Positions 1-64,000 of a stretch of 64,000 nucleotides of DNA are shown piece after piece. Every line of letters starts with the position of its first letter. Position 1 is the stretch's first letter. The position numbers were made by a program, and so were the translations under genes. Location of the stretch: positions 1,736,001 through 1,800,000 of the forward strand of contig NZ_CP108381.1 of assembly GCF_035956715.1 (NCBI RefSeq), read 5' to 3'. Under the pieces are notes generated by a model. It ran no database searches. It was not told the DNA's origin and was given only the letters and a program-made list of their open reading frames with translations. This DNA is from Nocardia sp. NBC_01329. Lineage in GTDB: Bacteria > Actinomycetota > Actinomycetes > Mycobacteriales > Mycobacteriaceae.

Positions 1-234
1 GTGCGGACCGCGATGTCGCTGTCGCTCATCATCATGATCATCTCCGAACTGCAGAAGGCCGAGAACGGTCTCGGGTATCTCCTGATCCGGACCCAGCGCG
101 ACTTCGACTACACCGGATTCTGGTCCGTCCTGATCGTGCTGGCCGCACTCGGCGTCGCACTCAACTTCATCTTCGTGTTCGTCGAACGGCGGGCGTTGGC
201 CTGGCACCGAGGAGTGACTCAGCAAAATGACTAG
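1..234 (+). CDS. ABC transporter permease, C-terminal fragment (SsuC/TauC type)
   Basis: This is the last 77 codons of an inner-membrane permease; the rest lies left of the window, so the in-frame GTG at base 1 is not a real start. A hydrophobic segment runs at about residues 40-62, followed by the short basic cytoplasmic tail (FVERRALAWH) typical of SsuC/TauC/NrtB-family permeases. Its stop overlaps the start of the next gene, an ATPase of the matching SsuB/TauB type, by 8 bases, so the two are translationally coupled parts of one importer. Known substrates of this family include sulfonates, nitrate, taurine and aromatic acids. The substrate here is inferred only from the downstream catabolic genes. 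Confidence 0.8.
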   Translation: MRTAMSLSLIIMIISELQKAENGLGYLLIRTQRDFDYTGFWSVLIVLAALGVALNFIFVFVERRALAWHRGVTQQND

Positions 235-1048
235 TACAGATGTGACGACCACGTCCGCGGAGCTCGTCCTCACCGGCATCTCGAAGTCCTACGGAACCAC
301 TCTCGCGGTCCGTGATATCAGCGCCGTCGCCCGTACCGGAAAGGTCAGCGTTATCGTCGGGCCCTCCGGATGCGGCAAGTCGACCCTCCTGCGGATCATC
401 AGCGGACTCGACGTGCCGACGACCGGTGCGGTCACCTTCGACGGGCGGCAGGTGTCCGGCGTACCCGCCGGGTTGGCCATGGTGTTCCAGGACTACGCGC
501 GCTCGCTGTTCCCCTGGATGCGGGTGGACAAGAACATCGCCTTCCCGCTCGGGCATCTGCCGCGGCCGGAGCGCGCCGCCCGGGTACAGGAGGCCATCGA
601 CGCGGTCGGTCTGTCGGGCAAGGAGACGCTCTACCCCTGGCAGATGTCGGGCGGTATGCAGCAGCGCGTCGCCATTGCCCGAGCGCTGGCCAGCCATCCG
701 AAGCTGCTGCTCATGGACGAGCCGTACGCGTCGGTCGATGCCCAGACCCGCGCCGAACTCGAGGATCTGCTCTTGACGATCCAGGCGAGACTCGGGATCA
801 CCGTCCTGGTCGTCACCCACGATATCGACGAGAGCGTCTATCTCGCCGATCACATCATCGTGTTGTCGAAGCCGCCGAGCATCGTGGCCGAGACGATCGA
901 GGTCGACCTGCCGCGGCCCCGCGATCACATCACCACCAAAACCGATCCGAGATTCGTCGAGATCCGATCGCAGGTGACGAGGCTGCTGCGTGGTGAGGGC
1001 GCGGCAGCCGACGACCCGGGCGACTCGGTGGCGAGCAAGGCGCACTGA
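227..1048 (+). CDS. ABC transporter ATP-binding protein (SsuB/TauB type)
   Basis: A 273-residue cytoplasmic ATPase that energises the importer whose permease precedes it. Walker A is GPSGCGKST at residues 45-53, the Q-loop is VFQDY near 86-90, the signature is SGGMQQR at 141-147, Walker B is LLLMDEP at 160-166 and the switch histidine is in VVTHD near 198. Length and motif spacing match the nitrate/sulfonate/taurine ATPase family. The start overlaps the permease stop, and the stop overlaps the start of the molybdenum hydroxylase FAD subunit, so transport and catabolism are probably co-transcribed. A substrate-binding protein is not seen and would be expected left of the window. Confidence 0.92.
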   Translation: MTSTDVTTTSAELVLTGISKSYGTTLAVRDISAVARTGKVSVIVGPSGCGKSTLLRIISGLDVPTTGAVTFDGRQVSGVPAGLAMVFQDYARSLFPWMRVDKNIAFPLGHLPRPERAARVQEAIDAVGLSGKETLYPWQMSGGMQQRVAIARALASHPKLLLMDEPYASVDAQTRAELEDLLLTIQARLGITVLVVTHDIDESVYLADHIIVLSKPPSIVAETIEVDLPRPRDHITTKTDPRFVEIRSQVTRLLRGEGAAADDPGDSVASKAH

Positions 1049-1923
1049 TGCGGGCCACGGTCGACGGATCCGGAATCGTCGCACAGAGCCAATCGGCTCT
1101 CGCGCCGTTCCGGTTGTACCGCCCCGAGTCGGTCGCCGAGGTGAAGGCCGTGCTCGCAGCGGACCCGGAGGCGGTGATCGGTGCCGGGTGCAGCGATCTC
1201 GTGGCCAGGATCCGTGAGGGCTGCGCGCCTCGGGCGCTGGTGTCGCTGCGGACAGTGGCGGGCCTGGCGGCGATCACACACGATGCCGGTGTACTGCGCC
1301 TGGGTTCGATGGTCACCCATCACGAGGGCGCGACCAGTCCGATCGTCGCCGCGGCGATCCCCGGGCTGGCGGCGGCGTGGTCGCGGATCGCCACTGTCCG
1401 GATCCGGTACACCGGCACAGTCGGCGGGAATCTGATGGCACGACGCTATCGCTACGAGATGCCGTTGCTACTGGGTGCCCTCGATGCCCGGTTGTCGATC
1501 TCGGACGGCCGCACTCTGGGCACCGGCGAACTGTGGACCGACGACACCACCGCGCTGCTCACCGATATCGCCGTGTCCACCGCGGATCTGGTGTGGTTCG
1601 GGTACGAGCGTTCGATGCGCCCGACCACGACGGTCGCCGTCGCGATCCGCCGGGGTGAAGACGCCACCCTGTCCGTCCATGCCACCGCGGGGTCGGAATA
1701 CCGCCGGGGCATCTCGATGCGCGCCGATACGCAGGTGGGAACGGCAGCCGATATCGACCCGGCCCGGACCGCGTCGGTGCTCGCCGCGCAACTCCCGGCC
1801 GATATCGCCGACTACACCGGGTCCGCCGAGTACCGCAGACACCTGGTCGGGGTGCTCGCCCGCAGGCTGCTCTGCGCGGCGGCCGTTGCCACCCACCATC
1901 GTGAGGACGAACCGCATGAGTGA
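1048..1923 (+). CDS. Molybdenum hydroxylase, FAD-binding (medium) subunit
   Basis: This 291-residue protein is the FAD subunit of a xanthine-dehydrogenase/CoxM-type molybdenum hydroxylase. It passes electrons from the iron-sulfur subunit to an acceptor. The two FAD loops of the family are visible: GAGCSDL at about residues 45-51 (usually AGGTDL) and GTVGGN at 123-128. Length is typical. The start codon overlaps the preceding stop (TGATG) and the end overlaps the 2Fe-2S subunit by 8 bases. The order M-S-L equals that of CO dehydrogenase and of several actinobacterial N-heteroaromatic hydroxylases. Such enzymes put a water-derived hydroxyl next to a ring nitrogen. The substrate is not determined by the sequence. 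Confidence 0.88.
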   Translation: MRATVDGSGIVAQSQSALAPFRLYRPESVAEVKAVLAADPEAVIGAGCSDLVARIREGCAPRALVSLRTVAGLAAITHDAGVLRLGSMVTHHEGATSPIVAAAIPGLAAAWSRIATVRIRYTGTVGGNLMARRYRYEMPLLLGALDARLSISDGRTLGTGELWTDDTTALLTDIAVSTADLVWFGYERSMRPTTTVAVAIRRGEDATLSVHATAGSEYRRGISMRADTQVGTAADIDPARTASVLAAQLPADIADYTGSAEYRRHLVGVLARRLLCAAAVATHHREDEPHE

Positions 1924-2464
1924 TCCTGATACCGAGACGAGCGTGGCCGGCGCACCAGCGCCTCGGGGTGCGCTCGACATATCGATAGAGTTCAGTCTGA
2001 ACGGCGAAAAGCAGAACTGCAGAATCGATTCCAATGCGGTCCTGCTCGATGTCCTCCGCGAGAATCTCGGCTGCCGGGGCGTGCGGGGTTCGTGTGAGCG
2101 CGGCGTATGCGGTGCCTGCACGGTACTCGTCGACGATGTTCCGGTCGCGTCCTGTTCGACATTCGCGTTCGCGGTCGACGGCGCGTCGGTGGAGACCGTG
2201 GAGGGGCTGGCGGCCGCGGACGGAACTCTCTCGCCGCAGCAGCGGGCTTTCGCGGAATGTGGTGGCTACCAGTGCGGTTTCTGCACTTCCGGCATGCTGA
2301 TGCTGACCACCGGTCTGTTGCGCCGCGAACCCCGGCCCGACCGCGGCACGATCCGCGACTGGATCAGTTCGAACACCTGCCGCTGCACCGGGTACGAGAT
2401 GATCATGGAATCCGTCGAACGCGCAGCGGAACTCACCGCCGCGCAGGACGGGGATCGGGTATGA
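1916..2464 (+). CDS. Molybdenum hydroxylase, 2Fe-2S (small) subunit
   Basis: A 182-residue iron-sulfur subunit. The plant-type cluster is bound by C60, C65, C68 and C80, with the classical C-x4-C-x2-C-x11-C spacing. The second cluster uses C120-x2-C123 and C155-x-C157 (CRCTGY). The ATG at 1916 starts inside the end of the FAD-subunit gene; a longer in-frame reading frame upstream is only a shadow of that gene. About 20 residues precede the ferredoxin fold, a little more than the minimal CoxS-type protein. It carries electrons from the molybdenum centre in the next subunit to FAD. Confidence 0.93.
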   Translation: MSDPDTETSVAGAPAPRGALDISIEFSLNGEKQNCRIDSNAVLLDVLRENLGCRGVRGSCERGVCGACTVLVDDVPVASCSTFAFAVDGASVETVEGLAAADGTLSPQQRAFAECGGYQCGFCTSGMLMLTTGLLRREPRPDRGTIRDWISSNTCRCTGYEMIMESVERAAELTAAQDGDRV

Positions 2465-4878
2465 CGACCGTATCGGATCGGTCGATCACCCGAAGTCCGC
2501 GGACCGAGGCCCGCAACGACGTTGTCGACGACCGGGTAGCGAACGGCGGATACCGGATCCAGGAGCTGCCGACGGCTCCTCCGCAACACCGGCTGGTCGG
2601 ACGGGACGGACCGCGTGCGGACGCGACAGCCAAGGTCACCGGAAAAGCTGTGTACGGTGCCGATATCGTGCGGCCGGGCATGCTGCACGCGAAAGTACTA
2701 CGCAGCCCGCACGCGCACGCCCGCATCGTCTCCATCGACATCTCGGCCGCGCGGGCGCTCACGGGTGTCACCGCGATCGTCACTCAGGACGAGATCGCCG
2801 GGCTGCAGTGCTACGGGACGATGGTCAAGGATCAGCCGGTGGTCGCGACCGGCGTCGTCAGATATGTCGGTGACGTGGTGGCCGGGGTCGCCGCCGTCGA
2901 CGAGCGCACCGCGCTCGCGGCACTGGACCTGATCAGGGTCGAGTACGAGGTACTGCCGGCGGTGTTCACCGTCGACGAGGCGCTCGCGGATTCCGCGCCG
3001 GTCATCCATCCGGACGAGCCGTTCGGTGTGATCCCGAAGTACGGGCAGGGTGCGTCGGCGTCGCTGCGCAGTGAACCGAACGTGAGCTACGAGTTCCGGT
3101 ACAGCACCGGCTCGTCCGACGTCTGGGACACCTGCGACCACGTCTTCGAGGACGCCTTCCACTTCTCGCGGATGAACCATATGCATCTCGAACCGTTCGT
3201 GACCGTCGCCGAGGCGAGCGCCGACGAGATCGAGGTGTGGACCTCGACGCAGGCGCCGTTCAACCTCCGCAAGGAGCTCTCCCGCGTTTTCGGGCTGCCG
3301 GAGAACCGGATCCGCGTCCATGTGCCGTTGATCGGTGGCGGTTTCGGCGCGAAGAACGGGCCCAAGGCCGATCCGGTCGCGATCCGGCTCTCGCAGCTCA
3401 GCGGCGGGCGGGCGGTCAGATTCTGTATGACCACCGAGGAGGTGTTCCTCACGGTGTCCCAACATGCGGCGACACTTATCGTGAAATCGGGTGTGCGGGC
3501 GGACGGAACGTTCATCGCGCGGCGATCGACGGTGCTGCTCAACGGCGGTGCCTACGCCGAGCACAGTCCGGCCGTCGCGGAGAAGGCCGGCTACCGGATG
3601 CCCGGCGCATATCGTTGGCAGCATATCGATTCGGTGTGCAAGGTCGTCACCACCAACACCGTCCCGGCCGGAGCCTTCCGCGGATTCGGCGGCACTCAGG
3701 CGACGTGGGCCAGTGAGCGGCAGGTCGACTTGATCGCGGATCGCCTCGGACTCGATCCGTACGAACTGCGGGTACGCAACCTCAAGGCGCTCGGCGAGGA
3801 ATTCGTTCCGGGCGAATCCGGCATCGACTCCGATCTGGTGGCGGGGATGCGAGTGGTGGCCGACGCGATCGGCTACCACCAGCGCGCCAGGACCGGGAAC
3901 CGGGGGATGGGCGTTTCGGTCGGTGTCAAGGACGGCGGCGGAATCAACAAGCCGGCGATGGCACGGGTCAAGGTCACCACCCGGGGTGACGTTCTGCTCA
4001 ACTGCGCGCTCACCGAGATGGGGCAGGGCGGGCACTCGGCGATGGCGCAACTGGTCGCCGAGGTGCTGCGCTGCGATCCCGCCCGGGTGGCCTACGCGCG
4101 TATCGACACCGACAACACGCCGTTCGACCAGGGCACCAACGCGTCCTCTGGAGTGGCGGTGATGGGGCAGGCGGTGCGGACGGCGGCCGAGAATCTCCGG
4201 GATCAGGTACTCGACTGGGCCGGTGCGCAACTCGCCGTCGAACCCGCCGGGCTCGCACTCGTGGACTGGCATGTGCACACACCCGACGGGGCGGTACACG
4301 ACCTTTTCCCGATGATCATGGAAGTCTTCGGGAACACCGGATTCGAATTCTCCGCCGACGGTTTCTACAAGGCGCGTAACGATCGCCGTGCTCCACTCGA
4401 GGCGCCGTGCGTGTTCTGGGAGATCGGCTGGGCGGCCGCGGAAGTCGAGGTCGACCCCGAAACCGGCCGGATCACCGTGCTGCAGCTGGCAGTCAGCGGT
4501 GATGCCGGCAAGGTGATCAACAAGATCGCGTGTCGCGGCCAGGACGAAGGGGCCGCGGTGTTCGGTCTGGGGCAGGCATTGTTCGAGGAACTCCGATACG
4601 GTCCGGACGGCGAACTGCTCAACGCCGAGGCGCTGCTGTACCGGGTGCCGCTCGCCGAGGATGTCCCCGAACGGTTCGTCTCGATCACCCAGGAGCAGGG
4701 TCACGGTGCGGGCCCGTTCGGCAGCAAGGGCATGGGGGAGGGTGGGATGCTACCCGTCGCCAGTGCGATCGCTCAGGCTGTCGCTGATGCGGTGGGTGCG
4801 CAGATCACCGAACTTCCGCTCTCACCGCAACGGGTCTACGAGGCGATCGCGGCGCGTGAAGCCGGGGTGTCGCGATGA
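2461..4878 (+). CDS. Molybdenum hydroxylase, molybdopterin-binding (large) subunit
   Basis: The 805-residue catalytic subunit. The ATG at 2461 overlaps the small-subunit stop (ATGA). Cofactor-binding stretches typical of the xanthine dehydrogenase family are visible: GGGFGAK near residue 293, AFRGFGG near 403, GQGGHSAMAQ near 521, and the C-terminal GSKGMGEGGM near 755-765, which carries the catalytic glutamate. Length is normal. With the preceding two genes it forms a complete heterotrimeric hydroxylase; neighbours suggest an aromatic or N-heteroaromatic acid as substrate. No XdhC/CoxF-type maturation gene is present in the window. The stop overlaps the next start by 4 bases. Confidence 0.92.
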   Translation: MTTVSDRSITRSPRTEARNDVVDDRVANGGYRIQELPTAPPQHRLVGRDGPRADATAKVTGKAVYGADIVRPGMLHAKVLRSPHAHARIVSIDISAARALTGVTAIVTQDEIAGLQCYGTMVKDQPVVATGVVRYVGDVVAGVAAVDERTALAALDLIRVEYEVLPAVFTVDEALADSAPVIHPDEPFGVIPKYGQGASASLRSEPNVSYEFRYSTGSSDVWDTCDHVFEDAFHFSRMNHMHLEPFVTVAEASADEIEVWTSTQAPFNLRKELSRVFGLPENRIRVHVPLIGGGFGAKNGPKADPVAIRLSQLSGGRAVRFCMTTEEVFLTVSQHAATLIVKSGVRADGTFIARRSTVLLNGGAYAEHSPAVAEKAGYRMPGAYRWQHIDSVCKVVTTNTVPAGAFRGFGGTQATWASERQVDLIADRLGLDPYELRVRNLKALGEEFVPGESGIDSDLVAGMRVVADAIGYHQRARTGNRGMGVSVGVKDGGGINKPAMARVKVTTRGDVLLNCALTEMGQGGHSAMAQLVAEVLRCDPARVAYARIDTDNTPFDQGTNASSGVAVMGQAVRTAAENLRDQVLDWAGAQLAVEPAGLALVDWHVHTPDGAVHDLFPMIMEVFGNTGFEFSADGFYKARNDRRAPLEAPCVFWEIGWAAAEVEVDPETGRITVLQLAVSGDAGKVINKIACRGQDEGAAVFGLGQALFEELRYGPDGELLNAEALLYRVPLAEDVPERFVSITQEQGHGAGPFGSKGMGEGGMLPVASAIAQAVADAVGAQITELPLSPQRVYEAIAAREAGVSR

Positions 4879-5771
4879 TGCGATACCTCCGCCCGCGCCG
4901 CGGTGTCCGCCGACCGCAGGTCACCGATCCGCCACGCGCGATGAACGGTACGCCGCCCGCCGCCGCGGTGATCGGTGGCCGGGATCCGGTGCGGGTGTGC
5001 GTGCTCGGTTACGGGAGTATCGGTGCGGTCGTGGTGGACCGGCTCATCCGGGGGGATGTACCCGGTGCCGAACTGATCGGGATCGTCAATCGGTCACCGG
5101 TCGAGGATCTCCCGGCGCCTGCGCTCGTCCTCGGGGAGGCGCTCGCGGTCGCGGACGTGGTGGTCGAATGTGCTTCGCAAGAGGCGGTATGGGAGGTCGC
5201 TCAGCAAGTGGTCGACGCGGGATGTGACCTGCTGGTGTCGTCGGTCGGGGCGCTGTCGGATCCTGCGTTCGCGCAGCGGATCGCGGGATGCGGTCCGGGG
5301 CGGGTCGTGTGCACGCACGGCGCGGTCGGCGGCCTCGATCTGCTCGCCGCCGCCCGCGACGCGGCGCCTTTCGAACGAGTACTCGTTCGGTCGACGAAAT
5401 CGCCGGGTTCGCTGGTGCAGCCGTGGATGGACGCGGCGCAGCGGCACCGGATCAGCACCACGGCGACGCGGCTGCGCGTCTTCGCGGGCAGTCCGGCCGA
5501 AGCGGCGCGGCTGTTTCCGAAATCGCTCAATGTCGCCGCCGCGGTGAGTTTCGCGGTGAGCGATTGGGAGACGGTGGCGGTCGAGTTGTACGCCGATCCG
5601 GACGCGGACCTGACCTGTCACGAGATAGAGGCGTCGGGCCCGATCGGCAGGTACTCGATCAAGATCGAGAATCTGCCGAGTGCGGACAATCCGCGTACCA
5701 GCGCGGTGGTGCCGTACTCGATCCTGCGGACCCTGGCCCACCTGACCGGCTGTCCGAATCTCATTGGCTGA
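4875..5771 (+). CDS. L-aspartate dehydrogenase-like protein (NadX/DUF108 family)
   Basis: A 298-residue NAD(P)-dependent protein of the aspartate dehydrogenase family. The Rossmann motif GYGSIGAVVV lies near residues 40-50 after a variable basic N-terminus; a later ATG at 4941 is an alternative start. The C-terminal domain contains the family's catalytic region (CHEIEASGPIG and the SADNPRTS loop). Known members reversibly oxidise L-aspartate to iminosuccinate. In bacteria they serve NAD synthesis or, in catabolic clusters, amino-acid or imine turnover. Here it is coupled to the hydroxylase (ATG overlaps the stop), and no nadA or nadC is nearby. I infer reduction or hydrolytic handling of an imino intermediate rather than NAD synthesis. 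Confidence 0.75.
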   Translation: MMRYLRPRRGVRRPQVTDPPRAMNGTPPAAAVIGGRDPVRVCVLGYGSIGAVVVDRLIRGDVPGAELIGIVNRSPVEDLPAPALVLGEALAVADVVVECASQEAVWEVAQQVVDAGCDLLVSSVGALSDPAFAQRIAGCGPGRVVCTHGAVGGLDLLAAARDAAPFERVLVRSTKSPGSLVQPWMDAAQRHRISTTATRLRVFAGSPAEAARLFPKSLNVAAAVSFAVSDWETVAVELYADPDADLTCHEIEASGPIGRYSIKIENLPSADNPRTSAVVPYSILRTLAHLTGCPNLIG

Positions 5772-5938
5772 CCGGTCCGCCCGACGCTGGGTCGAGTACC
5801 CGGAAGGGCCCGGGCCGGGCCCGTTACGACAAGTTCACGCAGACATCTTGACGGTAAGTATCTTTTAGCTCAGACTCTTTTACTGGAGAGATTCGGAGCC
5901 CAGGCCGCCCCGGACAAGCGCTGCGACAGAGGGAACGG

Positions 5939-7549
5939 ATGAAGACTCCGATGGACTTACAGAGCAGCACGAGCACTCGTTCGCCGCAGTCGGCGAGCGG
6001 TAACTCCACGTTCGGAACGGAAGTTCGGACCGCCGACGCCGCGGAGCCGGATCGGTCGCGGACGGCGGCATCGGTGCCGGATACGACCGACGAGATCTTC
6101 GTGGCCGGCCGGTGGGTCCGCGGCTCGGGCACGCTCATCGAGTCGGTCGATCCGGCGACGGGCCGCGCCTTCGCCCACCTGCACGGCGCAGTCGAGAGCG
6201 ACGTCGACCTGGCCGTCGACGGCGGCCGCCGGGCCGTCGCGAGTTCTGGTTGGGCCGAACTGCTACCGCACGAGCGCGCAGCTGTCCTGTACCGGATCGG
6301 TACCGCGATCGAGGCCAACACCGACCGCATCGCCGCACTGCAAACCACCGACACCGGAAAGACTCTCGCCGAGACCGGCGCACTCGCGCGCAGCGCCGCC
6401 GCCACCTTCCGGTTCATGGCGTCGGCCCTCGAGACGATGGAGGAAGCGGTCACACCCCGACGGGGACCGTTCCTCACCTTCGCGACACACGAGCCGATGG
6501 GCGTCGTCGGGGCCATCACGCCGTGGAACTCGCCGATCGCCTCGGACGCGCAGAAGATCGCCCCGGCCCTCGCCGCGGGCAACGCGGTCGTCGCCAAACC
6601 ACCGGTGTGGGCGCCGTGGGTGACCCTGCTGCTGGCTCGGCTGGCGGAGGAGGCGGGCCTACCGCCCGGCTTGTTGTCGGTTCTACCCGGCCCTGGGCGG
6701 ACAGTCGGCGACGCACTCGCCCGGCACCCGGGAATCGGCAAGATCTCGTTCACCGGTGGTACCGGGACCGGTCGCGCGCTGGCACATATCGCCGCGGAGA
6801 AGTTGATGCCGATCACCCTCGAGCTAGGCGGCAAATCGCCCACCATCGTATTCGCCGACGCCGACCTCGATCAGGCGCTCGCCGGGGTCCTGTACGGCAT
6901 CTTCTCCTCGTCGGGCCAGAGTTGTATCGCGGGGTCCCGGGTGTTCGTGCAGCGCGCGGTGTACGACGACTTCGTCGACCGCCTGGTCGCGGCGACCACG
7001 ACACTGCGGGTGGGCCCGGGTACCGATCCACGAACCCAGGTGGCGCCCATGGTCACGCGCGAGCACCGGGACGGGGTCGCGGTGATGGTCGACGACGCGG
7101 TGCGCGCGGGCGCGACGGTGCTGTGCGGCGGCGCCGTCCCCGCGGATCCCGCGCTCGCGGCGGGTGCGTACTACCTGCCCACGGTGCTCACCGGCGTCCC
7201 GAACAGTGCACCGGTCTGCCAGGAGGAGATCTTCGGACCCGTCGCCGTCGTGCTGCCGTTCGAGGACGAGACCGACGTCGTCGAACAGGCCGACGACACG
7301 GTGTTCGGTCTGGCCTGTGGGATCTGGACCGCGGACTACCGGCGCGCCTGGCGGACGGCCCGCGCCGTGCAGGCCGGAACAGTGTGGATCAACACCTATA
7401 AGCAGTTCAGTATCTCGACTCCGTTCAGCGGGCTGAAGGACAGCGGTATCGGCACCGAGAAGGGCCGCGACGGAATCCGGTCCTATATGAACCAGAAGAG
7501 CATCTACCTCGACGTGTCCGGGCAGCCGCTGCCTTGGGCAGGTCTGTGA
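5939..7549 (+). CDS. Aldehyde dehydrogenase
   Basis: A 536-residue NAD(P)-dependent aldehyde dehydrogenase. The catalytic glutamate is in LELGGKSP near residue 296, the nucleophile cysteine in SSGQSCIAG near 331, and the Rossmann GSTG-equivalent is FTGGTGTGRAL near 270. An unusually long, disordered N-terminus (about 45 residues) precedes the fold; the ATG at 5951 is an alternative start. The ATG at 5939 has a GAGGGAA ribosome site. The 167-base gap upstream is the largest in this cluster and probably holds a promoter. In aminomuconate-type pathways a dehydrogenase like this oxidises the semialdehyde from extradiol cleavage, and the RidA gene that follows 12 bases later fits that idea. Confidence 0.9.
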   Translation: MKTPMDLQSSTSTRSPQSASGNSTFGTEVRTADAAEPDRSRTAASVPDTTDEIFVAGRWVRGSGTLIESVDPATGRAFAHLHGAVESDVDLAVDGGRRAVASSGWAELLPHERAAVLYRIGTAIEANTDRIAALQTTDTGKTLAETGALARSAAATFRFMASALETMEEAVTPRRGPFLTFATHEPMGVVGAITPWNSPIASDAQKIAPALAAGNAVVAKPPVWAPWVTLLLARLAEEAGLPPGLLSVLPGPGRTVGDALARHPGIGKISFTGGTGTGRALAHIAAEKLMPITLELGGKSPTIVFADADLDQALAGVLYGIFSSSGQSCIAGSRVFVQRAVYDDFVDRLVAATTTLRVGPGTDPRTQVAPMVTREHRDGVAVMVDDAVRAGATVLCGGAVPADPALAAGAYYLPTVLTGVPNSAPVCQEEIFGPVAVVLPFEDETDVVEQADDTVFGLACGIWTADYRRAWRTARAVQAGTVWINTYKQFSISTPFSGLKDSGIGTEKGRDGIRSYMNQKSIYLDVSGQPLPWAGL

Positions 7550-7561
7550 GAAGGGAGCACC

Positions 7562-7903
7562 ATGAGCGCTCATCCCTACAGCCCGGCCTTCGGTATCGCG
7601 GGCTTCGGTTTCGTCTCCGGCGCGCTGTCGGTCGACGCGGACGGTATCGCGGTCCCCGGCCGCCGGGCGGCCCTCGAAGCCGCGATGGCCCGGCTGAGCG
7701 AGCGACTCTCGACCATCGATATGACGTTGGAGAACGTCGTGAAGACCACCTATTTCGTCACCGACGTCGCCTTGCGGGACGAGGCGAACCGGCACTACGA
7801 GGCGGTGTTCGCCGAACCGCGTCCGGCACGGTCGTTCGTCGAGGTCGCCGCGCTGCCCTACGGCGCGACGGTCGAGATCGAAGCTATCGCCCACCGCGGG
7901 TAA
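7562..7903 (+). CDS. RidA-family (YjgF/YER057c/UK114) imine deaminase
   Basis: A 113-residue single-domain RidA-fold protein. The conserved arginine of active Rid proteins is present in RPARSFVEV near residue 91, followed by the family's C-terminal strand VEIEAIAH. Active members hydrolyse enamines/imines to ketones and ammonia; the 2-aminomuconate deaminase of aminophenol pathways is of this family. The ATG follows a GAAGGGAG ribosome site and lies 12 bases after the aldehyde dehydrogenase, so co-transcription is likely. I infer that it deaminates the amino-dicarboxylate intermediate made by the dehydrogenase. Compare the second RidA-like gene at 16830-17285, which lacks the arginine. Confidence 0.85.
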   Translation: MSAHPYSPAFGIAGFGFVSGALSVDADGIAVPGRRAALEAAMARLSERLSTIDMTLENVVKTTYFVTDVALRDEANRHYEAVFAEPRPARSFVEVAALPYGATVEIEAIAHRG

Positions 7904-7946
7904 CGCACCCGCACACCCCGATCACTTACAGAGGAAGGCACACATC

Positions 7947-8465
7947 ATGTCCAGCACCGAAAAGACCGGCGTCGACCTCGACGCCCTGATCGACTCCTGC
8001 ATCGCCGCCGCCGGCACCCGCCACGAGGACTGGGACACGCTCGGGTTCCAGGCAGCCAAGGGCGGTGACCGTTTCAAGCGGGCGCAGATCCGCTACATCG
8101 GTTCCGGTGCCACCGGCAACCACGACACCGACAACAACATCATCACAGCCGACCACTTCACCTTCTCCAATATGCGCCTGCCCGCGGGCGCGGTCGGCCC
8201 CGAGCACACCCACCACGACGTCGAAGAGGTCTTCTACGTTCTCGAAGGCGAAATCGAGGTCGCCGTCCACGATGTCGAGGACGGGACGAAGAAGGCGGTG
8301 CGCACGCTCGGCTACCGCGACCTGATCCGCGTACCCGCCGGGGTGCCGCGCAGCCTCGCGAACGTCTCCGACTCCGACGCGCTGTTCTGCGTCATCATCG
8401 GCACCCCCAAGCCACAACTGCCCACCTACCCGCCCAGCTCCGAGATGTTCGGCGTCACTCGCTGA
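7947..8465 (+). CDS. Cupin-domain protein
   Basis: A 172-residue protein with one conserved cupin barrel. Motif 1 is intact (PEHTHHDVEEVFYVLEG near residues 89-105), giving two to three histidines and a glutamate for a metal. In motif 2 (VPAGVPRSLAN near 128-138) the usual histidine is replaced by arginine. It could be a metal-dependent dioxygenase or isomerase of a ring-cleavage pathway, or a small-molecule binding protein; the altered motif 2 makes catalysis uncertain. It is too unlike 3-hydroxyanthranilate 3,4-dioxygenase to be called so. A good ribosome site (AGAGGAAGG) precedes the ATG. Confidence 0.8.
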   Translation: MSSTEKTGVDLDALIDSCIAAAGTRHEDWDTLGFQAAKGGDRFKRAQIRYIGSGATGNHDTDNNIITADHFTFSNMRLPAGAVGPEHTHHDVEEVFYVLEGEIEVAVHDVEDGTKKAVRTLGYRDLIRVPAGVPRSLANVSDSDALFCVIIGTPKPQLPTYPPSSEMFGVTR

Positions 8466-8497
8466 TAGCGCACGCGAAGAAGTACGAGGAGAGCCCG

Positions 8498-9451
8498 ATG
8501 GACGAGCTGATGAGGCGGACGCTGCGCGTCCAGCAGAAGACCTGGGAAGCCGATGGCGTCATCAGCGTCACGCTGGCCGACCCGGCCGGTGCCGAGTTGC
8601 CCAGCTGGGAACCAGGTGCGCACCTCGCATTGCACCTGCCGAACGGGCTCGTCCGGGAATATTCGCTCTGCTCGGATCCGGCGGACCGGTCGCGGTGGAC
8701 CGTGGCAGTGCTGCGTAAGCCGGATTCTCGGGGCGGCAGCACCTATATCCACGACCTCCTGCCGGTCGGCGGGCTCCTCGAGGTCGAGGGGCCCCGCCAG
8801 AACTTCGCGCTCGGCGTCGCGGCCCGGCACATCCTGGTCGCGGGCGGGATCGGAATCACTCCGATCCTCTCGATGGTGCGCAACCTGCATCGCGACGGCG
8901 CGAACTGGACGCTGCTCTACACCGGACGATCCCGGTCGACGATGGCGTTTCTCGACGAGATCGACTCCCTGCCCGCCGACCGCGTGACGATCCACGCGGA
9001 CGACGCGGCAGCGGGTCGATACCCCGACCTGGACGGGCTGCTCGGGGATATCGACGACGATGTCGTGGCCTACTGCTGCGGCCCCGAGTCGTTGATGACC
9101 GCCTGCTCCGGCGCGCTGGCCGACCCCGGACAGTTGCGTATCGAGCGGTTCAAAGCACCCGAACCGATCACGACCGGCGCCGACACCGCCTTCGACGTGG
9201 TCCTGGCCGGCAGCGGTCGGCGGATCCCGGTCGGCCCGGATGTCTCGGTCCTGAGTGCGCTGCACAACGCCGGTGTACCGGTCGAGAGCTCGTGTACCGA
9301 AGGTATCTGCGGGACCTGTGAGGTCGGCGTCGTCAAGGGCGACATCGAACACCGGGACTTCCTGCTCTCACCCGAGGAACAGCAGACGGGTGCCACCATG
9401 TTCGTCTGCGTCTCCCGCTGCCGCTCCGCCGAACTCGTCCTCGACCTGTAA
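8498..9451 (+). CDS. Phthalate-dioxygenase-type reductase (FMN, NADH, 2Fe-2S)
   Basis: A 317-residue PDR/VanB-family oxidoreductase. Domains in order are an FMN-binding barrel (motif REYSLCSDP near residues 49-57), an NAD-binding domain (AGGIGITPILSM near 116-127), and a C-terminal plant-type ferredoxin domain with cysteines at CTEGICGTCEVG near 267-278 plus a final FVCVSRC. This architecture supplies electrons to Rieske oxygenases. The obvious partner is the Rieske alpha subunit at 15410-16495, 6 kb downstream in the same gene string. It is a one-protein reductase, so no separate ferredoxin is needed. Confidence 0.9.
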   Translation: MDELMRRTLRVQQKTWEADGVISVTLADPAGAELPSWEPGAHLALHLPNGLVREYSLCSDPADRSRWTVAVLRKPDSRGGSTYIHDLLPVGGLLEVEGPRQNFALGVAARHILVAGGIGITPILSMVRNLHRDGANWTLLYTGRSRSTMAFLDEIDSLPADRVTIHADDAAAGRYPDLDGLLGDIDDDVVAYCCGPESLMTACSGALADPGQLRIERFKAPEPITTGADTAFDVVLAGSGRRIPVGPDVSVLSALHNAGVPVESSCTEGICGTCEVGVVKGDIEHRDFLLSPEEQQTGATMFVCVSRCRSAELVLDL

Positions 9452-9479
9452 CCGGCCACCCTCGAAAGAAAGGTCGATC

Positions 9480-10463
9480 ATGCGTTTCTCCGGAACACCG
9501 GTCTGCGCTCTCCGGGCGTTGCGGTCGGTATCGGTCACGGTGCCCGACCCGGCCCGTTCGCGCGACTTCTACCATGAAGCCTGGGGTCTGAGCACCGTCG
9601 ACGAAGACGGTGACACCTTCTGGCTGCGTGCCACGGGCAGCGAGCACCACGTGCTGCAACTGCGCGCCGGCACCGGCAACGCACTGGACCGGATATCGTT
9701 CGCGCTCGGGACGCCGCGCGAGGTCGACGACGCGGCCCGCGCCCTGCAGAAGCTCGGCATCCCCCTCCTGCGCGAGCCCGGCAGGCTCGATGACGCAGGC
9801 GGTGGCTACGGTCTGCAACTCATCGATCCGGAGGGCCGCTGCCTCGAACTGTCCGCCGATACGTTCGCCGTGTCCGCGCGGGAACCGGCAGGTCGCCGGG
9901 CGATTCCCCGCAAGCTCGCCCATATCGTGCTCAACACCAGCGATATCGATCGCACTGCGGACTTCTACACCCAGGTGCTCGGCATGCGGATCTCGGACTG
10001 GTCCGAACACCAGATGACCTTTCTGCGTTGTAATTCCGACCATCACGTCATCGCGCTGAACCAGGCCGAATTCCCCTCGATCAACCACGTGGCCTACGAG
10101 ATGGAGAGTCTCGACCACTTCATGCGTGGTCTCGGCAGCCTCCAGCGCAGCGGCATCGTCCCGCAGTGGGGTCCCGGCCGACACGGACCGGGCGACAACA
10201 CCTTCTCGTACTTCACCGATCCGGCCGGGCTGGTCTGTGAGTACACCTCCGAAGTGGCCCAGATCGACGAAGACCGTTGGCTGTGCCGGACCTGGAAGCG
10301 TACGCCCGAACTCTCCGACCAGTGGGGTACCGCGGGTCCGCCGACGACCACGGTCCGCGCGGCGATGGCCGGAGTACCCGACCTCGGGCACCGCGCCCGC
10401 GTCACTCCCGGCATCGACGACTATTTCTACGGGGGCAGTGATATGTGGAGGGTGCGGCCGTGA
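9480..10463 (+). CDS. Two-domain extradiol ring-cleavage dioxygenase (VOC superfamily)
   Basis: A 327-residue type I extradiol dioxygenase-like protein with two glyoxalase/VOC domains. All three predicted Fe(II) ligands are present in the C-terminal domain: the histidine of KLAHIVLN near residue 145, the histidine of INHVAYE near 205, and the glutamate of VCEYTSE near 253. This matches the His-His-Glu triad of 2,3-dihydroxybiphenyl 1,2-dioxygenase and catechol 2,3-dioxygenase relatives. The ATG at 9480 follows GAAAGAAAGG. The gene overlaps a probable meta-cleavage hydrolase. The substrate is presumably a catechol, aminophenol or hydroxypyridine-like diol made upstream in the pathway. Confidence 0.85.
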   Translation: MRFSGTPVCALRALRSVSVTVPDPARSRDFYHEAWGLSTVDEDGDTFWLRATGSEHHVLQLRAGTGNALDRISFALGTPREVDDAARALQKLGIPLLREPGRLDDAGGGYGLQLIDPEGRCLELSADTFAVSAREPAGRRAIPRKLAHIVLNTSDIDRTADFYTQVLGMRISDWSEHQMTFLRCNSDHHVIALNQAEFPSINHVAYEMESLDHFMRGLGSLQRSGIVPQWGPGRHGPGDNTFSYFTDPAGLVCEYTSEVAQIDEDRWLCRTWKRTPELSDQWGTAGPPTTTVRAAMAGVPDLGHRARVTPGIDDYFYGGSDMWRVRP

Positions 10464-11290
10464 CCGTCACGGCCGAGCCGGCTGCCCAGGTGGACCGATG
10501 GGTTTCGGCACAGGGGATCTCGCTCGAGGTCCGCGGTGCGGGTGATCCGGTGCTGCTCCTGCACGGCATCGGCGGCAGCGCCGCGGCCTGCGGGGCGCTG
10601 GCCGAGGTGCTGAGCTCGCATGGCTACCGCACGTATTGCTGGGACGCGCCGGGATACGGGCGGTCCGCCGATCCGGCACCGAGCTCGGACGGATCCACCG
10701 AGCGCTGTGACCACGGCGTGGTGGTCGCGGACCTGATCGCCGAGCTCGGTGCCGAGCCGATACATCTGCTCGGCACGTCGTGGGGTGGGGTGATCGCGAC
10801 CGCGGTCGCCGCCGCGAATCCGGCGGCGGTCCGTTCGCTCGTACTGGCCGACAGCACCCGCGGCTCGGGGGTGAACCAGCAGCGGGCGCAGGGGATGCGG
10901 GCACGGATCGGTGAACTGCGTGAACTCGGCGGACCGGCGTTCGCCGCGGCCCGGGCAGGACGGCTGGTCTCGACCGCCTGCGACGCCGGGATCGCGCGCG
11001 CGGTGGAGTCCGATATGGCGCGAGTCCGCCTGCCGGGCTACGCCGCCGCCGCCGAATTCATGGCCCGCACCGATACCGGGCCGAGCCTGGCCGCAGTGGC
11101 GGCACCCACGCTGGTGCTGGTCGGGGCGGACGACATCGTCACCGGCGTCGACGAATCCCGGTTGCTCGCCGACGCGATTCCAGGAGCGCGCTTCGGGCTG
11201 ATCCTGGACGCCGGTCATGCGGCAGTGCAGGAGAAGCCGGTCGAGACGGCCGCGCACATCCTGCGGTTCTGGAAGGAACTGGGCGAATGA
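10460..11290 (+). CDS. Alpha/beta hydrolase, probable meta-cleavage-product hydrolase
   Basis: A 276-residue alpha/beta hydrolase. The oxyanion region HGIGGSAAA is near residue 35, the nucleophile elbow LLGTSWGG is near 106, the acid lies in VGADDIVTG and the histidine in DAGHAAVQEKP near the C-terminus. I place the start at the GTG at 10460, which overlaps the dioxygenase stop (GTGA) and has GGAGGG seven bases upstream, rather than the in-frame GTG at 10445. Hydrolases of this kind cleave the C-C bond of extradiol products (BphD/XylF-like) or act on amides. The coupling to the dioxygenase supports the former. Confidence 0.85.
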   Translation: MTVTAEPAAQVDRWVSAQGISLEVRGAGDPVLLLHGIGGSAAACGALAEVLSSHGYRTYCWDAPGYGRSADPAPSSDGSTERCDHGVVVADLIAELGAEPIHLLGTSWGGVIATAVAAANPAAVRSLVLADSTRGSGVNQQRAQGMRARIGELRELGGPAFAAARAGRLVSTACDAGIARAVESDMARVRLPGYAAAAEFMARTDTGPSLAAVAAPTLVLVGADDIVTGVDESRLLADAIPGARFGLILDAGHAAVQEKPVETAAHILRFWKELGE

Positions 11291-12027
11291 GCAGACTGAT
11301 CGTGGTCACCGGAGCGGGCCGTGGGCTGGGTTTCGCGATCGCCGAGCGGCTGGCCGCCGCGGGCGACCGGGTCGTCATCGCGGAGATGCGCGCCGAGCTG
11401 GCCGAAAGTGCGCAGAATTCGCTGCGGGACAAGGGGTACGACGTCACCTCGGTGGTCACCGATATCGCCGACCGTGATTCGGTGGTGGCCCTCGCGGACA
11501 AGGCGCAGGCCCTGGGCGGCGCGGACGCGCTGGTCAACAATGCGGCGCTCGCCGACGGTGTCGGGGGTGACGCGTTCTGGGAACTCGATGAGGGGTTCTT
11601 CCAGAAGGTGATGACCGTCAATACGTTCGGGACCTGGCTGGTCAGCAAGCATCTCTTCGCCCAGCTGGTGCGCGGCGGCGGCGGCGCCATCGTGAACATC
11701 GCCTCCGACGCCGCCCTGTACGGCTCGCCGCGCCTGGTGCACTATGTCGGCTCCAAGGGCGCGGTCATGGCGATGACCCGCACGATGGCCCGCGACGGGG
11801 GCCCGCACGGGCTGCGGGTCAACGCCGTCGCACCCGGTTTGACCCGGGTCGAGGCGACGGCCACGGTGCCGGCGTCACGTTATCGGCTCTATGCCGACAA
11901 CCAGGTCCTGTCCCGCGAACAGACCCCGGACGATGTCGCGGGCACGGTGCAGTTCCTGCTGTCGGACGCGGCGAGTTACCTGACCGGCCAGACTCTGGTG
12001 GTCGACGGCGGGTTCGTCATGAACTGA
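11287..12027 (+). CDS. Short-chain dehydrogenase/reductase
   Basis: A 246-residue classical SDR. The cofactor motif TGAGRGLG sits at residues 9-16, NNAALADG near 85, the catalytic serine in IASDAAL near 137, and Tyr-x3-Lys in HYVGSKGAV near 152-160. The full triad is present, unlike in the SDR that follows. The start overlaps the hydrolase stop (ATGA). An acidic residue after beta-2 (AEMRAE) suggests NAD(H) preference. The substrate cannot be told from sequence; it is likely a hydroxy or dihydrodiol intermediate of the pathway, for instance the cis-dihydrodiol made by the Rieske oxygenase. Confidence 0.88.
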   Translation: MSRLIVVTGAGRGLGFAIAERLAAAGDRVVIAEMRAELAESAQNSLRDKGYDVTSVVTDIADRDSVVALADKAQALGGADALVNNAALADGVGGDAFWELDEGFFQKVMTVNTFGTWLVSKHLFAQLVRGGGGAIVNIASDAALYGSPRLVHYVGSKGAVMAMTRTMARDGGPHGLRVNAVAPGLTRVEATATVPASRYRLYADNQVLSREQTPDDVAGTVQFLLSDAASYLTGQTLVVDGGFVMN

Positions 12028-12077
12028 CCGTTTCCGGAATTTCCGAAACCATCCCCGCACAAGGAGACCGACCCTCG

Positions 12078-12866
12078 ATGGATCTGCAACTGACCGACCG
12101 TACCGTGGTGGTCACCGGCGCGAGCTCCGGTGTCGGATTGGCGACCACACGGATGCTGATCGCCGAGGGCGCCCGGATCGCCGCCTGCGCCCGCGATCTG
12201 GACCGGTTACGGGCCGCGATCGACTCGATCGACAATGTCGATCCCGACAGGATCCACCTGGCCTCCTGCGATGTCACCGACCGCGGCGAGGTCGAATCCT
12301 TCATCGGTTCCGCCGCCGAGCATTTCGGCGGTATCGAAGGGCTGGTGTGCAATGCCGGACGCTCCCTCATGGCGCCGCTCTCGCAGACCACCGACGAGCA
12401 GATCCGCGCGGAATTCGACCTGAAGATCTTCGGCTCGTGGAATCCGGTGCGCGCGGCCCGCCCACTGCTCGCTGCCGCGGACCGCGGCGCCGTCGTCAAC
12501 GTCAACGCGATCCTCTCCCGCCAGCCGGAACCTCGCCTGGCCGTCACGTCGGCCGCGCGGGCCGCGCTGCTCAACCTCACCCATTCCATGGCCGAGGAGC
12601 TTGCCGCGGACGGGACCCGAGTGAACTCGGTGCTGCTCGGGCTCGTCGACACCGGCCAGTGGCGCCGCCGTTTCGAGACCTCGGGGACCGCGCTCGACTA
12701 CACCGCGTGGAGCGCGGAGATCGCCGCCGACCGCGGTATCGCGCTGGGCCGATTCGGCACGGCCGACGAGGTCGCGTTCCACATCGTCACCCTGCTCTCA
12801 CCACTGAGCGGATACACCACCGGCACCAGCATCGACGTCGGCGGTGGCGTCGGCCGATACATCTGA
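12078..12866 (+). CDS. SDR-fold protein with substituted catalytic triad
   Basis: A 262-residue SDR-family protein. The cofactor motif TGASSGVG (residues 14-21) and NAG (near 94) are normal. At the active site the normal Tyr-x3-Lys is replaced: aligned to the preceding SDR, LAVTSAARAAL carries Thr for Tyr and Arg for Lys, and the catalytic Ser position in NVNAILS is Ala. A subgroup of SDRs has this TSAAR signature, so the change is probably a family trait rather than decay. It may bind NAD(P)H with a different chemistry or act as a partner. It has its own ribosome site (ACAAGGAGA) and a 50-base gap upstream. Confidence 0.85.
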   Translation: MDLQLTDRTVVVTGASSGVGLATTRMLIAEGARIAACARDLDRLRAAIDSIDNVDPDRIHLASCDVTDRGEVESFIGSAAEHFGGIEGLVCNAGRSLMAPLSQTTDEQIRAEFDLKIFGSWNPVRAARPLLAAADRGAVVNVNAILSRQPEPRLAVTSAARAALLNLTHSMAEELAADGTRVNSVLLGLVDTGQWRRRFETSGTALDYTAWSAEIAADRGIALGRFGTADEVAFHIVTLLSPLSGYTTGTSIDVGGGVGRYI

Positions 12867-12916
12867 CCATCAGCCCGGCGGATCCGCCGTTCCCAGATCT
12901 CTCCGGAGGACACACC

Positions 12917-14593
12917 ATGACGACCACCGACAGGCCCGGCGCGAAGGAGCCCACCGGCGGCGATGTGCTCGTCGCTGTCATGCGCAGGCACGGCATCGAC
13001 ACCGCGTTCGGCGTGATCAGCATCCACAATCTGCCCCTCGTCGAAGCGGTGGCGCGGGAGCTGAAGTTCGTGGAGATGCGCCACGAGGCGGCGGTGGTCA
13101 ACGCCGCCGACGGGTACGCGCGCGCGACCGGAAAGATCGGTATCGCGATCACCAGCACGGGTACCGGCGCCGGTAACGCCGCGGGCTCCATGCTCGAAGC
13201 ACTGACCGCCGGTAGCCGGGTGCTGCACGTGACCGGCCAGATCGAGAGCGAGTACCTGGGCTCCGGCGGGTCGACGCGGGGCGTTATCCACGAGGTGCCC
13301 AAACAACTGCAGATGCTCGACGCCGTCTCCCGCTATGCGGCGACCATAGAACGGGCAGAAGATGTCGAAGCGGATCTGGAAACCGCTATCGCCCATATCC
13401 TCGCCGCTCCGCAGGGCCCGGCCAGCGTCGAATGGCCCTCGGATCTGCAATATCTGGCGCATCCGGCCGATCAGCGCGGGTACGAGCCGCCGGCTTTCGA
13501 TACGCCGGTACCCGACAGCGCCGCGATCGCCGAGGCCGTCGCGTTGCTCTCGGCGGCCGAGCGTCCCCTGCTCTGGGTAGGTGGGGGAGCGGCCGGCGCG
13601 AAGACCGAGCTGGCCGTCCTGCTGCACACTCTCGGGGCAGGCTTGCTGACCAGCAATTCGGGGCGGGCGATCGTGCCCGAGGACGACGCGCTGGTGATCG
13701 GGAATTTCGCGTCCGCGCCGGAGGTCGCGCCGCTGCTCGCGGAGGCCGATCTGCTGCTGTCGATCGGTACCCACTTCCGCTCCAACGAGACCAAGAGCTA
13801 CCACCTCCGGTTACCTGTCACTCAGATCCAGATAGATGTGGATCCGGCGTCCATCGGCCGGATCTATCCGGCGAAGGTCGGCATCGTCGGGGATGCCGCG
13901 ACAACCCTGGCCGCGATCAACGACGGCCTGACGAGCACGTCGGTGGATCCGGGGTGGTCAGCACGGGTCACCGACACCAGGGTGGCGGTTCGCGCGGCGC
14001 TCGCGGCCTATATCGGCGGCTACGCCGAGATCTGCGAAGGGATGCGGTCGGTACTGCCACGCGAATCCGTGGTGGCGCGCGATGTGACCATCCCCTCCAG
14101 CCAGTGGGGCAATCGATTGCTCCCGTTCTACGAACGCGAGACCAATATCTTCCCCCTCGGCGGTGGTATCGGGCAGGGACTGGCCATGGGGATCGGTGCC
14201 GCGCTCGGTCGGCCCGAGGTGCCGACCGCCGTTGTCGCCGGGGACGGCGGCCTCGCCGTGCACCTCGGCGAACTCGCCTCGCTCGCCGGCAGCGGTGCGT
14301 GGTGTGTCGTGGTGATCTTCAACGACGGCGGCTACGGCGTACTGCGGAATATGCAGGAGGCCAACGGTTTCGACCGATCGGGAGTCGACCTGTTCACGCC
14401 TCGGTTCGATCTGCTCGCGGCCGCGCTCGATATTCCCTACACCCTGGTCCAGGGCTCCGGACGTTTCGAGCGGGCGTTCGCGGACGCGGTGGCGACGCGC
14501 GGTCCGGCGATCGTCGAGGTCGATGTCGCGGCGGTCGAACCGCCGCCCGGCCCGTTCACCCCACCTGTGCACATCCCGGTTCGGCAGGGCTGA
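12917..14593 (+). CDS. Thiamine-diphosphate-dependent enzyme (acetolactate synthase/decarboxylase family)
   Basis: A 558-residue three-domain ThDP enzyme. The cofactor-activating glutamate is in RHEAAVVNAADGYAR near residue 55. The ThDP/Mg motif begins GDGGLAVHLGEL near 442 and ends FNDGGYG near 470, with the expected spacing. Family members ligate or decarboxylate 2-oxoacids (acetolactate synthase, benzoylformate decarboxylase, oxalyl-CoA decarboxylase, MenD). Lower-pathway cleavage or decarboxylation of a 2-oxoacid from ring opening would fit the setting. The ATG at 12917 follows CGGAGGA; a longer upstream reading frame is a shadow of the SDR gene. Confidence 0.88.
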   Translation: MTTTDRPGAKEPTGGDVLVAVMRRHGIDTAFGVISIHNLPLVEAVARELKFVEMRHEAAVVNAADGYARATGKIGIAITSTGTGAGNAAGSMLEALTAGSRVLHVTGQIESEYLGSGGSTRGVIHEVPKQLQMLDAVSRYAATIERAEDVEADLETAIAHILAAPQGPASVEWPSDLQYLAHPADQRGYEPPAFDTPVPDSAAIAEAVALLSAAERPLLWVGGGAAGAKTELAVLLHTLGAGLLTSNSGRAIVPEDDALVIGNFASAPEVAPLLAEADLLLSIGTHFRSNETKSYHLRLPVTQIQIDVDPASIGRIYPAKVGIVGDAATTLAAINDGLTSTSVDPGWSARVTDTRVAVRAALAAYIGGYAEICEGMRSVLPRESVVARDVTIPSSQWGNRLLPFYERETNIFPLGGGIGQGLAMGIGAALGRPEVPTAVVAGDGGLAVHLGELASLAGSGAWCVVVIFNDGGYGVLRNMQEANGFDRSGVDLFTPRFDLLAAALDIPYTLVQGSGRFERAFADAVATRGPAIVEVDVAAVEPPPGPFTPPVHIPVRQG

Positions 14594-14597
14594 TCCG

Positions 14598-15188
14598 ATG
14601 ACCGGCGACGAATGGGACGATGACACTCCGGCGCACGCGCTGGTGTGCCTGCACGCCGGACCGGATCCGGCGCGCTGGTTCGCCGATCAGGTCGCGGCGC
14701 TCGGCGCGATCGCCCACCGGTGCCGCCCGCTGGATCCGGCCGACCCGGAGTGCGTCGACGCCTGGGTGAACGAGGTCGCGTCCGCCGTGACCGCCCTGGG
14801 TCACGGCCGCGTGCACCTCCTGGCCACGGGCACCACGGCATTCGGTGCCCTCGCCCTCGCCGCCCGGCGTCCGGCGCTGGTCACCGGCCTCGTGCTCGGT
14901 GACCCGCGGGTCGACCCGGCCGCTCCCGGGTACGACGAACTCCTGGCGCAGGTGGCCGCCCCGAGCCTGGTCATCGCCTCGGTCCCCGACGAGCGGGTGG
15001 ATATCGCGCAAGCGCAGAGCATCGCCGGTGGAATCGATAACGGTGTGTTCGTCGTCATCGACGGCGGCACGGTCCCGGCCCACCGCGAACGCGCCGCCTC
15101 GTTCAACGAATGGGTCACCGCGTTCACCATCATCGCCGAAGGTCTCGATGCCATGGCATCGCAGCGACAGGAGAAAACCAATGCCTGA
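14598..15188 (+). CDS. Alpha/beta-hydrolase-like protein without nucleophile serine
   Basis: A 196-residue protein whose strand-helix pattern resembles a shortened alpha/beta hydrolase: an N-terminal strand with ALVCLHAGPD, then RVHLLATGTTAFGALAL at the position of the nucleophile elbow, where Thr-Thr replaces the Gly-x-Ser-x-Gly serine. The cap domain is absent and only a late SFNEWVTAF helix remains. It starts 4 bases after the ThDP enzyme stop and overlaps the next small gene, so it is probably expressed. It may be a non-catalytic partner or a degenerate paralogue of the hydrolase at 10460. Family assignment is tentative. Confidence 0.6.
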   Translation: MTGDEWDDDTPAHALVCLHAGPDPARWFADQVAALGAIAHRCRPLDPADPECVDAWVNEVASAVTALGHGRVHLLATGTTAFGALALAARRPALVTGLVLGDPRVDPAAPGYDELLAQVAAPSLVIASVPDERVDIAQAQSIAGGIDNGVFVVIDGGTVPAHRERAASFNEWVTAFTIIAEGLDAMASQRQEKTNA

Positions 15189-15408
15189 AAAAGCCGCGCA
15201 CTACCTCGCGCCCGATCAGACACACCCCGAACCGATCAGCCCCTACGAGACCAAGCTGTCCGGTTCGATCATGGAGGTTTTCGGCCGGGGCACCCACGAC
15301 CTGCCCGGACTGATCGCGGGACTGAACGAACTGGGGCTGCACGCTCCCGACGGGCAGGCCTGGAACGAGCACAATTTCCGCGCCGAGATGCGACGACTGG
15401 GAGACTGA
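15181..15408 (+). CDS. Small recombinase-like helix-turn-helix protein
   Basis: A 75-residue protein. The C-terminal half (LIAGLNELGLHAPDGQAWNEHNF) has the length and pattern of the helix-turn-helix found in serine-recombinase C-termini (new-gene-order 'recombinase-like HTH' domains). As I recall it, such small proteins sit next to Rieske oxygenase genes in other actinobacteria and proteobacteria. It is squeezed between its neighbours: its start overlaps the previous gene by 8 bases and the oxygenase starts 1 base after its stop. It is probably an accessory or assembly protein of the oxygenase or a local regulator. There is no direct evidence of DNA binding. Confidence 0.6.
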   Translation: MPEKAAHYLAPDQTHPEPISPYETKLSGSIMEVFGRGTHDLPGLIAGLNELGLHAPDGQAWNEHNFRAEMRRLGD

Positions 15409-15409
15409 G

Positions 15410-16495
15410 ATGACCACCGCCACCACATCCGCCCCGACCGCGACCGGCGGTCCGAAGAAACGCGCGGTCGGCGTCCGCAAGGATATGACCGCCGCCGATA
15501 TAGCCGCCACCGGGCTGCGCGACCGGTGGTATCCGATCCTGCCGTCGCGCATGGTGCGCCCGGGCGAGTCCAAGAAGGTCACCCGGCTGTCCGTCGACTG
15601 GGTGCTCTTCCGGGACCCGCGGGGGACCGTTCATATGCTCGAGGACCGCTGCCCGCATCGCAGCGCTCCATTGTCGGTCGGCCAGCACCTCGGCGACCGG
15701 CTCGCCTGCAAGTACCACGGCGTCCAGGTGGACGGCTCCGGCACCGTCGTATCCGTGCCCGGTATGCCCGGCTGCGCCCTCGAGGGTAAACAGGCGACAG
15801 TGTCCTTGCAGGTTGTCGAGGCCGCCGACACCATCTTCGCGTTCGTCCCGCTGACCCGGGATTCCGAGCCGACCCCGTTCGTCCTGCCGGACCGGCTCAC
15901 CGACGAGGCAGTCTCCTGGTTCCCGAACTTCGCCGAGTGGGCCGGACCCTGGCGCTTCTATATGGACAATGTCCTCGATCCGATGCACGGTGCGTTCCTG
16001 CACCGCGATTCGCATTCGATGTTCGGCGGTGACACCTCGGCTCGCTTCCGGATCCGGGAGACCGACCGCGGCTTCTTCTTCGAGAAGACCGATCAGGTCG
16101 GCGTGAATTTCGACTGGGTCGAGTACGTGCGCGGATCCATGGACTACGTCGACCTGGAGATCCCCTACGCCCCGAACGCCGGCCCCGGCGGCGTATTCGG
16201 CATCGTTGGCATGGCCACGCCGATCGACGCCGACAACTCCGCGATCTTCCACTGGCGCACCCGCCGGGTAGCCGGCTGGGAGCGTGAAGTGTGGCGCTTC
16301 CTGTACCGCACCCGGCTCGAGGCCCGGCACTGGGAGGTGCTCGAACAGGACCGCGAGGTGCTCGAGGCGCTGGCCGCCGACGCCGATCACGAGGAGCACC
16401 TGTATCAGCACGACCTCGGTGTCTCGCGTATCCGCCGCATCTACCGGGCGGACGCGAAGAAGCAGGCGGCGATTCTGGCGGGCGCACCGGTATGA
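15410..16495 (+). CDS. Rieske non-heme iron oxygenase, alpha subunit
   Basis: A 361-residue ring-hydroxylating oxygenase of the short, phthalate/vanillate demethylase type, usually an alpha-3 trimer. The Rieske cluster ligands are CPHR near residue 80 and CKYHG near 100. The mononuclear iron site is DPMHGAFLH near 189-197, preceded by the bridging aspartate region NVLDP. An N-terminal stretch of about 25 residues is Thr/Ala-rich. No beta subunit is encoded nearby, in line with the family. The reductase at 8498-9451 is the probable electron donor. Reactions of this group include dihydroxylation, monohydroxylation and O- or N-demethylation, and the substrate is unknown. Confidence 0.92.
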   Translation: MTTATTSAPTATGGPKKRAVGVRKDMTAADIAATGLRDRWYPILPSRMVRPGESKKVTRLSVDWVLFRDPRGTVHMLEDRCPHRSAPLSVGQHLGDRLACKYHGVQVDGSGTVVSVPGMPGCALEGKQATVSLQVVEAADTIFAFVPLTRDSEPTPFVLPDRLTDEAVSWFPNFAEWAGPWRFYMDNVLDPMHGAFLHRDSHSMFGGDTSARFRIRETDRGFFFEKTDQVGVNFDWVEYVRGSMDYVDLEIPYAPNAGPGGVFGIVGMATPIDADNSAIFHWRTRRVAGWEREVWRFLYRTRLEARHWEVLEQDREVLEALAADADHEEHLYQHDLGVSRIRRIYRADAKKQAAILAGAPV

Positions 16496-16833
16496 GCCCG
16501 GCCCGGGCGGATCCCACCGATGTCATGATGCTGACCGTGTTCCTGCGACACGACCAGTCGCAGAACCTGGAACAGATTCAGGGCAAGCTCGACGATGCCG
16601 GCTGGTGGCAGCACTTTCCCCCGGCGGGCTGCGAGGTGGTCTCCTGGGTCGTCGCGATGGGGGTGGGACAGATCGTGACGCTGCGGCTACCGGCAGCGTC
16701 GCTCGCCACCGTCAATGTGGAACTGGAACGGCGGGCGTGGGGTGTGTTCCACACCGACTTCTACCCGACCTATGACTTCGTGCCGGTACGCGAGCGGCTG
16801 ACCCGCGATTCCGACGAGCGGCGCAGCGAATGA
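16492..16833 (+). CDS. Small conserved protein next to Rieske oxygenase, function unknown
   Basis: A 113-residue protein translated through an ATGA overlap with the oxygenase and another with the RidA-like gene. The sequence (MMLTVFLRHDQSQNLEQIQ, then a GCEVVSWVVAMGVGQIVTLRLP core) suggests a small alpha/beta ferredoxin-like fold of the kind seen in EthD or muconolactone-isomerase-like dimers. I cannot name the family with confidence. Its tight position makes it a likely pathway or accessory component of the oxygenase rather than a stray gene. Confidence 0.7.
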   Translation: MSPARADPTDVMMLTVFLRHDQSQNLEQIQGKLDDAGWWQHFPPAGCEVVSWVVAMGVGQIVTLRLPAASLATVNVELERRAWGVFHTDFYPTYDFVPVRERLTRDSDERRSE

Positions 16834-17285
16834 CCCGGGTTGCGGCGGAGACGGTTCCGGAAGCGCCCCGGCCGGGCATGTTCAGCAACGCCAGAGTGCA
16901 CGGCGACCAGTTCTTCCTGTCCGGTATGCATGCCGGCGCGCCGGGCGGGACAGTGGGCGGCGCCGACACCTACCTCCAGGCCCGGGAGGCGTTCCGGCGG
17001 GTTCGGGCGCTCACCGAGGCCTGCGGGGCCGTACTGGACGACATCCTCGTATTGCGCGTCTATCTGACCGATATCGCCGACCGGGCGCTGGTCGGCAGGG
17101 CGCGCTCCGAGGTGTTCTCCGGCGACTTCCCGTGCTCGACGCTCGTCGAGGTGTCGGCGCTCGTCGAGCCCGGCCTGAAGGTGGAGATCGAGGCCCACGG
17201 GGTCATCGGATCACATAGGAGCATCCGACCCACCGCTGTCGCGGATCGGATTCACACTCTCGAAAGATTGAGGAAGAGATCATGA
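16830..17285 (+). CDS. RidA-like protein lacking the catalytic arginine
   Basis: A 151-residue YjgF/RidA-fold protein. The core resembles Rid proteins (QFFLSGMHAG, ILVLRVYLTDI, CSTLVEVSALVEPGLKVEIEAHG). At the position of the conserved arginine of active RidA (ARSFVEV in the first copy) it has Ser (PCSTLVEV), so it probably does not use the standard imine-hydrolysis mechanism. It extends about 35 residues beyond the domain. The start and stop overlap both neighbours (ATGA). It may act as chorismatase/Rid-like hydrolase variant or a ligand-binding partner. The next gene's ribosome site (GAGGAAGAG) lies within its end. Confidence 0.78.
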   Translation: MTRVAAETVPEAPRPGMFSNARVHGDQFFLSGMHAGAPGGTVGGADTYLQAREAFRRVRALTEACGAVLDDILVLRVYLTDIADRALVGRARSEVFSGDFPCSTLVEVSALVEPGLKVEIEAHGVIGSHRSIRPTAVADRIHTLERLRKRS

Positions 17286-18409
17286 GCAAGGCACCGAGTG
17301 TGGCGGTCTGTGGAGCGGGTATCGGTGGGCTCACCGCGGCCCTCGCGCTTCGGAAGATCGGCATCGAGGCGCACGTCTTCGAGCGGACCGGTCGATTCGC
17401 CCGGGTGGGCGCCGATATCAACCTCACCCCGAACGCCGTCCGGGCACTCGACGGACTCGGTCTGGGCGCGGCACTGCGGGATTCGGCTGCTCGGCCGCAG
17501 TTCAGGATCAGCCGGACCTGGGATACGGGCGCGGAGACCTCGCGGCTGGAGATGGGCTCGTCGGCGGCGGCGCGCTACGGATCACCGCAGCTCACCCTGC
17601 ATCGCGGAGATCTCATGTCCGCCCTCGAGGCAGCGCTGCCGCGGGAAAACGTATCGCTGGGCCGACAGGTCCTCGATGTCCGCGACGGGACGATCCATTT
17701 CGCCGACGGCAGTGTGCATCGGGCCGATGTGACCATCGGTGCGGACGGCATACATTCGGCCGTCCGCACCGCGTTGTTCGGCCGGGAGCACCCCACGTTC
17801 ACCGGTGTCGTGGCGTTCCGTGCGGTGGTTCCTGCGGCAGCGGTCGCCTCGGTCCCGAATCTGGACTGCTTCACCAAATGGTGGGGGCCGGACGCCGCGA
17901 CGCAGATCGTGACGTTCCCGCTGAGTCAGGGCAAGGACATCTTCATCTTCGCCACCTGCGCTCAGGACGAGTGGACCGAGGAGTCGTGGACGACCCCGGG
18001 TAGCGCAGACGAACTGCGCGAACTGTACCGGGACTTCCACCCGGAGGCCCGCGCCCTGCTCGACGCCTGCGACGAGGTACTGAAATCCGCTCTGTACGTA
18101 CGTGATCCGCTGCCCGCGTGGACCGAGGGTACGGTCGCGCTGCTCGGTGACGCGTGTCATCCGATGATGCCGTTCATGGCGCAGGGGGCGGGCCAGGCGA
18201 TCGAAGACGCGGTGGTGCTGGCGCGCTGCCTGGGGTCGGACCAGTACACCGGCGCCGCCGATGCCCTGGTCGGGTACGCGAACACCCGAATGGACCGGAC
18301 CGCACGTATCCAGCGCGGCTCTCGGTCCAACGAATGGTTGAAAACGGTGGGCAATGGTGACTGGGTGTACGAGTACGACGCATGGAACACACCGCTGGCC
18401 GGTACCTGA
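17282..18409 (+). CDS. FAD-dependent aromatic monooxygenase, NicC/salicylate-hydroxylase-like
   Basis: A 375-residue class A flavoprotein monooxygenase. FAD motifs are GAGIGG at residues 11-16, the DG motif GADGIHSAVR near 152, and GDACHPM near 287. Overall length and the WW pair in TKWWGP resemble 6-hydroxynicotinate 3-monooxygenase (NicC), which hydroxylates with loss of the carboxyl group. However, residues I recall as important in NicC differ: the histidine and tyrosine after the WW pair are absent, and the conserved PHMAQG reads PFMAQG. The substrate is therefore probably related but not 6-hydroxynicotinate. It ends the catabolic gene string; the opposite-strand kinase gene ends on the very next base. 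Confidence 0.85.
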   Translation: MSKAPSVAVCGAGIGGLTAALALRKIGIEAHVFERTGRFARVGADINLTPNAVRALDGLGLGAALRDSAARPQFRISRTWDTGAETSRLEMGSSAAARYGSPQLTLHRGDLMSALEAALPRENVSLGRQVLDVRDGTIHFADGSVHRADVTIGADGIHSAVRTALFGREHPTFTGVVAFRAVVPAAAVASVPNLDCFTKWWGPDAATQIVTFPLSQGKDIFIFATCAQDEWTEESWTTPGSADELRELYRDFHPEARALLDACDEVLKSALYVRDPLPAWTEGTVALLGDACHPMMPFMAQGAGQAIEDAVVLARCLGSDQYTGAADALVGYANTRMDRTARIQRGSRSNEWLKTVGNGDWVYEYDAWNTPLAGT

Positions 18410-19363
18410 TCACGAGCTGAGGTTCGAACGGATCGCGAGGGCATTGTCCACCGTCTTCGCGGGTGTGCTGATGGCGGGATGCCCGTCCTCGATATCCCAC
18501 AGCACGTTCTGTAGCAGTCGAGCGAGCGTCCATCCGGCCGCTCGGCCACGGTCGAGGCCGAGCATCTCGGTGAGGATGTCGAAGCGTCGTCGCACGATGC
18601 GTGGCGCGTCGGTGACGGTCTCGTCGGTGCTCCACCCGCTGTCCAGAGCGGGCCAGAGGTCGAACCCGGGATCGCCGACGAGTGGCTCCGGGTCGATCGC
18701 CAGCCACGGTTCACGGTCGGCGGCGAGGACATTGCCATAGTGCAGATCCCAGTGCAGCAGGCTATTTCCGGGATCGGCTCCGAGCTCGGCGACTATATGC
18801 GCCCATCGATCGAGTCGAGCCCGGTCGTCACTCTCGAGGACCCGCATAGCCGCGGGGATGTCGTCGACCATCGCAGAGAGGGCCTTCGAGAGATGGGGAA
18901 GCCCGCCGGGAGCGGGCACGCTGTGCAAGCGCGTCAGGAGCCCGCCGACCACACGGATCGCGTCATCGTCATCCTCGACGGCTTCGAGGGTGCGATCGCC
19001 GTTGAGACGTTCGAGCAGCATTCCACCCCGGTCGGGGTCGCTGTCCAGGAGCCGAACCGTCCCACGGCCGTTCCATTGGACGAGACCGAGGATCGCGGCC
19101 GTGGTCTCGGCGCGCGGCAACTGCAACTTCAGCGCTGCACGCGTCCCATCGGCGCGGCGCACCGGCACGACAACCCCCGCATCCCCCGACCGGATCGCAC
19201 CTTCGGGTTGGAGCTCCCACCTTCGAAGGAGATCGCGAGCGACCGTCGGCAACATACTCAGCCATTCGCGAGTCGCTTCATCGCCGGTCTCGAAAGTGCT
19301 GAGGACCCCGGTCGGAATGACGAACTGTAGATCTCGGTCCGTCATCGACAGTTCACTCTCCAC
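18410..19363 (-). CDS. Aminoglycoside/hydroxyurea kinase family protein (APH(6)-like)
   Basis: A 317-residue kinase of the streptomycin 6-phosphotransferase family. The Brenner catalytic loop HWDLHYGN lies near residue 205 and the metal-binding IDPEPLVGDPGFDLWP near 218-232; a nucleotide-binding lysine is in RAALKLQLP near 74. Family members phosphorylate streptomycin or related sugars, but many chromosomal homologues have unknown substrates, so resistance should not be assumed. The start is a GTG at 19363; an ATG at 19345 with GAGAG upstream is an equally good choice. It is convergent with the flavin monooxygenase and not part of that operon. Confidence 0.85.
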   Translation of the reverse strand: MESELSMTDRDLQFVIPTGVLSTFETGDEATREWLSMLPTVARDLLRRWELQPEGAIRSGDAGVVVPVRRADGTRAALKLQLPRAETTAAILGLVQWNGRGTVRLLDSDPDRGGMLLERLNGDRTLEAVEDDDDAIRVVGGLLTRLHSVPAPGGLPHLSKALSAMVDDIPAAMRVLESDDRARLDRWAHIVAELGADPGNSLLHWDLHYGNVLAADREPWLAIDPEPLVGDPGFDLWPALDSGWSTDETVTDAPRIVRRRFDILTEMLGLDRGRAAGWTLARLLQNVLWDIEDGHPAISTPAKTVDNALAIRSNLSS

Positions 19364-19737
19364 TTCTCTCGAGTTTCGGATGTCCCGTGACGCCTCAGGC
19401 AGTTCCGGTGATGGTACTCGAAATCATCCGCTCGATACGCCGACGATACCCAGCCATGCGGACACTCGCGCAGAGAGCCGCCGACGGCCGGCGTACAGAC
19501 CCACGGCGGAGGCGACCAGGGCACGGCGGCCGGAATCGGTTGGGGCGCAGAATGTGTGACGCGACACAAACCTGTGACGAATCGGCGCTCGGGAACCACA
19601 TATAGGCGGACGGTCGATCGAGATGAGGGAGGTCCTGCAACTATCAGCAGGGCAACCTCGACGCGCTTTTTCGGCGCGGGCGCATCGGCGATGTGAACAG
19701 CGATCACGCTCGAACTCGACGGAAGAAGGCGTAACCG
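19364..19737. other. Intergenic region between two divergent genes
   Basis: 374 bases upstream of both the kinase gene (minus) and the DUF4185 gene (plus). I see no credible gene. A short inverted repeat TGTGACGCGACACA occurs at 19555-19568, and AGAAGG near 19726 is a likely ribosome site for the plus-strand gene. Nothing else stands out. Confidence 0.5.
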
Positions 19738-20862
19738 ATGCCGAAGATCAAAGACCTCAACCCGTCGGCCATCGGCCGCATCGGTGGTGCAGATCTCGCG
19801 ATCCCCTTCAAGCGGCCCGACGGCAAGATCGGCTATGTGTGGGGTGACACGTTCGACGGCAACGTACCCGCCGTCAACAGCGGCCCCGACTGGCGGTCAC
19901 CTGTCATCACGTGGGCCGATGACACTCCGGTCGGCCGGCCGATCAACTTCACCCATGCGGCTCGGGGCGGTGCCCAGCTGTGGCCGTACCAGCACAACAA
20001 CCCGCAGTTCTCGACTGTCCTGCCCTGCGACGCACTGTTCATCGGTGGCCGTATCTACCTGTGGGTAATGGTCACCCGCGGTCTCGGCAACGAGATTCGT
20101 TGTGAAATAGCGTGTTCCGATGATATGGGCGAATCGTGGTTCGCTCAGCCCGGTGGCCACTACCTATCCGACGGTAGCCCGAAGTGGAAGACCGATTTCA
20201 ACGGCGGCAAGCGCACGATGGTCACGTGGGCTCGGGGCGATGACGGGTGGGTTTACATCATCTCTACCGGCGGCCTCGACCGTAACAAGAACGCGGTGCT
20301 GTGGCGTGCCCCCGAGAACGCCCTCACCGATCCGTTCTCGTGGCACGGCTGGCAGTGGAACGGCTCATGGGGATGGGGTACAGGACGCGCCGACGATATC
20401 TTGCCGCCGGGCACCCGCCTCGGTGAGATCTCGCTGCGTCGGATCCAAAATTATTGGGTGTTCTCAGGTTTCGATGCCGGTGCCTACAGCGCATTCGTCA
20501 AGGTGGGCTATGGCCCGATCGAGAACATCAATTGGCATACCGCGCCGACGTCGTACCCGGTGCGGGGGTCCTCGCAGGAGCCCGGTACCTACGATGTGGT
20601 CGACCGACTGTACGGATGTTATGTCCACCCGTCCTCGCGGTTCGAGAATCCCGACGGTACGCCGGGTGCGTTCTCGATGATCGTCTCGACGTGGGCTGTC
20701 TCGGGCAACCCGTATCGTGCGATGCAATACCGCATCCCCACTCCGGCGGCGATCGGCCCGGTTGCCGACAGGGCGGGCGTCGCCACCGAGGCGATGCCGC
20801 CCTCTTCCTCGGACGGCCCGAAGGTATCGAAAAGGCTCCACCGCGCAATCTCGACGGCATAG
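19738..20862 (+). CDS. DUF4185 domain-containing protein
   Basis: A 374-residue protein with the DUF4185 pattern, a predicted five-bladed beta-propeller related to glycosidase/sialidase folds. Repeated strand motifs are visible (IGYVWGDTFDG, IYLWVMVTRG, WVYIISTGG, YWVFSGFD, AFSMIVSTW). It is rich in Trp, Gly and Asp and lacks a signal peptide or membrane segment. Homologues occur in mycobacteria, Nocardia and actinophages, often as secreted or tail-associated proteins. No other phage gene lies nearby, so it is an isolated gene. The role is unknown; polysaccharide binding or cleavage is possible. Confidence 0.75.
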   Translation: MPKIKDLNPSAIGRIGGADLAIPFKRPDGKIGYVWGDTFDGNVPAVNSGPDWRSPVITWADDTPVGRPINFTHAARGGAQLWPYQHNNPQFSTVLPCDALFIGGRIYLWVMVTRGLGNEIRCEIACSDDMGESWFAQPGGHYLSDGSPKWKTDFNGGKRTMVTWARGDDGWVYIISTGGLDRNKNAVLWRAPENALTDPFSWHGWQWNGSWGWGTGRADDILPPGTRLGEISLRRIQNYWVFSGFDAGAYSAFVKVGYGPIENINWHTAPTSYPVRGSSQEPGTYDVVDRLYGCYVHPSSRFENPDGTPGAFSMIVSTWAVSGNPYRAMQYRIPTPAAIGPVADRAGVATEAMPPSSSDGPKVSKRLHRAISTA

Positions 20863-20991
20863 TCGATACTCGCGCGGAGAACCCCGCGGGACCGACTCCC
20901 CACCGACACTCTCGGCCGAGTCCCAGCACCGCCGTGATCGCGGTGGGAACGGTGGGCAGAGCCGATACGGGCGGATCGAGCGGCGGATCAC

Positions 20992-21432
20992 CTACGCCCG
21001 TCGGCCACGGAGCATCTTGTCGCCGGCATCCACGTATGCCTCGAAGAACTCGGCGATCTCCCCGATCCGGTCTTGTGTGGAGGCGTCGTGCGCGCTGTTC
21101 ATTCCCGTCCGCAGGACGCTGATGAACGAGCGGGTCCGTTCGTGACTGGCCGCGAGCAGCTGCTCGAACCCGCCGGTCGCCTCGACGAGCAGCCGGCGGC
21201 TGCCCGGTTGTGGAATGGTGCGCGCGAGACCCCAGGAGACCAGTTCGCGTACGGCCGTACTCACCGCGCCCTTGCTCGAGTTCAATGCGGCACCGAGGTC
21301 GTCCAGCGATACCGGATCGGCGCTGATCAGCAGCCGGCCGTATACGCGGCCTGTTACGCGGGGCAGATTCCAGGTGGACAGGATGTCGCCCATCGCGGTG
21401 ACGAATGCGGCTTGTTCGTTCTCGTCGGTCAT
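20992..21432 (-). CDS. MarR/GbsR-family transcriptional regulator
   Basis: A 146-residue winged-helix protein. Residues 20-85 give the DNA-binding domain (LPRVTGRVYGRLLIS, then LGAALNSSKGAVSTAVRELVSWGLA as recognition helix, then the wing IPQPGSRRLLVE), a GbsR-like arrangement. The C-terminal helices end with an EIAEFFEAYVDAGDKM coiled segment for dimerisation. Its ATG overlaps the stop of the hydrolase upstream in the same operon (ATGA), so the two are co-expressed, and the regulator probably controls its own operon. Confidence 0.85.
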   Translation of the reverse strand: MTDENEQAAFVTAMGDILSTWNLPRVTGRVYGRLLISADPVSLDDLGAALNSSKGAVSTAVRELVSWGLARTIPQPGSRRLLVEATGGFEQLLAASHERTRSFISVLRTGMNSAHDASTQDRIGEIAEFFEAYVDAGDKMLRGRRA

Positions 21433-22253
21433 CCGCGTTGTTCCTCCGCGGCGCTCTCCCAGGCATTGATCATGGCTCGGATTTCGCTGGTCGCCGCCTC
21501 CGGTGCGTCGAGAGTGACGACGTGGCCGGCCTCGGCAACGATATGCTCGGCCACTCCTTCGGCCTGCGCCCATCGTGCCATGGCGGTGGCGATGTTACCC
21601 GTGCGGTCGCGATCACCGCGGATCAAACCGAGCGGTACGGGCGTGCGGTAATCCGGGGTCGGATCGACCAGCGATACGGTGGCGCGCCAGACATCGAGGA
21701 AGGTACGTTTCGGCATCCGGGTGAACACCGTTTCGCACGCGGCGATCGCCTCGGGCGTCACGGCGGAAGCGCGGGCCATCAGTCGCGGCAGTCGGGCGGC
21801 GGGAACGAGTGCCAACGACGGAGCGGCGAGTTTCAACAATATCCGCTCCGAGCTGGTGAGCGGGCCCGCGTTCCAGGTGGAGCCGATGACGATCAGGGCA
21901 TGCACGCGCTCGGGGGCGGTGCGGACCAGCTCCTGCGAGAGGTTCCCGCCGAGGGAATGTCCGATGAGGATCGGACGTTCGAGGTCGAGCTGCTCGATCA
22001 ATGCGACGAGGTCGCCCAGGGAGCCCGCCGCGGTGAACCGGTGCCCCGGTGCGAGAGCCGACTCACCGTGGCCGCGCTGGTCCCAGACGACGACCCGATG
22101 GCCGGACTCGTGCAGGGCCTTCGCTTGCGTCTCGAACACGGTGTGGTCCATGCCGGCGCCGTGAGTGAATACCACCGCCCGGCGCTCGCCCGCGAGATCG
22201 CGAAAGCGCACAACACCGCCGTCGCGCTCCAAAGTCTGATTCAAATTCTCCAT
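21429..22253 (-). CDS. Alpha/beta hydrolase
   Basis: A 274-residue alpha/beta hydrolase with the oxyanion segment THGAGMDHT near residue 30, nucleophile elbow LIGHSLGGN near 97, an acid region in LIRGDRDRTG and catalytic histidine in AEAGHVVTLDAPE near 247. It resembles haloalkane-dehalogenase/esterase-type proteins; the substrate is unknown. It is the first gene of a two-gene operon with the MarR-type regulator. The region before the ATG is AT-rich and has no clear ribosome site. Confidence 0.85.
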   Translation of the reverse strand: MENLNQTLERDGGVVRFRDLAGERRAVVFTHGAGMDHTVFETQAKALHESGHRVVVWDQRGHGESALAPGHRFTAAGSLGDLVALIEQLDLERPILIGHSLGGNLSQELVRTAPERVHALIVIGSTWNAGPLTSSERILLKLAAPSLALVPAARLPRLMARASAVTPEAIAACETVFTRMPKRTFLDVWRATVSLVDPTPDYRTPVPLGLIRGDRDRTGNIATAMARWAQAEGVAEHIVAEAGHVVTLDAPEAATSEIRAMINAWESAAEEQRG

Positions 22254-22406
22254 ATTCTGAAAATAGCAAATTTATTGACCGTATGTCGGCGGAGCGTCTC
22301 CGGGACCGGTCGGCTACGGTGTGGGACGCCGGTTCCACGTCGATCGGAATTCATTCGCTGGCGATGTCCGCGCCGTACGTCACCCCCTGAAACCGGGAAC
22401 GTTGCG

Positions 22407-22976
22407 CTATCGAAGAGGGTCGCGGTCGGCGAGGGCGGCGAACCAACTGAGCGCATGCCGTCCCGAAGCGATGCCATAGTCCAATGTCGCACGCTGGTAG
22501 GCAACTACCTCACGAGACTCCGGGGGTACGTCCATCGTGTCGAGATGTTTCTCCAGCGTTGTGACCTCGGCGAGATCGGCCACGGCCCGGTCCTGGATAC
22601 GTCGCAGTACAGGTGCGCGATCGTCCGGATCGAGCAGCCCCAGGAAGAACAGTCGAGGCAGCGCTGTCGTCTCCAGGTTCGGCCCGCTGAGTTCGGCCGT
22701 CATCCACTCGTGGAACGCCAGCCGTCCGGCCTCGGTGGCGCGATAGACCTTTCTGCCTCGGCCGCCGGGCTCGATACTCTCGACCTCGATCAGCCCCTTG
22801 TCGAGCAGGGCGTCGAGGGCGCGCTTGATGCTGCCCGAGCTGGCGCTGTAGACGAGGGACACGCCGGCCTCGAAGTTCTTGATGAGGTCGTAGAGGCTTT
22901 GCGGGGCGATGAGCAGCATGCCCAGGATTACGTGTGCCACGAATGTCGATCGTACCCGGTTGACTCTATTAGACAT
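22407..22976 (-). CDS. PadR-family transcriptional regulator
   Basis: A 189-residue PadR-type repressor. The N-terminal winged helix (residues 10-85) includes the helix MLLIAPQSLYDLIKNF, recognition helix SASSGSIKRALDALLDKGLIEV and the wing EPGGRGRKVYRATEAGRLAF. The C-terminal helices form the dimer/effector domain. It is divergent from the serine hydrolase at 23011, and its start codon lies inside a tandem repeat and next to a perfect 24-bp palindrome (22964-23000). Auto-repression and control of the hydrolase are therefore likely. Confidence 0.88.
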   Translation of the reverse strand: MSNRVNRVRSTFVAHVILGMLLIAPQSLYDLIKNFEAGVSLVYSASSGSIKRALDALLDKGLIEVESIEPGGRGRKVYRATEAGRLAFHEWMTAELSGPNLETTALPRLFFLGLLDPDDRAPVLRRIQDRAVADLAEVTTLEKHLDTMDVPPESREVVAYQRATLDYGIASGRHALSWFAALADRDPLR

Positions 22977-23000
22977 CTCTATTAGACATGTCTAATAGAG
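22964..23000. promoter_or_regulatory. PadR-type operator: tandem 13-mer plus perfect palindrome
   Basis: CTCTATTAGACAT occurs twice in direct tandem (22964-22976 and 22977-22989), and the second copy is the left half of a perfect 24-bp palindrome spanning 22977-23000 (half-site CTCTATTAGACA). It covers the start codon of the PadR gene and lies 10 bases before the start of the divergent hydrolase, next to its ribosome site GAGGAAGG. Binding by PadR is inferred from position and symmetry. Confidence 0.75.
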
Positions 23001-23010
23001 AGGAAGGTAG

Positions 23011-24153
23011 ATGCGTTCAGTGCCACGGATTTTCACGGCTACCACCAATCACGTCACCGACGAGGTCGATGCCGGCCTGACCCGTTTCGTGCGAAGGCTG
23101 AGCTCCGCGCCGGGTCTACATCACGTCAGCCTCGCCATGACCGATACCGGCGGGCTGTCTCGCTGGGCGGGCAGCGCCGGGCCGGACGGAGCCGGCGAGA
23201 CAGAGATTCGCCCGGACACGCCCTTCTTTATCGCCTCGATCACCAAGCGCTTCATCGTCACCCTCATCCTGCAGGCGCACGAGCGCAACGAGGTCGACTT
23301 GGACGCGCCGATCACCACCTACCTGCCCACCTCGGTGACCGCCGGACTGCACGTCCGTGATGGGGTGGACCGCACACCGGCCATCACGGTGCGGCACTTG
23401 GCCGGTCACACTTCTGGATTGCCCGACTACTTCGAGAAGCGCCGGGGCGGTCCGAGCCTGTACCGGCAGTTGCGTGCCGGGCACGACATGTCCTGGACCT
23501 TCGAGGACGCAATCGCCATCACCCGCGAGCTCCAGCGCCCTCATTTCGAGCCGCAGAACCTCACCGCCGGGACGCAACGCGCGCGCTATTCCGACACGGG
23601 CTTCCTCCTGCTGATCCGCATACTCGAGACCGTCACCTCGCGCAGATTCTCTGATCTGCTCGCGGAGCGCATCATCCTGCCGCTCGGACTCTCCCGCACG
23701 TGGCATCCCTCCGCCGTGCCTGCCGAGCCGAGCCCGCCCGCGCCGCTGCCACTGCACCGAAGGCGGCGCCGCGTGGTGGTCGACGGTGTCATCGCGGCGA
23801 GCAACGATCTCTTCAGCACGACGAGGGATCTCCTCGCCTTCGAGCGGGCACTGGTCAACGGCGACCTCTTCGGCGATGCGAATACGCGGCACCTGTTGAC
23901 CGCTCGGCGCAACCGACTCCGCAACGCCCCGGGCCTTCGTTACGGGCTGGGCACCATGATCTTCGGCGTCGGCAGGCTCAACCTGCCGCGGCGCGGGCCG
24001 GTGTCGCTCGTAGGCCACTCGGGATCGACCGGCACGTGGCTCTTCACCTGCCCCGAACTCGGCCTGCATCTGGCAGGTACGGTCGACCAGACCCAGGCTC
24101 GGGTCCTGCCCTTTCGGATCATGACCCGATGCCTGCAGATCTGGGACCGATGA
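23011..24153 (+). CDS. Serine hydrolase, class C beta-lactamase family
   Basis: A 380-residue penicillin-binding-protein-like hydrolase. The catalytic Ser-x-x-Lys is SITK near residue 78, the second motif is YSD near 193 (Tyr-x-Asn variant), and the third is HSG near 342 in GHSGSTGTW. No signal peptide is evident, so it is probably cytoplasmic. Relatives are esterases, D-amino peptidases or beta-lactamase-like proteins; resistance should not be inferred. The start codon follows GAGGAAGG and the operator of the divergent PadR gene. Confidence 0.85.
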   Translation: MRSVPRIFTATTNHVTDEVDAGLTRFVRRLSSAPGLHHVSLAMTDTGGLSRWAGSAGPDGAGETEIRPDTPFFIASITKRFIVTLILQAHERNEVDLDAPITTYLPTSVTAGLHVRDGVDRTPAITVRHLAGHTSGLPDYFEKRRGGPSLYRQLRAGHDMSWTFEDAIAITRELQRPHFEPQNLTAGTQRARYSDTGFLLLIRILETVTSRRFSDLLAERIILPLGLSRTWHPSAVPAEPSPPAPLPLHRRRRRVVVDGVIAASNDLFSTTRDLLAFERALVNGDLFGDANTRHLLTARRNRLRNAPGLRYGLGTMIFGVGRLNLPRRGPVSLVGHSGSTGTWLFTCPELGLHLAGTVDQTQARVLPFRIMTRCLQIWDR

Positions 24154-24231
24154 CCTGATACTCGAACAGGCTCGGCGGCTCCGAGTCGAGACCGGTGCAG
24201 TCGACACTCTCGCAGTCCGGTCCGACTCTCC

Positions 24232-25050
24232 TCATCCCCAGGTGAGGGGGTCGAGGTGCAGGTAAAAGCGCAGTCGGTCACGGTCCAGGACGAGGCCGTA
24301 CCTCTCCGCGAGTGCTGTGTCGGCAATCAGCGCCTGCTCCTCGTTCTCCCAGGTTTCGCGCGCATTGGCGAGCAGCAGAGCCAGATCGGCGTAGCGGTCG
24401 GCCAACCCGAGGCGGCCCAGGTCGATGAACCCGGACACCTTCAGTGTTTCCGGATCCACGACGATATTGGGCAGGCACAGATCTCCGTGGCAGACGACCG
24501 TGTCCACAGACTCGTGGGCGATCATCTCCGCAATCCCGGGTTCGAGGCCGGCCAGTATTTCTGCGGGTGGCGTGTGCTGCTGCTCGACGGGAAGGAACTC
24601 CGGATTCACCGCGCCGCGACCGACGACATCACGCGCCATGGTGACCATCGCGTTCAGGCTTCGGTCGAAAGGGCAGCGTTCCGCGGGTAACTCGTGCAGC
24701 TCACGCACCGCGTCCGCGATGTGTTCCCAGGCCGCGCGGAGATCCGCGACCGATATCTGATCGGCCGGTACACCGGGGACGGTACTGGTCACCAGCAGTG
24801 CCCCCGCCTCGGCGGAATACCAATCGAGCATATGCGGGCCCGGCACACCCTGGCCGGCCAGCCACTCGACACGATCGTGCTCAGCCTTCAGTACGGCGGC
24901 GTCCACGGCCGGAACGCATTTGGCGTACCGGGAGGCGTCCTCGCTGCGAAAGACTGCGGCGCCCGACTCGCCTGTGGTGACAGGTGCCCAATCTTCGATG
25001 CTGTATCCCGCACTCGTCAATACATTTCGCAGGTCGCGGCCATCACTCAT
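24232..25050 (-). CDS. Aminoglycoside 3'-phosphotransferase-like kinase
   Basis: A 272-residue kinase (ATG at 25050; an in-frame GTG at 25059 is possible). The catalytic loop CHGDLCLPN lies near residue 190 and the metal site FIDLGRLGLADRYADLA near 209-225, the arrangement of APH(3') enzymes. A nucleotide-binding lysine is in SRYAKCVP near 42. No good ribosome site is seen. The family includes kanamycin/neomycin kinases and many chromosomal relatives of unknown role. It is the second aminoglycoside-kinase-like gene within 6 kb but belongs to another subfamily than the first. Confidence 0.82.
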   Translation of the reverse strand: MSDGRDLRNVLTSAGYSIEDWAPVTTGESGAAVFRSEDASRYAKCVPAVDAAVLKAEHDRVEWLAGQGVPGPHMLDWYSAEAGALLVTSTVPGVPADQISVADLRAAWEHIADAVRELHELPAERCPFDRSLNAMVTMARDVVGRGAVNPEFLPVEQQHTPPAEILAGLEPGIAEMIAHESVDTVVCHGDLCLPNIVVDPETLKVSGFIDLGRLGLADRYADLALLLANARETWENEEQALIADTALAERYGLVLDRDRLRFYLHLDPLTWG

Positions 25051-25132
25051 TTCGGCCACTTTAGTCAGCCCGTATCCTGAACCGACGCCTCGTCTTCCAT
25101 GAACGGCACGTGGCCGGGCGAACCTCGCGGCT

Positions 25133-25612
25133 TCACCGGGAGCTCTCGTCGGCGCAGAGGAGAGCTCTGTTGCGTTCGGGTATTTCTGGAGGCAGAGACT
25201 CTACGAGTCGCTCGACCGTCACGGAACGCAGGCTGTCCCGCCAGGCATCACGTGCCGAGTCCATTACCGAGGCCAGTGTGCATCGCTCACGGCACTCCTC
25301 CGGCGGGCTCGCGCCGCGCCCCTGCTGACGGATCTCTCGGCACTGGTATGGGTCGCCTCCGCCGTCGATGGCTTCGACGATATCGAGGACGGTGATCTTC
25401 GAGGCCGGCCGCCCGAGACGAAAGCCGCCGCGTGCTCCCGGCGCACCCGCCAGGACCCCCGCCCTGACAAGTCGTGCCAGCTGCTTTGCGAGATAGGCGG
25501 GTGGAAGTGCGAAGTGCTCAGCGAGCTGAGCGGTACTCACAGCCTCGCCGGGCAGTTGGGCAAGCAGCGTTGTGCAGTGCAACACCCACTCCGTGCTCTC
25601 CGGCAGCTTCAT
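25133..25612 (-). CDS. Rrf2-family transcriptional regulator
   Basis: A 159-residue Rrf2-type winged-helix regulator. The start at 25612 (MKLPESTEWVLHC) matches the family's usual N-terminus; the longer form beginning at 25633 is less likely. The recognition region is LAEHFALPPAYLAKQLARLV near residues 32-51 and the wing APGARGGFRLGRP near 60-72. Three cysteines in QCREI...EECRERC (about 91-113) match the Fe-S-binding spacing of IscR/NsrR-like members, so a cluster or redox thiols may sense NO or oxidants. It faces the NmrA-like gene at 25715, its probable target. Confidence 0.85.
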   Translation of the reverse strand: MKLPESTEWVLHCTTLLAQLPGEAVSTAQLAEHFALPPAYLAKQLARLVRAGVLAGAPGARGGFRLGRPASKITVLDIVEAIDGGGDPYQCREIRQQGRGASPPEECRERCTLASVMDSARDAWRDSLRSVTVERLVESLPPEIPERNRALLCADESSR

Positions 25613-25672
25613 ATGCCGACTATATCGACCCACGTCATCGGCAATCGTTGACCTTCCGTCATGTATACCGCT

Positions 25673-25697
25673 ATTGTGGATTCATATTGTCCATAAT
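25673..25697. promoter_or_regulatory. Possible Rrf2 operator (imperfect inverted repeat)
   Basis: ATTGTGGA and TCCATAAT form 8-bp arms with one mismatch and a 9-base spacer in the 102-base divergent region between the Rrf2 gene and the NmrA-like gene. It lies 18 bases before the start codon at 25715. Position and symmetry only. Confidence 0.35.
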
Positions 25698-25714
25698 TAG
25701 CGAAAAGGAATCAC

Positions 25715-26485
25715 ATGCGTATTGCTGTCGTCGGGGCCAACGGCCGGACCGGAACCCTGACTCGTGTCGCTCTGGAGCGAGCCGGCCATGACGTGGTGCC
25801 TATCGGCCGCAGTTACGGCATCGACGTTCTGTCCGGTGAGGGGCTGGCCGACGCCTTCACCGGCGTCGAAGCGGTCGTCGACGTCACGAACAGCACCGCG
25901 GTCGAGGAGGAGGAGACGGTGCGGTTCTTCACCACCGCGACACGGAATCTGCTGGCAGCGGAGCGCACCGCCGGCGTCGGCCATCACATCGTGCTGACGA
26001 TCGCGGGCCTCGGCAAGGTCAAGGGAAACGCCCACTATGTGGGGAAGCGCGCGCAGGAAGCGGAAGTCGAAGCGGGGGCGGTTCCTTACACAATCGTCCC
26101 AGCGACCCAGTTCCACGACTTTGCCGCGATGGTCGCGTCGTGGACCGAGAAGGACGGCGTCTCACCCATCGCCCCGCTTTTGATTCAACCTATCGCGCCG
26201 AGTGATGTCGCAGCCGTGCTGGCCCGAGTCGCGGTCGGTCCCGCGCAGGGGCGGCACGCTGATATCGCCGGCCCCGATCCCCAGGATCTGGTCGATATGG
26301 CGCGCCGCACTCATCTCGCGCGCGGACAGAACATTGCGCTGCGGCCGTCGTGGGAGAACGGGATTTTCGATGTGTCGATGGCGGGGAACATCCTTCTTCC
26401 CGCGGCCCCGGAGATCGCGCCCACGTCCTTCGACGACTGGCTCGACGGCGAGGCGACGCGTATCGAGCAGCAGGACATCGACTGA
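25715..26485 (+). CDS. NAD(P)H-binding atypical SDR (NmrA-like)
   Basis: A 256-residue Rossmann protein. The dinucleotide motif VVGANGRTGT is at residues 5-14, characteristic of atypical SDRs of the NmrA/QOR2 type. HYVGKRAQEAEVEAG near 108-122 retains a Tyr-x3-Lys. It lacks the long substrate domain of epimerases. Such proteins act as quinone reductases, redox sensors or small oxidoreductases. Regulation by the divergent Rrf2 gene is likely; Rrf2/NmrA pairs are common in actinobacteria. Confidence 0.83.
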   Translation: MRIAVVGANGRTGTLTRVALERAGHDVVPIGRSYGIDVLSGEGLADAFTGVEAVVDVTNSTAVEEEETVRFFTTATRNLLAAERTAGVGHHIVLTIAGLGKVKGNAHYVGKRAQEAEVEAGAVPYTIVPATQFHDFAAMVASWTEKDGVSPIAPLLIQPIAPSDVAAVLARVAVGPAQGRHADIAGPDPQDLVDMARRTHLARGQNIALRPSWENGIFDVSMAGNILLPAAPEIAPTSFDDWLDGEATRIEQQDID

Positions 26486-26539
26486 TCGTCGAATGGCAAC
26501 GCGAACGCACCCGATGTGTCGGCGCGCGGTCACCGGACG

Positions 26540-26563
26540 GGCAGGCCGGCAGGCCGGCAGGCC
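26540..26563 (+). repeat. 8-bp tandem repeat, three copies
   Basis: GGCAGGCC is repeated three times head to tail in the 142-base gap between the convergent NmrA-like and AmaP genes. It can fold on itself and may contribute to transcription termination, but there is no T-run. Confidence 0.5.
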
Positions 26564-26627
26564 ACCCCGGCCGACGTGTATCGCGGTGCTCGGGCCGCGT
26601 CGATGCGAAGTGACCTGTCAATGGGTT

Positions 26628-27203
26628 TCAGTGCAACCGGGCGCGGCGATCGGCGGTGGCCACGCGAAGTTCCAGACCGACGGTGATCTGGTCGGTCTGC
26701 AGGGCCCGACCCAACTGGGCGACGGCGTCATCGCGGATGCGGCGGCGCAGGTCGGTGATGTCGGCGTCGGGGGCGGCGGTGACCGATAGATGCAATCGCG
26801 GTGCGGTATGCGGACCGGTGAGCCATGCACCGGCATGTTCGACGTCGGTGTAGCTCTGGATGTCGGCGGCGACCGCCGCTGCCACCGTCTTCGACGACAG
26901 TACGGTGTCGCCGGTGCTCGGCTCGGGATCCAGATGCCATGACACCGGTTTCGGCATCCGGGAGAACTGGGCGATCAGCCAGCGCAGGCACAGCAGTCCG
27001 AGCACGACAGCACCGACGATCACCGTCCAGACCACCCAGGCCGGGGGAGCCGCTGTGCCGGGGACAAGACCCGGGCCGGTGCCGGGATGGTCGAGCCACC
27101 CGCTGTGCACGGCGACCACCAGCCCGCCGCCTGCGGTGAGCAGAGCTCCTGTCGAGGCGAGGACACTGCGGTTCAGCGTCGCGGGTCGATTCGCTCGCGT
27201 CAT
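26628..27203 (-). CDS. amaP: Alkaline shock response membrane anchor protein AmaP-like
   Basis: A 191-residue membrane protein. Two membrane segments are visible (about residues 13-30, VLASTGALLTAGGGLVVAV, and 50-70, WVVWTVIVGAVVLGLLCL), followed by a cytoplasmic part resembling an Asp23-type domain (AAAVAADIQSYTDVEHAGAWL). In Staphylococcus AmaP anchors Asp23 at the membrane. The gene is last in the minus-strand stress operon and shares one base with the DUF6286 gene. Assignment rests on topology and operon context. Confidence 0.75.
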   Translation of the reverse strand: MTRANRPATLNRSVLASTGALLTAGGGLVVAVHSGWLDHPGTGPGLVPGTAAPPAWVVWTVIVGAVVLGLLCLRWLIAQFSRMPKPVSWHLDPEPSTGDTVLSSKTVAAAVAADIQSYTDVEHAGAWLTGPHTAPRLHLSVTAAPDADITDLRRRIRDDAVAQLGRALQTDQITVGLELRVATADRRARLH

Positions 27204-27871
27204 CAGCGTCGTCCTGACTGCGGAAGGTTCACTGCCGTGCCGGTGACCGGCGTGGTGTCGTGGCCGACTGTGGTGTCGTCGGAGCCCAGGGTTTTCGGTC
27301 GGCGTGATGTCCGGCTCCGGCGATCGGAGCGTGCGTGTTCGCGGGGCGTCGATTTCGGGGTGTGCAGGTCGGTTTTCACGCGCCGCACCGGATAGCCGAG
27401 TGCCGCTGCCCGGCTGCTCACTGTCGTGCAGATCGCATCGGCCATGCCGTCGTGGTCGTAGCGGTCGGTGCGTGCGGTGATCTTGACCGTGTCGCGGCCG
27501 GTGCCGGTGCGCGCCCGGGTGACGCCGTCCACGTCGGTGGCCGCTGTTGCCAGCACGGCGTGCAGGTCGCGACGCCGGATTCCGGCATCTATTCCGTCGC
27601 CACCGGACAGCGGCAGCACACGGGCGCGGCCGGGGAGTGCCGCCGCGAGCAGCAGCAGGATGCCGGTTACCGAGGCGACGATTCCGACGACCAGAACCAC
27701 CGGGTCGTCCCATGCCGTGTCGTGGAGCCGCTGGGCCACGCTGTCGTACGACACGTACTCATGAGTACCGGTAACCCGTTGGATCAGTGAAACAGTCACC
27801 GCGGCACACGCCGCCAGCACGGTTAGTGCGAGGAGCGTGGCCGGCAATGTCCGGCGTGATCGGCGGATCAC
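27203..27871 (-). CDS. DUF6286 domain membrane protein
   Basis: A 222-residue protein. The GTG at 27871 overlaps the stop of the upstream Asp23-like gene (GTGA). Two membrane segments (about residues 9-28, LPATLLALTVLAACAAVTVS, and 58-78) flank a short extracytoplasmic loop. The C-terminal half (RRDLHAVLATAATDVDGVTRARTG) is an Asp23/DUF6286-like alpha/beta domain followed by an Arg-rich disordered tail of about 55 residues. It regularly accompanies Asp23 genes in actinobacteria and is thought to be part of the envelope-stress assembly. Confidence 0.75.
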   Translation of the reverse strand: MIRRSRRTLPATLLALTVLAACAAVTVSLIQRVTGTHEYVSYDSVAQRLHDTAWDDPVVLVVGIVASVTGILLLLAAALPGRARVLPLSGGDGIDAGIRRRDLHAVLATAATDVDGVTRARTGTGRDTVKITARTDRYDHDGMADAICTTVSSRAAALGYPVRRVKTDLHTPKSTPREHARSDRRSRTSRRPKTLGSDDTTVGHDTTPVTGTAVNLPQSGRR

Positions 27872-28188
27872 CGGACCCGCCCGGTCGGCGAGTGTTCGCG
27901 CAGGAACTCGGTGACGGTGATGTCCACGGCCGAGACCCCGAGACCGGTGAGTTCTTCGGTCCGGCGGACCAGGTGTTCGCGACAGGCGTCGGTGACCTGC
28001 CGCACCGGTTGCGGATAGTGCACCGGTATCCGGACCTCGAGAGTGGTGCGGTCCCCGGATATATCGGCATCGACCTGGACGTGGTCGCCGACACCGGGAA
28101 CCTCTCGGGCGGCGTGCGCGGCGGTGCGCCATACCGTCCGTTCGCTGATGGTGGTGGTTCCGGGCAGGTCGGCGGCCGCGGCGGTCAT
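27868..28188 (-). CDS. Asp23/Gls24-family envelope stress protein (short)
   Basis: A 106-residue Asp23-fold protein. The N-terminal TTTISERTVWRTAAHAAREVPGV helix and following strands (LEVRIPVHYPQPVRQVTDACREHL, then VSAVDITVTEF) match the family. It has no membrane segment. Start and stop overlap both neighbours. It is expected to polymerise or associate with the membrane-anchored proteins of the operon. Confidence 0.82.
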   Translation of the reverse strand: MTAAAADLPGTTTISERTVWRTAAHAAREVPGVGDHVQVDADISGDRTTLEVRIPVHYPQPVRQVTDACREHLVRRTEELTGLGVSAVDITVTEFLREHSPTGRVR

Positions 28189-28379
28189 CGGCGGTTCCTG
28201 CGCGCTTGCGCCGAGCGGGGCAGGCTGGTGAGATCCAGTTCTCCGTCGAGCCATCGGCCGACGAGCAGCCCGATGGCGCTGAAGATCAACACGATCGCGA
28301 ACGCGCCGAATCCGCCGAACGCGGCGGCGAATCCGAGTGCGAGACCGATCGCCAGGCATATCGGCGTGGCGTTCATCAT
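28185..28379 (-). CDS. DUF2273-like small membrane protein
   Basis: A 64-residue protein with two closely spaced hydrophobic helices (about residues 6-23 and 25-42) and a basic tail, as in DUF2273 proteins of Asp23 operons in Firmicutes and actinobacteria. The double ATG at 28379/28376 follows a strong GGAGAGGAG ribosome site. Likely a small anchor or partner of the Asp23 proteins. Confidence 0.75.
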   Translation of the reverse strand: MMNATPICLAIGLALGFAAAFGGFGAFAIVLIFSAIGLLVGRWLDGELDLTSLPRSAQARRNRR

Positions 28380-28410
28380 CGGCTCCTCTCCAGGGCCGGG
28401 CGGGGCACGG

Positions 28411-28866
28411 TCACTGCACCCGGGTGTTGGGGGTCTCCTCGGCGTCGTCGTCGCCGGGGATGAAGACATCGTTGACATGAATATTGACCTCGACCACTTC
28501 CAGTGCGGTCATCTGTTCGATCGCCGTGGTCACATTGCGCCGGACCGCGCGCGCCACATCGGCGATCGCGACCCCGTAGTCGACGACGATCTGCAGATCT
28601 ACTGCGGCCTGGGTTTCGCCGACCTCGACGGCCACCCCTTGTCCGGTGCTGGCCGAGGCGCCGGGGATGCGTTCGCGCAGTGCGCCGAGCGCGCGGGCGG
28701 TGCCGCCGCCGAGGTCGTGGACGCCTTGGATCTCACGGGCGGCGAGCCCGGCGACCTTCTGGACCACGATATCGGCGATGGTGGTGGTCCCCTGGTCGGT
28801 GACCAGGGCGTTGCGCGTTTCGGTTTTGTTGCCGGTAGCCGGTTTGTCATTGGTCGCTGAGGTCAT
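28411..28866 (-). CDS. Asp23/Gls24-family envelope stress response protein
   Basis: The most canonical Asp23 protein of the locus, 151 residues: a disordered 20-residue N-terminus, the helix TTTIADIVVQKVAGLAAREI, a Gly-rich GVHDLGGG turn, strand VAVEVGETQAAVDLQIVVDYG and the C-terminal ALEVVEVNIHVNDVFIP. In Gram-positive bacteria Asp23/Gls24 proteins are abundant, membrane-associated and induced by envelope or alkaline stress. The ATG follows AAGGAGGAG and lies 20 bases inside the preceding gene. Confidence 0.9.
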   Translation of the reverse strand: MTSATNDKPATGNKTETRNALVTDQGTTTIADIVVQKVAGLAAREIQGVHDLGGGTARALGALRERIPGASASTGQGVAVEVGETQAAVDLQIVVDYGVAIADVARAVRRNVTTAIEQMTALEVVEVNIHVNDVFIPGDDDAEETPNTRVQ

Positions 28867-29290
28867 GGCTCCTCCTTGTTCCGTTGGAATATTTCGGTGT
28901 TCCGTTGGAATATTTCGGTTCCGTGTCCTCGCCCTCGGGCGTGGACACGCTCGGGTCGGCGGGACTCGACTCCGCCCGGCCGGTGGGGGATGCCGTGAAC
29001 GCGGCGGCGTCGAGTTCGGTGACGACCAGCCGGAGTTCGGTGTGCTCCCACGGCGTGCCGGTCAGCAGTGCCCGCACCGCGCTGGTGAGGCGGGTGTACA
29101 TCGGAGGTAGTGGTAACAGTGTCGCCACCACCCGAACTTCGATGACCGGCCCCAGGTCGACCGCGTAGCTGTGGATGTTGCGGGGCCGCCACGGTGTAAG
29201 CGCACCGATCAGCGGGGCGGCGGGCCGCGCGCCGGGGTCGGCGTCGATCGCCGAAACGATCGCGTCGATGAGTTCGTCGCGGTCGCTCAC
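28847..29290 (-). CDS. Asp23-operon protein with C-terminal repeat, divergent Asp23-like
   Basis: A 147-residue protein beginning at GTG 29290, which overlaps the upstream stop (GTGA). Residues 1-95 show an Asp23-like alternation (ELIDAIVSAIDADPG helix, VIEVRVVATLLPLPPMY, ELRLVVTELDAAAF). The tail is Pro/Ser/Thr-rich and ends with two copies of the heptad PKYSNGT encoded by a perfect 21-bp tandem duplication. The duplication lies just upstream of the ribosome site of the next gene, which starts inside this gene. Family membership is tentative. Confidence 0.7.
   Translation of the reverse strand: MSDRDELIDAIVSAIDADPGARPAAPLIGALTPWRPRNIHSYAVDLGPVIEVRVVATLLPLPPMYTRLTSAVRALLTGTPWEHTELRLVVTELDAAAFTASPTGRAESSPADPSVSTPEGEDTEPKYSNGTPKYSNGTRRSHDLSDQ
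28878..28919 (-). repeat. Perfect 21-bp tandem repeat (two copies) inside a coding region
   Basis: Two adjacent identical 21-base units (28878-28898 and 28899-28919), in frame, encode two copies of PKYSNGT at the end of the preceding-strand gene. The repeat is AT-rich compared with its surroundings. Copy number may vary by replication slippage without breaking the frame. Confidence 0.85.
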
Positions 29291-29658
29291 GGCGGCTCCG
29301 GTGCGATGTCGAGGACACAGACGCTGACTTCGTCGACATGGTCGCCGGTGTTCTCGAGAACCGAACGCACGATCGCACGCTGCACAGCGCAACCGACGTC
29401 GGTGGCCCGCGCTGTCGCCGAGATCGTGATATCGACCCATACCCGCAGCCGTGTATCGCTGCGCCGTACCCGCACCCCGTGTCCCGGCGCCGGGTCGGTG
29501 TCGCTCCAGCGTTGCCGGCCCGCCCGCCACGCCGCGCTCGCGAGGCCGCGCAGGCCCGGTTCCAGCCGCACCACGCCGGGTGTGGCGGCCGCGGTGTGCG
29601 CGCAGACCGCGGCGATCACCGGGGCCGCCACGACCAGCGATACCCGGTCGGTGGTCAT
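29287..29658 (-). CDS. Asp23/Gls24-like protein
   Basis: A 123-residue protein with Asp23-like features: VSLVVAAPVIAAVCAHTAAATPGVVRL at the N-terminus, a variable Arg-rich loop, then LRVWVDITISATARATDVGCAVQRAIVRSV and the end VDEVSVCVLDI. It overlaps both neighbours by 4 bases (ATGA and GTGA). Likely another subunit of the same assembly. Confidence 0.75.
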   Translation of the reverse strand: MTTDRVSLVVAAPVIAAVCAHTAAATPGVVRLEPGLRGLASAAWRAGRQRWSDTDPAPGHGVRVRRSDTRLRVWVDITISATARATDVGCAVQRAIVRSVLENTGDHVDEVSVCVLDIAPEPP

Positions 29659-30263
29659 CTCGGTGCTCCCGGCTCGGTATCGGGTCGGTCCTGGTACAGA
29701 TCGCCCACGTGCACATCCAGGCGATGCAGGCTCACTCCGATCCGTTCGGGCAGCGCTACGGTCAGCCGGGCCCGCACTTGCTGTAGTAATTCGCCGATCG
29801 AGCCGGCACTGCGGCCGATCACCACTGTCATCTCTACGTCGACGCCCCGCTCACCGGCCATGCCGGGGTCGGTTGCGCGCACCCGGCAGCGGCGCGCCCG
29901 CACGCCGGGCACCGAGTCGGCCGCATACCGCAGGATCGCGGCCACCGCCTGCTCGCTGACCTCCACCGCACCCGGGTGCGGCGTCGCCAGGTCCAGGGTG
30001 CGGCCGCGCCGGGTTTCCGCGCGCACTGCGGACATGATGCGTCCCACCAGGTCCGGCGGTGGCGGTTCGGGTTCGTCGATCATCTGCCTGGTGGCGGCAC
30101 GCAGAGCCAGCAAGCTTTCCCGGGCTGCCCGGCAATGCGGACAGTCGGCTTCGTGAGGGTCGGCGTGCCCTGCCTCGACCTCGTCGAGACGTTCCCACAC
30201 CTGTTCCAGTTCGCGGCCACACGGCAGCGTGTAGCCCTGATCGGTGGTCTCGTTCACCGCCAT
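29655..30263 (-). CDS. Zinc-finger (anti-sigma) / Asp23 fusion protein
   Basis: A 202-residue protein with two parts. Residues 30-55 carry an H-x3-C-x2-C zinc-binding motif (HEADCPHC, with a further upstream His in GHADPH) in a helical context like the ZAS domain of anti-sigma factors. Residues 95-190 form an Asp23-like domain (SEQAVAAILRYAADSVPGV, VDVEMTVVIG, IGVSLHRLDVHVGDLY). It starts 10 bases inside the end of the ECF sigma gene, the usual arrangement for a cognate anti-sigma factor. I infer that the Asp23 half couples sigma release to the envelope assembly. There is no membrane segment, which is unusual for stress-sensing anti-sigma factors but fits a ZAS redox type. Confidence 0.72.
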   Translation of the reverse strand: MAVNETTDQGYTLPCGRELEQVWERLDEVEAGHADPHEADCPHCRAARESLLALRAATRQMIDEPEPPPPDLVGRIMSAVRAETRRGRTLDLATPHPGAVEVSEQAVAAILRYAADSVPGVRARRCRVRATDPGMAGERGVDVEMTVVIGRSAGSIGELLQQVRARLTVALPERIGVSLHRLDVHVGDLYQDRPDTEPGAPR

Positions 30264-30820
30264 GGCTTCATCACCTCCGCCAATTGGGCGCGCGCCCGCG
30301 CGATACGGCCACGCACTGCAGTGCCGCCGACCCCGACGATTGCAGCGATCTCCTCGTAGGTCAGGCCGTGCAGCTCACGCAGCAGCCAGCACGCGCGCTG
30401 TTCCGGGGTCAGCCCCAGCAGCGCCGTGTTCAGTGCTTCGAGTTGCGAGTGAACCTGCACCGCGACCTCCGGCCGGATATCGGTACGGGCCGATTCGGCC
30501 GTATCGAAGTCCACATCCACCCGCGGCCGCCGGGCCCGCAGCACGTTCAGGCAGCGGTTGATCGTCATCCGATACAACCAGCCGACGAACGCCGCGTCGT
30601 CGTCGAGTTGCCCCAGACGGCGCCACGCGGTCAGGAAGACTTCTTGTACAACGTCCTCGGCCTCCCCGCGGTCGGCGAGCATTTTCGTGGCCAGACCGAA
30701 CATCTGCATCTGGCAGTGCAGCACCAGCTGTTCATAGGCCCGGATGTCGCCATCACGTGCACGGGCGACCAGAGTATCGATATCCAGGGCCCGTGTCGGC
30801 ATCGATTCGATCGCGGTCAC
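30254..30820 (-). CDS. ECF-type RNA polymerase sigma factor
   Basis: A 188-residue sigma-70 family factor. Region 2 (about residues 20-90) includes YEQLVLHCQMQMFGLA and DVVQEVFLTAWRRLGQL. Region 4 (about 130-182) includes LTPEQRACWLLRELHGLTYEEIAAIVGV followed by the recognition helix AVRGRIARARAQLAE. There is no extra C-terminal domain. The GTG at 30820 follows GAGGAGG; ATG 30802 is an alternative. It heads the Asp23 operon and is followed by its probable anti-sigma gene. It most likely transcribes its own operon under envelope stress. Confidence 0.9.
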   Translation of the reverse strand: MTAIESMPTRALDIDTLVARARDGDIRAYEQLVLHCQMQMFGLATKMLADRGEAEDVVQEVFLTAWRRLGQLDDDAAFVGWLYRMTINRCLNVLRARRPRVDVDFDTAESARTDIRPEVAVQVHSQLEALNTALLGLTPEQRACWLLRELHGLTYEEIAAIVGVGGTAVRGRIARARAQLAEVMKPWR

Positions 30821-31301
30821 GCTCGCCTCCTCTACCGCTCACCTTCTAGGACACCGCAGCAGGGAAATCGTCACGCCATTATCGAACGAAGTTCTTCCGA
30901 GTGGTTGCTGAATCCGATATAGCACCGTGGTTGTGCGTGTTGGACTACGTGGTGAAGAGCCGGCGCATCACATTCCCTCGTCGACCGGCCGACAAGGGAA
31001 TGAGAACTCGCAACCGTAACCGGTCCCAGCGTGGATACGCGCCGGATATCGACGAAACGGCATATCGGCGCAGGTAGATACTCGATTCGGTATTTCTCCG
31101 GCCTTGTTCAGGCTACCGCGTGCGCGGGATGCGCGAGGAAGGATTCGAGGTCACGAAAAAGCTCACCGCGTCGACCGGACATGATTTACGATCCAGGGTA
31201 TGTGACCGTTGTCTCACCATTTGCTGCGTGCCGATTCGCGCTTCACCGAGTCGTTATGAGCAAGCGCTCCAAGGGCGCGAAACGACACGGAAGGGTCGAC
31301 T
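30821..31301. other. Intergenic region upstream of the sigma operon
   Basis: 481 bases without a convincing gene; an open frame at 31031-31375 looks non-coding. On the minus strand a GAAC box (30891-30894) and a CGTGA box (about 30871-30875), 15 bases apart at the core, resemble an ECF-type promoter before the sigma gene, a weak match. AAGGG near 31292 is the ribosome site of the small membrane gene at 31302. Confidence 0.4.
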
Positions 31302-31598
31302 ATGGCTCGATATATTGCGAACCCGGCGACGAATCCGCAGGCCAACTCGGGTGTGGCACGAACTCAGGCCGATAACGGCCCGGCAACCCGAAAACCCATC
31401 GAGTACCGGCGCACCGTGATCCGGCGCCGCGTCGCCGGGCTGGATGTGGGCACCGCGGTGCTGGCCGTGATCACCTGCCTGCTGCTCGTCGTCGGCGTCA
31501 CCGCCATCTCGCACTCTCTGGTGCTGGCAGTCACCGCGGCGCTGGGCATCACCGCCGGGCTTGTGCTCACTCTGGTCATTTTGCGGCCGTCCTGTTGA
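31302..31598 (+). CDS. Small membrane protein, function unknown
   Basis: A 98-residue protein with a hydrophilic N-terminus of about 45 residues (rich in Asn, Ala, Arg) and two membrane helices (about 50-70, VGTAVLAVITCLLLVVGVTA, and 74-94). It is not similar to any family I recognise. Its place next to the Asp23 locus, in the opposite direction, may be chance. Confidence 0.6.
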   Translation: MARYIANPATNPQANSGVARTQADNGPATRKPIEYRRTVIRRRVAGLDVGTAVLAVITCLLLVVGVTAISHSLVLAVTAALGITAGLVLTLVILRPSC

Positions 31599-31685
31599 TC
31601 CGCGCCCGTCCCGCAGTACGGCACCGATAGCCAGAACCCGAGGAGATGGCGAGGTGGTGGCTCATCCCTCACACGTGATCCTGCG

Positions 31686-32264
31686 TCAGCGTCGTGGGGT
31701 GCGGAGGTGGATGCGTTCGCCCTGTTTTCCGAAGAGGCTGAGTAGTTCGACGCTGCCGCGTCCGGCGGCGCCGAACCAGTGCGGAATCTGACAGTCGAAT
31801 TCGGCTGCTTCACCGGTTCCCATGGTGAAGTCGTGATCGCCCAGTTTCACGCGGAGTTGTCCGCGGAGCACGTAGAGCCATTCGTAACCTGTGTGGGTCC
31901 GCAGGTGGGGCTGTTCGTCGTGCGCGGGGATGGTCATCTTGTAGGCGCGTGGTTCTCCCTGATGTCGCGACAACGGAATCAGGACTCGGCCGCCTGTCCT
32001 GGTGGGCTGCTGCGGCACGCGCGGATCGAGTATCCGGGGTGCGGAGACGATCTCGTCGAGGGGGATGCCGAGTGCAGCGGTGATCGGCAGGAGAAGTTCC
32101 AGGCTCGGCTTGCGTTGAGCTGATTCCAGACGCGACAGCGTGCTGGTCGAGATGCCGGTAGCTCGCGCGAGGTCGGCCAGACTGACGCCCTTCTTCTCGC
32201 GGGCGTGTCGCAGGCGAGGAGCGATCTGCTCGATCACGGCACCGAGGGTTGGTTGCTCGTCCAT
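31686..32264 (-). CDS. XRE-family regulator with C-terminal cupin
   Basis: A 192-residue two-domain regulator. An N-terminal HTH (residues 15-70: LRHAREKKGVSLADLARATGIS, TSTLSRLESAQRKPSLELL) precedes a cupin_2 effector domain (LRTHTGYEWLYVLRGQLRVKLG near 120-141). The start at 32264 is chosen because longer frames upstream are not protein-like and the HTH then begins at the usual distance. It is divergent from the flavoprotein gene at 32356 across 91 bases, which contain TCGATATCGA (32310-32319), a possible operator half. Confidence 0.87.
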   Translation of the reverse strand: MDEQPTLGAVIEQIAPRLRHAREKKGVSLADLARATGISTSTLSRLESAQRKPSLELLLPITAALGIPLDEIVSAPRILDPRVPQQPTRTGGRVLIPLSRHQGEPRAYKMTIPAHDEQPHLRTHTGYEWLYVLRGQLRVKLGDHDFTMGTGEAAEFDCQIPHWFGAAGRGSVELLSLFGKQGERIHLRTPRR

Positions 32265-32355
32265 GGTGTCAGTCAACCGAATATGTCCCGGAATCGGCAA
32301 CGATGCTTGTCGATATCGATTGAACTCCCCGATTCTGTCGGTGGAGGTGATCCGC

Positions 32356-33357
32356 ATGGACGCAACAACAGATCCAACCGATGGATCGGTGACAGATGTG
32401 CTTTGGGACGCGATCGTCGTCGGTGGTGGGGCCGCCGGATTGTCGGCCGGGGTCGTGCTCGCGAGGTCGCGGTTCGCGACGTTGGTCGTTGATGGTGGTG
32501 CACCCCGAAACGGGCCCGCCGACCACATGCACGGGTATCTGACCCGGGACGGGATGGCGCCGAGAGAGTTCGTCGCGACCGGGCAAGCCGAGCTGACCCG
32601 TTACGGTGGGAGGCTCATGCGGGCGTCGGTGACCGACGCGCGGCACGCATCGGACGGCACGTTCGAGCTGCAACTCGATGACGACCGAGCCCTGCGCGCT
32701 CGGTCGGTGCTGGTCGCAACCGGGCTGACCGACGAGCTACCGGACATCGCGGGCCTGTCCGAGCGGTGGGCGTCGGAGGTACATCACTGCCCCCACTGCC
32801 ATGGCTATGAAGTGCGGGGGCGGACCGTCACCGTGATCGGTAGCGCGATGGAAGCAGCATCGAAACATCTTGCCGCGCTGATGCGCCGCTACAGCTCGTC
32901 GGTAGCGTTCTGTGTCGACGGCATCGAGGTCAGCGCCGTCGAGCGGCAGCGCCTCACGGCGTACGGCGTACGCCTGATCGACGCGGGTGTCACGCAGGTG
33001 GTGACGAGCGCCGATACCGCGGCCGGGAACCTGGTCGCGATCGAGCTCGACAACGGTGAGACAGTCAGGTGTGCGGCCATCTTCGTGGCACCTCGCCCAG
33101 TGCCCCACGACACGATCCTGACCATGCTGGGCGCGGCCGAGGACCCGGTGAGCGGATTCGTTGCCGTCGACTCCCAAGGCGCCACGAGTTGCCCCGGGGT
33201 CTGGGCGGCCGGGAACGTGGTCAACCCCCGGGCTCAAGTCATCGCCGCCGCGAGCGCGGGCTCGACTGCCGCCATCAGCATGACCGGCTGGCTGCTCGAC
33301 CGGGAGCTTTCTGCTGCCGTCTCGGCTGACCTGCTCGACGTCAGGAGTGCGAGCTGA
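32356..33357 (+). CDS. Thioredoxin-reductase-like FAD/NAD(P) oxidoreductase
   Basis: A 333-residue flavoprotein. The FAD motif VGGGAAGLSAG is near residues 20-30. The redox-active pair CPHC lies near 147-150, followed by the NAD(P) domain (VTVIGSAMEAASKH near 161), and GVWAAGNVVN near 283 is the second FAD contact. Length and CPHC match the TrxR-like group that includes GliT-type dithiol oxidases and bacillithiol-type reductases, rather than classical TrxB (CATC). The start follows GTGGAGGTGA. It is coupled to the exporter (the ATG overlaps the stop), suggesting a detoxification or dithiol-metabolite role. Confidence 0.85.
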   Translation: MDATTDPTDGSVTDVLWDAIVVGGGAAGLSAGVVLARSRFATLVVDGGAPRNGPADHMHGYLTRDGMAPREFVATGQAELTRYGGRLMRASVTDARHASDGTFELQLDDDRALRARSVLVATGLTDELPDIAGLSERWASEVHHCPHCHGYEVRGRTVTVIGSAMEAASKHLAALMRRYSSSVAFCVDGIEVSAVERQRLTAYGVRLIDAGVTQVVTSADTAAGNLVAIELDNGETVRCAAIFVAPRPVPHDTILTMLGAAEDPVSGFVAVDSQGATSCPGVWAAGNVVNPRAQVIAAASAGSTAAISMTGWLLDRELSAAVSADLLDVRSAS

Positions 33358-34556
33358 TGGTCAGCACCGACACAGAGAGGTCTCGAGCCAGTCGCTCCGA
33401 ACGGCTGCCTACCGGTGTGTACCTGCTGGGTTTCAGCCTGTTCGCGATGGGAAGTGCAGAGTTCCTACTGGCTGGCGTACTGCCCGCGGTTGCCGCCGAT
33501 CTGGACACCACGCTCTCCTCAGCTGGGCTTCTGATCACCGCGTTCGCGCTGGGTGTCGTGCTCGGCGGGCCGCCGTTGGCTGTTCTCGGTCTGCGCTGGC
33601 CGCGCCGGACCGCGCTGTTGATAACCCAGGGTGTCTTCGCAGCCAGCATTGTCGTCGGACTGTTCGGCAACTACCAGGTCTTGCTGCTCACCAGGGTGGT
33701 CGCAGGTATCGCCTACGCGGGCTTCTTCGCTGTCGCGTCGGTGACCGCGATCAGCCTGGTGACGCCGGACCGCAACGCCCGCGCCGCCGGAGTCGTGGTC
33801 AGCGGCCTCAGCTTGGCAATGGTCGCCGGCGGTCCCGCAGGCACATTGCTCAGCCACTTCACCGACTGGCGCGGCGGCTTCTGGGCCGTGGTGGTCCTCA
33901 CGGTTGCCGGGATCATCGGCTGTCGCCTCGGACTCCCCACATCCGATTCGGACACCAACCCGACTACCGGGCCGAGCGTGTCGCGGGAGCTCGCCACGAT
34001 GCGGAACCCGATGCTCTGGGGCATCTACGCGATCACGATCCTGACCACGGCGGCATACATGATCACGTTCAACTACCTGGCAGCCATGCTCGCCGACATC
34101 ACCACCGTCCCCGAGGTGTGGATCCCGGCGATCCTCGCGCTCTTCGGAGTCGGCGCCTTCGTCGGTCTGTCCATCGGCGGCCGCGTCTCCGATCAGCGCC
34201 CCCACCTCGCACTGCTCACCGGCGCCGCGGCCATCGTGGTCCTGTCGGTCGTCATGGTTGTCGCGATCGGGCAGGTCTGGGCGGTGGTACCTACGGTATT
34301 CCTGATCGGCATCGCCGCGTTCGTGCTGAACCCCGCCGTCTACGGCCGCGTCTTCGCGATCGCAGCCGATGCCCCGACCCTCGCCGGCGCCACCACTGTG
34401 TCAGCATTCCAGCTGGGCATCAGCATCACCCCCGTTCTAGCAGCCGGTTCACTCACACAAGGGGCCGCTCTCACATCGGTGTGCTTGATCGGAGCCGCCC
34501 TCGCCGCGACCGCTATCCCCCTCATTCTCCTCGACCGGGCACGGCAGGTCCGCTGA
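33357..34556 (+). CDS. MFS exporter, Cmx/AraJ-type (DHA1)
   Basis: A 399-residue transporter with about 12 membrane helices. The order of motifs (EFLLAGVLPAVAADLDTT, LRWPRRTALL, RVVAGIAYAGFFAVASVTAISLVTPD, GPAGTLLSHFTDWRGGFWAV) resembles the Cmx/CmrA chloramphenicol exporters and AraJ. Natural substrates cannot be read from sequence. It shares one base with the flavoprotein stop, so the pair is an operon likely controlled by the divergent XRE-cupin gene. A strong hairpin follows 6 bases after the stop. Confidence 0.88.
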   Translation: MVSTDTERSRASRSERLPTGVYLLGFSLFAMGSAEFLLAGVLPAVAADLDTTLSSAGLLITAFALGVVLGGPPLAVLGLRWPRRTALLITQGVFAASIVVGLFGNYQVLLLTRVVAGIAYAGFFAVASVTAISLVTPDRNARAAGVVVSGLSLAMVAGGPAGTLLSHFTDWRGGFWAVVVLTVAGIIGCRLGLPTSDSDTNPTTGPSVSRELATMRNPMLWGIYAITILTTAAYMITFNYLAAMLADITTVPEVWIPAILALFGVGAFVGLSIGGRVSDQRPHLALLTGAAAIVVLSVVMVVAIGQVWAVVPTVFLIGIAAFVLNPAVYGRVFAIAADAPTLAGATTVSAFQLGISITPVLAAGSLTQGAALTSVCLIGAALAATAIPLILLDRARQVR

Positions 34557-34561
34557 ACGAA

Positions 34562-34598
34562 ACACATGGCGGCTGAAACAACCTCAGCCGCCGTGTGT
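34562..34598 (+). terminator. Hairpin terminator after the MFS gene
   Basis: Arms ACACATGGCGGCTGA and TCAGCCGCCGTGTGT pair over 15 bases with one mismatch around a 7-base loop. It begins 6 bases after the exporter stop. No T-run follows, as is common for actinobacterial terminators. Confidence 0.75.
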
Positions 34599-34740
34599 TC
34601 GGCGCACGGCGGGCCGCCACGGCCCCGATCGAACCTGAGAGAAATCCACAGGCATCCGCCGCTGATCGTGGTCGGTAACGGGTTCGTTCGCCGACGGCGT
34701 GCTCGGTCAGAATTGGGCGCGTTGTGCCCGCTGGTGCGCG

Positions 34741-35196
34741 TCAGCGGAAGGAACCGGCGACCAAGCGTGCTGCGATGTTGATCCGGTTCCAGGCATTGAC
34801 CGAGGCGATAGCCATAACGAGCGCGGCCAGATCCTCGTCGCCGAAGTGGTCGGAGGCTTGCCTCCACACTTCGTCGGGGACACCGCCGGGATTGTCAGCT
34901 ACCCGGGTGATCGCCTCGGTCAAAGCCAGAGCCGCGCGTTCGGTGTCGGAGAAGAACGGCGCATCGCGCCAAGTCGCCACAGACCACAGCCGCTGGTCAC
35001 TCTCTCCTTCCTTGCGTGCCCGATGCGAGTGCATGTCGGTACACACCGAGCATCCGTTGATCTGGCTGGCCCGAATGCGAATCAATTCCAACAGATTTCG
35101 GGGCAGCCGACCCTCGGCGAGGGAGTCCTCGACAGCCGTCAACCCGAGGTAGCCACCCCTGGCGAGCTTGTACACGTCGGGCATCCGTGCTTCCAT
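34741..35196 (-). CDS. Carboxymuconolactone-decarboxylase/AhpD-like protein
   Basis: A 151-residue protein of the CMD family. The AhpD-type redox motif is INGCSVCTDMHSH near residues 47-59 (C-x2-C with nearby acid and His), typical of alkylhydroperoxidase-like members rather than the true decarboxylase. It lies 72 bases after the Rrf2 gene on the same strand, with a site resembling half of the Rrf2 operator in between. A peroxide or electrophile defence role is inferred. Confidence 0.87.
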   Translation of the reverse strand: MEARMPDVYKLARGGYLGLTAVEDSLAEGRLPRNLLELIRIRASQINGCSVCTDMHSHRARKEGESDQRLWSVATWRDAPFFSDTERAALALTEAITRVADNPGGVPDEVWRQASDHFGDEDLAALVMAIASVNAWNRINIAARLVAGSFR

Positions 35197-35213
35197 GATT
35201 TGAAACCTTCCTT

Positions 35214-35232
35214 GATATCGAATATCCAGAAT
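35214..35232. promoter_or_regulatory. Possible secondary Rrf2 site before the AhpD-like gene
   Basis: GATAT-CGA-ATATC (35214-35226) is followed by ATATCCAGAAT (35222-35232), which matches the half-site ATATCCTGGAT of the operator at 35748-35780 in 9 of 11 positions. It sits about 20 bases before the start codon of the AhpD-like gene. Confidence 0.35.
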
Positions 35233-35268
35233 TTACTCTGAACGATCCCCGCCGTGGGGCGGGAAGTT

Positions 35269-35751
35269 CTACCTCAGCTCTGCGAGTCGGCTTCGGGTCA
35301 GTTCGGGTGTATCGGGATCGAGCTTTTCGACATCGGTCTTGATGTCACCGATGGTCCGGTCGGCCAGCGTCCGGCGCCACGCCAGATCCGCTTGCCGCAT
35401 CGCCTGTGAGACAAGGCATTCCTTGCGGTAGTCGATATCCTTACGGGCACCTGGCCTGCTCTTCATCAACTGCTGGCATCGGAACGCCTCCTGCGCGCCT
35501 TCGATCGCGGTCACGACATCGAGCAGTGAGATCGTGTCAGGGTCGCGCGCCAACCGGAATCCGCCGCGCGGCCCCGAGGTCGAGGTGAGAATCCCCGCGC
35601 GAACCAGCGCCTGCAACTGTTTGTTCAGGTATGCCGCAGGCAGGGCGAAGAAGGCGGCGAGCTGAGCCGCTGAAACCGCCTCCGCCGGCTCGACCCAAGC
35701 GAGGTTGAGGCAACTGTGGATCGCCCACTCGACACCTTCGCTCATCTGCAT
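35269..35751 (-). CDS. Rrf2-family transcriptional regulator
   Basis: A 160-residue Rrf2 regulator. The start at 35751 (MQMSEGVEWAIHSCL) fits the family; ATG 35745 is equally possible. The HTH is LAAFFALPAAYLNKQLQALV near residues 31-50 and the wing SGPRGGFRLARD near 60-71. Two cysteines (FRCQQ near 91 and KECLV near 110) remain of the usual three. The gene has a perfect 33-bp inverted repeat over its start, so auto-regulation is very likely. The AhpD-like gene downstream is the probable co-target. It is a paralogue of the regulator at 25133. Confidence 0.87.
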   Translation of the reverse strand: MQMSEGVEWAIHSCLNLAWVEPAEAVSAAQLAAFFALPAAYLNKQLQALVRAGILTSTSGPRGGFRLARDPDTISLLDVVTAIEGAQEAFRCQQLMKSRPGARKDIDYRKECLVSQAMRQADLAWRRTLADRTIGDIKTDVEKLDPDTPELTRSRLAELR

Positions 35752-35780
35752 ATCCTGGATGTTACACATCCAGGATATGC
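35748..35780. promoter_or_regulatory. Perfect inverted repeat, Rrf2 operator
   Basis: GCATATCCTGGATGT and its exact complement ACATCCAGGATATGC (15-base arms) flank a 3-base spacer. The site covers the start of the Rrf2 gene. The length and perfection make chance unlikely; binding by this Rrf2 protein is inferred. Confidence 0.8.
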
Positions 35781-35867
35781 GGGTCACGACCAAGTGGCAT
35801 CAGCACTGACCAGCCGGATCGGCTCAATGCTCGGTATCGGTGGCGATGAACGGAATCCGAGGTCTGT

Positions 35868-37214
35868 TCACCTGATCGCGGGTGGGATATTGCGGTTTCC
35901 GCGCAGGAGGTTGGTGGGGTCGTAGATCTGTTTGAGCGCTGTCAGGCGTTCGTATCCGGGGCCGTAGGCACTGGCTGTGCGGTGGTCCTCGTCGTCGTCG
36001 AGGTAGTTGGCGTAGCAGGCCTCCATCGCCAGTGGTCCCAGGTGCTTGCTGAGCTCTCTGGTCCAGACCTTGTGGGTGTCATCGTGTTCGGGCTCGGTCC
36101 ATCCGGCGATGGCCAGGAAGGAATACCGGGCATCGCGGCCGTGGAAGGAGGTGGCGTCCGGGCTCACCGTGGCGATGGCGCCGCCGAGATGTTCGAGGAA
36201 GATTCCGGTGAGGGGCGCGGTGATCCGTTCGCCCTGGTCGAGGATCAATTCGATGACCTCATCAGTCAGCTCGTCCAGGTAGTGGCTGCGGAGGTGGTAA
36301 CGGGGGCCGTACGGCGTGCTGGTGTTGTGCAGGGCGTGCAACTCGATGGCACTGGCTTCGTGGAAAGCATCGCGCCACGGCAGGCCGAGTCCGGTGAGCG
36401 GCTCGAGTGCGCGTTCGGCGTCGGCGCGGGCACCGTTGAAGCAGACACCGATGCTGGCGGTGCGGGTCCCGTCGGGATTGACCTTGTAGTAGAAGTCCGT
36501 GACGAGTTCGCTCGGTGCGGTCGCGGTGATCTGCCGATAGGTGCGCAGGACCTCCCGCGCCTGCGTTACCGGGTAGGCAACAACCCCGACGGTGACTCGC
36601 GGGACGGTGTGCATGCGGAGAGTGAGGGAGGTGACCACGCCGAAGTTGGCGCCGGCGCCGCGCACGGCCCACAACAGATCCGGATCGGTGTGTTGGTTGA
36701 CGGTGCGATGTGTCCCGTCCGGGGTCACCATGTCGACCTCGATGATGTTGTCGCATCCGGTCCCGCAACTGCGCATCAACAACCCGTATCCGCCGTGCAG
36801 CGAAAAACCGGCTACCCCGACGGAGGCGGATGCGGCGCCGGTGGTGGCCAGCCCGTACGGATGAGCCGCGGCCGCCAGCTCACCCCACTGGACGCCGGCC
36901 CCGACCCGGGCGATCTTCCCGACAGGGTCGATCGTGACCTCGCGCATTCGAGCGGTGGACAACACGATGCCGCCGTCGGGGACAGATCTGCCCGCGACAT
37001 CGTGTCCGGCCCCCGCGACCGCGAAGGGCAAGTCCGCCTCGTGGGCGTATTCGAGCACCCGCTGGACGTCGGGCACATCCGCACACCGGAAGATCAGCGC
37101 CGGCTGCCGGTCGATGCCCTTCCAGATGACTCGGGCGGCGTCATAGTCCTCGTTACCGGGTCTCAGGACCTGGCCGTGGAACTCGGCCAGCACTTTTTCC
37201 AAGTTGGCGGACAT
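35868..37214 (-). CDS. FAD-linked oxidase, berberine-bridge (BBE-like) family
   Basis: A 448-residue vanillyl-alcohol-oxidase-fold flavoenzyme. The N-terminal FAD domain has GAGHDVAGRS near residue 67, whose His is the usual covalent FAD attachment; the second (Cys) attachment of bicovalent members is not obvious in GGYGLLMRSCGTGCDN. The C-terminal BBE segment is YANYLDDDED followed by YERLTALKQIYDPTNLLRGN. The start at 37214 is preferred because AGGAGA lies 6 bases upstream. Family reactions are oxidations of alcohols, amines or C-C bond formation in natural-product pathways. It is the last gene of the tryptophan-dioxygenase operon. Confidence 0.87.
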   Translation of the reverse strand: MSANLEKVLAEFHGQVLRPGNEDYDAARVIWKGIDRQPALIFRCADVPDVQRVLEYAHEADLPFAVAGAGHDVAGRSVPDGGIVLSTARMREVTIDPVGKIARVGAGVQWGELAAAAHPYGLATTGAASASVGVAGFSLHGGYGLLMRSCGTGCDNIIEVDMVTPDGTHRTVNQHTDPDLLWAVRGAGANFGVVTSLTLRMHTVPRVTVGVVAYPVTQAREVLRTYRQITATAPSELVTDFYYKVNPDGTRTASIGVCFNGARADAERALEPLTGLGLPWRDAFHEASAIELHALHNTSTPYGPRYHLRSHYLDELTDEVIELILDQGERITAPLTGIFLEHLGGAIATVSPDATSFHGRDARYSFLAIAGWTEPEHDDTHKVWTRELSKHLGPLAMEACYANYLDDDEDHRTASAYGPGYERLTALKQIYDPTNLLRGNRNIPPAIR

Positions 37215-37286
37215 GCACATTCTCCTGTTGCGGTAGCGGGTCGAGGCGCTGATGGCTCGGGTCGGCCGACCCGATAATGGTGGGTG

Positions 37287-38651
37287 TCAGATGAGCGGCC
37301 AGACATCCGACTGCTGCTCGGGGAACAACAGGGGGAGCAGCACACTGCCGCGAGTGGTTTGCAGGCGGCAGTCGGGGAAGGCCCGGGCCAGCTCGGCCCA
37401 GGTGGCGTGGCCGAAGATCAGCTGGTGGAACATCTGCTCGGGCAGCGAGGCGTCCGATGCTCGCCGGCTGTGTCCCGCCCACGCCTCGACCGCGCTCAGC
37501 TTGCCGCTGTCGAAGGAGAGGCGGATACCGTGGCGGTAGAGGTCGAGGTGAACGTCGCCGCTGAGGGCTTCGGCCGCGGTACCGATCAGACGCTGCTCCA
37601 ATACCGGGGCGATCTCGCGGAGTAGTGCGGCCACGTCGGGTACCCGGAGGAACCAGCCGATCTCGGGCGGGCGCCGGACCAGCAGGTCGCCGAGTACATC
37701 GTAGGCGGGGTGCTCTCGGCCCAACCACAGCATGTAGCTCTCCGGGGTTCCTCGGTCGGGCAGGGTGAGCTGCCGGAGCACGCCGGCCACGACCTCGAAC
37801 CAGGAAACCTCCGGCGCCAGCTCGAAGCGAGCGATCGACACCGTCGGTTCCGGGCACGGCAGGCCGGGTAACCAGCTGGGAATGGGGAAACTGGGGGTGC
37901 CGCCGTAGCCGAGCACCAGATACCCGACCGGCCTTGCCGCCCTTTCGATGATCAGTATCTCGCTGTGGACCATGCTGCCGACGTCGCGACCGAACAGCTC
38001 ATGGCGCCACTGGGTCTCGTCGCGGACACACGCCAGTAGCCCCCTGTTCATTGCTCGGGCTTCGGTATCGATGAGGAATGCGATGTCCTCGACTGTCGCG
38101 GGCCGCGTCGTGACCGCTTCGTCGCCTTCTCGAATCGCGGGAAGGTCCCGGATGTGTCCACCGCGACCGGCCCGTTGGGTGATCGCGGGCAGCAGACCCG
38201 TATCGCTCCGAAAAGACAAGATATCGGTGATGCCCTGGATCAGGTCCCCGCGCAGCGTGCTCGTCTCGAGTAGGGCGTTCAGCTGTTCCTTCGACAGTCC
38301 GTGGCCTCGATAGTCCGGCCGGGTGGCCGCCAGCTCCATGAGGCTGACACCTAGCGGTACTCCCGCATACGACCAGGTTTGCGGGACCATCAGGAAGCTG
38401 GATACCAGCTCGCCGTGTCTGTCCTGCACCACGAGCATATCGTCGGTACCGATCGTGGGATGGCCCTTGTCGAACAGATCGCGCTGCCACTGTCCGACGG
38501 TGGCGTTCGGTGTGCCGTCCGGGGCGGCGTGCACCGAGGCCAGCAGATCACCGAGCGCGTCCCGATCTTCCGGGACGGCGTGACGCAACAGCAGACCGTC
38601 CGAGAGCATCCGGGGTAGTTGCGCCGGGGCGGGTGGTCGCTTTGCGGACAT
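37287..38651 (-). CDS. GNAT acetyltransferase, Eis-like
   Basis: A 454-residue protein with the three-part Eis/COG4552 layout: an N-terminal GNAT domain (acetyl-CoA loop YRGHGLSKEQL near residue 106, following MELAATRPD), a central degenerate GNAT domain, and a C-terminal SCP2-like domain (GDVHLDLYRHGIRLSFDSGKLSAVEAW). The ATG at 38651 follows GGAGGAA. Eis-type enzymes acetylate amines on aminoglycosides and other polyamines. Here, inside an oxidative operon, acetylation of an amine in the pathway product or resistance to it is plausible. Confidence 0.8.
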   Translation of the reverse strand: MSAKRPPAPAQLPRMLSDGLLLRHAVPEDRDALGDLLASVHAAPDGTPNATVGQWQRDLFDKGHPTIGTDDMLVVQDRHGELVSSFLMVPQTWSYAGVPLGVSLMELAATRPDYRGHGLSKEQLNALLETSTLRGDLIQGITDILSFRSDTGLLPAITQRAGRGGHIRDLPAIREGDEAVTTRPATVEDIAFLIDTEARAMNRGLLACVRDETQWRHELFGRDVGSMVHSEILIIERAARPVGYLVLGYGGTPSFPIPSWLPGLPCPEPTVSIARFELAPEVSWFEVVAGVLRQLTLPDRGTPESYMLWLGREHPAYDVLGDLLVRRPPEIGWFLRVPDVAALLREIAPVLEQRLIGTAAEALSGDVHLDLYRHGIRLSFDSGKLSAVEAWAGHSRRASDASLPEQMFHQLIFGHATWAELARAFPDCRLQTTRGSVLLPLLFPEQQSDVWPLI

Positions 38652-38700
38652 GGTTCCTCCAGTGAGCTCGGGCAGTTGGTGGCCCTTTCCGATCCGCTGA

Positions 38701-39996
38701 TCAGCCGATGTGCTGGGCGGTGAGGTGCGGGCACGACAGATCCGAACCCGCACGAGCCGCCGGGTTTACAGCGGGTCGTCCCAGTGTGACCGGCAAGGTG
38801 TCGAGGCCACGGACATAGCCGCATCGGCGTTCGGGTTCATCGGCGAGCTCCATATGAGGGAACCGCCGGCTCAATTCGGCGAAGTACACCTCCAGCTCGG
38901 TCTGAGCCAGAGCGTTGCCCAGACAGACATACGCGCCGCCGCCGAAGGTCAACGGCCGCGGCCCGGACCGCCGGATATCGAATCGGTCCGGATCCTCGAA
39001 CACTTGCGGATCCCGGTTGGCGGCGCCGAGCAACGGCGCGATCACCGAGCCGCCGGGAACAGCGACGTCACCGATCTGTACCGGCTGGTCGGTCACGCGT
39101 ATCACTCGGTGGAGCGCACAATCCCACCGCAGCGCCTCGCTGACCGCGCCTGCCACCAGCGATGGATCATTGCGGAGCAGGTCGTACTGGTCGCGGTCGG
39201 CCAACAGCGCGGAGGTGCCGGTGCCGATGGTCAGGGTGGTGGTTTCGAAACCGGCCGTGAACAGGAGGATGACAAGGCTGAGCAGTTCCTCTTCGGTGAG
39301 CCGGTCCCCCTCCTCGTCGCAGGCGGCGAGCAGGCCGGAGGCCAGGTCGTCGGCCGGGTGATCACGGCGATACCGGAGCAGTTCGGTGAAATAGTCGCGC
39401 ACCTCCACCATCGCGGCATTCGCACGTGCCAGGGTGGAATCGTCGACCACCAGATCCATCACCCGCAGAATGTCCCCGAAAACCCACCGGAACCTGGGCA
39501 GATCGGTATCCGGTACGCCGACCAGAGACGCGATGACCGCAACCGGCAGCCGGAACCCGACTACATCCTGGAGATCCACCACGGCGTTGTCCGCGCCGTG
39601 CTCTTCGAGTGTGTCGAGCAGCCCGGCGACCACCTGCTGTATCGCCGGCACCAGAGATTCCACCCGGCGCCGGGTGAATGCCCTGTTCACCAGTCGCCGG
39701 ATCCGGGCATGACTCGAATGCCCCTCGAACGGCAGGCTGGTGAAACACCAGACGGCCGCCGGATGCTCCTGCCACCCGGGCATGATGCGGTCGTGCCATG
39801 CGTGATCGGGCACGCGCACATCCGGACTGCTCAGCGCCCGGTGGCAGTCCTCATAGCGGCTGATCAGGTACATGTCCATGGAATCGTCGAAGAACACCGG
39901 CGCGGCGTCGCGGAGTTGGGCGTAGGCCGGGAACGGGTCTGCGGGCGCGCCGGCGAGCGTGCGGACCGCTGCGGCCGCCTTATCCAGGTCGGACAT
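38701..39996 (-). CDS. Cytochrome P450 (canonical)
   Basis: A 431-residue bacterial P450. The I-helix oxygen motif is LFTAGFETTTL near residue 243, ExxR is EALR near 287, and the haem loop is FGGGAYVCLGNALAQ near 350-364. The protein has a 20-25 residue tail after the usual C-terminus (ending in ARAGSDLSCPHLT), which may be an extension. All catalytic signatures are present. Electron-donor genes (ferredoxin, reductase) are not nearby. It sits between the amidohydrolase and acetyltransferase genes with short gaps. Confidence 0.92.
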   Translation of the reverse strand: MSDLDKAAAAVRTLAGAPADPFPAYAQLRDAAPVFFDDSMDMYLISRYEDCHRALSSPDVRVPDHAWHDRIMPGWQEHPAAVWCFTSLPFEGHSSHARIRRLVNRAFTRRRVESLVPAIQQVVAGLLDTLEEHGADNAVVDLQDVVGFRLPVAVIASLVGVPDTDLPRFRWVFGDILRVMDLVVDDSTLARANAAMVEVRDYFTELLRYRRDHPADDLASGLLAACDEEGDRLTEEELLSLVILLFTAGFETTTLTIGTGTSALLADRDQYDLLRNDPSLVAGAVSEALRWDCALHRVIRVTDQPVQIGDVAVPGGSVIAPLLGAANRDPQVFEDPDRFDIRRSGPRPLTFGGGAYVCLGNALAQTELEVYFAELSRRFPHMELADEPERRCGYVRGLDTLPVTLGRPAVNPAARAGSDLSCPHLTAQHIG

Positions 39997-40089
39997 CAGA
40001 ACCTCTCAACATCTGAGCAGATAGGTAACACGAACTGCGAAGGGTATGAGCCGAAGGGGTCGACCGGCCCGCCACAGATGAGGTAGACG

Positions 40090-41136
40090 TCAGCCCCCTC
40101 CGTCCGAGTCGGTGACGTTCTGCCCACCCTTCAAGACGGCGCCCGCCTGCCCGAGGACGGCGGGGTTCGCGATCGGATCACCGGGCACGACGCTCACGTC
40201 CGCGGGTGCACCGGGCCGCAACGGCGCTCCGGTGATCGCGTCCAGCACCTCGGTCGGGCTCAGCCCGGCTTCGGTGAGCGCGGCGATCTCGCGGGTGTTC
40301 ACGCCGAGCGGCAGCGGGCCGTTGCCGAGATCTGTCCCGTACCGCACCACACCTCCGGCACTGTGGAAACGGCGCAGGTTCTGTAGGGCGATCTCACGGT
40401 CCGGGGAGGGTTCGCCCCAGCCGTGGATGTCGATCGTAGAGATGATCGTTGTGTCGCGGGCCAGGTCTGCGATGAGCCGGTCGTCGAGGATTTCGGTCCA
40501 CGGCGTGTGGGCGAGTACTCGCACCCCCGCCAGCTGGGCTCGCCGCGTCTGGCCGGAGCCCTGTGTATGCGCGGTGACCGGAATACCGTGGGCGTCCGCC
40601 GCGCGGACGATTGCGTGCAGGGTGGCGTCGTCGACAACCGGACCGGCCTGGGAATTGAGTGTGATCTTGATGGTGGCCGGGCGATGAGCGACCAGCGCTT
40701 CGACCGCCCGTCGGGCGGCCGCCGGATCGTCGACTTCGATGGCGACCAGCGGTGGTGCCCACGGCTGCCGGGAAGGATAACCGCCGGGGGCGGTGAGGAA
40801 CGGTCCAGCGGCATGAATACGGGGGAGGCCGGGATCATGCCGGGCGCGCTCGACCAGCGGCCAGATCTCGGCGGGGGCCCAGCCCAGATCCATGACAGTC
40901 GTCACGCCCGCCGCCAGCAGTTTTTCCGGCTGGATCAGTGCGGCGTGCACGTGATAGTCGATGAGCCCGGGCAGCAGCACCCCCTCGATGTGCTCGCGGT
41001 GCGTGGCGTCCGGGGCAGCCGGGAGCGGCCCGATCCAGCCGATCTCGCCTTCGCGCACGCCGATGGCCGTGGGACCGGCGAGTTCTCGCCCGCCCAGCCA
41101 CGCCGCGTCGGCGGTGAGGAGGCAGTCAAATATCAT
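40090..41136 (-). CDS. Amidohydrolase (imidazolonepropionase-like)
   Basis: A 348-residue metal-dependent hydrolase. Expected ligands are visible: IDYHVHAAL near residues 59-67 (HxH), the lysine in ATIKITLN near 158, VTAHTQGS near 190, LAHTPW near 213, and YGTDLGN near 273. It overlaps the tryptophan 2,3-dioxygenase gene by 11 bases, which suggests a role on its product, possibly as N-formylkynurenine amidohydrolase, although known kynurenine formamidases belong to other families. Alternative substrates include hydantoin-like or lactam compounds. Confidence 0.82.
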   Translation of the reverse strand: MIFDCLLTADAAWLGGRELAGPTAIGVREGEIGWIGPLPAAPDATHREHIEGVLLPGLIDYHVHAALIQPEKLLAAGVTTVMDLGWAPAEIWPLVERARHDPGLPRIHAAGPFLTAPGGYPSRQPWAPPLVAIEVDDPAAARRAVEALVAHRPATIKITLNSQAGPVVDDATLHAIVRAADAHGIPVTAHTQGSGQTRRAQLAGVRVLAHTPWTEILDDRLIADLARDTTIISTIDIHGWGEPSPDREIALQNLRRFHSAGGVVRYGTDLGNGPLPLGVNTREIAALTEAGLSPTEVLDAITGAPLRPGAPADVSVVPGDPIANPAVLGQAGAVLKGGQNVTDSDGGG

Positions 41137-41890
41137 GCGGCTTCACCAATTCGGGAAAGTACAGCGCGTCGATGGTCCCGCTGAGATATCCGGCACCTGA
41201 GGTTCCGCCGGTGCCCGGCTGGTCGGCGAGGTGTTTTCGCACGATCTCGAGATGCCGCAGCCGCCATTCCCGCAGATATGCGTCGATGCCCGCGAGCTGT
41301 TCGCAGATCTCGTATTCGACGCCGTGATGTCCGGCGGCATAGATGCCCTGGAAGATACCGACCAATTCCGGCGTGGTGTCGCGGCTTCGGCACCGATCCC
41401 CTTCGAGGAACCGCTTCGGCACCGGATGACCCCGCCGGTGCAGGTAACCGATCAGCTCATCGAACAGGCTCGGGCCGGTGGCGTACTCCGGCGCGAGATC
41501 CCGCCAGGCGGGATGCCGTCTCCCGAGCAGGAACTCCAACGCCCGATACTGTTCGGAATACATGCCGGACGCAGGACCGAGAAGCGGCCGGATCCGATGG
41601 AACGCGGCGGGTGTCAAGGTGTCCAGAATCAGCCATTGGTTGTTCAGCAGTAGCAGTATCTGCTGTGTTCGCGCCAGCTTGGGCACCACCGGCTCGTCCT
41701 TGCTGAACGCCTCCCGCGCCGCGGTCAGTTCGTGTAACAGGAGCTTGAACCACAGTTCGGTGGCCTGATGGAAGATGATGAACAGCATTTCGTCGTGCTC
41801 TTCGGGCTCGGTGCGCACCCGCTGCGCATCGAGTATCCGATCCAGGTTCAGGTACTCCAGATAGGCTGACCTGCCCTGGTCTCTGCTCAT
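41126..41890 (-). CDS. kynA: Tryptophan 2,3-dioxygenase family haem protein
   Basis: A 254-residue haem dioxygenase of the TDO family, slightly shorter than typical (about 280). The distal histidine lies in FIIFHQATELWFKLLLHEL near residue 41, the substrate-carboxylate arginine in EQYRALEFLLG near 116, the proximal His in WRLRHLEIVRKHL near 219, and the GTGGTSGAGYL loop near 232. The usual SGFQS before the arginine reads SGMYS, so substrate preference could differ from L-tryptophan; TDO-like enzymes acting on other indoles are known in antibiotic pathways. It is first in the operon. No other kynurenine-pathway gene is nearby, which argues against simple catabolism. Confidence 0.88.
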   Translation of the reverse strand: MSRDQGRSAYLEYLNLDRILDAQRVRTEPEEHDEMLFIIFHQATELWFKLLLHELTAAREAFSKDEPVVPKLARTQQILLLLNNQWLILDTLTPAAFHRIRPLLGPASGMYSEQYRALEFLLGRRHPAWRDLAPEYATGPSLFDELIGYLHRRGHPVPKRFLEGDRCRSRDTTPELVGIFQGIYAAGHHGVEYEICEQLAGIDAYLREWRLRHLEIVRKHLADQPGTGGTSGAGYLSGTIDALYFPELVKPHDI

Positions 41891-42775
41891 GAATTGCTCC
41901 GCTCATCTGGTCGGGTGCCGCCTCGCGCCCAGGCATGACGAGCTTCGCCGTCGAGGCGAGCCGAACACAGTCCGAGGTTGTGCCGTCGCCTACCGGACGA
42001 GATCGTCGGCGCGCACTGCTCGGTATTTGACACAGTCGTGAATTTAGCGTGCGAAACTCGGACGGAACGGATGCAAAACTTCCCATGGTTGGGCATTGAT
42101 GCGTCCGTATCGAGGCCGGAATCGATCGAGAGCTCGAACCCGGATGTGAGCCAGTCGGATACGGCTGCCGAGGCTACCCGAACCGGTCCCCGACCTGGTC
42201 TGCGACGGAGATGCAACCGATACGCGGGGTCCATGATCGCCCGCGCGACTCCGCCGCCGATACCTGATGGGCCTTTTTTGCGCGAGGCCGGTGCAGCCAC
42301 CGTGCCGGTCGGGTGTCGGGTGCCGGGTGCCGGGTACTCGGTTCTCCGGAATCCGGTCATCCAAGGGGCGACGGAGTCGCCGGTCCGAAAACCGCCCTAT
42401 CGCTAATTTGGCGGAAATGTGACATACAAAAACATTCTCGAGGGCGTACGGGTTCCCGTATCGAGGCGAGATCGCTCGCACGGGCGGCCGGATGGCGCGG
42501 GCTCCGGGTCGGCGCGGATCCTCGGCGAGCGGAATCCGTTGCAGAAATGCGGAATTGGGAAGCCGTTGCCGCGCAACAGCCTGGCCTGCGCTTCTGGGTA
42601 TCCTGCCCCGCTCGCCGGCCGGCCCGCAGGTGTCGGTGCGCCGCGCGGTGGTCGATCGCACTACTCTCACGCTTGCGGCCGATCCGTCACACCAATACTG
42701 TTCCGACACAGGAGATGTCCCATATCGGACAACTTCTCGGATCTGTTGTTGTTGCTTTCATTGGAGTTCCAGGCA
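41891..42775. other. Long divergent intergenic region of the tryptophan/P450/radical-SAM locus
   Basis: 885 bases separate the TDO operon (minus) from the CYP157-like gene (plus). I find no convincing gene; the open frame reaching back to 42419 lacks protein character before about 42776. The region contains a four-copy 7-bp repeat at 42310-42337 and AT-rich patches near 42020-42060 and 42395-42440 that could hold promoters for both directions. Such a long control region is unusual in this compact window. Confidence 0.45.
42310..42337 (+). repeat. 7-bp tandem repeat, four copies
   Basis: Four adjacent units: CGGGTGT, CGGGTGC, CGGGTGC and CGGGTAC. It lies in the long intergenic region upstream of the CYP157-like gene. 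No function is evident. Confidence 0.6.
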
Positions 42776-44038
42776 TTGACCAAGTCCCTACCGTCGCCCC
42801 GAACCGGCACCGCCGAATGCCCGTACTCCGCGCCCGGCCGGACCGATGTCCCGTCTCGGGATGCTCTGTACACCGAGGAGTATGCAGCCGATCCGCATCG
42901 TGTCTTCGCCTGGATGCGTAGTCGGCACCAGACGCTGGCGCCGGTGGAGCTGGCCCCTGGCATTCCGGCTACTTTGGTGATCGGGTATAATACCGCGATT
43001 CGGATCTTCAATGACCCCGAGCACTTTCCGGCCGACGCGCGTTCGTGGGAGAAGACCGTTCCTGCCGACCATCCACTCATGCCCATGATGGCCTGGCGTC
43101 CCAACGTGATGCGCAGCACCGGAACGGAACATGCCCGCTACCGGCAGGCGATCACATCTGCCCTCGATGGGGTCGATCTGTTCTCCATGCACCAGAATAT
43201 CGAAGCGGTTGCCGCTCCGCTGATCAACGACTTCTGCATGAACGGCGAAGCCGAGATCATCGGCCAGTACGCTTTCCCGCTGACCTTCCAGGTGCTCAAC
43301 GCCATGCTGGGTTGCCCACCGGGTCTCGGGCAGGACATTGCCGCCGGTATGGCTGCCATGTTCGAAGGCGGCGCCGCCGCCACCGACGCGGACGCCAGGA
43401 TCAACGAAGCGCTCTTGGAGCTGGTCGCGCTCAAGCGCGCCGAACCCGGCCGCGACATCACCTCTCGGCTGCTGGCCCACCCGGCGCGGCTCCAGGATTC
43501 GGAGATGGTGCACCAGTTGGCTGTGCTCTACGGGGCGGGGATCGAGCCACTGACAAACCTGACGGTCAACACCCTGCTGCTCATGATCACCGACCCCCGG
43601 TTCACCGGCACATCCGCGCCCGGTGCGGCCCCGACGACGCAGGACGCACTCAACGAATTGCTGTACACCGACCCCCCGATGGCGAACTACTGTCTCAGCT
43701 ACCCGAGGCAGCCGATCATGCTCGACGGAGTCTGGTTGCCCGCCGATCAGCCGGTAGTCATCGGCATGTCGGCCTGCAACAATGATCCGGCGATCCACTC
43801 GGGTCAGTACACCGACAACAACGCGCATCTGGCATGGGGTTCCGGTCCGCATGCCTGCCCGGCCAGGTCGATCGCCTACATGATTGCCCACAACGCGATC
43901 GATCAGTTGCTCGACGCGCTCCCCGAAATGCGGCTTGCCTGTCCGGTCGACCAACTGCGTTGGCGGCCCGGCCCTTTCCATCGTGCGCTGGCGGCGATGC
44001 CGGTGATGTTCCCGCCGTCTCCACCCCTCGGCTTTTGA
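42776..44038 (+). CDS. CYP157-like cytochrome P450 lacking the ExxR arginine
   Basis: About 420 residues from a TTG at 42776 with TTGGAG ten bases upstream; this start gives a length close to the paralogue at 61022 (414). The I-helix reads GAGIEPLTNLTVN, without the acid-Thr pair. The K-helix reads ALNELLYTDPPMANY, so the ExxR arginine is missing. The haem loop WGSGPHACPAR keeps the cysteine. As I recall, this combination is typical of the streptomycete CYP157 family, whose members sit in conservon operons. No conservon genes are here. It probably pairs with the radical SAM and second P450 genes downstream. Confidence 0.85.
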   Translation: MTKSLPSPRTGTAECPYSAPGRTDVPSRDALYTEEYAADPHRVFAWMRSRHQTLAPVELAPGIPATLVIGYNTAIRIFNDPEHFPADARSWEKTVPADHPLMPMMAWRPNVMRSTGTEHARYRQAITSALDGVDLFSMHQNIEAVAAPLINDFCMNGEAEIIGQYAFPLTFQVLNAMLGCPPGLGQDIAAGMAAMFEGGAAATDADARINEALLELVALKRAEPGRDITSRLLAHPARLQDSEMVHQLAVLYGAGIEPLTNLTVNTLLLMITDPRFTGTSAPGAAPTTQDALNELLYTDPPMANYCLSYPRQPIMLDGVWLPADQPVVIGMSACNNDPAIHSGQYTDNNAHLAWGSGPHACPARSIAYMIAHNAIDQLLDALPEMRLACPVDQLRWRPGPFHRALAAMPVMFPPSPPLGF

Positions 44039-44071
44039 TGTCGCTGTGATGTGGCCACATGCGGCTGCAGC

Positions 44072-44191
44072 ATGGATGTTTCAGATTTCGCGAGCACGCT
44101 GCGCTGCGGCCGCACGGCATGGTTGTGTACATTATTCGAATCGAATAACGTTGCGCCGGAACAAGTCCTGCGAACACCGGATGGATCGTAA
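44072..44191 (+). CDS. Speculative 39-residue peptide, possible precursor
   Basis: A short open frame directly upstream of the radical SAM gene. The peptide has an acidic start (MDVSDFAST), two cysteines and a tryptophan (LRCGRTAWLC) and a polar end (VLRTPDGS). Radical SAM/P450 neighbours and size would fit a ribosomally made peptide precursor, but no clear ribosome site precedes it and overlapping frames of similar length exist (for example 44059-44148). Treat it as a hypothesis only. Confidence 0.2.
   Translation: MDVSDFASTLRCGRTAWLCTLFESNNVAPEQVLRTPDGS
44132..44148. promoter_or_regulatory. 17-bp palindrome in the radical SAM upstream region
   Basis: TTATTCGA-A-TCGAATAA has perfect 8-base arms around one base. 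It is AT-rich and lies about 280 bases before the radical SAM start. A regulator site is possible; no candidate regulator is adjacent. Confidence 0.4.
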
Positions 44192-44310
44192 AAAACGTCA
44201 GGGATGAGGCGAGAGGATCGCGCTGTAGCCAGGTCTATTCTAGAATTGTTTGTAGCGCTAACGAGGCCAATACCATACGACCGCTCCGTATCCGCATTCT
44301 CACCCATCAT

Positions 44311-44333
44311 CTGCCGATCCGATGATTCGGCAG
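44311..44333 (+). other. Hairpin upstream of the radical SAM gene
   Basis: CTGCCGA and TCGGCAG form a 7-bp stem with a 9-base loop about 95 bases before the start codon. It could be a weak attenuator or a terminator of the upstream P450 transcript; no T-run follows. Confidence 0.3.
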
Positions 44334-44426
44334 GGCATCGGCGAGCACGTCAGTTTCTGGCATGCTCCACTCGCCGGTGACATCTAGCAACGCGCAACCT
44401 TGCCGTATCGCACCGAGGAGGATGTC

Positions 44427-45554
44427 GTGGCTCAGCCTGTTTTCCTGGACGTCAGGCCAAGTAAGGAACGCATTTTAACCCGAGCAGTCGAACTCGCGCA
44501 AGAGGATCCGGCGTTGGCCGAACGGTTGATGCGCGTGAACGACGTCGCCCGAGGTATTCGAACGGTGGAGGTCTGGGTTACCGACGCGTGTAATCTGCGG
44601 TGCAAGGGGTGCTGGTTCTTCGAACACGATATGGACAAGCAGAGCATCGAGATTCGTGATCTGGGCACGATCCGTGCGTTCGCCGAAGACCTGCGCGATT
44701 CCAAGAAGATCACCAGCACGCTGCTGATCGGCGGTGAGCCTGCGTTGGTCCTGGATCGAGTCCGTGTGTTCGCGGAGACGATTCGCAATGTCACGGTGGT
44801 GACGAACGGGACCCGGCCGATTCCGTACGACGGTCTGGAAGATCTCGCCATCGCGGTGTCCCTGTGGGGCGGCGGCCCGGTCGACGACGAGTTGCGTGGT
44901 CACGGGCCCAACGGCCGGCGGATCAGCGGGTTGTTCGGCAGAGCGCTACGCACCTATGCGGGCGACCCGCGGGCCACCTGGGTCTACACCCTCAGCGAGG
45001 CCGGGATGCCGTACCTCGAACGGACCGTCGAGGCCATCGCCGACAACGGCAACCAGATCAACTTCGGCTACTACAGCGACAACGGCACCGATCCCACCGC
45101 GCGGCTACGCAATGAAGAGCAGGTGCTCCAGGAAATGATCCGAATGCGCGAAACCTATCCCGATACCGTTCTCGGGCATCCCTATTACTTCCGCACACTG
45201 GTCACCGGCCGCACGCATTGGGGCACCTTCGGCGCGGAGACATGCCCCAGCATCAGCAACGATCACCCGGCGCACGCCCAGCGCCTGACCGAGGGGCATC
45301 CGATCGTCGGCCGCTTCAACGCGTACCGGACCGATCACAGTGTCCAGTACTGCGCCACCACCGGAGACTGCGACAACTGCCGGGACAGTCAAGCTGTGTG
45401 GAGCTGGTTGCTGGTCAATATGCATCGTTTCCTGGGCGATCGCGACCAGCTGGACACCTGGGTGACGTTGGCCGAGAACTTCTACCGCCAGTACTACTGG
45501 TCCAGCTACCATCCCGCTCGACAGGCCCCCGCCGAATCGGCTGTCGGCGCCTAG
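44427..45554 (+). CDS. Radical SAM enzyme, function unknown
   Basis: A 375-residue radical SAM protein starting at GTG 44427, six bases after GAGGAGG. The cluster-binding motif is CNLRCKGCWFF (C-x3-C-x2-C) near residues 55-65, followed by the SAM-binding GGEPAL near 103 and TNGTRP near 126. The C-terminal part has further cysteines (AETCPS near 272; YCATTGDCDNC near 310-320) that may bind an auxiliary iron-sulfur cluster. There is no B12 domain and no RiPP recognition element at the N-terminus that I can see. It is 12 bases upstream of a P450 gene. The substrate is unknown; peptide or small-molecule modification are both possible. Confidence 0.85.
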   Translation: MAQPVFLDVRPSKERILTRAVELAQEDPALAERLMRVNDVARGIRTVEVWVTDACNLRCKGCWFFEHDMDKQSIEIRDLGTIRAFAEDLRDSKKITSTLLIGGEPALVLDRVRVFAETIRNVTVVTNGTRPIPYDGLEDLAIAVSLWGGGPVDDELRGHGPNGRRISGLFGRALRTYAGDPRATWVYTLSEAGMPYLERTVEAIADNGNQINFGYYSDNGTDPTARLRNEEQVLQEMIRMRETYPDTVLGHPYYFRTLVTGRTHWGTFGAETCPSISNDHPAHAQRLTEGHPIVGRFNAYRTDHSVQYCATTGDCDNCRDSQAVWSWLLVNMHRFLGDRDQLDTWVTLAENFYRQYYWSSYHPARQAPAESAVGA

Positions 45555-45566
45555 CGACAACCGACC

Positions 45567-46793
45567 ATGACAACAATGTCTCTGGAGAAGGCGCGGCTCT
45601 TCTCGGATGTCCTTCGTGGTGACCCGGGCGCCCGGATCCTCTGGGCGCGGCCGGGGGCCGACCGGCATCGGCAATACGAGAAGGTCCGCGCTCGCGGGGC
45701 CCTGGCCACCAGCCGCCGCGGCCTGCTGTTCACCGCCTCCCATGCCCTCAGCCACCAGGTGCTCACCAGCAGCGACTTCGGCCCGGCGCCCATCGGTGCG
45801 TCGGCCCGCCGGCGTAACGCGACCGGCGACACCACTCTCGTACATCCGGTCGACGACTCCTTTCTGAAGCTGGAACCACCCCGGCATACGGAGCTACGCT
45901 CTCTCGTCGCTCCCACATTCCACCGGCGCGAACTCGCCGATCTCGGGCCCCGGATCGAGAAGATCGTCGAACACCGCCTGAACGAGCTTCCACGCGGTCA
46001 GGTCACCGATTTGATCACCAACTATGCCGAAGCCGTGCCCATGGCGATGATCTCTCATATTCTCGGCCTACCGGATACGGAGGCGCCGCGTTTCGCTGCC
46101 TGGGGAAATGTGCTCGCCTCGCTGCTGGACGGCGCCAGAACAGCGCAGGAACGGCAGCGTTCCCGTGCTCTCGTCACGGAGATGACGGCGTATTTCAGGG
46201 ATCGCCTGAACCACGTCGACCAGGAGAAAACCGGGCTCATCGCCGGTTTGGCGCGGCAATGCCCGGCACGGTCGACCCCGCGCGAGGCAATCGCCACCTG
46301 CGGCATGCTGCTGGTCGGCGGTTTCGGCACCACCACCCACCTCCTCGGGAACACCCTGCACACACTGCTGCGGCGACCCCACCTCCGGCCGGCCGACGGC
46401 GATTACACGGCGGTGATCGAAGAATCCCTGCGCTACGACACCCCCGTCCAGTACGTCGTCCGGGTCGCCAAGACCGATACTCGGCTCGCCGGTCGGGCCA
46501 TCACCGCGGGTACGCCGATAGTGCTTCTGCTTGCCGCCGCGAATCGTGATCCGGAGATTTTCACCGAACCACATCTATTCGACCCCCGACGCCGGGAACC
46601 TCATCGCCACCTCACCTTCGGTGCCGGGATCCACTTCTGTATCGGCGCCGCGCTGGCCCGCGCGGAGGCGGCCATCGCCGTCCAACGCTTCTTCGAAAGG
46701 TATCCGGACGCCCACATCGCGGGAAAGCCCGATCTCCTGCATTCCCGCGCGCTTCACGGTTTGCGCCGACTGCCTGTCGTCCTCGGGACCTGA
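45567..46793 (+). CDS. Cytochrome P450 with altered I-helix
   Basis: A 408-residue P450. ExxR is intact (EESLRYD near residue 288) and the haem loop is FGAGIHFCIGAALAR near 350-364. In the I-helix the acid of the usual AGxET is replaced: LLVGGFGTTTHLLGN, so Gly precedes Thr-Thr. Loss of this acid changes proton delivery and is seen in P450s with special chemistry. It follows the radical SAM gene by 12 bases and is surely co-transcribed with it. Confidence 0.9.
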   Translation: MTTMSLEKARLFSDVLRGDPGARILWARPGADRHRQYEKVRARGALATSRRGLLFTASHALSHQVLTSSDFGPAPIGASARRRNATGDTTLVHPVDDSFLKLEPPRHTELRSLVAPTFHRRELADLGPRIEKIVEHRLNELPRGQVTDLITNYAEAVPMAMISHILGLPDTEAPRFAAWGNVLASLLDGARTAQERQRSRALVTEMTAYFRDRLNHVDQEKTGLIAGLARQCPARSTPREAIATCGMLLVGGFGTTTHLLGNTLHTLLRRPHLRPADGDYTAVIEESLRYDTPVQYVVRVAKTDTRLAGRAITAGTPIVLLLAAANRDPEIFTEPHLFDPRRREPHRHLTFGAGIHFCIGAALARAEAAIAVQRFFERYPDAHIAGKPDLLHSRALHGLRRLPVVLGT

Positions 46794-46969
46794 GTCGAGG
46801 GGGTGGGAAGAGGCCCGGTCCGCACTGTGGCTGCCGCGGCAAGTATTTGGATGAGCGCCCCGCACTGTGACGAACCTGGTCGAGGATCCGACGTTGTGGG
46901 AGCCCGTTCTCGGTGTACTCAACGATTTACCAGCACGATCCGTCGAGGAAGCCAGTGGATAATTGCCGC

Positions 46970-47446
46970 ATGGACCCATCAGACGGCCACACCACCGAAC
47001 TCGTTCTGAGCATCGAAGAGTGCGACGCCGTCCGGGCAGCCCTCACCGAGGTAACCCGGCCCGGAGACGGAGAACAAGCCCCCTCCCTCAACTATCTTCT
47101 CGCAAGGTGGAGGGGGCTGGTGAATGAAGCGGAGGAGGCATATCCGTGGTGCGCGTCGGAGTTCAGCAACGATCTCTATTGCCGGGACATGCTCGGGGAA
47201 GTCTGGCCGCTGTTGCCTCCACGTGCCCGCCGGATTGTGCAACCGGACCTCGATCGCATCGACGAGCGCTATCGACGCGCGACGGTCCCTTGGCCCGGCC
47301 GCCCCGAGGACGGGGCTCAATGGTGGCAATGGCGTGTTCCCCGACGCATTGAGATCGAGGCCTCAGAGCAACGAGATCCGGACTGGCCGATGGGATGGGC
47401 AATGATGCCGTTCCCCCGGCCCACTTCCGTGGAGGTCGTCACCTAG
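46970..47446 (+). CDS. Hypothetical cytoplasmic protein
   Basis: A 158-residue protein without recognisable domain. Helical segments dominate the first half (SIEECDAVRAALTEV, LNYLLARWRGLVNEAEEAY), while the second half is Trp/Pro-rich (AQWWQWRVPRRIE). No signal or membrane segment. A ribosome site is not clear near the ATG, so a different start is possible. Codon pattern looks coding throughout. Confidence 0.6.
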   Translation: MDPSDGHTTELVLSIEECDAVRAALTEVTRPGDGEQAPSLNYLLARWRGLVNEAEEAYPWCASEFSNDLYCRDMLGEVWPLLPPRARRIVQPDLDRIDERYRRATVPWPGRPEDGAQWWQWRVPRRIEIEASEQRDPDWPMGWAMMPFPRPTSVEVVT

Positions 47447-47487
47447 CCTCGGTATGAGGCTGATCAGCGAAACGCGAGGGCCGGACC

Positions 47488-47520
47488 GGCACTCAGCTGG
47501 CATCTGGCATGCTGAGTGCC
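47488..47520. promoter_or_regulatory. Perfect inverted repeat directly before a start codon
   Basis: GGCACTCAGC and GCTGAGTGCC (10-base arms) flank a 13-base spacer that itself contains TGGCAT twice. The right arm ends on the base before ATG 47521. It may be an operator, or the terminator of the gene ending at 47446; in RNA it would occupy the place of a ribosome site. Confidence 0.6.
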
Positions 47521-47883
47521 ATGGAGAATGACTTGCGGGAGGCTGAGCGGCGACTCCAGGCTGCGCAGCTGGCCGGGGACGTCCAGGCGCTGGATGAGTT
47601 GCTCGACGACCGGCTGATCTTCACCCTCGGCTCGGACACGTTCACCAAGGCGGATGATCTCGAGCTGCACCGCACTGGGGCTCAGATCATGAGCAGGCTC
47701 GAGGAAGAACAGCTGAAGGTACTGGTGGAAGGGACGACCGGGGTCACTTGGTTCCTCGGCGTCGTCGAGGGCAGCGTTCATGGGTCACCATTCGCAGCCA
47801 GGATGCGCTATACCCGTGCCTGGGCGCACGACGATTCGCGTGGCTGGCGGGTCGTTGCCGCTCATGCCTCGGCGGTCGAGTAG
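47521..47883 (+). CDS. SnoaL/DUF4440-type small protein (NTF2-like fold)
   Basis: A 120-residue protein with the cone-shaped NTF2-like pattern: an N-terminal helix DLREAERRLQAAQLAGDVQALDELLDDRLIF, then strands FTKADDLELH, KVLVEGTTGVTWFLGVVEG and a final RGWRVVAAHASAV. ATG 47521 is preferred; ATG 47509 lies within the inverted repeat before it. Members are small binding proteins or enzymes (ketosteroid-isomerase-like). No specific function can be given. Confidence 0.75.
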   Translation: MENDLREAERRLQAAQLAGDVQALDELLDDRLIFTLGSDTFTKADDLELHRTGAQIMSRLEEEQLKVLVEGTTGVTWFLGVVEGSVHGSPFAARMRYTRAWAHDDSRGWRVVAAHASAVE

Positions 47884-48567
47884 TTCGAAGAGTTCGCCCA
47901 CGTTGACCGGGGTCGTCCGAACCGCGCCGGGAAGTCGTCGCCCGAACCTATCTGCTGGCCGGGAATCTCCTCGGTCTCGCCGAGGGAACCACCTGACAGT
48001 GCTGCGTTCGGCAAGGGGCACCTCGGCAAACGGGCAGCTGCGGCCGGGGTCTTGTGTCAGGCGCCCGGTAACCGGATCTCGGTGTTCGGTTCCGCAGCCT
48101 CTGTCCTGAGTGTGGGGCCGCCGGGGTTGCTTCCTACCCGCTCGGTCGATGCGGCACGGGTGATGACGGACAAGCCGGGGGGCTTCGGTACCGGGGCCGG
48201 TATCGATCTCGATCCTGCGTGCCGCCCAGCACCGCACTCGTGGCCACCCTGGCCCGGGACCGGTGCCGATCGGGCCCGGATGGCGGTAGCGGTGGACGCC
48301 CGCCAATGCGGCGGGCGGGGCTGCCGAGATGTCGACGCGGACTCCTGCGGTATCGCTGAGTTCGGCCCGCTGTCCGATATCGCCGCGTGATCGAAATGGG
48401 GCGCAAGCAACGGTCGAGTCTCGCATAGCGAACATTTCCGGAGGCCCATTGGCGGTGGATCCGTGACCGTCTAACCTCCCGAATGGGAAACGCTGAGTCG
48501 CCTTGAAACCGCCAGGGCAGGCCAGTCCGCGATGCCGTAGCGCATATCTACCCGATGTGAGTGCCCT
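47884..48567. other. 684-base region without a clear gene
   Basis: Several open frames cross this GC-rich stretch on both strands (the longest about 216 codons on the minus strand, 47785-48435) but they overlap each other, are Arg/Pro-rich and show no domain-like pattern. I call no gene. It may hold a degraded gene or the promoter of the STAS gene. Confidence 0.4.
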
Positions 48568-49188
48568 ATGAAACCAACTGCCGCCTCCTCCTCGTTGTCC
48601 TCTGCTTCTCCCGCGTTGCTGTCGAGGTCACCCGGTGACCAGCTGATATTCCGGACCCGATGTCGCGGGGAGGTTGTAGTTCTCTCCGTGCGTGGACAGG
48701 CCGACGCGTTCACCCTTCAGCTGTGGCGGCAACAGGTACGGCACGCCGCCGAGGCGACCGCGGGCGCAGGCTTGATCATCGACGCGACCCGGTTGGATTT
48801 CCTGTCGCTTCGTACATTGGCGGCCTTGGCCGACGACGCGCACCATTACCGACGCGATGGCCTCGAGGTGTGCCTGGTCACCTCGGACCTGCGAATCGGT
48901 CACCTCGCCGCCCGCGATCCGCGTACCGCGCAGCTGCAAGTGCGTTCGACCGTGGTCAGCGCAATGACGGCTATCCAGCTGAACCGTCGGGCGACATCGG
49001 CCACCGGGCGCCGCCGTGCCGACCGGACACCACAGATCGCCCCCGACGGGCCGAGGACCCTACCGAACGGACGCCCGCACTACCGGGCCGGGCAAACCGT
49101 GGCCTTTCGTGGCGGGCGCCCCGACACCGCGACTCCATCGGTGCCGGGCAGGCACCGGAGGGCGAGGACCGACGACGGTACTGGGTGA
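48568..49188 (+). CDS. STAS-domain protein (anti-sigma factor antagonist-like)
   Basis: A 206-residue protein. Residues 20-125 form a STAS domain: RCRGEVVVLSVRGQADAFT, then AGLIIDATRLDFLSLRTLAALADDA, where the serine in DFLS occupies the usual phosphorylation site, then LEVCLVTSD. The last 75 residues are Arg/Pro/Thr-rich and disordered. In actinobacteria such proteins work with anti-sigma kinases in stress signalling; no kinase or sigma gene is adjacent. The start is the ATG at 48568, with a weak ribosome site. Confidence 0.75.
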   Translation: MKPTAASSSLSSASPALLSRSPGDQLIFRTRCRGEVVVLSVRGQADAFTLQLWRQQVRHAAEATAGAGLIIDATRLDFLSLRTLAALADDAHHYRRDGLEVCLVTSDLRIGHLAARDPRTAQLQVRSTVVSAMTAIQLNRRATSATGRRRADRTPQIAPDGPRTLPNGRPHYRAGQTVAFRGGRPDTATPSVPGRHRRARTDDGTG

Positions 49189-49266
49189 CCATGGTCGGGC
49201 CCGATCTGTTCGAGCAGGATTTCCGCAGGTCCGCCGGGCTAGCGGCCTCGGCCGGCGGGTCTGCGA

Positions 49267-49782
49267 CTAGCTATCGCGGGTGGGCCGTCCGGCCTCTACC
49301 CACTTGCGGTGTCGTTTCACTGTGCGGTCGAAGATCCAGGAGATCTCTTTTCCGGTACGCCGGGAGAGCGCGAGTTCGCTCATATGTGTGGGGTCGTGGA
49401 AAGCCGTCCACATCGGGGAGTCGATGACACACAGGGGGTCCGGCCGCTCGGGTGGGCTCGGCGGCAGGAGCGCCCAGATTCCCTCCAACGCCCGACGAAA
49501 AGTCTCGCCGACGAAGTAGACGAATCGCGCACCGACTTCGAGGTTCTCCTCGGAGACCATATCGTCGAAGTTCGGGTACCGGCTGAGCATTTCGTGCTCT
49601 GCTATGACGAGCCCTTCGCGGGTCCAGAGGTGGCCGTCGAGTCCGGGGACATCGATTTCGACGAACTCGGTCTCGATGGCGTGCTGGTGCATGTCCACCC
49701 ACGCCCGGAAGTGTTCGTCGTTTTGAATTTGCTGGTATTCCAGCGTGTCCCGAACCGCTTCGGGTTCACCTGTCGAGGGCAT
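49267..49782 (-). CDS. Hypothetical protein
   Basis: A 171-residue acidic protein, mostly helical (TLEYQQIQNDEHFRAWVDMHQHAIE) with a region PLCVIDSPMWTAFHDPTHMSELALSRRTGKEISWIF near residues 115-155. The ATG follows a GGAGAG ribosome site. It has no membrane or signal segment, and I do not recognise the family. It lies just downstream of the MFS gene on the same strand's far side, with no clear functional link. Confidence 0.65.
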   Translation of the reverse strand: MPSTGEPEAVRDTLEYQQIQNDEHFRAWVDMHQHAIETEFVEIDVPGLDGHLWTREGLVIAEHEMLSRYPNFDDMVSEENLEVGARFVYFVGETFRRALEGIWALLPPSPPERPDPLCVIDSPMWTAFHDPTHMSELALSRRTGKEISWIFDRTVKRHRKWVEAGRPTRDS

Positions 49783-49847
49783 CGGCTCTCCATTTCCTTT
49801 TGGTGCAAGCCTATTTCATGGCCGATTCCGCCCGAAAGTCGCCGACA

Positions 49848-51131
49848 TCAAGACCTGGACCGATCGCGCGGCGGCGTTCCTGTCACCTGTTCGCCGCGAG
49901 CGCTCTGTTGCTCAGGTTGCGATCGGTCGAGCCGGTGCAGTGCGAACGCCGACAATGCTCCGATGAGGCCGAGCCCGGCCCATACCACCTGATCCGCGCC
50001 GGCCGACCGGGCGGCACCGACGACGGCGCCGGTAGCGAGATTTCCGGCCAGGATGCCGATGCCGACGATCGTGTTGTAGAAGCCGTAGTGGGTGGCCACC
50101 AGCTTTCCGTCCGCGAGTGAGACGACGGTGTCCATCTCGAAGGGAAACACCGCGGCGGTGCCGATCGCGAGTAGCGCCGTGGCGGCCAGCAGCGCGACGA
50201 CCGCGGCGGCGACGCCGAATCGGCCGGGGCCGGGTACGGCCAGAAGTGGCAGGAATGCCGTGGCGAGGATCGCCATTCCCACCGCGAGGCTGCGTCCGGT
50301 TCCCCAGCGGGCCCTGAACCATCCGGTGATTCGTAGTTGTCCGGCTACGGCGACGACACCGGAGACCACGAACAGCGCCGAGACCAGCACCTGTGCGTGT
50401 GCACCTGCGAGGTACTCGGCGTGCAGGGGCAGGGCCAGATACACCTGGAACGAGAGCACATACGAGCCGATCATCGTCAGTGAGAACCAGAGGAACCGGC
50501 GGTTGGCCGCCACGGCGCGCCAGTCCTGCAGCACCGAGGTGTGTTCGGCGGCCTGCTGTTCGCGGTGGGCCGGGAGCGCCAGCAGCTGTGCGACGGTCAA
50601 GGCCGCGAAAACGACGGCCGCGGCCGCGGCGGTCACACGGAAGTCGAGAAACATCAACGCCAGGCCGACCAGCGGCCCGGCGAGGATTCCGGCTTGGTAG
50701 AAGATGTTGAACACAGCGAACGCTTCGATGCGGCGTTCGCCGGTGTCGGCGGCGAGGTAGGCGCGTACGGCCGGGTTGAACAGTGCGCCGGCGAATCCTG
50801 TCGCGGCGGAGGCGATCAGTAGCCCCGGGAGTGAGGTGGCGAATATCAAGAGGGCGAAGCCGCCGGTGCGCAGCAGGCAGCCGGCGACGATGAGCGGTTT
50901 GTAGCCGAGCCGGTCGGCGAGTGTGCCGCCGATCAGGAACATGCCCTGCTGGGAGAAGTTTCGGACGCCGAGCACCAATCCGACTGCCCAGGCCGCCAGT
51001 CCGAGCGGGCCCGCGAGGTAGCCGGCCAGATACGGCATCAGCATGTAGAACCCGAGGTTGATGCCGAACTGGTTGATCATCAGCAGCCGGGCGGCGAGAT
51101 CGAAGCTGCGGAAGCTCCTCAGTGCGGTCAT
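49848..51131 (-). CDS. MFS transporter of the LpqS/CysK2 copper-type locus
   Basis: A 427-residue transporter with about 12 membrane helices. The MFS loop GGTLADRLGYKPLIVAG follows helix 2, and the layout MINQFGINLGFYMLMPYLAGYLAGPLGL starts the protein. Its ATG shares a base with the stop of the CysK2-like gene. In Mycobacterium tuberculosis the homologous order lpqS-cysK2-Rv0849 (MFS) belongs to the copper-induced RicR regulon. I infer the same for this locus. The cargo is unknown; export of a copper-binding or cysteine-derived small molecule is a possibility. Confidence 0.85.
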   Translation of the reverse strand: MTALRSFRSFDLAARLLMINQFGINLGFYMLMPYLAGYLAGPLGLAAWAVGLVLGVRNFSQQGMFLIGGTLADRLGYKPLIVAGCLLRTGGFALLIFATSLPGLLIASAATGFAGALFNPAVRAYLAADTGERRIEAFAVFNIFYQAGILAGPLVGLALMFLDFRVTAAAAAVVFAALTVAQLLALPAHREQQAAEHTSVLQDWRAVAANRRFLWFSLTMIGSYVLSFQVYLALPLHAEYLAGAHAQVLVSALFVVSGVVAVAGQLRITGWFRARWGTGRSLAVGMAILATAFLPLLAVPGPGRFGVAAAVVALLAATALLAIGTAAVFPFEMDTVVSLADGKLVATHYGFYNTIVGIGILAGNLATGAVVGAARSAGADQVVWAGLGLIGALSAFALHRLDRSQPEQQSARGEQVTGTPPRDRSRS

Positions 51132-52255
51132 CACGCTCCTTCTCCTGCCCGGTCGGTGTCGCGCGGGTCGATGATGGTGGTGCAGCGGGTCCATGAGTGC
51201 ACCACTCGTTGTGCCGGATGCGCGATGGTGTCCGGTTCGATCGGTGGGCCGGAGTCGAGCAGGCCGTGCGTGCGGCAGTACTCGTCGTTGTAGACGGTGT
51301 CGAAATAGCGTTGTGGCCCGTCGGGGAACACCGCCGCGATCCGGGTGTCGGCCGGGAGAGTGCGCGCGGCCCACCCGGCGACCAGCGCCACGGCTCCTAC
51401 GCTCCATCCGCCGGTCGCGTAATGGGTGCCGGCCAGCGCGCGACACGCCCAGACCGCTTCGGCCGGTGCCACCCAATGCACTTCGTGGAAGGCCGGGTAG
51501 TCGACGTTACGGGGGAAAATGCTGGAGCCGAGCCCGCGCATCACCCGGGGGCCGGCGGGTTGGCCGAAGATCGTGGAGGCGACCGTGTCCACGCCGATCA
51601 GCAACAAGTCGGGGTTGAACCGGCGCAGGACGCGTGCCACACCGGCGGAGTGCCCGCCGGTGCCGACTGCGCACACCAGCACATCTACCCCGCCCAGCTG
51701 TTGCATGAGCTCCAGTCCGAGGGACTCGTATCCGTCGATATTGTCGGGGTTGCTGTACTGGTCGGGGCACCATGCCCCGGGCTCGGCCGCCGAGAGTTCG
51801 ATGACACGGTCGCGGCGGGCCTGTTGCCAGCCGCCGGTGGGGTGGGGCTCGCCGACCGGTTCGACGCGGGCGCCGTACGAGGTGAGCATGCGTTCCACGA
51901 TCGGTTCGAGTCCCGGATCGGTCACCACGGTGACCGGATGGTGGTGCACGGCGCCCGCCAGCGCCAATCCCAGTCCGAGAGTGCCGCTGGTGGATTCGAT
52001 GATGCGAGCCCCCGGCATCAGGTCGCCGCGCTGTATTGCGCACCGGACCATGTGCAGTGCGGGGCGGTCCTTCATCCCGCCGGGGTTGAAGCCCTCCAGT
52101 TTCGCCCAGAATCCGCGGCCGGGGGGCGCCAGCGGCGCACCGATCCACAGCACGGGGGTATTGCCGACCAGCGAACTCGATTCCCGCACCGGGGCGGGCG
52201 GGGCGAGCACAGCCGCAGAGGTCTCGGCGGGAGTGCCGGACACGACGTTGTTCAT
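51131..52255 (-). CDS. cysK2: Cysteine synthase-like PLP enzyme (CysK2 type)
   Basis: A 374-residue type II PLP enzyme. The lysine forming the aldimine is in [13 protein letters not shown] near residue 63, the substrate loop is [15 protein letters not shown] near 90-104 (instead of SGNTG of CysK), and the Gly-rich phosphate cup is [10 protein letters not shown] near 201. Mycobacterial CysK2 uses O-phosphoserine to make S-sulfocysteine; this protein shares its longer C-terminus and the STSGT loop. The start at 52255 removes a non-coding-looking extension; the ribosome site is weak. Coupled to the MFS gene by a one-base overlap. Confidence 0.82.
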
Positions 52256-52356
52256 GATTGTCGCTTTCTGTATCCGAACCGCCACAGCGGGCGGTGAAGC
52301 GGTGAGCAGGCAGCGAACACCGGCCGAAGCGCATGCCTCGGCCTGGCGCTGACCTG

Positions 52357-52773
52357 TCAGCGTCGGGAGATACAGAAATTCGTGAGTATGGCTCGCCCGC
52401 TCGATACGGGTAGGTCCGCGACCGGGGGGCCGCGGCTTCTGAGGGCGCCGGCGAGTACCAGAGCGATTGCGCCCACGGTGGCTGTTCCGAGGAATGCCGT
52501 CCACAGCAACGACAAAAAGGTAGCGACACCGGAGGGCAGTACCGACTTCTCGAGGCAGTGGATCATGTGCTGATCACAGTGCCCGTCGGGATGACCGCTC
52601 ATTCCGTGCAGGTGCGGGGTGTGCGAGCTACCGAAGGCCAGTTCGGCGACCGCGCGGGCAGGGTGGGTGTGCTGGTCTGCTCGGTGCAGGGCGCAGTCGA
52701 GGATCGGAGCAATGAGAAGTACCGCCATCAGCAGTATCGCCGATGTGCGCCGCAGACGAGCGGAAACGTTCAC
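52357..52773 (-). CDS. LpqS-like His/Cys-rich copper-locus protein
   Basis: A 138-residue protein from GTG 52773. A hydrophobic N-terminus ends in [12 protein letters not shown], which could be a lipobox-like or signal-anchor region. It is followed by a His/Cys-rich metal-binding stretch ([24 protein letters not shown]), split by spacing from another hydrophobic helix (about 95-115) and a short conserved-looking tail [10 protein letters not shown]. Composition and place upstream of CysK2 and MFS genes match mycobacterial LpqS. It probably binds Cu(I) at the outer face of the membrane. Confidence 0.7.
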
Positions 52774-53153
52774 AGCGGACCACTCGGATCCGAGTAACGG
52801 TGGGGGTCGTGTGGTGACACGGCGATTGTCGGAGAGGGTGCGCCGGCGTCGAGACGTCGAACATTGTCTGCGCGTTCGCACTGGACATCGGTACCGTCGA
52901 ACAGTCCGGTCACCTGCGCCACCTCCTTCTACTCATCCAATTGTTCTCGCGCTGAGGCCCTCTCGGTGAACCGACACCGCACCGGTCGCGAAACAACCTA
53001 CTCGCCCCATCCTCCGCCATCCTGTGCAGAGGCTCATCGATGGCGCCAACCATGGGAAGGATTCAACGGATATTCGGCGCCTCATCGGTGCGCCGGGCCC
53101 AACCGGCCGGCGCACCGATGACCGAGGCCCGCGGCCCGGTAGGGGCCCGATGC
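52774..53153. other. Intergenic region between HMA and LpqS-like genes
   Basis: 380 bases on the minus-strand path from the HMA chaperone to the LpqS-like gene. Small open frames occur but none is convincing. I do not find a second TACCC-N5-GGGTA box here, so the LpqS-like operon may be read from the promoter upstream of the HMA gene or from one I cannot see. Confidence 0.4.
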
Positions 53154-53360
53154 TCAGGCGACTACTCGGTAGCCGGCGGCTTCGACGGCGTTCTCGACGG
53201 CTTCGAGGTCGACCGTTTCATCGGCTTCGACGGTGACGCGGCCGGTAGCCGGGTCGGCGTCGACCCCGGTGACACCCTCGACGGCGCCGATTTGCGTCCG
53301 GACCTTGGAAGCGCAACCGCCGCAAGTCATTCCGGCGACGGTGATGATCGAGGTGCTCAT
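53154..53360 (-). CDS. copZ: Heavy-metal-associated domain protein (copper chaperone)
   Basis: A 68-residue HMA domain. The Cu(I)-binding motif is GMTCGGCAS (C-x2-C) near residues 9-17, and the betaalphabeta-betaalphabeta pattern is complete to AVEAAGYRVVA. The ATG at 53360 follows AGGAAAAG. It is a stand-alone CopZ/Atx1-type chaperone. A RicR/CsoR-like box lies 89 bases upstream. With LpqS, CysK2 and the MFS protein it forms a copper-response neighbourhood; no copper ATPase is present in the window. Confidence 0.9.
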   Translation of the reverse strand: MSTSIITVAGMTCGGCASKVRTQIGAVEGVTGVDADPATGRVTVEADETVDLEAVENAVEAAGYRVVA

Positions 53361-53448
53361 ATTCTTTTCCTGTCGATCGAGTGAGGCCCGCGGGTTCATC
53401 CGGAACGGTGATCGCCGGCCGCGGGGTCCGGCATCTCAATCAATACAT

Positions 53449-53463
53449 TACCCCCGTTGGGTA
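53449..53463. promoter_or_regulatory. RicR/CsoR-type copper operator
   Basis: TACCC-CCGTT-GGGTA matches the palindromic TACCC-N5-GGGTA core of copper-sensing CsoR/RicR sites. It lies 89 bases upstream of the HMA chaperone start, in the 159-base gap before the siderophore ATPase gene's end. The regulator gene is not in the window. Confidence 0.7.
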
Positions 53464-53519
53464 TGCAAGGAGGCGGCTGTTCTCCGCGGATCCCGCCTCA
53501 CGAGCATGGAACCCGGACG

Positions 53520-54365
53520 CTATCCGGCCTCGGCCGCACGACTCAGCGAGGAGATCATCGACACATCGGGCCGGGGTAACGCGTCCGGGACCACGATGAC
53601 TGCGCCGGTGACCTCATCGTTGATCAAACGGCACGCTATCCCGAAGACCTCCGTCACCAGCTCCGGAGTCAGGACCGTTCGAGGTGCGCCCTCGGCGACG
53701 ATGCTCCCGTCCTTCATGACGACCAGATGGTCGGCGTAGCGGGCGGCCTGTTGCAGATCGTGCAGCACCGCCACGACGGTGCGGCCCTGTGTCGACACCA
53801 ACTCGCGTACGAGTTGCAGCAGCGAGTACTGGTGGGAGATGTCGAGAAAAGTCGTCGGCTCGTCGAGTAGCGCGATATCGGTCTGCTGGGCGAGCACCAT
53901 CGCCACCCAGACACGCTGACGTTGTCCGCCGGAGAGCTCCTCGACGAGCCGGTCGGCGAACTCGTCCATCCCGGTGGCGGCCAGCGCGCCGTTGACCGCG
54001 TTTTCGTCGGCGCGGCTCCATTGCCGGAGCAAACCCTGGTGCGGGTAGCGTCCGCGGGCCACGAGATCGCGTACCGAGATACCGTTCGGCGCGATGGCGC
54101 TCTGCGGCAGCAATGCCACCTGCGTGGCGATATCCCTCGCCGATCGACGGCGTATATCGCGGCCGTCCAGTTCGACCTGTCCTTCGGCAGGGATCAGCAG
54201 TTTGATCAGTGTGCGGAGCAGCGTCGACTTACCGCAACCGTTCGGGCCCACGATCGCAGTGAACAGACCCCGCCGTACCGCGAAGTCCAGACCCGGGATG
54301 ATCGCCTTCTTCTCCAACTCCACCCGCAAACCGGTGGCGACGAGGCGGGGGAGTTCCATGGTCAT
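53520..54365 (-). CDS. Iron-siderophore ABC transporter ATP-binding protein
   Basis: A 281-residue FepC/FecE-type ATPase. Walker A is GPNGCGKST near residues 39-47, the signature LSGGQRQRV near 140, Walker B IALLDEPTTFLD near 159-170, and the switch His in VLHDLQQAARYADH near 198. The ATG at 54365 overlaps the permease stop (ATGA). It ends the minus-strand iron-uptake operon and drives the two FecCD permeases. Confidence 0.92.
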   Translation of the reverse strand: MTMELPRLVATGLRVELEKKAIIPGLDFAVRRGLFTAIVGPNGCGKSTLLRTLIKLLIPAEGQVELDGRDIRRRSARDIATQVALLPQSAIAPNGISVRDLVARGRYPHQGLLRQWSRADENAVNGALAATGMDEFADRLVEELSGGQRQRVWVAMVLAQQTDIALLDEPTTFLDISHQYSLLQLVRELVSTQGRTVVAVLHDLQQAARYADHLVVMKDGSIVAEGAPRTVLTPELVTEVFGIACRLINDEVTGAVIVVPDALPRPDVSMISSLSRAAEAG

Positions 54366-55468
54366 CGGCGAGCCTCCTGGGCCAGTAATGTGACGAGGTA
54401 GATGCCGCCGATCGTGACGGTGACGACGCCGACGGGCAATTGGGTCGGTGCGAAAAGGCGTTGGGCGGCCAGATCGGCGACTACCAGGATCAACGCGCCG
54501 GTGGCGGCTATGGGCGCCAACGACATCCGCGAACCGCGGGTCAGTGCACGGGCGATATGGGGTGCGGCCAACGCGACAAAGGAAATCGGGCCGGCCAGCG
54601 CCGTCGAACACGCGGTCAGGCCGACACCGGCCATCATCAGCCACAACTGTGTTGCCCGGAGCGGAAGCCCGAGACCCTGGGCGGCTTCGTCGCCCATATC
54701 GAACAGATCCAGTCGTCTGGCCGAGAGTCCAGCGGCGGCGATGAGCACCAGCAGCGCGAGAACGCCCGGCACGACCTGCGGCCACCGCAGCCCGTTCAGA
54801 GTTCCGGCGCCCCAGGTCGCGGCCGCCATCGAAGTTTCGAGTTCGGCGCTGCGGATCAGCCAGCGGTTCGCTGCCGTCAGCGCGGCGCTGATTCCGAGAC
54901 CGACGACCACCATGCGTAATCCAGTCGATCCGGATCGGAGGCAGAGCAGATAGACGGCCGCCGCCGCGACTGTCCCGCCTGCTATCGCACCGGCCGCGGT
55001 CGCAGCGAAACTGCCTGCTCCGGCGAATATGACGACGAGAACACCGGTATAGGCCCCGGTGTTGAACCCGATCACATCGGGCGAGCCGAGCGGGTTTCGG
55101 GTCAGCGACTGGAAGATCGCGCCCGCCACACCGAGCGCTGCCCCGATGACGATTGCCGCGAGCACGCGGGGTAGCCGCCATTGCAGCACCACGGTCGCGG
55201 GGAAACCGTCTTGGTTTCCGGTGAACACGCCGAAGGCCTCGGACGGCGCCACTCCGGCGCCACGCACCACCAGTGAGGTCACGGCGACGATCAGTATCGC
55301 TACTACGAGAATCGCGGTGACCAGCACAGTTCGGTTATGGATACGCAGGCTCGAGCGCCCCGGTCGCAGGACCGTATAGGCCGGGCGGTGGCCTCGCGGC
55401 CGCGTCATCGACTCGGGTGCGGGTGTGCGCGGTGCTGTGCGGTCGGCTGGGTGTCGTCGTGCGCTCAC
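54362..55468 (-). CDS. FecCD-family siderophore permease
   Basis: A 368-residue inner-membrane permease, about nine or ten helices. The start is the GTG at 55468, overlapping the other permease's stop (GTGA); an ATG at 55408 is an alternative that removes a disordered basic leader. Family motifs are QWRLPRVLAAIVIGAALGVAGAIFQ, NPLGSPDVIGFNTGA and GPISFVALAAPHIAR. It forms the heterodimeric channel with the next permease. Confidence 0.9.
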   Translation of the reverse strand: MSARRHPADRTAPRTPAPESMTRPRGHRPAYTVLRPGRSSLRIHNRTVLVTAILVVAILIVAVTSLVVRGAGVAPSEAFGVFTGNQDGFPATVVLQWRLPRVLAAIVIGAALGVAGAIFQSLTRNPLGSPDVIGFNTGAYTGVLVVIFAGAGSFAATAAGAIAGGTVAAAAVYLLCLRSGSTGLRMVVVGLGISAALTAANRWLIRSAELETSMAAATWGAGTLNGLRWPQVVPGVLALLVLIAAAGLSARRLDLFDMGDEAAQGLGLPLRATQLWLMMAGVGLTACSTALAGPISFVALAAPHIARALTRGSRMSLAPIAATGALILVVADLAAQRLFAPTQLPVGVVTVTIGGIYLVTLLAQEARR

Positions 55469-56472
55469 AGCTCGATCACCTTCCGTCGCCGGGCCAGCGC
55501 GATGAGGAACGGTGCACCGACGAATGCGACGACGATTCCCGCGGCCAGTTCCCCGGGGACGATGACCCGGCCGAGGATATCGGCCATGAGTAGTATCACG
55601 GCGCCGAGCACAGCGGAATACACCACTATCCAGCGATAGTCCGGACCGCACATCCGGCGGGCCAGATGCGGAACCATCAGGCCCAGGAAAACGATGACGC
55701 CCGCGGTCGCGGCAACCGACCCGGCCAGCAGTGTCGTGGCGAGGACCGCCATGATCCGCGTAGTTCGTGCCCGCGTGCCCAGGGATGCGGCGACCTCGTC
55801 GCCCATCGCGAGGGCGTTGAGCCGCCGGCCGGTGAACAATCCGAGCACGACGCCGGCGAGAACGAAAACGCTGATCGCGGTGACGGGCTGGAGAGACCCG
55901 ACAGCGATCGAACCGACGTTCCAGGTGCGCAATCGGTCGAATGCCTGCGGGTTCACCAGAGCCAGTCCCTGCCCGATACCTTCCAGGACGGCGGAGAGCG
56001 CGACACCGGCCAGGATCAGCCGGACCGGGTCGAAGTTTCTGCCGCGGCCGATCAGGAGTACCGCGACCGCGGCGACCACGGCTCCGGCGAAGGCGAACCA
56101 GATGTAGCCCATGACCGTCTCGATCCGGAAAACACCGACCGCGAGGACCACGCTGAAAGCGGCTCCGGCATTGATGCCGAGTAGTCCCGGGTCGGCCAGT
56201 GGGTTGCGGGTCAGCCCCTGGACCAGCGCGCCCGCCACACCCATGGCGACACCCGCGACCAGACCGAGTGCGGTGCGTGGGATGCGGCCGTCCCACACCA
56301 CGCTGTGGTCGGGATCGGCCGGATCCGGGGTGAGTAACGCGTGCAGGACGACGTCGGGCGCGACCGGACGCGCCCCGGTCATCAAGGACAGCACCGCGAC
56401 GAACGCCAGGAGCGCGACGAGCACCACCAGCCAGGCCGTGCGCTGTCGAGTGCTGTCTGTTCGTAGGCGCAT
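55465..56472 (-). CDS. FecCD-family siderophore permease
   Basis: A 335-residue permease with the same motifs as its partner: GRIPRTALGLVAGVAMGVAGALVQ, NPLADPGLLGINAGA and GVIVFLGLMVPHLAR. It is the first gene of the minus-strand iron operon. Its start lies 24 bases from an IdeR-type box shared with the divergent lipoprotein gene, so iron repression of both directions is likely. Confidence 0.9.
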   Translation of the reverse strand: MRLRTDSTRQRTAWLVVLVALLAFVAVLSLMTGARPVAPDVVLHALLTPDPADPDHSVVWDGRIPRTALGLVAGVAMGVAGALVQGLTRNPLADPGLLGINAGAAFSVVLAVGVFRIETVMGYIWFAFAGAVVAAVAVLLIGRGRNFDPVRLILAGVALSAVLEGIGQGLALVNPQAFDRLRTWNVGSIAVGSLQPVTAISVFVLAGVVLGLFTGRRLNALAMGDEVAASLGTRARTTRIMAVLATTLLAGSVAATAGVIVFLGLMVPHLARRMCGPDYRWIVVYSAVLGAVILLMADILGRVIVPGELAAGIVVAFVGAPFLIALARRRKVIEL

Positions 56473-56495
56473 GTGGTTACGTTAACCCGGGCGAG

Positions 56496-56514
56496 TTAGC
56501 GTAGGCTAATCTCA
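56496..56514. promoter_or_regulatory. IdeR/DtxR-type iron box
   Basis: TTAGCGTAGGCTAATCTCA matches 15 of 19 positions of the mycobacterial IdeR consensus. It lies between the divergent permease and lipoprotein genes, five bases before the lipoprotein ATG. The GCTAAT inside it (56505-56510) is also placed as a -10 element for a leaderless plus-strand transcript. Confidence 0.75.
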
Positions 56515-56519
56515 GCAGT

Positions 56520-57533
56520 ATGGTTCCATTCCGCCGCTCCACCCGGGCGTTCTGCCTCGCCGTCGCCGCTGCCGCAGCCTTGCTGACCAGCTGCTCGTTC
56601 CCCGGCGACGCGGCCACCGATACCGCACAGGTCGCCGACGACAACTGGCGTTTCGGCACCGCCGACGAGGCGACAGCGAAACTCGGTTCGGACGCCGCGC
56701 CCGGCGAGTTCCCGCGCAATGTCACCCATGCCATGGGCACCACGGAGATCCCGGTCGAACCGCAAAGGGTGGTCGTGCTGGACACCGGTGAGCTGGACGC
56801 TGTGCTCTCTCTCGGCATCACGCCTGTCGGTATGGTCACCACCCTGGGCGCGGCACCTGTCCCGACATACCTGGCCGACCGGGTCGAGGGAATCGAGACC
56901 GTCGGCACGATCCAAGAGGTCAATCTCGAGGCCATCGCCGAGCTGCGGCCCGATCTGATCCTCGGCAGCCGGAACAGGGTCGAGAAGTTGTACCCCCAGC
57001 TCGCCGAAATCGCCCCGACGGTACTGTCCATCCGCCCGGGTTACCCGTGGAAGGAGAACTTCCTGCTGGTGGGTGAGGCGCTCGGGATGGAGAACGAGAC
57101 ATCCGCTGCCCTCAATTCCTACGCCGACGCGATCGATCGGCTGAAGTCCTCGGTCCAGGGCGACCCGACCATCTCGGTAGTGCGTTTCATGCCCGACCGG
57201 CTGCGCCTGTACGCGAACAAATCACTGCTCGGTGTGATTCTCCAGGATGCGGGCCTCGCCCGTCCCGAGAAGCAGAACATCGACGATCTGGCCGTCGAGA
57301 TCTCTCCCGAGAACATATCGGATGCCGACGGGTCCGTTGTCTTCTACAGCTCCTACGGCGCACCGGATACCACCGGGGAGAACGCCGTTGTGCACGGCGC
57401 GGGTTGGAAGGCGCTGTCCGCGGTCGAGGACGGTAAGGCGTTCCGCGTCAACGACGACATCTGGTTTCTCGGCCTCGGCCCCACGGGTGCCGCACTGATC
57501 GTCGATGACCTCGAAAAGCATCTCGCCGGATAA
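56520..57533 (+). CDS. Iron-siderophore-binding lipoprotein
   Basis: A 337-residue FepB/FecB-type binding protein. The signal peptide ends in the lipobox LLTSC at residues 21-25. The domain begins around residue 70 with IPVEPQRVVVLDTGELDAVLSLG and continues with ELRPDLILGSRNRVEKLY and GWKALSAVEDGKAFRVND. Acting outside the membrane, it delivers ferric siderophore to the divergent FecCD system. The ATG has no ribosome site and follows an IdeR box by five bases, so translation is probably leaderless. Confidence 0.9.
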   Translation: MVPFRRSTRAFCLAVAAAAALLTSCSFPGDAATDTAQVADDNWRFGTADEATAKLGSDAAPGEFPRNVTHAMGTTEIPVEPQRVVVLDTGELDAVLSLGITPVGMVTTLGAAPVPTYLADRVEGIETVGTIQEVNLEAIAELRPDLILGSRNRVEKLYPQLAEIAPTVLSIRPGYPWKENFLLVGEALGMENETSAALNSYADAIDRLKSSVQGDPTISVVRFMPDRLRLYANKSLLGVILQDAGLARPEKQNIDDLAVEISPENISDADGSVVFYSSYGAPDTTGENAVVHGAGWKALSAVEDGKAFRVNDDIWFLGLGPTGAALIVDDLEKHLAG

Positions 57534-57638
57534 TCCGCCGATGCGTCGATTCCGGGCCGAGCTGCCGGCCGCACCCCGCTGTCGCGGACCCGTAGGCGAG
57601 TCTCGCGGAGTCGAGGTGCCGGCGGGGAAGCACCTGCC

Positions 57639-58580
57639 ATGAGCCGGCTCTCGCGACCACGGCCGACGCATGCCGAACGCCCCTGCGAGGTAGCGGTGTG
57701 GGAATCGATCAAGGCCGGGATCAGGCAGCGGTCGCGCGATAATCGGCTCCTGTCGATGCGGTTGACGATCGCCGAGGTAGGCGAGCTGTCCCCCGGGTTC
57801 GTCCGCGTGGTGTTGACAGGTACCGCTCTCGCCGAGTACGTCGACCCCTGGCCGGCCGACGCGTTCAAACTCGTGCTGCCGCCGGAAACGGGTGCGTCGG
57901 TGGATGCTCCGGTCCGCGCCGGATCAGGCATTCCGGAACGGTCCGGCGGCGGTGGGCAACCGATCCGCCGCGCGTTCACGGTGCGCCGATTCGATTCCGC
58001 GACCCACCGATTGGTCATGGATATGGCCCGCCACGACGAGGGCGCGGGTATGGAATGGCTCGCGGCCGCGCGGCCCGGCGATACGGTGTCGTTGTCGGGG
58101 ATGCGGCCGGAGTGGGCGGTCACCGACGGAGTGCGTGACCATGTGCTGATCGGCGATCACACCGCCGTACCGGCGATCGCGGCGATCATCGAGAGTCTGG
58201 GACCGGAGGATTCGGTGTCGGCGTATGTAGCTGTATCCACTCCGGGTGATCTCGAACTGATCCCGCCACATCCGAACCTGGCCCTCCATCGGCTCGAGGG
58301 GATCGACGATATCGTCGCCCACACCCCGGAGCCGGTGACGGCGGGTCGGCGGGCGCAGGTGTGGGTCGCGGCGGAAGCCGGGCACGTGCGTCTGGCCCGG
58401 ACCCACATCACCGGCAACTGGGGCACGAAAGGTGCGGATCTGCTTGCCCGAGCATATTGGAGACTCGGAACAACCGGTACCGACAGCGATTCGACGAGCC
58501 TGACCGAATACAAGAAGGCCGTCGCGCGCGGCGCCGATCTCTACGACCCGGAACTCGCCGAGGCGATCGATCTCGGCTGA
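57639..58580 (+). CDS. Siderophore-interacting flavoprotein (SIP/ViuB family)
   Basis: A 313-residue FAD-dependent reductase. The FAD motif RRAFTVRRFD near residue 111 corresponds to the family's RxYT motif. The C-terminal NAD(P) region includes VLIGDHTAVPAIAAIIESL and the C-terminal helix ITGNWGTKGADLLARAYWR. It releases iron from the imported siderophore by reduction. It follows the lipoprotein gene by 105 bases on the same strand, and shared transcription is likely. Confidence 0.88.
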   Translation: MSRLSRPRPTHAERPCEVAVWESIKAGIRQRSRDNRLLSMRLTIAEVGELSPGFVRVVLTGTALAEYVDPWPADAFKLVLPPETGASVDAPVRAGSGIPERSGGGGQPIRRAFTVRRFDSATHRLVMDMARHDEGAGMEWLAAARPGDTVSLSGMRPEWAVTDGVRDHVLIGDHTAVPAIAAIIESLGPEDSVSAYVAVSTPGDLELIPPHPNLALHRLEGIDDIVAHTPEPVTAGRRAQVWVAAEAGHVRLARTHITGNWGTKGADLLARAYWRLGTTGTDSDSTSLTEYKKAVARGADLYDPELAEAIDLG

Positions 58581-58803
58581 TCTGTCGAGCCACCGGCCGA
58601 CGGATGGCATCGCCGAGTGAGGCGAACTCCGCCGGAGTCCGGCCGGCGGTCGTGGAGATCGAAAATCTGTGGCAGACTGCCGGTCTCTGGACATGTCGTC
58701 CGTCTCCCCGATTTCGATCGCTGTATCGCCACCTGTGTCATTCATCCCGGCCGGTGACGTCGGTTCCGGCCTTCGGGCCTGGCAACAACTGGAGTGAAAG
58801 CCC

Positions 58804-59307
58804 TTGACTATCGAACGAATAACCGATGGCACCGAGCGAGCCATCATCGAGAACATGCTGGACCGCAACCGCGAAGCGCTCGTCGCGAGCGTACGCGGCC
58901 TATCCGAGGTCGATGCCCGCCGGCGACTGGTCGCGTCGCTGACGACACCGATCTCGTTGATCAAGCACGCCGCCGCTGCGGAACGGATCTGGTTCCAACG
59001 GTTCTGGGCGGGACTCGACGAGTCCGCGTGTGACGGCTACTCCCGCCGAGATGAGGGCACGTTCGCTGTGGGCGACAACGAGTCGTTGGCCGACGTGATC
59101 GCCGAGTTCGAGCAGGCCGGTCGACACTCACGCACGATCGCTTCCCGCTTCGATCTCGACGACACCAGAGACGACCCGCGCGAAGGAACAGTGAGTATGC
59201 GATGGACTCTGCTCGCCATGATCGAAGAATTCGCCCGGCACGCAGGTCACGGCGATATCCTGCGCGAACAGATCGATCAGCCGATACACCGGCTACCGAA
59301 CCCGTGA
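58804..59307 (+). CDS. DinB/DUF664-family protein
   Basis: A 167-residue four-helix-bundle protein. Metal-type histidines are seen in SLIKHAAAAERIWFQRF near residue 60 and FARHAGHGDILREQ near 148, plus the middle helix ADVIAEFEQAGRHSR. The start is a TTG at 58804 with GGAG 9-10 bases upstream. Relatives include mycothiol- or bacillithiol-dependent transferases; in mycothiol-producing actinobacteria a thiol-transferase role is possible. It has no clear operon partner. Confidence 0.82.
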   Translation: MTIERITDGTERAIIENMLDRNREALVASVRGLSEVDARRRLVASLTTPISLIKHAAAAERIWFQRFWAGLDESACDGYSRRDEGTFAVGDNESLADVIAEFEQAGRHSRTIASRFDLDDTRDDPREGTVSMRWTLLAMIEEFARHAGHGDILREQIDQPIHRLPNP

Positions 59308-59386
59308 ACCATCGAGATCACCGCAACGGGCGGTCAGGGCACACCGCGACGCTGTTGTTCGCCGCCGACCACCCGATGCGTGGTGG

Positions 59387-60283
59387 TTATCGCCGGTCGG
59401 CCAGTTTCGCCAGTAAGAAGTCACGGCCGGCCGACGATGCCTGGTCGAATCGGTCGCCGTACACCGAGAAGTGGCCACCCGGGACCAGCGTGAGCTGTTT
59501 GGGCTCCAGCGCCTCGGCGTAGCTCTGTAGCGCGATATCACTGGGTGTGAGGGTGTCGCCTTCGGCGATCACCATCAACAGGGGAGTCGGGGAAACGCGG
59601 CGTAAGAACGCTTCCGGTGCATAGCCTTGGAGTTTGTCCACGCTGGAGATCGTGACCTCGTTTCGCCAGGTGGGCACCTGCGGGCCGTTGGCCATCAGCC
59701 ATTCGTAGACTTCGGGGCCCGGCATCGCGACCAGTTCGGTGGGGTCGTCGGAGGCGGCTCTGATCGTCTGATGCGGTTCGCCCGCGGCGCGGGCCAGCCG
59801 ATCCGCGGCGATCGCCTGGTGCACGGTCGGCAGCATGATCGAGGGCACGAGGCGGCCGAAGGTCGCCCAACCGCTGGTCAGCGGGACCTGGGAGACGACG
59901 GCCCGGACGCGACGGTCGGTGGCCGCGACGACCAGGACATGAGCTCCCGCGTAACTGGTTCCCCAGATGCCGATCCGGTCGCTGTCGATCCCGTCGAGCG
60001 TCTGTGCGTAGGTCACCGCATCGCGGTAACCCTCGATCTGCGCGGCCGGGTCGACCTCGAAGCGTGGTTCGCCGTCGGAAGTGCCGAATTTGGGATGGTC
60101 GTAGACCAGGCAGGCGAGTCCGGCAGCGCTGAAGACTTCGGCGAAGGGTGCGACCCATTCCTTGACGCCGGCGAATCCGTGCGTCATCACCACCAGCGGT
60201 ACGGGGTCTGCGCTACCTTCCGGCCGGTACAGCCACCCACGTAGGGTGACTCCGTCGCTGAGGAATTCCACATCTTCCCGCAT
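59387..60283 (-). CDS. Alpha/beta hydrolase (dienelactone hydrolase/CocE-like)
   Basis: A 298-residue hydrolase. The oxyanion region MTHGFAGVKEW is near residue 36, the nucleophile elbow GIWGTSYAGA near 106, the acid near IAEGDTLTPSD and the histidine in VPGGHFSVYGD near 272. The ATG at 60283 has AAAGGTG upstream; the in-frame GTG at 60292 is less likely. The 34-bp inverted repeat ahead of the gene and the TetR gene upstream on the same strand suggest control by that regulator. Confidence 0.85.
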   Translation of the reverse strand: MREDVEFLSDGVTLRGWLYRPEGSADPVPLVVMTHGFAGVKEWVAPFAEVFSAAGLACLVYDHPKFGTSDGEPRFEVDPAAQIEGYRDAVTYAQTLDGIDSDRIGIWGTSYAGAHVLVVAATDRRVRAVVSQVPLTSGWATFGRLVPSIMLPTVHQAIAADRLARAAGEPHQTIRAASDDPTELVAMPGPEVYEWLMANGPQVPTWRNEVTISSVDKLQGYAPEAFLRRVSPTPLLMVIAEGDTLTPSDIALQSYAEALEPKQLTLVPGGHFSVYGDRFDQASSAGRDFLLAKLADRR

Positions 60284-60290
60284 GGACCAC

Positions 60291-60324
60291 ACCTTTCATT
60301 ACGTTGCGTCCTGTAATGAAAGGT
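60291..60324. promoter_or_regulatory. TetR-type operator before the hydrolase
   Basis: Perfect arms ACCTTTCATTAC and GTAATGAAAGGT (12 bases) flank a 10-base spacer. It lies 8 bases before the hydrolase start and 36 bases after the TetR gene stop, so it overlaps the promoter and ribosome site of the hydrolase. Confidence 0.72.
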
Positions 60325-60359
60325 AGCGGGCAGATCTTGTGACGTCAACCACAGGCTCA

Positions 60360-60965
60360 TCAGTGCTCGGTCAGGCCCACGGCATCGAGTGCGGATCGCA
60401 CTGTGCACTGTACGAATTCTTCGTCGATGGGTCCGAGCGTGGGTACCAGGGCCCGCATCAGCATCGGCCCGGTGATGAGGTCGCACAGCCACTCGGGATC
60501 GACTCCGGGAGCGATCTCGCCCCGGGCGACCGCGCGTTCGAAGATGGCCGCCGTGGACACCCGGCGAGGTCGCAGGAACTGCTCGTTGAACCGGCGCGCG
60601 ACCTCCGGTGCGCGACCGAGCTCCTCCAGTAAACCGGGCAGCGCCCGGCGCAGCACCGGGTCGTTGAAGAGTTCACGCTGATGCCGCTGGATCGCCAGCA
60701 GTTCCGCCTCGATCCCGCCTAGATCCTCGGCGCCGGGTTGCAGCCCGTATCTGTCGATCAGTACCGAGACGACGAGATCGGCGCGGTCGGTGTACCGGCG
60801 ATACAGGGCGGGCCTGCTCGTGCCCGCCGCGTCTGCGACAGCCTGCAGGGAGAGCGCGCCGTAGCCCCGCTCGGTGAGCAGATTCGCGGCGGCCTCCAGC
60901 AACGCGGCATCTACTCGGCCGTCGCGCGGACGGCCGGTGCGAGGAACTGCGGAGATATCCGACAT
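60360..60965 (-). CDS. TetR-family transcriptional regulator
   Basis: A 201-residue TetR/AcrR regulator. The HTH is LSLQAVADAAGTSRPALYRRYTDRADLV near residues 38-65. The C-terminal ligand domain resembles TetR_C_16 types with DPEWLCDLITGPMLMRALV. It is followed on the same strand by the hydrolase gene, from which it is separated by the perfect inverted repeat, its likely binding site. Confidence 0.87.
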   Translation of the reverse strand: MSDISAVPRTGRPRDGRVDAALLEAAANLLTERGYGALSLQAVADAAGTSRPALYRRYTDRADLVVSVLIDRYGLQPGAEDLGGIEAELLAIQRHQRELFNDPVLRRALPGLLEELGRAPEVARRFNEQFLRPRRVSTAAIFERAVARGEIAPGVDPEWLCDLITGPMLMRALVPTLGPIDEEFVQCTVRSALDAVGLTEH

Positions 60966-61021
60966 GTGTTCACCGTACCCAGGCCGACCTCCAGCGCCCG
61001 GTATCGAAGCGCGAAGAGAAG

Positions 61022-62266
61022 CTACCGGATGGCGATGCCCTGGATCGGCGGACTACTGGGGAAGATGACCGGTAGGGCGACCAGCGACCGATGAAACGGG
61101 CCCGGCCGCCACCGCAATTCTTCTCGCGGTACCGCCAATTCGATTTCTGGAAGCGCGTCGAGCAACTGATCGATGGCATCCTGAACGATCAGCATCGCCA
61201 TCGGTCGCGCCGGGCAGGCGTGCGGGCCCACCCCGAATGCCAGATGCGACCGATTGTCGGTGATATTTCCGGATCGGACGGCCGGATCGTTGTTACAGGC
61301 GGCCATGCTGATCAGTACCGGCTGATGAGCGGGTAGCCACACATCGTCGACCAGAATCGGCCGACGCGGATACCTGATGCAATAGTTCGCCAACGGAGGG
61401 TTGGTGAACAGCACTTCGTCGAGAGCATCGCGGGTCGACAGGCTACCGCCGAGCACATTTCCCGCGAATCGCTCATCGGTCAGCATGAGCAGCAAGGTAT
61501 TGACGATCAGATTCTGTGGCGGCTCGATGCCGGCCGCGTACAGCAATGCCAGATGACACACCATCTCCTCGTCATCCAGACCCGCCGGATGCGCCACCAA
61601 CCGGCTGGTGACATCCTCGGTCGGTTCGGCGCGCTTCATCCGGGTGAGTTCGTCCAGAGCGCCGAGGATCATCCGGTTGCCGTCCGCCGCTTCGACGGTA
61701 TCGAACACGGCCGCCATACCCGTCGCCGCGCGACGGCCGATATCGGCGGTGCAGCCGAGGATCGCATTCAGGGTGGCGAAAACGAGGGGCAGCGCGTACT
61801 GACCGACCACATCGCAATGGCCGTCCGCGCAGAACGAGTTGATCAGCGGTGTCGCGAGCTGCTCGACCGTATCGTGCAGGCGATGCAGATCGACACGGCC
61901 GAGTGCTTCTGCGGTGGCGGACCGATACCGCGTGTGGTCACTGCCGCCGCTGTGCAGGGGATTGGGGTACCACTCCATCATCGGGCGGATCGGGCAGTCG
62001 GCGGGCACAGTCTGCTCCCAGACCCGCGGATCGGAGGAGAAGCGGTCCGGGTCGTTGAGGATCCGCAATGCGGTGTGGTAGCCGATGACCAAGGTCGCGG
62101 GAACTCCGGGCGCCAGCTCCACCGGGGCCAGCGAACCGAACCGGCGGAGCATCTCGCGATGCGTCCGATACGGATCCGCCGCGTATTCCTCGGTGTACAG
62201 GGAAATGCGGGGTCCGCCGAGATCCGGCGGCATCGCGGCCGATCGTGGATTGCTTTCGATATTCAT
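61022..62266 (-). CDS. CYP157-like cytochrome P450 lacking the ExxR arginine (second copy)
   Basis: A 414-residue P450, a clear paralogue of the protein at 42776. Shared features include the N-terminal LYTEEYAADP, I-helix AAGIEPPQNLIVN without the acid-Thr pair, K-helix ALDEVLFTNPPLANY without the ExxR arginine, haem loop FGVGPHACPAR, and the C-terminal WRPGPFHR. It lies alone between the TetR gene and the CoA-transferase genes, about 17 kb from the first copy. No electron partner is nearby. Confidence 0.88.
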   Translation of the reverse strand: MNIESNPRSAAMPPDLGGPRISLYTEEYAADPYRTHREMLRRFGSLAPVELAPGVPATLVIGYHTALRILNDPDRFSSDPRVWEQTVPADCPIRPMMEWYPNPLHSGGSDHTRYRSATAEALGRVDLHRLHDTVEQLATPLINSFCADGHCDVVGQYALPLVFATLNAILGCTADIGRRAATGMAAVFDTVEAADGNRMILGALDELTRMKRAEPTEDVTSRLVAHPAGLDDEEMVCHLALLYAAGIEPPQNLIVNTLLLMLTDERFAGNVLGGSLSTRDALDEVLFTNPPLANYCIRYPRRPILVDDVWLPAHQPVLISMAACNNDPAVRSGNITDNRSHLAFGVGPHACPARPMAMLIVQDAIDQLLDALPEIELAVPREELRWRPGPFHRSLVALPVIFPSSPPIQGIAIR

Positions 62267-62960
62267 CGCATACCCGATCCTGTAGTGTCACGCGCGGACC
62301 ATTTGCCACCCGGGGCCGATGTCACACTATCCGGAATCCAGCGAGTAGCGCGCTGGATAGCGCTGCAATGCAGCAACCTTCGACGGCCGTCCACGGAGAC
62401 TGTGTACGGCTGCCGACGTCCGCAGACAAGACCAATTCACCAAATTCGGAGCGCCGCTGCCCGCGGCTCTCCCGAACGCGCACAACAGTTCATCTGGATC
62501 GCTCGATTTCGGATACCGGGTGAGAACCCGGCCCACAGCGCGTCCATCAGCTCGGCGATAGCACCCGCCTCCGGCCATGACTTCCACCCCGCGCACCGCA
62601 GATGGTCGTACACGATCTCGATATCGGGCCGGTCCATTTCACCGGTATGGCACAGCTGCAGGATGCGCGGTGTGAAGACCGCAGTTCCTCGGCCGACCCC
62701 GCCCCGTTCATCGCAACGGTCGCGTACTGCCGGTATCGTCGACACCCAACAGGTTCCGGGGTTTGCTCAGCAGCACCTCGATCTCGTCGGGGGGCAGGCA
62801 GCGACCGGCCGAGGTCGTGCCGATCTCGCGTTGTCGATCGACATCCTGCCCGGTCGAGGGCCGGTCCCGATTTCTGTCACTCGTTCGGTGAAGAGCTCGG
62901 CGACAGCGACCCTCGACCACTGTGCGGACAGAGCCGGTAAAGGCTGCCCCTACGCGGTGT
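62267..62960. other. 694-base region without a clear gene
   Basis: Upstream of the second CYP157-like gene. A minus-strand frame from 62637 to 62437 gives a mildly protein-like stretch (DHLRCAGWKSWPEAGAIAELMDAL), and another at 62708-62920 contains LPPDEIEVLLSKPRNLLG. Neither has a family, a good ribosome site or a normal length. They could be remnants of a broken gene. I call none. Confidence 0.4.
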
Positions 62961-63602
62961 CTAGGTCGCGAGGGCTACCTCGACCTCGGTGCCGGTCGCC
63001 GCGAGGACCCGATCGACGCTGACTTCGGGTGCGGTTTCGCGCAATATCACCAGGCCGCCTTCGATGTCGAGGACCGCGATATCGGTGATCACGCGCTGGA
63101 CTACACCTCGACCGGTGAGGGGCAGCGTGCAGGAGTCGACGATCTTGGGGGAGCCGTCCCGGGCGGTGTGTTCCATCAGCACGATCACCCGGCGGGCGCC
63201 GTGCACGAGGTCCATCGCTCCGCCCATACCCTTGACCATTTTGCCGGGCACCATCCAGTTCGCGAGATCCCCTAGCCGCGAGACCTGCATACCGCCCAGC
63301 ACTGCGGTGCCGATGTGGCCGCCGCGAATCATCGCGAACGACAACGCCGAATCGAAGTAGGCCGCACCTGGATCGACCGTGACGGTTTCCTTGCCGGCAT
63401 TGATCAGATCCGGATCGACTGCGTCGTCGGCCGGGTACGGGCCCGTACCGAGGATGCCGTTCTCGCTGTGCAACACCACGCGCACACCGTCGGGTAGATG
63501 GTTCGGGATCAATGTCGGCAAACCGATTCCCAGATTGACGTATTCGCCCGGCGACAGTTCCCGAGCCGCGCGTGCCGCCATATCGTTGCGTGACCAGCTC
63601 AT
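62961..63602 (-). CDS. scoB: 3-oxoacid CoA-transferase, beta subunit
   Basis: A 213-residue beta subunit (ScoB/PcaJ/AtoA type). The catalytic glutamate is in LHSENGIL near residue 48, preceded by [10 protein letters not shown] near 23-32 and followed by the GGMQVS and [13 protein letters not shown] motifs. It moves CoA from succinyl-CoA to a 3-oxoacid such as acetoacetate or 3-oxoadipate. Its ATG overlaps the alpha-subunit stop (ATGA). Length is typical. Confidence 0.92.
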
Positions 63603-64000
63603 GCCGCCGCCTCCTGGCGCACTGTGCGCTTCTCGATCCGCTTGTCCTGCGCCCCTGTGTGCACCACCCGCTGTACGAACACGCCCGGCAGTTGTACGTG
63701 CGCCGGGTCGAGCTCGCCCGGTTCGACCAGATTCTCGACTTGCGCGATCGTCACTCGACCGGCCATTGCCGCGAGCGGGTTGAAGTTCAGCGCGGATTTC
63801 TCGAACACCAGATTGCCTTCGGTGTCGCCGGTGACGGCGTGGACGAGGGCGAAATCGGCGACGATCCCGGTTTCGAGCACATAGCGACGGCCGCCGAACT
63901 CGCGGACCTCCTTCGGCGGTGACGCCGCCACGACCGATCCGTCCGGCGCATAACGCCAGGGCAGCCCACCGTCGCTGATCGGCGTCCCGACGCCCGCCGG
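63599..64000 (-). CDS. scoA: 3-oxoacid CoA-transferase, alpha subunit (partial)
   Basis: The C-terminal 133 codons of the alpha subunit; the start is right of the window. Typical segments are [10 protein letters not shown] at the edge, [38 protein letters not shown] and the C-terminal [15 protein letters not shown]. An in-frame GTG at 63931 is not the true start, because the frame stays open and family-like to the window edge. It forms the transferase with the downstream beta subunit. Confidence 0.9.

Follow-up and report, generated by a model that had tools for sequence, protein, structure and literature searches.

The window analysed here, a stretch of 64,000 nucleotides from Nocardia sp. 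NBC_01329, contains between positions 35868 and 46793 two divergent series of genes, one with a tryptophan 2,3-dioxygenase (TDO) and the other with a radical SAM enzyme (rSAM). This raises the question whether the eight genes constitute one tryptophan-derived pathway, as the original prediction assumed, or two separate units. All eight open reading frames were confirmed, and a Pfam scan agreed with the families named, so that the predicted inventory and its coordinates stand. The minus strand encodes a TDO-like dioxygenase of 254 amino acids (41126..41890, PF03301), an amidohydrolase (40090..41136, PF01979), a cytochrome P450 (P450a, 38701..39996, PF00067), a GNAT acetyltransferase (37287..38651, PF13527) and a BBE-like FAD oxidase (35868..37220, FAD_binding_4 and BBE domains); the first two frames overlap by 11 bases and the remaining gaps measure 93, 49 and 66 bases. 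On the plus strand, P450b (42776..44038) is separated by a spacer of 388 bases (44039..44426) from the rSAM (44427..45554, PF04055), which is followed after 12 bases by P450c (45567..46793, PF00067). The two halves are 885 bases apart if P450b starts at the TTG at 42776. The claimed lack of NRPS, PKS and kynureninase genes held for the ten proteins scanned by profile; the rest of the window was covered by reading codon-usage gene calls by eye and by examination of one further P450. No Rfam match at gathering score and no tRNA were found in the window.

Comparison with related genomes shows that the eight genes are two gene cassettes which stand apart in other Nocardia, and not one locus. The complete order TDO-amidohydrolase-P450a-GNAT-BBE recurs in two other Nocardia genomes (L058, L059), and P450b-rSAM-P450c is kept in all 15 close relatives retrieved, in stretches that contain no TDO match. 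Adjacency of the halves is found in the window alone, i.e. in one of six genomes with this TDO subfamily, a count that covers 16 of the 17 rSAM-cassette genomes (all except G107, with a 3 kb locus). Both other genomes that have the two halves keep them apart: in G117 they lie at 3.76 and 0.83 Mb, a distance of 2.9 Mb, and in G061 (Nocardia grenadensis) on separate contigs (C20 and C3). The TDO subfamily is absent from 14 of 17 cassette genomes and the rSAM cassette from three of six subfamily genomes.

The 885 bases between the halves (41891-42775), previously taken for a control region, are a seam between two upstream regions, each of which is conserved with its own operon. The TDO-side part (41861..42107) is common to the TDO operon of G061, a weak similarity with a blastn value of 62.7% (L058/L003); its initial 82 bases are in addition similar to L060 (73.5%), and in L059 the matching segment is located some 300-400 bases upstream of the TDO gene. 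The P450b-side part (42360..42775) is common to stand-alone rSAM cassettes, with blastn matches of 69-85% to all 15 cassette loci that start between 42360 and 42672. No blastn match crosses 42108-42359. A shared divergent promoter was ruled out because the ends match each operon separately and nothing spans the middle. Two cassettes had thus been taken for one, and the false pathway that resulted is corrected here. A single divergent tryptophan-derived pathway of all eight genes already fails as a description of the locus, and we consider it extremely improbable, even though the halves are adjacent and divergent in the window and every genome with the five-gene TDO operon also holds the rSAM cassette.

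This last observation leads to a second alternative. The expectation that the halves co-occur in related genomes was disappointed for neighbouring genes; at the level of whole genomes, co-occurrence exceeds chance if genomes count as independent draws. The cassette is present in all three genomes with the same five-gene operon (window, G061 and G117), for which the chance is 0.0012 if genomes are independent draws; across the whole TDO subfamily it is present in three of six genomes, where 0.68 would be expected (p 0.02, again for independent draws). The rSAM cassettes of the three genomes are not mutually closest, with that of G061 ranking 7th of 15 relative to that of the window, so that a recent shared origin of the cassette does not suggest itself as the reason for the co-occurrence. 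The halves may therefore cooperate in trans: distant in most genomes, the cassettes would deliver products that meet in one pathway in strains with the five-gene operon. However, the three genomes may simply be kin, and 14 genomes that lack the subfamily TDO keep the cassette as well; we regard cooperation in trans as rather unlikely. Instead we favour, with moderate confidence, two separate cassettes side by side, of which the TDO operon likely converts tryptophan or a relative of it into an acylated and oxidised kynurenine-type compound, and for the P450-rSAM-P450 cassette we predict that it remodels another substrate, probably of acyl type. The chemistry given below is a proposal for every enzyme of both cassettes.

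The TDO scored 161.3 bits against PF03301 (gathering threshold 34.9) and 217.1 bits against the NCBIfam equivalog TIGR03036, below the cut-off of 390.7; five other subfamily members (226.7-256 bits) and the ordinary Nocardia TDOs L063 and L064 (368.5 and 377.4) also remained below it. The closest solved structures are bacterial TDOs, the best being 2nw7, which we take to be the Xanthomonas enzyme. Presumably the active site of the latter comprises Y24, Y27, F51, H55, Y113, R117, L120, H240 and T254; eight of these nine positions are kept in the window TDO, the exception being Phe97 at the position of Tyr113. Among the best 120 of 1696 matches together with L063 and L064, phenylalanine occupies this position in all 11 subfamily members and tyrosine in 109 of 111 other TDOs (the two others with phenylalanine are P0137 and P0175). 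A literature search found nothing on the role of Tyr113. The enzyme is predicted to convert tryptophan to N-formylkynurenine. At an identity of at least 57%, the subfamily was found in six of 150 Nocardia genomes; the window genome has no second TDO, and the 127 plasmid records that matched were all below 60% identity. The subfamily is tied to the acetyltransferase of the operon, an Eis-fold GNAT that occurs in five of 148 Nocardia genomes, each time with a subfamily TDO. The change of a single active-site residue and the tie to an Eis-fold acyltransferase make this TDO subfamily a testable lead; no Nocardia operon of this kind was among the open-access papers listed on TDO gene clusters.

It had been conceded that the TDO operon might be plain tryptophan catabolism linked to a kynureninase elsewhere. 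This is not what the genome contains: its best kynureninase match reaches 24.2 bits at a cut-off of 246.4, and five of the six subfamily genomes have no kynureninase-scale match (best 22.8-32.2 bits). In G146, a kynureninase adjoins the other TDO of that genome, on a different contig from the subfamily TDO. A kynurenine pathway in the organism's own genome was rejected as a candidate, with neither kynureninase nor KynB above cut-off; of four Cyclase-family genes the best scored 34.3 against TIGR03035 for KynB-type arylformamidase (cut-off 223.05, passed by none of the 11 genomes and by no control). Since kynureninase is also missing in some Nocardia with an ordinary TDO (G142, G013 and G141), its absence alone is no proof of biosynthesis. 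A catabolic-looking set of TDO and kynureninase is present in Nocardia G009 (L063), where a gene that resembles kynureninase (236.5 bits at a cut-off of 246.4) and another of PaaX type are the neighbours; its TDO shares the fold and most active-site residues with the window enzyme but is only 41-43% identical and has tyrosine at the Phe97 position. Tryptophan catabolism with tailoring genes adjacent by chance would agree with these genomes, with the largely retained TDO active site and with an amidohydrolase that could be a formamidase. It agrees poorly with the five subfamily genomes devoid of a kynureninase-scale match, the tie to the GNAT and the separate TDO-kynureninase pair of G146, and we judge it quite improbable. 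The idea of an uncharacterised specialised-metabolite operon around the TDO thus persists for the TDO half, where no kynureninase adjoins the TDO and no match in the genome exceeds the kynureninase cut-off, and is abandoned for the eight genes together.

In the TDO operon, as we assume it to function, the TDO would open the indole ring to N-formylkynurenine and the amidohydrolase would take off the formyl group. The closest solved relatives of the amidohydrolase are of the arginine carboxypeptidase/prolidase type, and H62, H64, K157, H190, H210 and D269, presumably its full set of metal ligands, are kept in all five sequences compared. The Eis-fold GNAT may then acylate an amino group. It has no useful solved relative by sequence; its predicted model (pLDDT 90.3) shows a two-GNAT-domain fold, for which Foldseek gave 4my3 as best match and then Eis2 (E 6.2e-20, TM 0.62/0.71). 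Eis-type acetyltransferases (Eis, Eis2 and 4my3) are thus matched in fold, but at 12-17% identity and with a protein that in Nocardia is tied to the TDO operon. Relatives of this GNAT at 51-65% occur in other actinomycetes. P450a and the EncM-like flavoenzyme are candidates for the oxidation of the product. P450a (best score against a solved P450 227 bits; TamI and CYP107A1 as nearest named ones) carries an EALR motif and FGGGAYVCLG in its translation, and the BBE-like oxidase has EncM as closest solved relative (272-274 bits over 443 residues). Two sister operons have two aminotransferases and an amidase in place of P450 and flavoenzyme, and G121 retains just the amidohydrolase, the TDO and an aminotransferase fragment.

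A related arrangement is described for mycemycin biosynthesis, in which, according to the accessible part of the report, an amidohydrolase linked to a TDO is put forward as the N-formylkynurenine deformylase and deletion of its gene abolishes mycemycins A and B (PMC5867642). MymC/MymD resemble the present pair in that the TDO gene adjoins that of a hydrolase for which N-formylkynurenine deformylation is proposed, in a setting other than plain catabolism. However, the operon studied here has no adjoining kynureninase, carrier-protein or halogenase gene; it features the Eis-fold GNAT, a P450 and the EncM-like oxidase (or aminotransferases and an amidase) and a TDO of the Phe97 subfamily. With 513 amino acids against 348, MymD is likened to the amidohydrolase by description and not by sequence (same source, accessible part).

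In the second cassette, the rSAM would turn the substrate into a carbon-centred radical, and oxidation of the same scaffold would fall to P450c, which would stand in for the diiron protein of a sister clade; P450b may be an accessory gained in Nocardia. The rSAM likely starts at GTG 44427 after GAGGAGG, as read by eye, and scores 33.1 bits against PF04055 (threshold 29.5). The CX3CX2C cysteines C55, C59 and C62 are invariant in 61 aligned sequences (60 of the 120 listed out of 548 matches, and the window sequence), and so are C273, C309, C315 and C318, which conform to a SPASM/twitch-like auxiliary cluster with predicted 4Fe-4S binding. By sequence no useful solved relative was found; SkfB/BlsE/viperin-type folds are 10-20% identical, and the enzyme has its own spacing of the four auxiliary-cluster cysteines. 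On plasmids, 15 records matched, all below 60% identity, and the surroundings of two were inspected. P450c contains the motifs ESLR and FGAGIHFCIG. P450b remains below the Pfam P450 cut-off (20.4 against 22.8), yet it reaches 99.6 bits against a solved P450 and is present in all 15 close cassettes retrieved. Its haem-cysteine motif GxGPHxCPA is found in 16 of 16 sequences; the K-helix ExxR is replaced by ELLY in 15 of 16 by pattern (in L044 the pattern match fell at another site). Lack of ExxR is a trait of CYP157, the label that the original prediction gave to P450b.

Two observations could point to a RiPP system whose precursor gene is very short and has escaped notice: the resemblance of the rSAM model to the RiPP maturases SkfB and ChlB, and DNA conservation immediately upstream of P450b and within the 388-base spacer, where conserved blocks were seen by eye in the alignment of 16 sequences. 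Tiny precursors are possible, as the accessible part of a report on biarylitides indicates (PMC12951456). In seven of 16 sequences a similar peptide frame begins at an ATG upstream of P450b. The other nine do not keep it: in five, not including the window, reading continues in the P450b frame; L042 shows a shift; a stop stands at codon 3 in L048 and L055; and L049 lacks an ATG at this place. A leader or precursor peptide as a universally conserved reading frame upstream of P450b was therefore ruled out. The P450b frame itself is open upstream to 42419 in the window, and indels among the 16 aligned sequences break it. At the locus, no frame in the 5' region is common to all 16 sequences and no conserved short frame was seen by eye in the spacer; moreover, the sister rSAM clade mostly sits with carrier-protein genes. 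We consider a RiPP system unlikely.

The acyl-type substrate of the preferred reading is suggested by this sister clade, in which a PaaA-like diiron protein is the partner in all 17 rSAM copies examined (L057, L074, L090-L093, L099, L100, L112-L119). An ACP and an enoyl-reductase-like SDR lie beside 14 of them; L100 and one L119 copy have no ACP match, and L099 has annotated ACP genes 6-8 kb away. The homologous rSAMs (42-51% identity) thus share with the Nocardia cassette the position beside an oxygen-activating metalloenzyme, but the latter has P450c instead of the diiron protein, the extra P450b and no ACP or SDR seen alongside. Next to the Nocardia cassette itself no ACP, NRPS or PKS gene was seen, so that the guess of an acyl substrate depends on relatives with this level of identity.

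In the other clade P450c is the constant partner: it adjoins the rSAM at each of the 18 loci examined (without the G107 cassette). No description of an rSAM paired with a CYP157 or a PaaA-like protein was found in the open-access literature. The bisenarsan pathway was ruled out as a match, since, in the accessible part of its description, it concerns arsenic and involves an EPSP synthase (PMC12159101). We tentatively suggest, as a possibility that we hold to be less probable than its contrary, that rSAM and oxygen-activating metalloenzyme form a two-enzyme module whose members act together in a single C-H functionalisation within an aerobic cell. A haem P450 would have replaced the diiron protein on one branch, and in Nocardia the module would have become a three-gene cassette that stands free and wanders. 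Should the pairing prove functional, one could compare in a simple way how radical SAM chemistry and oxygen-dependent chemistry are brought together on one substrate, and the clean switch of partner from diiron protein to P450 makes this rSAM family a second testable lead. The switch corresponds to one label change in the rSAM tree, with a branch support of 100/98; the tree was calculated without seven of the 15 near-identical Nocardia cassette sequences, and L100, L099 and one L119 copy form long branches in it.

The eight open reading frames and the family descriptions given to them in the original prediction were confirmed by an ORF check and by family scans of the window (G000:C1:1736001-1800000, from a genome of 6.42 Mb). 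The minus strand codes for a tryptophan 2,3-dioxygenase (TDO), an amidohydrolase, a P450 (P450a), an Eis-fold GNAT acetyltransferase and a BBE-like protein (TDO cassette, 35868-41890), the plus strand for a CYP157-type P450 (P450b), a radical SAM protein and P450c (radical SAM cassette, 42776-46793). The start of P450b is most likely TTG 42776, because indels among the 16 aligned sequences disrupt the frame upstream. A second CYP157-type P450 lies at 61022-62233 (-); its Pfam score is weak (18.5 bits) and its start resembles that of P450b by eye. Two Rrf2-like regulators, at 25133-25612 and 35269-35769 (-), are alike at their starts, again judged by eye.

The proposal that both halves form a single locus was not borne out; they very probably represent two cassettes. 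A TDO match of some kind was present in 53 of 150 genomes of the genus, the subfamily of the window's TDO (57-100% identity) in only six of the 150, namely G000 (the genome of the window), G061, G117, G121, G115 and G146. The radical SAM protein was matched in 28 of 150 genomes, 17 times at 89-100% identity, once at 58%, once at 49% and nine times weakly. Of the 16 other close radical SAM genes, 15 were examined within stretches of 20 kb (once 15 kb). In every one of these stretches the radical SAM gene stands with P450b and P450c in an unchanged order, and no TDO match was found in any of them. BBE-like matches in two of these stretches (L043 and L044) reached only 27-28% identity. The 16 radical SAM cassettes sort, by our reading of shared-neighbour clusters, into about eight neighbourhoods, and these clusters revealed no flanking gene common to all 16. 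The complete five-gene TDO operon is present in G061 and G117. Both genomes hold the two halves, but not side by side: the radical SAM cassette is located on a different contig or at a distance of 2.9 Mb.

The intergenic region is divided in a corresponding manner. Positions 41861-42107 match the region that precedes the TDO gene in G061 (62.7%), and the first 82 bases of this segment match the corresponding region in G121 (73.5%); a weaker match to 42005-42097 is located upstream of the TDO gene in L059, the TDO locus of G117. On the other side 42360-42799, or the right part of that stretch, matches all 15 radical SAM cassettes (69-85%). Since the matches on each side are separate and none bridges the TDO-side and cassette-side parts, we infer from the alignments that each promoter region is moving with its own operon. 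A second stretch in L059 (19033-19173), distant from the TDO gene, resembles window 41956-42096, the element that precedes the TDO operon, in opposite orientation (67.8%).

Two separate cassettes could nevertheless cooperate in trans. Against a separation, a radical SAM cassette is present in each of the three genomes that carry the five-gene TDO operon, a coincidence of 0.0012 if the genomes were independent draws, which they are not; for the six TDO-subfamily genomes, three with the cassette compare with 0.68 expected (p 0.02, with the same dependence among genomes). The radical SAM cassettes of the window, G061 and G117 are not mutually closest: ranked by DNA nearness to that of the window, the G117 cassette is first and the G061 cassette seventh among 15. 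Because of this co-occurrence and the lack of a closest relationship we retain cooperation in trans, albeit as a rather improbable reading.

At the position of Tyr113 in the Xanthomonas TDO, phenylalanine is found in each of the 11 close TDOs (P0121-P0131, 50-100% identity), whereas 109 of the 111 other TDOs compared have tyrosine there. Five further positions set the subfamily apart; the heme ligand and seven other checked positions are the same as in other TDOs. The acetyltransferase (E 1e-20 or better) was found in five of 148 genomes of the genus, all five of them TDO-subfamily genomes. Besides the window's own protein, 397 sampled genomes of the order yielded only distant relatives (30-32%), and a large protein database, the matches of which come without gene context, contained relatives at 51-65% in other actinomycetes. 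The operon itself exists in several versions: TDO, amidohydrolase, P450, GNAT and BBE in the window, G061 and G117; amidohydrolase, TDO, CcbF-like aminotransferase, amidase, class III aminotransferase and GNAT in G115; the same set without the amidohydrolase in G146; and amidohydrolase, TDO and an aminotransferase fragment in G121.

By analogy, the TDO cassette might convert tryptophan via N-formylkynurenine and kynurenine to an acylated, oxidised product. This tentative route, to which we give slightly less than an even chance, draws on the enzyme families and on the precedent of mycemycin (PMC5867642). No kynureninase match above 33 bits was detected in five of the six TDO-subfamily genomes; that of G146 (273 bits) adjoins its other TDO gene on contig C245. 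Among five control genomes with an ordinary TDO, G009 and G044 gave kynureninase matches of 236 and 230 bits, slightly below the cut-off, and G142, G013 and G141 lack the enzyme. As three of five controls are without kynureninase, its absence alone is weak evidence.

An acyl role for the radical SAM cassette, suggested by a sister clade in which the radical SAM gene is paired with a PaaA-like diiron protein gene and mostly accompanied by ACP and SDR genes, is possible but less likely than not. For the stretches of the relatives (L041-L055) the tblastn queries were the proteins encoded in the window; queries for PaaA-like, ACP and SDR proteins covered only loci L056, L057, L074, L090-L093, L099, L100 and L111-L119. 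Judged from the gene order P450b-radical SAM-P450c, L041-L055 and the window are without a PaaA-like gene beside the radical SAM gene, and for the window this is also based on family scans of its genes. Radical SAM and PaaA-like pairs were seen on plasmids of Burkholderia stagnalis (L099 14321-16170) and Alteromonas macleodii (L100 14162-16517), the latter together with a MaoC gene and near Tn3 transposase and recombinase genes. L090 5203-8154 codes for an EPSP synthase-AMP-ligase fusion (Pfam) near the sister radical SAM gene, and tblastn located homologues near the sister radical SAM genes of L091, L092 and L093. Between P450b and the radical SAM gene of the window, a conserved block (44039-44426) features the palindrome TAGCGCTA in eight of the 16 sequences and TGGCGCTAA in the remaining eight; this block is possibly an operator.
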